Shown: positions 1 through 13,399 of the stretch, piece by piece | Layout: each line of letters opens with the position of its first letter | How positions within the stretch are numbered: the first letter of the stretch is position 1 | Source: Oscillospiraceae bacterium | GTDB lineage: Bacteria > Bacillota_A > Clostridia > Oscillospirales > Oscillospiraceae | Length of the DNA: 13,399 nt | Assembly: GCA_017411665.1 (NCBI GenBank) | Contig: JAFQPT010000262.1 | Location: 1 to 13,399 of the forward strand | Direction of reading: 5' to 3' | Notes under the pieces: generated by a model | Seen by the model: the letters and a program-made list of their open reading frames with translations, nothing else | What the model was told of the DNA's origin: nothing | Databases searched by the model: none | Position numbers and translations under genes: made by a program

Positions 1-88
1 CATCCCGAGCGTAGTCGAGGGATCCCCCGAATCATTGGCGTATTGAATGGGGGATTCCTCGATTCCGCTTCGCTTCACTCGGAATGAC
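1..88. repeat. Palindromic intergenic repeat, copy A (left edge cut by window)
   Basis: The two ends are imperfect inverted complements: CCGAGCGTAGTCGAGG near the left and CCTCGATTCC...CACTCGG near the right, closing with GGAATGAC. The core at 31-62 is an exact 32-base reverse complement of 9075-9106 in copy B. There is no coding potential. It resembles the short non-autonomous palindromic elements scattered between genes in gut Clostridia; no transposase is visible nearby. The left end probably continues for a few bases outside the window. Confidence 0.75.
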
Positions 89-125
89 AGATAATTTTGG
101 GAGAGCACCTCGTACTTTCTAACGT

Positions 126-142
126 CTCTTCAAATTCCGATT
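126..142. repeat. 17-base repeat CTCTTCAAATTCCGATT, copy 1
   Basis: This 17-mer occurs again exactly at 6315-6331. Both copies lie just outside a palindromic intergenic repeat (1-88 and 6160-6298). The rest of 89-236 shows no gene or other clear element. Confidence 0.5.
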
Positions 143-236
143 AATTTATCTATGTGATGGGAAGCGGAACCCACGTTTTCCACCGCACATACGTTGCCGT
201 GCTTCCGTATAGCGAGGCAGGAACTGTCCGTACGAA

Positions 237-272
237 CGGAAAAACAGGCACAGCGTTCGCCGCTGTGCCTGT
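237..272 (-). terminator. Rho-independent terminator of the dlt-like operon
   Basis: A perfect 12-bp stem (244-255 with 261-272, ACAGGCACAGCG against CGCTGTGCCTGT) encloses a 5-base loop. On the minus strand it is followed by TTTTCCG, a short U tract. It begins 8 bases past the stop codon of the SGNH gene, which fixes the 3' end of the five-gene operon. Confidence 0.85.
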
Positions 273-279
273 AATCCTT

Positions 280-1404
280 TTATTTTTCAGCCAATGTGTC
301 GAGCAGCTCGGGGCTTTCCGACAGCCAAAGGTCGGTGCCGTTTTTCATACAGCTGTCAGCGTATGCATAGAAGCGGTGGGTGGTATCCACAGCGTAATTC
401 CATGCAGCGCGCTGCTCTGCTGTCTGCTTCATGGGGGTTACATCGTAGTCGCTGACGATGAGATTGCCCAGATAATCGGTGAGCTTCTGCTGTCCGTATA
501 CATTCAGATGGTCGCTGTTGTAGAAGTCGGTCAGATAGTCCAAACCGATGTCTGCGGTGCGTGCGTCCAAATCCAGGAATGCAAATCCGTATTCCCCGAC
601 GATTTCCCCTGCACGCTTTGCCTGTCGATAGCTGTACAGGGTGCCGTCGTCCACCAGCTTATGGGGGCAGCGCAGGAACACCACGTTCAGCTGCTCCGCC
701 TTGCAGTAGTCGAGAAGCTCTCTCAGATACTGCTCGGACAAATCGGTGATGGGCTCGGTTTTGCTGTCCGCAGCCTTGTCCAAATCCAGCACAGGGGCAG
801 TGTCTGTGACGGTGCGGGTGTAGATGCCCTTGAGCAGGGAAGGTGCGCCGTAGGACCGGGTCTTCATGTCCAGACGATACTTCAAATCTCCGAGATTCTT
901 CCAGTCACCGTGGTACTTGATGAAGGGGAAGAAGCAGCTGAGCTTGTCGGCGTAGTCATATGCCATGATGGTGCGGATTTTGTTTTCCGACCAGGGAATG
1001 CTTTCGGTGTAAATGCGCAGACGCGCTTCGTCGCGGAGCATATCGTCATTGCTGTACAGGAAGCCGTTGAGCTCCACCAGGATCAATTGAGGAGACTGGA
1101 CGGAGGTGATTTCCTTCAGCTGAGACAGATACAGGCTGCCGGGGTTGGCATCCTGAGCGTAGAGATAAGATGTGAAGCCGTAGTGCGCATAAGCGTATGC
1201 GGGAGAGAAGTCCGCAAACAGCTCACTGGCACCCAGCAGCACCACGTCCATGGACTGTTCGGGTTCGTTGTAGAAATCGTGGATGCGGTCGGTGTTGGAG
1301 TCTGCGTAGCTGAACAGCAGGCTCTGGGTGAGCAGCAATACGATGAGGATGGGCAGCAGCAATGCGGCACATTTCAAAATTCGAGTCATAGTCATTTGTT
1401 TCAT
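280..1404 (-). CDS. DltD-like SGNH-fold membrane-anchored protein, last gene of the dlt-like operon
   Basis: The protein has 374 residues. An N-terminal hydrophobic segment (about 11-31) would anchor it in the membrane with the remainder outside the cell. The SGNH hydrolase features are the block I motif VVLLGASE with candidate nucleophile Ser60, and the C-terminal block NSDHLN with Asp298-His299. Partners of MBOAT acyltransferases such as DltD and AlgX/AlgJ have this layout, and in those systems they help pass the acyl group to the polymer. The start is ATG at 1404, preceded by AGAGGTG with a 6-base spacer; the site begins at the MBOAT stop codon, 11 bases upstream, so the two are probably translationally coupled. 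Overall similarity to true DltD looks weak by eye, so I assign role rather than orthology. It could equally be an esterase or acetyl-type transferase partner. Confidence 0.78.
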   Translation of the reverse strand: MKQMTMTRILKCAALLLPILIVLLLTQSLLFSYADSNTDRIHDFYNEPEQSMDVVLLGASELFADFSPAYAYAHYGFTSYLYAQDANPGSLYLSQLKEITSVQSPQLILVELNGFLYSNDDMLRDEARLRIYTESIPWSENKIRTIMAYDYADKLSCFFPFIKYHGDWKNLGDLKYRLDMKTRSYGAPSLLKGIYTRTVTDTAPVLDLDKAADSKTEPITDLSEQYLRELLDYCKAEQLNVVFLRCPHKLVDDGTLYSYRQAKRAGEIVGEYGFAFLDLDARTADIGLDYLTDFYNSDHLNVYGQQKLTDYLGNLIVSDYDVTPMKQTAEQRAAWNYAVDTTHRFYAYADSCMKNGTDLWLSESPELLDTLAEK

Positions 1405-1415
1405 GTGCGCACCTC

Positions 1416-3038
1416 TTAAAACTGCATATAGACAAAGGCGGTGGGGTCAAAGCCGGGGCCGTAAATACCGAACACCAGCAGTGCCAGAATCCCCGTCAGC
1501 AGGAATATGTAGCGCACCGCAAAGTGCTGTTCATCCAGCATCTGTCGGATGGTGGTGTGGCTGTTGCGTTCCTGAATGACGCTGATGACAAACAGGAAGC
1601 CCGTGCAAACCATCAGCAGCAGGTAATCCAGTTTACCCAGACCCAAGGAAGCGATTTCCGCTGCGCCCACAGACAGATTCTGGTCGGTGAGGGCCAGAGC
1701 AAAGGTGTGCATAGATTGGGTCAGGTCGGGTGCCACGTCAAATACATAGCCCACCAGCACCACAAGGAAGGTGCGCAGCATTTGGAACACGCGGAAGCCG
1801 AGAGATTTTGCGTTGAGCTTCAGTTTTTCCGTCAGCTCGTCGAACTTGGGTTCCAGCAGAGTGGACAGCATAATGATGCCGCCGTTCCACAGACCGAAGG
1901 CCACATATTTCCAGTTGGCACCGTGCCACACACCCACAAGGAAGAATACCACCAGAGACGCAAAGCTGGTAGGCAGCACCTTGGATACATGTGCACCGAA
2001 TTCGGTCTGCCCGAACTTCGTTGCCTTCAGCTTTTTGCTGACTTCGATGAACTTCTTGGACAGCGCCAGAGGGTAGAATACGTATTCCTTCATCCATGCG
2101 CCCAGTGTGATGTGCCATCTGCGCCAGTAATCGTTGATGGAGGTGGCAAAGTAGGGGCGGTTGAAGTTTTTGACCATGTCAATGCCCAGAATCTGAGCGA
2201 CACCGCGGGAGATGTCAATGCCGCCGGAGAAGTCGGTGTACAGCTGCAGGGCATACAGCAGCACGGTGAAGGTGAGTGTGGTGCCGCCGAAGCCTGCGTA
2301 GTCTGCCACAACGGCGTTGATGGCGATGACGGCGCGGTCGGCAATGACCAGCTTCTTGAAGAAGCCCCACAAAATCAGCTCCAGACCGTGCTTGCAGCGG
2401 GTAAAGTCGAAGGAATGGGGTTCATACAGCTGATGCGCCAGCTGGTCATAAAAGCTGATGGGACCCTGTACGATTTGGGGGAAGAAGGACACAAACAGTG
2501 CGAACTTCCCGAGATTGCGCTCCGCAGGGGTTTTGTCCCAGTACACGTCCACCACATAGCCGACGGACTGGAAGGTGTAGAAGGAAATACCCAGAGGCAG
2601 CAGCAGACGCAGAGTGGGTACGGAGAAGCTGAGCTTCCATGCACCCAACAGGTCGTTGAGGCTGCCTGCGAAGAAGTTGTAGTATTTCAAAAAGGCGAGG
2701 ATGCCCAGATTGAGAATCAGAGCAGCCAGCATGACCTTCTTTTTCCCGGATTTCAGCTGCTCCTTGTAGGCCTTTTTGGTTTCTTTGTCCCAGTCCTTTT
2801 TGTGCTCCTTCAGCTCCGCCTTGCCTGCCAGCGCAATATCCTCAATGCGGATGGCGGCAGAATAGGTGGTGACTGTGGTCAGCAGCAGAAACAGGGCAAG
2901 GCGATAGCTTGCGATGAGATAAAACACATAGCTTGCCGCCAGCAGGACCGTCCACTGATGCTGTTTCTTGGGAAACAGGAAGTAGACCACTGCCACAAGG
3001 CAGACAAACAAAATAAAATTCAGAGAAGTATAGCTCAT
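1416..3038 (-). CDS. MBOAT family membrane O-acyltransferase (DltB/AlgI-like)
   Basis: This 540-residue polytopic membrane protein carries the MBOAT hallmarks: PLGISFYTFQ at about 148-157, YWRRWHITLGAWMKEYV at 304-320 with conserved His309, and VGVWHGANW at 368-376 with the presumed catalytic His372. MBOAT proteins of this class take an acyl group from a cytosolic thioester donor and move it across the membrane to an extracellular hydroxyl, with an SGNH partner. Here the donor would be the carrier protein encoded upstream. The protein is longer than a typical DltB (about 400 residues), partly because of a very Lys/Glu-rich cytosolic-looking stretch at about 73-101. I chose ATG 3038 over the GTG at 3047 because GGGGTGG lies 5 bases before the ATG, whereas it would abut the GTG. 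It begins 12 bases after the decarboxylase stop. Confidence 0.88.
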   Translation of the reverse strand: MSYTSLNFILFVCLVAVVYFLFPKKQHQWTVLLAASYVFYLIASYRLALFLLLTTVTTYSAAIRIEDIALAGKAELKEHKKDWDKETKKAYKEQLKSGKKKVMLAALILNLGILAFLKYYNFFAGSLNDLLGAWKLSFSVPTLRLLLPLGISFYTFQSVGYVVDVYWDKTPAERNLGKFALFVSFFPQIVQGPISFYDQLAHQLYEPHSFDFTRCKHGLELILWGFFKKLVIADRAVIAINAVVADYAGFGGTTLTFTVLLYALQLYTDFSGGIDISRGVAQILGIDMVKNFNRPYFATSINDYWRRWHITLGAWMKEYVFYPLALSKKFIEVSKKLKATKFGQTEFGAHVSKVLPTSFASLVVFFLVGVWHGANWKYVAFGLWNGGIIMLSTLLEPKFDELTEKLKLNAKSLGFRVFQMLRTFLVVLVGYVFDVAPDLTQSMHTFALALTDQNLSVGAAEIASLGLGKLDYLLLMVCTGFLFVISVIQERNSHTTIRQMLDEQHFAVRYIFLLTGILALLVFGIYGPGFDPTAFVYMQF

Positions 3039-3050
3039 GTGCGCCACCCC

Positions 3051-4241
3051 TTACAGAAACAGCATGGGGGTGTTGAAGGGGTCGCTGAGAAGCATACGGC
3101 GAATCATGGTCAGCCCATCTGCCTCGGAGTACACGTGTATCTCGGGCATCTCTCTGCTCAGAAATACGGACATGCCTTCCATGACGGAGTAGGCACCTGT
3201 GCGGTGGAATACCAGAATGTCCCCGATTTGCAGGTCGGTCAGCTGTGCGTTGCGTGCCAGTACGTCGGCGGTGGTGCACAGACTGCCGCACAGAGTCCAG
3301 GGCTTTGCTTCGGTTTCTCCTGCGGTGCGGTCACCCTTGATGTGGGTCATCACGGGAATCTGCATGCCTTGGATCTGACCGTCGTACTTCAGCTGGTTGA
3401 GACCGCCGTCTACGATGGCATAGTGAATATCCTGATTGGTCTTGGTGTCCATGACCTTGGTGACGTAGTATCCGCAGGGCGCAGCGAAGAAGCGGCCCAT
3501 TTCCACAGTCAGCTCTGTCAGCTCCGCAACCTCGCGAATCTTCTCGCTGATGTCGCCGAGACGCGCCTGCTCGGCCTCGTCAGCCTCGGCAGTGAAGTAG
3601 TCCACAGCCAGACCCGTGCCGTATTCCAGACGCTGTGCTTTAAAGCCGTGCTCTGCATCCAGCTTGCGGAAGAAGTCCATGAGATCGTCCAGTTCCTTGA
3701 TGATGGCCTTGGCCTTGCGCTTCTGGGTGCCGGAGAAGTAGTGGATACCCACGATTTCGATGCCCGCATAGTCGCTGCGGCGGTCGATGATGTGCAGCAC
3801 ATCCGCCTCGTCCAGACCGAACTGGCTGCCTGCGGTCAAACGCACCAGCACGGGTACGACGATGCCGCGAGCCAGTGCGGCTTCGTTGATGAGGTCCATA
3901 TGCAGGTAGCTTTCCGCGGTGAAAACGCCCACCTTATCGTCTATGGCCCGTTCCACATCGGCCTTGGTCTTGTTGACACCGGAGAAAATGACCATGTCCA
4001 TGTCGATGCCCAGCTGCTCGCAGATGGTCAGCTCACCGGGGCTGCAGACCTCGATTTTTTGGAAGGTGTCGGGCAGATACTTCAGCAGGAAGGGGTTGGC
4101 CTTAATGGAGAAGCACAGACCCGTCTTTTCACCGAAAGCATCCCGCACCAGTCGGGCACGGGCGGCGAATTCGTCCGTATCAAAGATGTAGGCCGGGGTG
4201 TTGATCCGGCCTGCAAATGTGTTCAGTACGCTCTGCTGCAT
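3051..4241 (-). CDS. PLP-dependent decarboxylase, fold type III (Orn/DAP/Arg decarboxylase group 2), dlt-operon associated
   Basis: The 396-residue protein has an alanine racemase-like TIM barrel followed by a C-terminal beta domain. Visible motifs are CFSIKANP with PLP-binding Lys47, GIHYFSGTQ at 165-173 with the His that stacks on the cofactor ring, VEMGR at 246-250 for phosphate and pyridine contacts, CGSLCTTADVL at 318-328 with Cys322, and GAYSVMEG at 349-356 with Tyr351. The family removes the alpha-carboxylate of amino acids such as diaminopimelate, ornithine and arginine. Relatives including BtrK of butirosin biosynthesis act on a glutamyl group already bound to a carrier protein. Here the gene starts one base after the carrier gene's stop, which favours a carrier-linked substrate over lysine biosynthesis. 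ATG 4241 is preferred to the upstream in-frame codon at 4265 because AGGAC precedes it and the family N-terminus fits. The substrate cannot be read from sequence. Confidence 0.85.
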   Translation of the reverse strand: MQQSVLNTFAGRINTPAYIFDTDEFAARARLVRDAFGEKTGLCFSIKANPFLLKYLPDTFQKIEVCSPGELTICEQLGIDMDMVIFSGVNKTKADVERAIDDKVGVFTAESYLHMDLINEAALARGIVVPVLVRLTAGSQFGLDEADVLHIIDRRSDYAGIEIVGIHYFSGTQKRKAKAIIKELDDLMDFFRKLDAEHGFKAQRLEYGTGLAVDYFTAEADEAEQARLGDISEKIREVAELTELTVEMGRFFAAPCGYYVTKVMDTKTNQDIHYAIVDGGLNQLKYDGQIQGMQIPVMTHIKGDRTAGETEAKPWTLCGSLCTTADVLARNAQLTDLQIGDILVFHRTGAYSVMEGMSVFLSREMPEIHVYSEADGLTMIRRMLLSDPFNTPMLFL

Positions 4242-4242
4242 C

Positions 4243-4470
4243 TTATTCGTCCTGCAGCTGTTCAATCAGTTCCATCATCGCTTCTGCGGAATTGAAGTTT
4301 TCGGGAATCAGATGATTGGGCTTGATTTCAATGTCAAAGGCATCGTTGAGCTCTGCAACCAGAGATACGATGTCGAAGGAGTCCAGAATGCCGTTGGCAA
4401 TCAGACCGGTTTCCAGTTCAAAGTCTACGTCGGGGCGCAGTTCTTCCAGAATTTCCATCAGTTCGTTCAT
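4243..4470 (-). CDS. Acyl/aminoacyl carrier protein (DltC-like)
   Basis: This is a 75-residue acidic helical protein. The motif GILDSFDIVSLV at 27-38 is a carrier-protein phosphopantetheine attachment site, with Ser31 following Asp30, as in the DSF/DSL motif. Size and charge match DltC (about 78 residues). It should receive an aminoacyl group from the adenylating enzyme encoded 32 bases upstream and present it to the decarboxylase and the MBOAT protein. The ATG at 4470 has an excellent site, AAAGGAG, 7 bases before it, so the longer open frame extending upstream into the adenylating-enzyme gene is not used. No separate phosphopantetheinyl transferase gene is present in the window, so that function must be supplied elsewhere. 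Confidence 0.9.
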   Translation of the reverse strand: MNELMEILEELRPDVDFELETGLIANGILDSFDIVSLVAELNDAFDIEIKPNHLIPENFNSAEAMMELIEQLQDE

Positions 4471-4502
4471 GTTTCTTTCTCCTTTAGAAGTATGGTTTTC
4501 TG

Positions 4503-6008
4503 TTATTTGAAGTATGTTTTCATGGTTTGCATATCGGGCTTGCCGTTGGGCAGGCGGGGCAGTGCCTCCAGCTTCACCAGCTTTCTGGGCACCATAAAGG
4601 CGGGCAGCACCTTGCGGAAGTACAGGGTGATTTCCTTGGAGGAGGCGTCCCCTGTGTAGAACAGGTACAGCAGCTCTTTTTCCTTGTGGTACAGCGCGCA
4701 GCACTCGGTCACGCCGCCCACCTGCAGGGCAGTCTGTTCGATTTCGCCCAGCTCGATGCGGTGACCCATGTGCTTGATCTGGCGGTCCATGCGTCCGTGG
4801 AACTGCAGGTTGCCGTTTTCGTCCCAGCGGCCAAGGTCGCCTGTCTTGTAAATCAGCTCGCGGTAATTGGGGTTCAGCGGATTCTGGGTGAAGGACTCTG
4901 CGGTACGTACGGGGTCACCGTAGTAGCCCAGTGCCAGCACAGGCCCTGTGACGCAAATCTGACCTACCTCACCGTCGGGCACGGCGGTGTCGTCCTCGCT
5001 CAGCAGCAGGATGCCGTAGTTTTCGTAGGGCTTGCCGATGGGCAGCACGGTGTCGTCGCTCACCTTGCCCTCCACCACGTAGTAGGTGCAGGATGCGGTG
5101 GCTTCCGTGGGGCCGTACTGGTTGACGTACAGCACATGGGGCAGTGCCTCCTGCCAGATTCTCAGATATTTGCAGGGCATCACGGAACCGGAGAAGCAGA
5201 CCTTCTTGAGGTATTCGGGTTTGCTGACCTCGAAGCCGCCCAGCTTGGCAGGCAGCTCAATACCCGCAACGCTCCAGCACAGGGTGGTGACCTTGTGCGC
5301 GTTCAGCGTGTCAAACAGCTGTGTGGGCATGGAAAATTCATTCTTGGGAATGACCACAGTGCTTGCGCCCAGCTTCAAGGGGATGTAGATATCGCGGATG
5401 GCGGCAATGTAGTCAAAAGGAGACTGGTTGCCCAGAATATCCGTATCCTGCATGTCCATGACCTTGCAGAAGCCGTTGATGTAGTGCATCAAGGACTGGT
5501 GTGCGGTGATGACACCCTTGGGCACGCCTGTGGAGCCGGAGGTGAAAATCACATACAGGGGAGAGGTGGGCAGCAGGGCAGAGGAAGCCTTTGCCAGCAG
5601 TGCCTCATCAATGGGGTTATCTGTAATGTCGTCGGACACGATGATTTCCCCGTCAAATTCCAACTGACGGGCAATGTCCAGAAAGTCCTTGTCTACCAGC
5701 ATGTGCTTGGCCTTGATGACGCCCAGAATCTGATTCAGACGGCTGACAGGCATGGTGGCATCCATGGGAGCATAGAAGCAGCCTGCGCGGACAACGCCCA
5801 GAAACAGAGCGGGGGTCACGACATGGCGTCCGCTCATGACCACCACGGGGCTGCCGCAGGGGACGCAGGAAGCCAGATAGGTGCCGACGGACTTGGTAAT
5901 GCGGTCAAATTCGCCGAAGGTCAGGCTGCGGCTGCTGTCGGTGAATACGGTTTTGTCTGCGTATTCACGGGCGGTGCGGTCCAGCCAGACCAGTACAGTT
6001 TCGTTCAT
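4503..6008 (-). CDS. Amino acid adenylating enzyme, DltA-like (carrier protein ligase)
   Basis: A 501-residue stand-alone adenylation domain of the ANL superfamily. Core motifs run in order: FTSGSTGVPKG at 155-165 (ATP phosphates), SPFDY with Asp199 expected to hold the substrate amine, NQYGPTEAT at 296-304, YKTGDLGRW at 387-395, HGRMDRQIK at 404-412 and LPNGKPD with catalytic Lys490. Length matches DltA. It would activate an amino acid as an aminoacyl-AMP and transfer it to the carrier protein encoded next. The pocket differs from DltA: the segment CFSGSVMP has Ser273 where DltA (FCGE) has the Cys that selects D-alanine, and FDYIAAIRDIY is two residues longer than in DltA. A substrate other than D-alanine is therefore plausible. 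ATG 6008 is preferred to ATG 6029 because GAGAAG precedes it and the protein then begins as family members do. Confidence 0.87.
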   Translation of the reverse strand: MNETVLVWLDRTAREYADKTVFTDSSRSLTFGEFDRITKSVGTYLASCVPCGSPVVVMSGRHVVTPALFLGVVRAGCFYAPMDATMPVSRLNQILGVIKAKHMLVDKDFLDIARQLEFDGEIIVSDDITDNPIDEALLAKASSALLPTSPLYVIFTSGSTGVPKGVITAHQSLMHYINGFCKVMDMQDTDILGNQSPFDYIAAIRDIYIPLKLGASTVVIPKNEFSMPTQLFDTLNAHKVTTLCWSVAGIELPAKLGGFEVSKPEYLKKVCFSGSVMPCKYLRIWQEALPHVLYVNQYGPTEATASCTYYVVEGKVSDDTVLPIGKPYENYGILLLSEDDTAVPDGEVGQICVTGPVLALGYYGDPVRTAESFTQNPLNPNYRELIYKTGDLGRWDENGNLQFHGRMDRQIKHMGHRIELGEIEQTALQVGGVTECCALYHKEKELLYLFYTGDASSKEITLYFRKVLPAFMVPRKLVKLEALPRLPNGKPDMQTMKTYFK

Positions 6009-6056
6009 AGTCAAACTTCTCTTTCTCATGTGAAGTGTACATAGTTAATCAAAATA

Positions 6057-6085
6057 ATTGTAATGTAAACCCTATCAAAAGTCAA
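6057..6085 (-). promoter_or_regulatory. Sigma-A promoter of the dlt-like operon
   Basis: Read on the minus strand, TTGACT (6080-6085) and TACAAT (6057-6062) are separated by exactly 17 bases, each one mismatch from consensus. Transcription would begin near 6050, leaving a leader of roughly 40 bases before ATG 6008. No obvious operator palindrome overlaps it. Confidence 0.75.
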
Positions 6086-6159
6086 CGAAAAGGACAGGAT
6101 TCAAGAGGTTGTTTGCAGAAAGATAAACAAGAATTTGAAGGGAAGAGTTAAAAGAGGCG

Positions 6160-6298
6160 CTTGGCTCCCCTTCGATAAGGGGAGCTGGCATTTTGCGCAG
6201 CAAAATGACTGAGAGGTCGATTTTACAAACGTCTCCGCATGTTTTTCGACCTCTCCACCGCAAGCGGTCCCCATCCCCTTCGCAAGGGGAGGCAAGGT
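6160..6298. repeat. Nested palindromic intergenic repeat (multi-hairpin element)
   Basis: Several hairpins are stacked inside one large inverted repeat. Outer arms are TTGGCTCCCCTT (6161-6172) against AAGGGGAGGCAAGG (6284-6297); inner arms are GAGGTCG (6213-6219) against CGACCTC (6247-6253). Each arm itself folds: CTCCCCTT...AAGGGGAG near 6165-6184, ATTTTGC-GCA-GCAAAAT at 6190-6206, ACCGC-AA-GCGGT at 6257-6268, and CCCCTT-CGC-AAGGGG at 6275-6289. Such structures are widespread non-coding repeats in gut Firmicutes and can form a stable RNA or cruciform. It is non-autonomous and carries no gene. Confidence 0.75.
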
Positions 6299-6314
6299 TG
6301 CGGCAGTTTACCAA

Positions 6315-6331
6315 CTCTTCAAATTCCGATT
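6315..6331. repeat. 17-base repeat CTCTTCAAATTCCGATT, copy 2
   Basis: Exact second copy of the 17-mer at 126-142, in the same orientation, lying 16 bases outside the palindromic element. Confidence 0.5.
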
Positions 6332-6370
6332 TGTCGGGCGGTCAATTTGCTGCCCGTGTTTGTCTGAGCG

Positions 6371-6408
6371 AATTAAAAAATCCAAGCTGCAGTTTGCAGC
6401 TTGGATTT
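6371..6408 (-). terminator. Rho-independent terminator of the symporter gene
   Basis: A perfect 14-bp stem (6378-6391 with 6395-6408) around a 3-base loop, rich in AGCTGCA at the tip. On the minus strand it runs into TTTAATT, so it acts on transcripts from the symporter gene, whose stop codon is 5 bases upstream. It separates the symporter from the dlt-like operon. Confidence 0.85.
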
Positions 6409-6413
6409 CCGAT

Positions 6414-7823
6414 TTATTTCATTGCGTTCTTTTCTGCGTCTACCCCGGAGAAGTATTCTCTCGTCAGCTGTACCACTACACCCGACAGGCCGAGCAGTGC
6501 AATCAGATTGGGGATTGCCATCAGACCGTTCAAAGTATCTGCGATGTCCCATGCCAGACCCAGGTCCATGGTAGCACCGACAATGACAATCGCAACAAAC
6601 AGTGTCTGGTAAACCTTGTTGAATTTTGTGCCGAAGATGAACTCGCAGCAGCGGGTGCCGTACAGACCCCAGCTGAGTACGGTGGACAGTGCAAACAGGG
6701 TAATGCCCACAGCGATAATCAGTGCGCCGATTTCGTCGCCGAATACGGTGCCCAGCGCCTTTGCATTGAGAGCAGTGGTGCCCTTGGTGCCGTAGTTGAG
6801 GTCGATGCCGCTGACCAGCAGTGTCAGACCACTCATGGTGCAGATGACGATGGTGTCCATGAACACTTCAAAAATGCCGTACAGACCCTGCTTGACGGGG
6901 TTGGTTTCGGAGGTTGCGGCATGTGCCATGGGTGCAGAGCCCAGACCTGCTTCGTTGGAGAATACGCCGCGCTTGACGCCCCATTCAATGCACAGCTTCA
7001 AGGTGAAGCCGCTGACACCGCCCACAACGGAGGAGGGGTTGAAAGCGCCTTTGAAAATCATACCGAAGACTACAGGCAGTTTTTGTGCATGGAAAATCAG
7101 CACAACGATGCTTGCTGCAATATAAATGATAGACATGAAGGGAATCATCTTTTCGGTGACGCTGCCCAGACGCTGGATGCCGCCCAGCAGAGTGATGGCA
7201 ACGATGACGGCAACAATGACACCGATGGTGAGATTCAGTGCGGTGCTGCCGGTAAAGTCGGGGTTAAAGGTGGAAACAGCCGTGCTGATGGAGTCGGTGA
7301 TGTTGCCGACCTGTACCGCATTGCCGATGCCGAAGGCGGCCAGTGCGCCGAAAGCGGAGAAAATGATTGCCAGCCACTTCCAGTTTTGACCCAGACCGTT
7401 GGTAATATAGTACATGGGACCGCCGACCCAGTCACCCTGGGCATTGCGTTCGCGATATTTGACCGCCAGCACAACTTCCGCATACTTGGTGCACATACCG
7501 ATCAGCGCGGAAACCCACAGCCAGAAAATGGAGCCCGCACCGCCCAGTGTCACTGCCCAGGTGATACCCGCGATATTGCCGGTACCTACCGTTGCCGCCA
7601 GTGCGGTGGTGACCGCCTGGAAGGGAGAAACAGCGCCGTCCTGCTTTTCGGACTTATGAAAGACCTTGCCGATGGTGTTTTTCATGGCATAGCCGAAGCG
7701 CTTGAACTGTACGCCGCCGGTGCGGAGGGTCAGAAACAGACCTGCGCCCAGCAGAAGAACCAGCATGGGGATGCCCCATACGAAACCGTTAATGACAGAG
7801 TTGATGTGAGCGATAAATTCCAT
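6414..7823 (-). CDS. Sodium:alanine/glycine symporter (AGCS family, AlsT/AgcS-like)
   Basis: A 469-residue polytopic membrane protein. Family signatures are TALAATVGTGNIAG at 73-86, GDWVGGPMYYITNGLG at 130-145 and the hallmark SNEAGLGSAPMAHA at 289-302. Members import alanine, glycine or in some cases glutamine together with Na+. The protein has the usual length and looks intact. ATG 7823 was chosen because the protein then begins MEFIAHINSVINGFVW, as relatives do; the nearest Shine-Dalgarno-like AAAGG is about 13 bases upstream, which is distant, while the longer frame from 7904 has no support and would start upstream of the predicted transcript. It has its own promoter and terminator and diverges from a GntR regulator that may control it. 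Substrate specificity is not readable from sequence. Confidence 0.92.
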   Translation of the reverse strand: MEFIAHINSVINGFVWGIPMLVLLLGAGLFLTLRTGGVQFKRFGYAMKNTIGKVFHKSEKQDGAVSPFQAVTTALAATVGTGNIAGITWAVTLGGAGSIFWLWVSALIGMCTKYAEVVLAVKYRERNAQGDWVGGPMYYITNGLGQNWKWLAIIFSAFGALAAFGIGNAVQVGNITDSISTAVSTFNPDFTGSTALNLTIGVIVAVIVAITLLGGIQRLGSVTEKMIPFMSIIYIAASIVVLIFHAQKLPVVFGMIFKGAFNPSSVVGGVSGFTLKLCIEWGVKRGVFSNEAGLGSAPMAHAATSETNPVKQGLYGIFEVFMDTIVICTMSGLTLLVSGIDLNYGTKGTTALNAKALGTVFGDEIGALIIAVGITLFALSTVLSWGLYGTRCCEFIFGTKFNKVYQTLFVAIVIVGATMDLGLAWDIADTLNGLMAIPNLIALLGLSGVVVQLTREYFSGVDAEKNAMK

Positions 7824-7862
7824 AGTGAGTTGACAACCTTTCTGTGCAATGGGGATGCAGAC

Positions 7863-7891
7863 ATAATAACACTTAAAATTTTCGGTTTCAA
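7863..7891 (-). promoter_or_regulatory. Sigma-A promoter of the symporter gene
   Basis: On the minus strand TTGAAA (7886-7891) and TATTAT (7863-7868) are 17 bases apart. Transcription would begin near 7856, about 33 bases before ATG 7823. This also rules out the longer reading frame from 7904. Confidence 0.7.
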
Positions 7892-7943
7892 GAGTAGAAA
7901 ACAAAAATTATTTCGATGGCGTGGCTTGATTTAAGGTTCGGTG

Positions 7944-7985
7944 AAAAATATTTTTAATTTACCCTTGTGAAGCAAAAATATTTTT
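7944..7985. promoter_or_regulatory. Twin A/T palindromes between divergent promoters
   Basis: The 12-bp palindrome AAAAATATTTTT occurs at 7944-7955 and again at 7974-7985, start to start exactly 30 bp, about three helical turns. The pair lies between the symporter promoter and the gntR promoter. The placement suits a bound dimer pair or intrinsically bent DNA. Whether it is the GntR operator is inference, since A/T-rich runs arise easily. Confidence 0.4.
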
Positions 7986-8006
7986 TGTTTCATAGAAAAT
8001 ATGTGC

Positions 8007-8035
8007 TTGCAAGGCTGTAATTTTGGTATTATAAT
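8007..8035 (+). promoter_or_regulatory. Sigma-A promoter of the GntR regulator gene
   Basis: TTGCAA (8007-8012) and a perfect TATAAT (8030-8035) are separated by 17 bases. Transcription would start near 8042, giving a leader of about 54 bases that contains AAGGAGAGAG ahead of the start codon. Confidence 0.8.
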
Positions 8036-8095
8036 GTAAACGTGGTAAAATTCATTGTGAAATGTGTTTATATATAAAAGGAGAGAGATTGAGCC

Positions 8096-8872
8096 GTGAA
8101 TCCCGTATTGATGAGCAAACTGTCCCTGGAAACCGATATTCCATTATACTACCAGCTGGTCAATATTATTAAGAGAAACATCACCGCAGGCACGCTGAAG
8201 CCCGGTGACATTCTGCCCAGCGAATCCGAAATGTGCAAAAATTTTGATATCAGCCGCAGCACCGTCCGTCAGGCGGTCAGCATGCTGGAGGACGAGGGTC
8301 TTGTTGTGCGCAAGCAGGGCAGAGGCACCTATGTTGCGCAGCCCAAGGTACACAGAAAGACACAGCAGCTGTATTCCTTCACATCCGAAATGTCTTCTCT
8401 GGGTCTGACTCCTTCCTCCAAGCTGGTGGAATATGAAGTTATGGAACCCACTCCCGACATTATGAAGATGCTGGAGCTGAGCAGCCCCGAGACTCTGGTC
8501 TATAAGTTCTCCCGTATCCGCTACATGGATGACGAGGCACTGATTCTGGAGACTTCTTTCTATCCCCAGTATCTTTACCCCAATCTGACCCGTCCCATGC
8601 TGGAACGCAACAGCTTCTACAGCCTGCTGCTGGAACAGGGCATCACGCCCTATGAAGCAGTGGACTCCTATGAAGCAGTGGTGCTCAACCGCCGCGAAGC
8701 TGAACTTCTGGGCTGCAGACCCGGCAGCTCTGCGTTTGCTGTGCAGCGCGTGACCCGCATGGAAAACGGCCAGCCCTACGAATTCACCCAGAGCCTTATT
8801 CGCGGTGACCGTGTCAAGCTGGACGTATATCTGAAGAAGGAAGGCGTCAGCTTCACCAGAAATCTGGGCTAA
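8096..8872 (+). CDS. GntR family transcriptional regulator, HutC/FarR type with UTRA domain
   Basis: 258 residues in two domains. Residues about 15-80 form the winged helix-turn-helix: IPLYYQLVNIIKRNI, then the GDILPSESEMC and SRSTVRQAVSMLEDEGLV signatures, ending in the wing KQGRGTYV (73-80). Residues about 95-245 match a UTRA effector-binding domain, with a typical ending that reads EFTQSLIRGDRVKLDVYL. Such regulators usually repress nearby genes until a small ligand binds. The gene diverges from the symporter, so control of amino acid uptake and of itself is a reasonable inference; the ligand is unknown. The start is GTG at 8096, preceded by AAGGAGAGAG; the in-frame ATG at 8111 lies too far from that site. 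A terminator follows directly. Confidence 0.9.
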   Translation: MNPVLMSKLSLETDIPLYYQLVNIIKRNITAGTLKPGDILPSESEMCKNFDISRSTVRQAVSMLEDEGLVVRKQGRGTYVAQPKVHRKTQQLYSFTSEMSSLGLTPSSKLVEYEVMEPTPDIMKMLELSSPETLVYKFSRIRYMDDEALILETSFYPQYLYPNLTRPMLERNSFYSLLLEQGITPYEAVDSYEAVVLNRREAELLGCRPGSSAFAVQRVTRMENGQPYEFTQSLIRGDRVKLDVYLKKEGVSFTRNLG

Positions 8873-8876
8873 TTTC

Positions 8877-8915
8877 AAAACCGACAAGGCATAGTGCGCC
8901 TTGTCGGTTTTTCTT
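8877..8915 (+). terminator. Rho-independent terminator of the GntR regulator gene
   Basis: A perfect 10-bp stem CCGACAAGGC (8881-8890) with GCCTTGTCGG (8898-8907) encloses a 7-base loop and is followed by TTTTTCTTT. It begins a few bases past the stop codon. Confidence 0.9.
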
Positions 8916-8954
8916 TGTGGTTAGATGCCCGATCGGAGCGGTTATTAAAAGTAG

Positions 8955-8974
8955 GGAAGGCGTGCATGCCTTCC
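8955..8974. repeat. Short hairpin, GGAAGGC stem
   Basis: A 7-bp perfect stem, GGAAGGC (8955-8961) with GCCTTCC (8968-8974), around a 6-base loop. There is no T tract, so it is not a simple terminator. Confidence 0.5.
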
Positions 8975-9058
8975 GTAAATGCAAGTCCCCTACAAATCGA
9001 AGTTTGTGAATCGACGCTCCAAAAGAGAATTGTACAAGGGATGCACCTAAAACTTTCC

Positions 9059-9136
9059 GTCATTCCGAGCGAAGTCGAGGAATCCCCCATTCAATACGCC
9101 AATGATCCGGAGATCCCTCGGCAAGCTCGAGATGAC
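9059..9136. repeat. Palindromic intergenic repeat, copy B (inverted relative to copy A)
   Basis: The element starts GTCATTCCGAG and ends CTCGAGATGAC, so its termini are imperfect inverted complements; the inner arms CGAGGAATCCCCC and GGAGATCCCTCG also pair. Bases 9075-9106 are the exact reverse complement of 31-62, so two copies of one element sit in this window in opposite orientations. It carries no open frame with coding support. Confidence 0.8.
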
Positions 9137-9188
9137 AATTTTTTTACGGAAAATCAGTTTTCGTTCGCACTGCGTGAAGGAAAGGGTC

Positions 9189-9283
9189 TCAGGGAAAACC
9201 ATGGCTGGTTTTCCCTGAAATCGCGTCGCGTTAGCGATAGAGCATTTCAGCAGAAATGCTCGCGATTATAAATTCTAATTTAT
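9189..9283. repeat. Cluster of consecutive hairpins
   Basis: Three perfect stem-loops follow each other: a 13-bp stem at 9189-9201/9206-9218 with loop TGGC, an 8-bp stem AGCATTTC/GAAATGCT at 9241-9260 with loop AGCA, and a 7-bp stem ATAAATT/AATTTAT at 9268-9283. A weaker ATCGC/GCGAT pair lies between the first two. None has a proper T tract. It could be a remnant of mobile repeats or a structured RNA; nothing identifies a known family. Confidence 0.55.
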
Positions 9284-9323
9284 CGTGCAGAGGCTTGCTC
9301 CTGTCGGTTCATTCCGAATCGTA

Positions 9324-9344
9324 GGGGCGATGCTCACATGCCCC
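9324..9344. repeat. Short hairpin, GGGGC stem
   Basis: GGGGC (9324-9328) pairs with GCCCC (9340-9344), extended inward by ATG/CAT around the loop CTCA with one bulged G. It resembles the GTAGGGGCG-type short repeats seen between genes of gut Clostridia. Confidence 0.45.
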
Positions 9345-9459
9345 GGCAGATTACAAGCAGAACGGCAGCAATCGGCAGCGGAGAAAATGAAGTCTGCGAA
9401 GCTGTGGTGTTAAGAAATCGAAAATATTTACATAAAATGAAGGTGTCCGCAACTGTTGT

Positions 9460-9538
9460 ACAAAATCGGGAAGAGTCCTTGAAATGCGAACAAAATCGTG
9501 AAAAATTTGCCAAATTTCTGTGCTGATTGGCACAAAAT
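9460..9538. repeat. Spaced ACAAAAT direct repeats upstream of rnf
   Basis: ACAAAATCGGGAA (9460-9472) and ACAAAATCGTGAA (9490-9502) match at 12 of 13 positions and start exactly 30 bp apart; a third, partial ACAAAAT is at 9532-9538. They lie upstream of the predicted rnf promoter, where an activator could bind. Confidence 0.4.
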
Positions 9539-9594
9539 TACAAAAATTTTGAAATTATTATTACAGAATGTGATGATTTTTCGTCGGTTTCGTA

Positions 9595-9623
9595 TGGACA
9601 TATTTTCAGAATCATGTTAAACT
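9595..9623 (+). promoter_or_regulatory. Probable promoter of the rnf operon
   Basis: TGGACA (9595-9600, one mismatch to TTGACA) is 17 bases from TAAACT (9618-9623), which is preceded by TG at 9615-9616, an extended -10. Transcription would begin near 9630, just before the AGAGAGGTG ribosome site. The -10 hexamer is weak, so the exact start is uncertain. Confidence 0.5.
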
Positions 9624-9654
9624 GAATGAGTTAAATTTTAGAGAGGTGATGCAA

Positions 9655-10995
9655 ATGCCATTTAAGTATTACGGCGGCGTCCATCCGGACGAAATGAAGC
9701 AGCCCCACCTGGCTGTTTCCACTATTCCTCAGCCGTCTCAGGTTGTCATTCCTCTTCAGATGCACATCGGTGCACCCTGCCAGCCTCTGGTAAAGGTTGG
9801 CGACGTGGTCACCATGGGCCAGAAGATCGGTGATAACCCCGCACCGCTCTGCGCTCCTATCCACGCTACCGTTTCCGGTAAGGTTGTGGCTATCGAGCCC
9901 AGACGTCACTGCGTAGTTGGTGATCTGGTCCCCTCCATCGTCATCGAAAACGATGGTCTGGACACCCCCTGCACCGACCTTGCTCCTCTGACCGAAGAGG
10001 AACTGAAGGATCCTGAAGCTATCATTCAGAGAATCCGTGAAGCAGGCGTTGTAGGTATGGGTGGCGCAATGTTCCCCACCCACTTCAAGATTCAGGGCGG
10101 CCGCGGCAAGGTCGACACCCTGATCATCAACGGTGCTGAATGCGAACCTTACCTGAACGGTGACCATCGCACCATGCTCGAACACCCCGTAGAACTGCTC
10201 AAGGGCATTGAGCTGGTTCGTATCGCACAGGGTGTTGATACCGCTTACTACGGCATCGAAAAGAACAAGCAGGACGCTATCGATCTGCTCAACTCCCTGA
10301 ACCCCGAACAGTACGGCATCGTGATCGTACCCGAAGAGGTCAAGTATCCTCAGGGCGCTGAAAAGATGCAGGTTAAGGCAAACACCAACCGCGAAGTTAA
10401 GCCCGGCGGCATCCCCTCCGGCGTAGGCTGCAACGTTGTTTCCACCTTCACCGCTTACTCTGTTTACAGAGCTTGCTACGAAGGTCGTCCTCTGATCGAA
10501 CGTGTTCTGTCCGTTGGCGGCTCCGCAATCGAGCCCGCAAACGTTCTGATTCGTTTCGGTACCCCCATCCAGCACGTCATCGATCATCTGGGCGGCTTCA
10601 CTCGTCCCATTGACCGCATCGTTCTGGGCGGACCTATGATGGGCTTTGCATCCTTTGACCAGAGCTGCGGCCTGATCAAGGGTATCTCCGGTCTGCTGTG
10701 CTTCACTGAAGATGAAAACAGAGACGTAGAAAATCCCACCTGCATCCGCTGCGGCAAGTGCATCGAAGTATGCCCCATGAAGCTGCAGCCCATTCACATG
10801 TACATGTACACCCAGAAGAAGGACTATGACGCAATGCAGAAGTTCCACGTCATGGACTGCTTCGAATGTGGTTCCTGTACATATAACTGCCCCGGCCGTC
10901 TGCCTCTGACTCCCACCTTCAAGATGGGCAAGGCAATGCTCAAGGCTAACGATGCCAAGATGCGTGCCAAGGCAGAAGCAGCAGCTAAGAAGTAA
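9655..10995 (+). CDS. rnfC: Rnf complex subunit C (iron-sulfur, NADH/FMN-binding)
   Basis: 446 residues. RnfC is the peripheral subunit of the membrane ferredoxin:NAD+ oxidoreductase and passes electrons between the NAD(H)/flavin site and the rest of the complex. Visible parts are an N-terminal barrel-sandwich region (about 1-90), the Gly-rich motif GVVGMGGAMFPTHFK at 131-145, INGAECEPYL at 158-167, and two 4Fe-4S motifs near the C-terminus: Cys363/366/369/373 in CIRCGKCIEVCP and Cys402/405/408/412 in CFECGSCTYNCP. It lacks the long C-terminal extension seen in some proteobacterial forms. I chose ATG 9655 because AGAGAGGTG ends 6 bases before it; the GTG at 9646 and ATG at 9649 overlap or abut that site. 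It is the first gene of the operon, as in clostridial clusters. Confidence 0.96.
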   Translation: MPFKYYGGVHPDEMKQPHLAVSTIPQPSQVVIPLQMHIGAPCQPLVKVGDVVTMGQKIGDNPAPLCAPIHATVSGKVVAIEPRRHCVVGDLVPSIVIENDGLDTPCTDLAPLTEEELKDPEAIIQRIREAGVVGMGGAMFPTHFKIQGGRGKVDTLIINGAECEPYLNGDHRTMLEHPVELLKGIELVRIAQGVDTAYYGIEKNKQDAIDLLNSLNPEQYGIVIVPEEVKYPQGAEKMQVKANTNREVKPGGIPSGVGCNVVSTFTAYSVYRACYEGRPLIERVLSVGGSAIEPANVLIRFGTPIQHVIDHLGGFTRPIDRIVLGGPMMGFASFDQSCGLIKGISGLLCFTEDENRDVENPTCIRCGKCIEVCPMKLQPIHMYMYTQKKDYDAMQKFHVMDCFECGSCTYNCPGRLPLTPTFKMGKAMLKANDAKMRAKAEAAAKK

Positions 10996-11011
10996 GGAGG
11001 CCCGAACGTAA

Positions 11012-12085
11012 ATGAACGAAAAAATGCTCTATAATGTTTCCGGCGCTCCCTTTATCCGTTCCAAGACCGATACCAGCACCATCATGCGCGATGTGCTGAT
11101 CGCTCTGGTTCCCGCGCTGGCAGTTGGCGTTTGGCAGTTCGGCCTGAAGGCTCTGCTGAATGTCGTGATTTCCGTTGTATCCTGCGTATTCTTTGAATAT
11201 GCATACCGCAAGCTCATGAAGAAGCACTCTACCGTCAATGACCTGTCCGCATGCGTGACCGGCGTTCTGATGGTATACTGCATGCCCGTTGGCGCTACCT
11301 GGTGGATGATCGTACTGGGCAGCTTCTTCGCAATCGTTGTTGTCAAGCAGCTGTACGGCGGCATTGGCAAGAACTTCCTGAACCCCGCTCTGGCAGGCCG
11401 TGCATTCCTGCTGAGCTACCCCGTTCTGATGACCACCTGGGCAGTTCCCACCGCTCTGAAGGGTGCTGTTGATACTACTACCATGGCAACTCCCCTGTCC
11501 TACATGTATTCTGGCGCAGCTCTGCCCGAATACTACACCATCGGCAACATGTTCCTGGGCGGCATCCCCGGCTGTATCGGCGAAGTTTCCGCACTGGCTC
11601 TGATTCTGGGCGGCGCTTACCTGCTGTACAAGGGCGTCATCTCCTGGCGTATTCCCGGAACCTTCATCGGCACCGTTGCAGTTCTGACTCTGGTGTTCGG
11701 CCGTGAAGGCTACGGCAATGTAGAATGGATGCTGCTGAACCTGTGCTCCGGCGGTCTGATGCTGGGCGCAATCTTCATGGCAACCGACTACTCCACCAGC
11801 CCCGTTACTCCCAACGGTCAGCTGATCTTCGGTGTAGGCTGTGGCCTGCTGACCGTGCTGATCCGTTACTTCGGCGGCTACCCCGAAGGTGTTTCCTACG
11901 CTATTCTGATCATGAACCTGCTGGTATGGGCGATCGATAAGGCAACTCCTCAGACTCAGTTCGGTATCTCCAAGGCTGACAAGAAGGTTGCTGAAGCAGA
12001 ACGCAAGGCTGCAAAGGCTGCTGAAAAGGCAGACAAGCTGCAGAAGCAGGTTGAAAAGCTGCATGCAGAAGGAGGTCACAAGTAA
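11012..12085 (+). CDS. rnfD: Rnf complex subunit D (membrane, covalent FMN)
   Basis: 357 residues with about nine or ten hydrophobic segments, belonging to the NqrB/RnfD family. The motif DTTTMAT (154-160) followed by PL fits the flavin-transferase target, with Thr160 as the likely covalent FMN site. GGIGKNFLNPALAGRAFL (116-133) and ATDYSTSPVTPNG (about 257-269) are typical of the family. RnfD forms the membrane core through which electrons pass and ions may move. The last 40 residues form a Lys/Ala/Glu-rich, coiled-coil-like cytosolic tail. A GGAGG site follows the rnfC stop, 11 bases before ATG 11012. The stop overlaps the rnfG start by one base (TAATG), indicating coupled translation. Confidence 0.96.
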   Translation: MNEKMLYNVSGAPFIRSKTDTSTIMRDVLIALVPALAVGVWQFGLKALLNVVISVVSCVFFEYAYRKLMKKHSTVNDLSACVTGVLMVYCMPVGATWWMIVLGSFFAIVVVKQLYGGIGKNFLNPALAGRAFLLSYPVLMTTWAVPTALKGAVDTTTMATPLSYMYSGAALPEYYTIGNMFLGGIPGCIGEVSALALILGGAYLLYKGVISWRIPGTFIGTVAVLTLVFGREGYGNVEWMLLNLCSGGLMLGAIFMATDYSTSPVTPNGQLIFGVGCGLLTVLIRYFGGYPEGVSYAILIMNLLVWAIDKATPQTQFGISKADKKVAEAERKAAKAAEKADKLQKQVEKLHAEGGHK

Positions 12086-12624
12086 TGGAAAAGCAGAGTA
12101 CTTCCTCTCTGATCATTAAGATGGCTGTTCTGCTGATGGTCATCTGTGCAGTTGTATCCGCAGTTCTGGGTGCTGTGAACATGGTTACTTCTCCCACCAT
12201 TGCGCAGATTGCTGCTGAAAAGACCGCAGCTGCTTACAACGAAGTTCTGCCCACTACCGGCGATTACGAAGCAGTCGATTACACCGATGCAAACGTAACC
12301 GCAGTTGCAAAGTGTGCAGAAGGTACTGTTGTTGAAGTCAGCATTTCCGGTTCTCAGAGCATGCTGTTGCTGGCAATCGGCGTTGACAACGACGGTGTGA
12401 TTACCGGTGTTTCCGTCATCGACCATGGCGAAACTCCCGGTCTGGGTGCAAAGGCTGCCGATCCTACTACCGGCCTGCGTACCACCCTTATCGGTCAGAC
12501 CGATGGTCTGGCTCTGTCCAAGAAGGGCGGCACCGTAGAAGCTCTGACCGGTGCTACCATCACTTCTCAGGCTGTTGTTGATGCATGTCAGATCGCAATC
12601 GACACTGCTGCAAATGTGGGTTAA
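12085..12624 (+). CDS. rnfG: Rnf complex subunit G (FMN-binding, extracytoplasmic)
   Basis: 179 residues: one N-terminal membrane helix (about 9-34) and an extracytoplasmic FMN-binding domain. HGETPGLGAK (114-123) and LTGATITSQAV (154-164) are family signatures; Thr158 is the expected covalent FMN attachment site. The residue at the start of this motif is Glu152, where Asp is usual. RnfG carries electrons on the outer face of the complex. It overlaps rnfD by one base and has GGAGG 9 bases upstream inside the rnfD end. A flavin transferase (ApbE) would be needed and is not in the window. Confidence 0.95.
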   Translation: MEKQSTSSLIIKMAVLLMVICAVVSAVLGAVNMVTSPTIAQIAAEKTAAAYNEVLPTTGDYEAVDYTDANVTAVAKCAEGTVVEVSISGSQSMLLLAIGVDNDGVITGVSVIDHGETPGLGAKAADPTTGLRTTLIGQTDGLALSKKGGTVEALTGATITSQAVVDACQIAIDTAANVG

Positions 12625-12639
12625 GGAGGGTAAGGCAAC

Positions 12640-13326
12640 ATGAATATTAAGCAACAGTTCAAGGAAGGCCTTGTTACCAATAACCCCGTTCTGGTACAGC
12701 TGGTTGGTATGTGCGCTACCATGGCGATCACTACCTCTCTGTTCAACGGCGTTGGCATGGGCCTGTCCGTTCTCGTCATTCTGACCTGCTGCAACGTCGT
12801 AGTTTCCATGCTGCGTAAGATTATCCCCGGCGAAATCCGTCTGGCGATCTTCGTTGTTGTTATCGCAGGCTTCGTTACTATCGTTGACCTGGTTCTCCAG
12901 GCATACGTTCCCGCTCTGGCGGATTCTCTGGGTGTATTTATCCCGCTGATCGTTGTTAACTGCATCATCATTGGTCGTGCAGAAGCATTCTGCTCCAAGA
13001 ACACTGTTGGTGCATCCTTCATCGACGGCGTTGCTCAGGGTCTGGGCTACACTCTGGTTCTGATCGCTATGTGTGTCATCCGTGAATTCCTGGGTTCCGG
13101 CACCATCGGCGGCGGTCTGGTTGAAATCGTTGACGGCTCTCTGAAGTTCGCAATGGGCACCGCAAAGGGCATCCAGGTCTTCCCCGCAGAATACGGCATT
13201 ATGTACATGATCCTGCCCTTCGGCGGTTTCGTGACTCTGGGCGTACTGATTGCTCTGATGCAGTTTGTTCTGAGAAAGTCTGCTGAAAAAGCAGAAGCAA
13301 AAGAAGCACAGGAGGTAAATGAATAA
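12640..13326 (+). CDS. rnfE: Rnf complex subunit E (integral membrane)
   Basis: 228 residues with about six membrane helices, of the RnfA/RnfE/NqrD/NqrE family. Signature stretches are NNPVLVQLVGMCATMAITTS (14-33), RKIIPGEIRLAIFVVVIAGFV near 59-79 and PLIVVNCIIIGRAEAF near 102-117. Cysteines inside helices 2 and 4 correspond to those that hold an intramembrane iron-sulfur cluster with RnfA in structures of Rnf and NQR. GGAGGG lies 9 bases before the ATG. A short Lys/Glu/Ala-rich tail ends the protein, and its stop overlaps the rnfA start by one base. Confidence 0.95.
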   Translation: MNIKQQFKEGLVTNNPVLVQLVGMCATMAITTSLFNGVGMGLSVLVILTCCNVVVSMLRKIIPGEIRLAIFVVVIAGFVTIVDLVLQAYVPALADSLGVFIPLIVVNCIIIGRAEAFCSKNTVGASFIDGVAQGLGYTLVLIAMCVIREFLGSGTIGGGLVEIVDGSLKFAMGTAKGIQVFPAEYGIMYMILPFGGFVTLGVLIALMQFVLRKSAEKAEAKEAQEVNE

Positions 13327-13399
13327 TGGTAACTTCTCTTCTGTCTATCTCTCTGGGCGCCATCCTGATTAACAACTTTATCTTCTCCCAGTTCCTGGG
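13326..13399 (+). CDS. rnfA: Rnf complex subunit A, 5' end only (cut by window edge)
   Basis: Only the first 24 full codons plus part of the next fall in the window. The peptide begins MVTSLLSISLGAILINNFIF and continues SQFLG, matching the first membrane helix of RnfA, whose hallmark is INNF/VNNF followed by a short segment and FLG. The ATG overlaps the rnfE stop by one base and has GGAGG about 10 bases upstream. With RnfE it forms the symmetric membrane pair that carries an iron-sulfur cluster. rnfB probably follows outside the window. Confidence 0.88.
   Translation, partial: MVTSLLSISLGAILINNFIFSQFL

Follow-up and report, generated by a model that had tools for sequence, protein, structure and literature searches.

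A five-gene set of Clostridia predicted to make its acyl group on a carrier protein for envelope-polymer acylation

Results

Five co-directional genes form a compact locus

The window, that is, the whole stretch of 13,399 nucleotides analysed (Oscillospiraceae bacterium, contig JAFQPT010000262.1), carries five genes on the minus strand, running from position 6008 to 280 with intergenic gaps of 32, 1, 12 and 11 bases. In 5' to 3' order they encode an amino acid adenylating ligase of 501 aa (4503..6008, minus strand; AMP-binding in Pfam, and TIGR01733), a free-standing carrier protein of 75 aa (4243..4470, minus strand; PF00550, 23.8 bits), a PLP decarboxylase of the alanine-racemase fold with 396 aa (3051..4241, minus strand; the N and C domains of Orn/DAP/Arg decarboxylases in Pfam), an MBOAT acyltransferase of 540 aa (1416..3038, minus strand; MBOAT in Pfam) and a predicted SGNH-fold, membrane-anchored acyltransferase partner of 374 aa (280..1404, minus strand). 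The open reading frames lie where a preliminary description of this DNA had placed them, all in one direction and with gaps of 1–32 bases. The one promoter and one terminator of that description are both seen, as consensus matches only: a sigma-70-like promoter match upstream of the ligase (TTGACT-17-TACAAT, 10/12; 6057..6085, minus strand) and an intrinsic-terminator-like hairpin of 12 pairs followed by TTTTTCC (244..272, minus strand), which starts 7 bases past the last stop codon of the SGNH-like gene.

The gene set recurs across Clostridia and survives rearrangement

A scan of genomes with the decarboxylase alignment yielded 107 relatives, and the 80 best were taken further. Ligase, carrier, decarboxylase, MBOAT and SGNH genes, recognised with set-derived profiles, follow each other in the same order in 62 of these 80 related loci (best 80 of 107), and the arrangement is therefore not a matter of chance. 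Among the remaining 18, the contig ends in or before the MBOAT gene in seven (L001, L004, L006, L023, L052, L059 and L063), just past it in L033, inside it in L011, where the MBOAT stands 2 kb away, and within the carrier gene in L060. Four genes are seen in L051, without the ligase; in L058 and L070 the five are complete but the SGNH gene lies upstream; L038, L072, L073 and L074 show the ligase-carrier-decarboxylase trio with no MBOAT in the 9.0, 1.35, 2.65 and 1.7 kb of downstream DNA read; and L071 has the decarboxylase alone.

Named hosts include Ruminococcus bromii YE282 (L008), other Ruminococcus, and Eubacterium and Lachnospiraceae records. The family was found in 12 of 150 genomes drawn from the R. 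bromii family, in 14 of 391 drawn from its class (E up to 1e-70) and in 4 of 398 drawn from its phylum, with R. bromii itself included in each draw. Twelve of the 13 distant Clostridia loci from the class-level scan were fetched (L139–L150), and 11 of them (L139–L149) contain the full five-gene set, ordered ligase-decarboxylase-carrier-MBOAT-SGNH in eight, decarboxylase-carrier-ligase-MBOAT-SGNH in two and MBOAT-SGNH-ligase-decarboxylase-carrier in one. The twelfth, L150, has ligase, carrier and decarboxylase without MBOAT and SGNH in the DNA read, and the thirteenth case (G352) is represented by a short locus only (L132), showing ligase and decarboxylase.

That the set is kept through rearrangement speaks for one joint function. 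The trio loci with no MBOAT in the DNA read (L038, L072, L073, L074 and L150) and the lone decarboxylase of L071 count on the other side. The search for conserved adjacency of the five families that the preliminary description proposed as a check gives a positive result in 62 of 80 related and 11 of 12 distant loci, which shows that other genomes share the arrangement. The retention of the decarboxylase across several gene orders also weighs against reading the locus as an ordinary D-alanine Dlt operon joined by an unrelated bystander decarboxylase for free amino acids. A point on the side of such an operon is locus L151, where a ligase-carrier-MBOAT-SGNH set occurs without the decarboxylase.

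Residue conservation was counted in family alignments with one row per locus. A row was kept if it scored more than 75 bits and had at least 480 residues for the ligase, 70 for the carrier, 380 for the decarboxylase, 500 for the MBOAT or 350 for the SGNH protein; truncated genes were left uncounted.

The decarboxylase stands apart from LysA

The decarboxylase of the window has its PLP lysine at Lys47, kept in 91 of 91 near-full-length rows, and a CTT motif at Cys322. Its best NCBIfam score is to LysA (TIGR01048), at 188 bits against a cut-off of 298. The best PDB match is BtrK (E 1.4e-33), named there L-glutamyl-[BtrI acyl-carrier protein] decarboxylase, and a LysA follows at 3.6e-30, so that the lead is small.

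In LysA, the distal end of diaminopimelate is bound by a Glu together with the Arg of an R-(Y/P) motif. The LysA-type motif around this Glu is CE(S/T/N), where the window enzyme has CTT; in the alignment behind our tree, CE is present in 17 of 17 LysA-type enzymes, against CT or CS in all 23 operon enzymes, none of which shows the Arg in the alignment columns compared. CT occurs also in BtrK, in two VinO-like enzymes, in an enzyme encoded in a ligase-carrier-decarboxylase trio of Paracoccus and in a Geobacillus enzyme with no ligase annotated nearby. Compared with BtrK and the VinO-like enzymes, most operon rows lack about 14 residues of a loop that precedes the QFG motif, with 12 residues kept in L061 and 9 in the others.

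These positions bear on a route in which the ligase loads a diamino-dicarboxylic acid like meso-DAP by one end and the decarboxylase acts on the opposite end, leaving a lysyl ester on the polymer. Such a route would suit a fold family which includes DAP decarboxylase, and an enzyme whose best NCBIfam score is LysA; the Glu and Arg positions of LysA are, however, absent from every one of the 23 operon enzymes in the tree, and lysine itself could be taken up by the ligase without this detour. We consider it very improbable.

The tree comprises 45 rows, among them operon enzymes from 11 chosen main-clade and 12 distant loci and 17 LysA-type enzymes from the same genomes. All 23 operon enzymes form one clade (100/100) adjoining the VinO-like pair (96/93). 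The 17 LysA-type rows make up a group of their own (100/97). The side holding operon, VinO and BtrK enzymes is split from LysA at 92/81, with long branches flagged by the program. BtrK and the Geobacillus enzyme form a pair within the operon side, and the LysA side takes in the Paracoccus trio enzyme; because of these two placements and the 92/81 split, the CT motif and the position in the tree do not prove carrier use.

We also looked for LysA in 18 operon genomes of unstated completeness, hand-chosen among those behind the 80 loci. A separate, better-scoring LysA-type gene is present in 17, eight of them over the cut-off (427–498 bits) and nine under it (262–283 bits), so that in these 17 genomes the operon copy seems unneeded for making lysine. 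In G015 only the operon enzyme was seen and no second LysA-type gene. A LysA identity for the window enzyme was rejected on its model score (188/298), the absent Glu and Arg positions and the separate gene in 17/18 genomes. The comparison supports a paralogue apart from LysA, whose motif and place in the tree are those of decarboxylases acting on carrier-bound amino acids. That the operon contains an amino acid decarboxylase of its own was a central claim of the preliminary description, and motif, tree place and the separate LysA-type gene in 17/18 genomes agree with it.

Both characterised members of this part of the tree use carrier-bound amino acids, as reported in the available sections of two studies: 3-methylaspartyl-VinL is decarboxylated only after thioester formation, by VinO (PMC11284099), and BtrK turns Glu-S-BtrI into GABA-S-BtrI (PMC7857480). 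This argues against a decarboxylase acting on a free amino acid, with the ligase loading the finished omega-amino acid, for instance beta-alanine or GABA, and all later steps unchanged. A precedent for that order of events is nevertheless found in the accessible part of PMC11284099, where IdnL3 decarboxylates beta-glutamate to 3-aminobutyrate, which is recognised by the ligase IdnL1.

The ligase pocket differs from those of DltA and VinN

The ligase passes the general adenylation model only (TIGR01733, 317.7 bits against a cut-off of 317.4). With that model set aside, the nearest named ligase model is DltA, both versions of which leave it under cut-off (224/560 and 251/476 bits). The carrier, whose phosphopantetheine Ser31 lies in LDSFD and is kept in 91 of 91 near-full-length rows, is nearest to DltC in NCBIfam (PRK05087, 36.9/68), with 22.6/52 for a second DltC model. 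Both best matches count in favour of an ordinary D-alanine operon.

Our mapping of the ligase pocket leans on the GrsA motifs around the pocket positions. An ungapped HMMER alignment to LgrA sets Ile201 at GrsA position 235, Asp199 at 233 and Arg205 at 239, the position numbers being those in the consulted portion of PMC11253843. The window ligase presents Asp199, Arg205, Ser273 and Lys490 at positions 233, 239, 301 and 517. Throughout the 83 decarboxylase-linked ligases, 233 is Asp, 301 is Ser and 517 is Lys (83/83 each). Position 239 is Arg in 71 and Lys in 12, position 235, where the amino-binding Asp usually stands, has Ile in 71 ligases and Asp in the other 12, and positions 330/331 are Ala/Gly/Cys and Ser/Asn in all 83.

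The DltA of the control locus L152 has S, F, D, L, M, V, F, C, T, V, A and K at 233, 234, 235, 236, 239, 278, 299, 301, 322, 330, 331 and 517. The window ligase differs from it at every compared position except Lys517, which counts against a D-alanine system; together with the DltA scores under cut-off, the differing pocket residues set this ligase apart from DltA. The L151 ligase, from the set without a decarboxylase, has Phe at 233, Val at 301 and Lys at 239. In our sample, Asp233 and Ser301 thus appear to go with the decarboxylase, L151 being the one negative case besides DltA, while a basic residue at 239 does not track it because L151 has Lys there too.

In VinN, according to the available parts of the sources, an Asp equivalent to 235 holds the amino group, and Ser299 and Arg331 hold the additional carboxyl (PMC11253843, PMC7756342). 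The shortened loop of VinN is absent from the operon ligases, as is the VinN-type Lys330/Arg331 pair from the 83 decarboxylase-linked ones, and in ligase profile scores L152 DltA reaches 262 bits against 142–147 bits for VinN-like enzymes. Being nearer to the DltA type than to VinN, and having neither pair nor shortened loop, the operon ligases give by homology no proof of side-chain carboxyl activation. The shifted Asp and the basic pocket residue may fit a substrate with an amino group that is not alpha to the activated carboxyl, plus a second carboxylate.

A pocket without the VinN-type pair for an extra carboxylate would suit a ligase that receives an already decarboxylated amino acid. Arg or Lys at 239 and the hydroxyl at 301 (83/83), on the other hand, suit a substrate still carrying its carboxylate, and we regard decarboxylation of the free amino acid as unlikely.

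The MBOAT carries its own shuttle motif

The MBOAT has His309 and His372, both kept in 79 of 79 near-full-length rows, and ends in FVYMQF, an FXYXXF acyl-shuttle motif with Tyr537 (codons and stop at 1416..1436, minus strand, by a six-frame motif scan of the window). The shuttle Tyr is kept in 78 of 79 near-full-length rows; the MBOAT counted for L069 is that of a second pair, and the one in its five-gene set ends AEFIYMQF. FXYXXF followed by a stop occurs in the six frames of the window at the MBOAT end only, with no separate DltX peptide. Against the DltB model the protein scores 132 bits (cut-off 375). Two DltB rows align to residues 1–444 and 1–451 of the 540 of the MBOAT model, and helices 469–491 and 506–523 lie beyond this DltB-aligned core.

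FXYXXF lies on the separate peptide DltX in published Dlt systems and on the MBOAT itself in published carrier-free systems, as described in the accessible text of PMC12148441. Here, an MBOAT with the fused motif sits in a carrier-type gene set. The label "Dlt-like", which the preliminary description gave to the operon, suits its carrier half but not its MBOAT, whose own C-terminal FXYXXF is as in PatA-type systems. The control locus L152, with canonical DltB and a 54-aa ORF ending FTYAEF at its dlt genes (a separate DltX-like peptide), represents a different system from the five-gene set, which again disfavours the D-alanine operon with a bystander decarboxylase; we hold that reading to be very unlikely. 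Canonical DltB is missing in 17 of 18 operon genomes tested. Its absence is no special mark of operon holders, as only 2 of 150 R. bromii-family genomes have it.

The SGNH-like protein has no Pfam or NCBIfam match at E 0.001. Its AlphaFold model (pLDDT 95.4) shows the SGNH fold with an N-terminal helix at 2–29 and matches SGNH/DltD. Ser60, Asp293 and His299 are kept in 60 of 60 aligned relatives, and in near-full-length rows the Ser is present in 75/75 and the His in 74/75.

Regarding the acceptor, we compared neighbouring genes in 95 sequences. Ligase, decarboxylase, MBOAT and SGNH genes occur in 72–87 each (the carrier is below the size limit), no further gene cluster stands beside the set in more than 18 of the 95, and no gene for polymer synthesis accompanies it with comparable frequency. 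The last result, like the service of VinO and BtrK to natural products reported in the available parts of PMC11284099 and PMC7857480, would agree with a secreted or lipid-linked small molecule (lipopeptide-like) as acyl acceptor in place of a wall polymer. MBOAT/SGNH pairs with FXYXXF are, however, described for envelope polymers in the accessible part of PMC12148441, and a small-molecule acceptor seems to us quite improbable.

Discussion

Gene content, conserved residues and family relationships suggest that the set probably encodes a pathway, each reaction of which is a prediction, for acylating an envelope polymer with a group formed on the carrier. In the proposed pathway, the ligase would use ATP to activate an acidic amino acid at its side-chain carboxyl and attach it to the phosphopantetheine arm of the carrier. 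The PLP decarboxylase would then strip the alpha-carboxyl, left free, from the tethered amino acid, giving an omega-aminoacyl thioester, most likely beta-alanyl from aspartate. The MBOAT, with the carrier of the operon as presumed donor, would move the aminoacyl group across the membrane onto its own Tyr537 (FVYMQF), and the SGNH protein would receive it on Ser60 and esterify a surface polymer. The product would add a positive charge like D-alanine, but as the ester of a beta- or omega-amino acid.

A cargo consisting of a decarboxylated amino acid, formed on the carrier, is in our judgement likely. Its identity as beta-alanine is a tentative choice, favoured over GABA because facile cyclisation has been proposed for gamma-aminobutanoyl starters (PMC4737276, in the portion available).

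The pathway is best read as a hybrid, with the front end of Dlt (ligase and carrier), a decarboxylation of the natural-product type and a PatA-type transfer end with fused shuttle, since its MBOAT has its own C-terminal FXYXXF as in carrier-free PatA-type systems. The Dlt pathway for D-alanylation of teichoic acids (DltA, DltB, DltC, DltD and DltX) is without the decarboxylase that this operon adds, and has a separate DltX, whereas in the operon none was found and the motif is fused to the MBOAT; ligase, MBOAT and carrier are all under the DltA, DltB and DltC cut-offs. PatA/PatB and other MBOAT-SGNH O-acetylation pairs share with the operon the C-terminal helices ending in the shuttle hexapeptide and the SGNH partner. 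Their donor is acyl-CoA, in place of which the operon has genes for a carrier and an amino acid ligase; MBOAT/SGNH pathways other than Dlt work without a carrier, according to the available text of PMC12148441.

Ligase, free carrier and fold-III PLP decarboxylase are found together, as in the operon, in the making of beta-amino acid starter units by VinN/VinL/VinO (vicenistatin) and FlvN (fluvirucin). The VinO-like decarboxylases are next to those of the operon in the tree, but Lys330/Arg331 of VinN are absent from the operon ligases, and the vicenistatin-type product feeds a polyketide synthase where that of the operon would go to an MBOAT. With BtrK/BtrI (butirosin), the operon shares the CT motif of the decarboxylase, for which BtrK is the best PDB match, while the final product differs. 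Exosortase-associated ligases and decarboxylases belong to the same superfamilies and stand side by side as in the operon. The comparison with that trio in the preliminary description holds as a resemblance but goes no further, the models TIGR03098 (161/592 bits) and TIGR03099 (178/478 bits) both being far below cut-off.

Among the literature matches listed, covered by titles and abstract openings and outside subscription papers, the five-gene set is undescribed. Each module is known; the combination, and the form of a carrier plus a fused shuttle, appear to be undescribed in the literature covered. We see as evenly balanced the broader proposal that gut Clostridia have a third way to aminoacylate the bacterial surface, by esterifying an envelope polymer with a beta- or omega-amino acid, preferably beta-alanine, that would be made by decarboxylation on a dedicated carrier and delivered via the built-in shuttle tyrosine of a carrier-fed MBOAT.

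If this is true, both the cargo and the route from carrier to fused shuttle would be new. The pathway would break the described split between a carrier-fed MBOAT with separate DltX and a CoA-fed MBOAT with fused shuttle, and would provide a compact system for testing the donor choice of MBOATs. It would also give Gram-positive envelopes a surface amine group besides D-alanine, in gut bacteria including Ruminococcus bromii. By analogy with Dlt, effects on charge and on host peptides might be expected, and as a chemically different, non-alpha-amino ester, the group may behave unlike D-alanyl esters.

Residues of the SGNH protein and the decarboxylase

Residues 293–299 of the SGNH protein (window 280–1404, minus strand) make up an unusual block V, as seen across 60 relatives. 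The Asp located six residues before the catalytic-type His is invariant in these relatives, and the site three residues before this His is occupied by Asn in 47 of the 60 and by Asp in 12. In the decarboxylase, residue 167 is the position of the His that normally stacks against PLP; in the family alignment, with one row per locus, this His is replaced by Gln in 8 of 91 rows and by Glu in a single row.

Surroundings of the operon

Between the operon and the Rnf electron transport genes rnfC, rnfD, rnfG and rnfE (9646–13326, plus strand; rnfG scores just below its model cut-off) lie an Na+/alanine-type symporter of the AgcS type (6414–7829) and a GntR/UTRA regulator (8096–8872). A repeat element is present in two intergenic copies of opposite orientation (27–115 and 9032–9110), whose arms are 93% complementary for 27–69 vs 9068–9110 and 74% for 73–115 vs 9032–9074.

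Related loci and the extent of the arrangement

At locus L069 (10188–17047), the five-gene set is adjoined by a second, convergent MBOAT-SGNH pair. At L072 (7192–11347) and L073 (2892–7127), the ligase-carrier-decarboxylase trio is followed not by an MBOAT but by a lipoprotein-like ORF with a signal-like start and then GCSIW. A DltB model search of the L072 genome (G014) returned no match at E 0.001.

The locus L122 of Paracoccus aminophilus plasmid pAMI5 (307–7462) encodes an AMP-ligase, a carrier and a type III PLP enzyme. Next to these lie two glycosyltransferases of family GT61 and an SGNH protein; no MBOAT is annotated within the 11 kb read. The locus is possibly a Gram-negative counterpart of the operon, acting on polysaccharide.

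Finally, L151 (genome G017, 156–4612) carries a ligase-carrier-MBOAT-SGNH set from which the decarboxylase is absent, and its ligase pocket differs from that of decarboxylase-linked ligases. Its MBOAT ends in FMYAQF, i.e. the FXYXXF acyl-shuttle motif. Since this locus combines carrier and fused shuttle without a decarboxylase, the carrier-plus-fused-shuttle arrangement extends beyond decarboxylase-containing systems.
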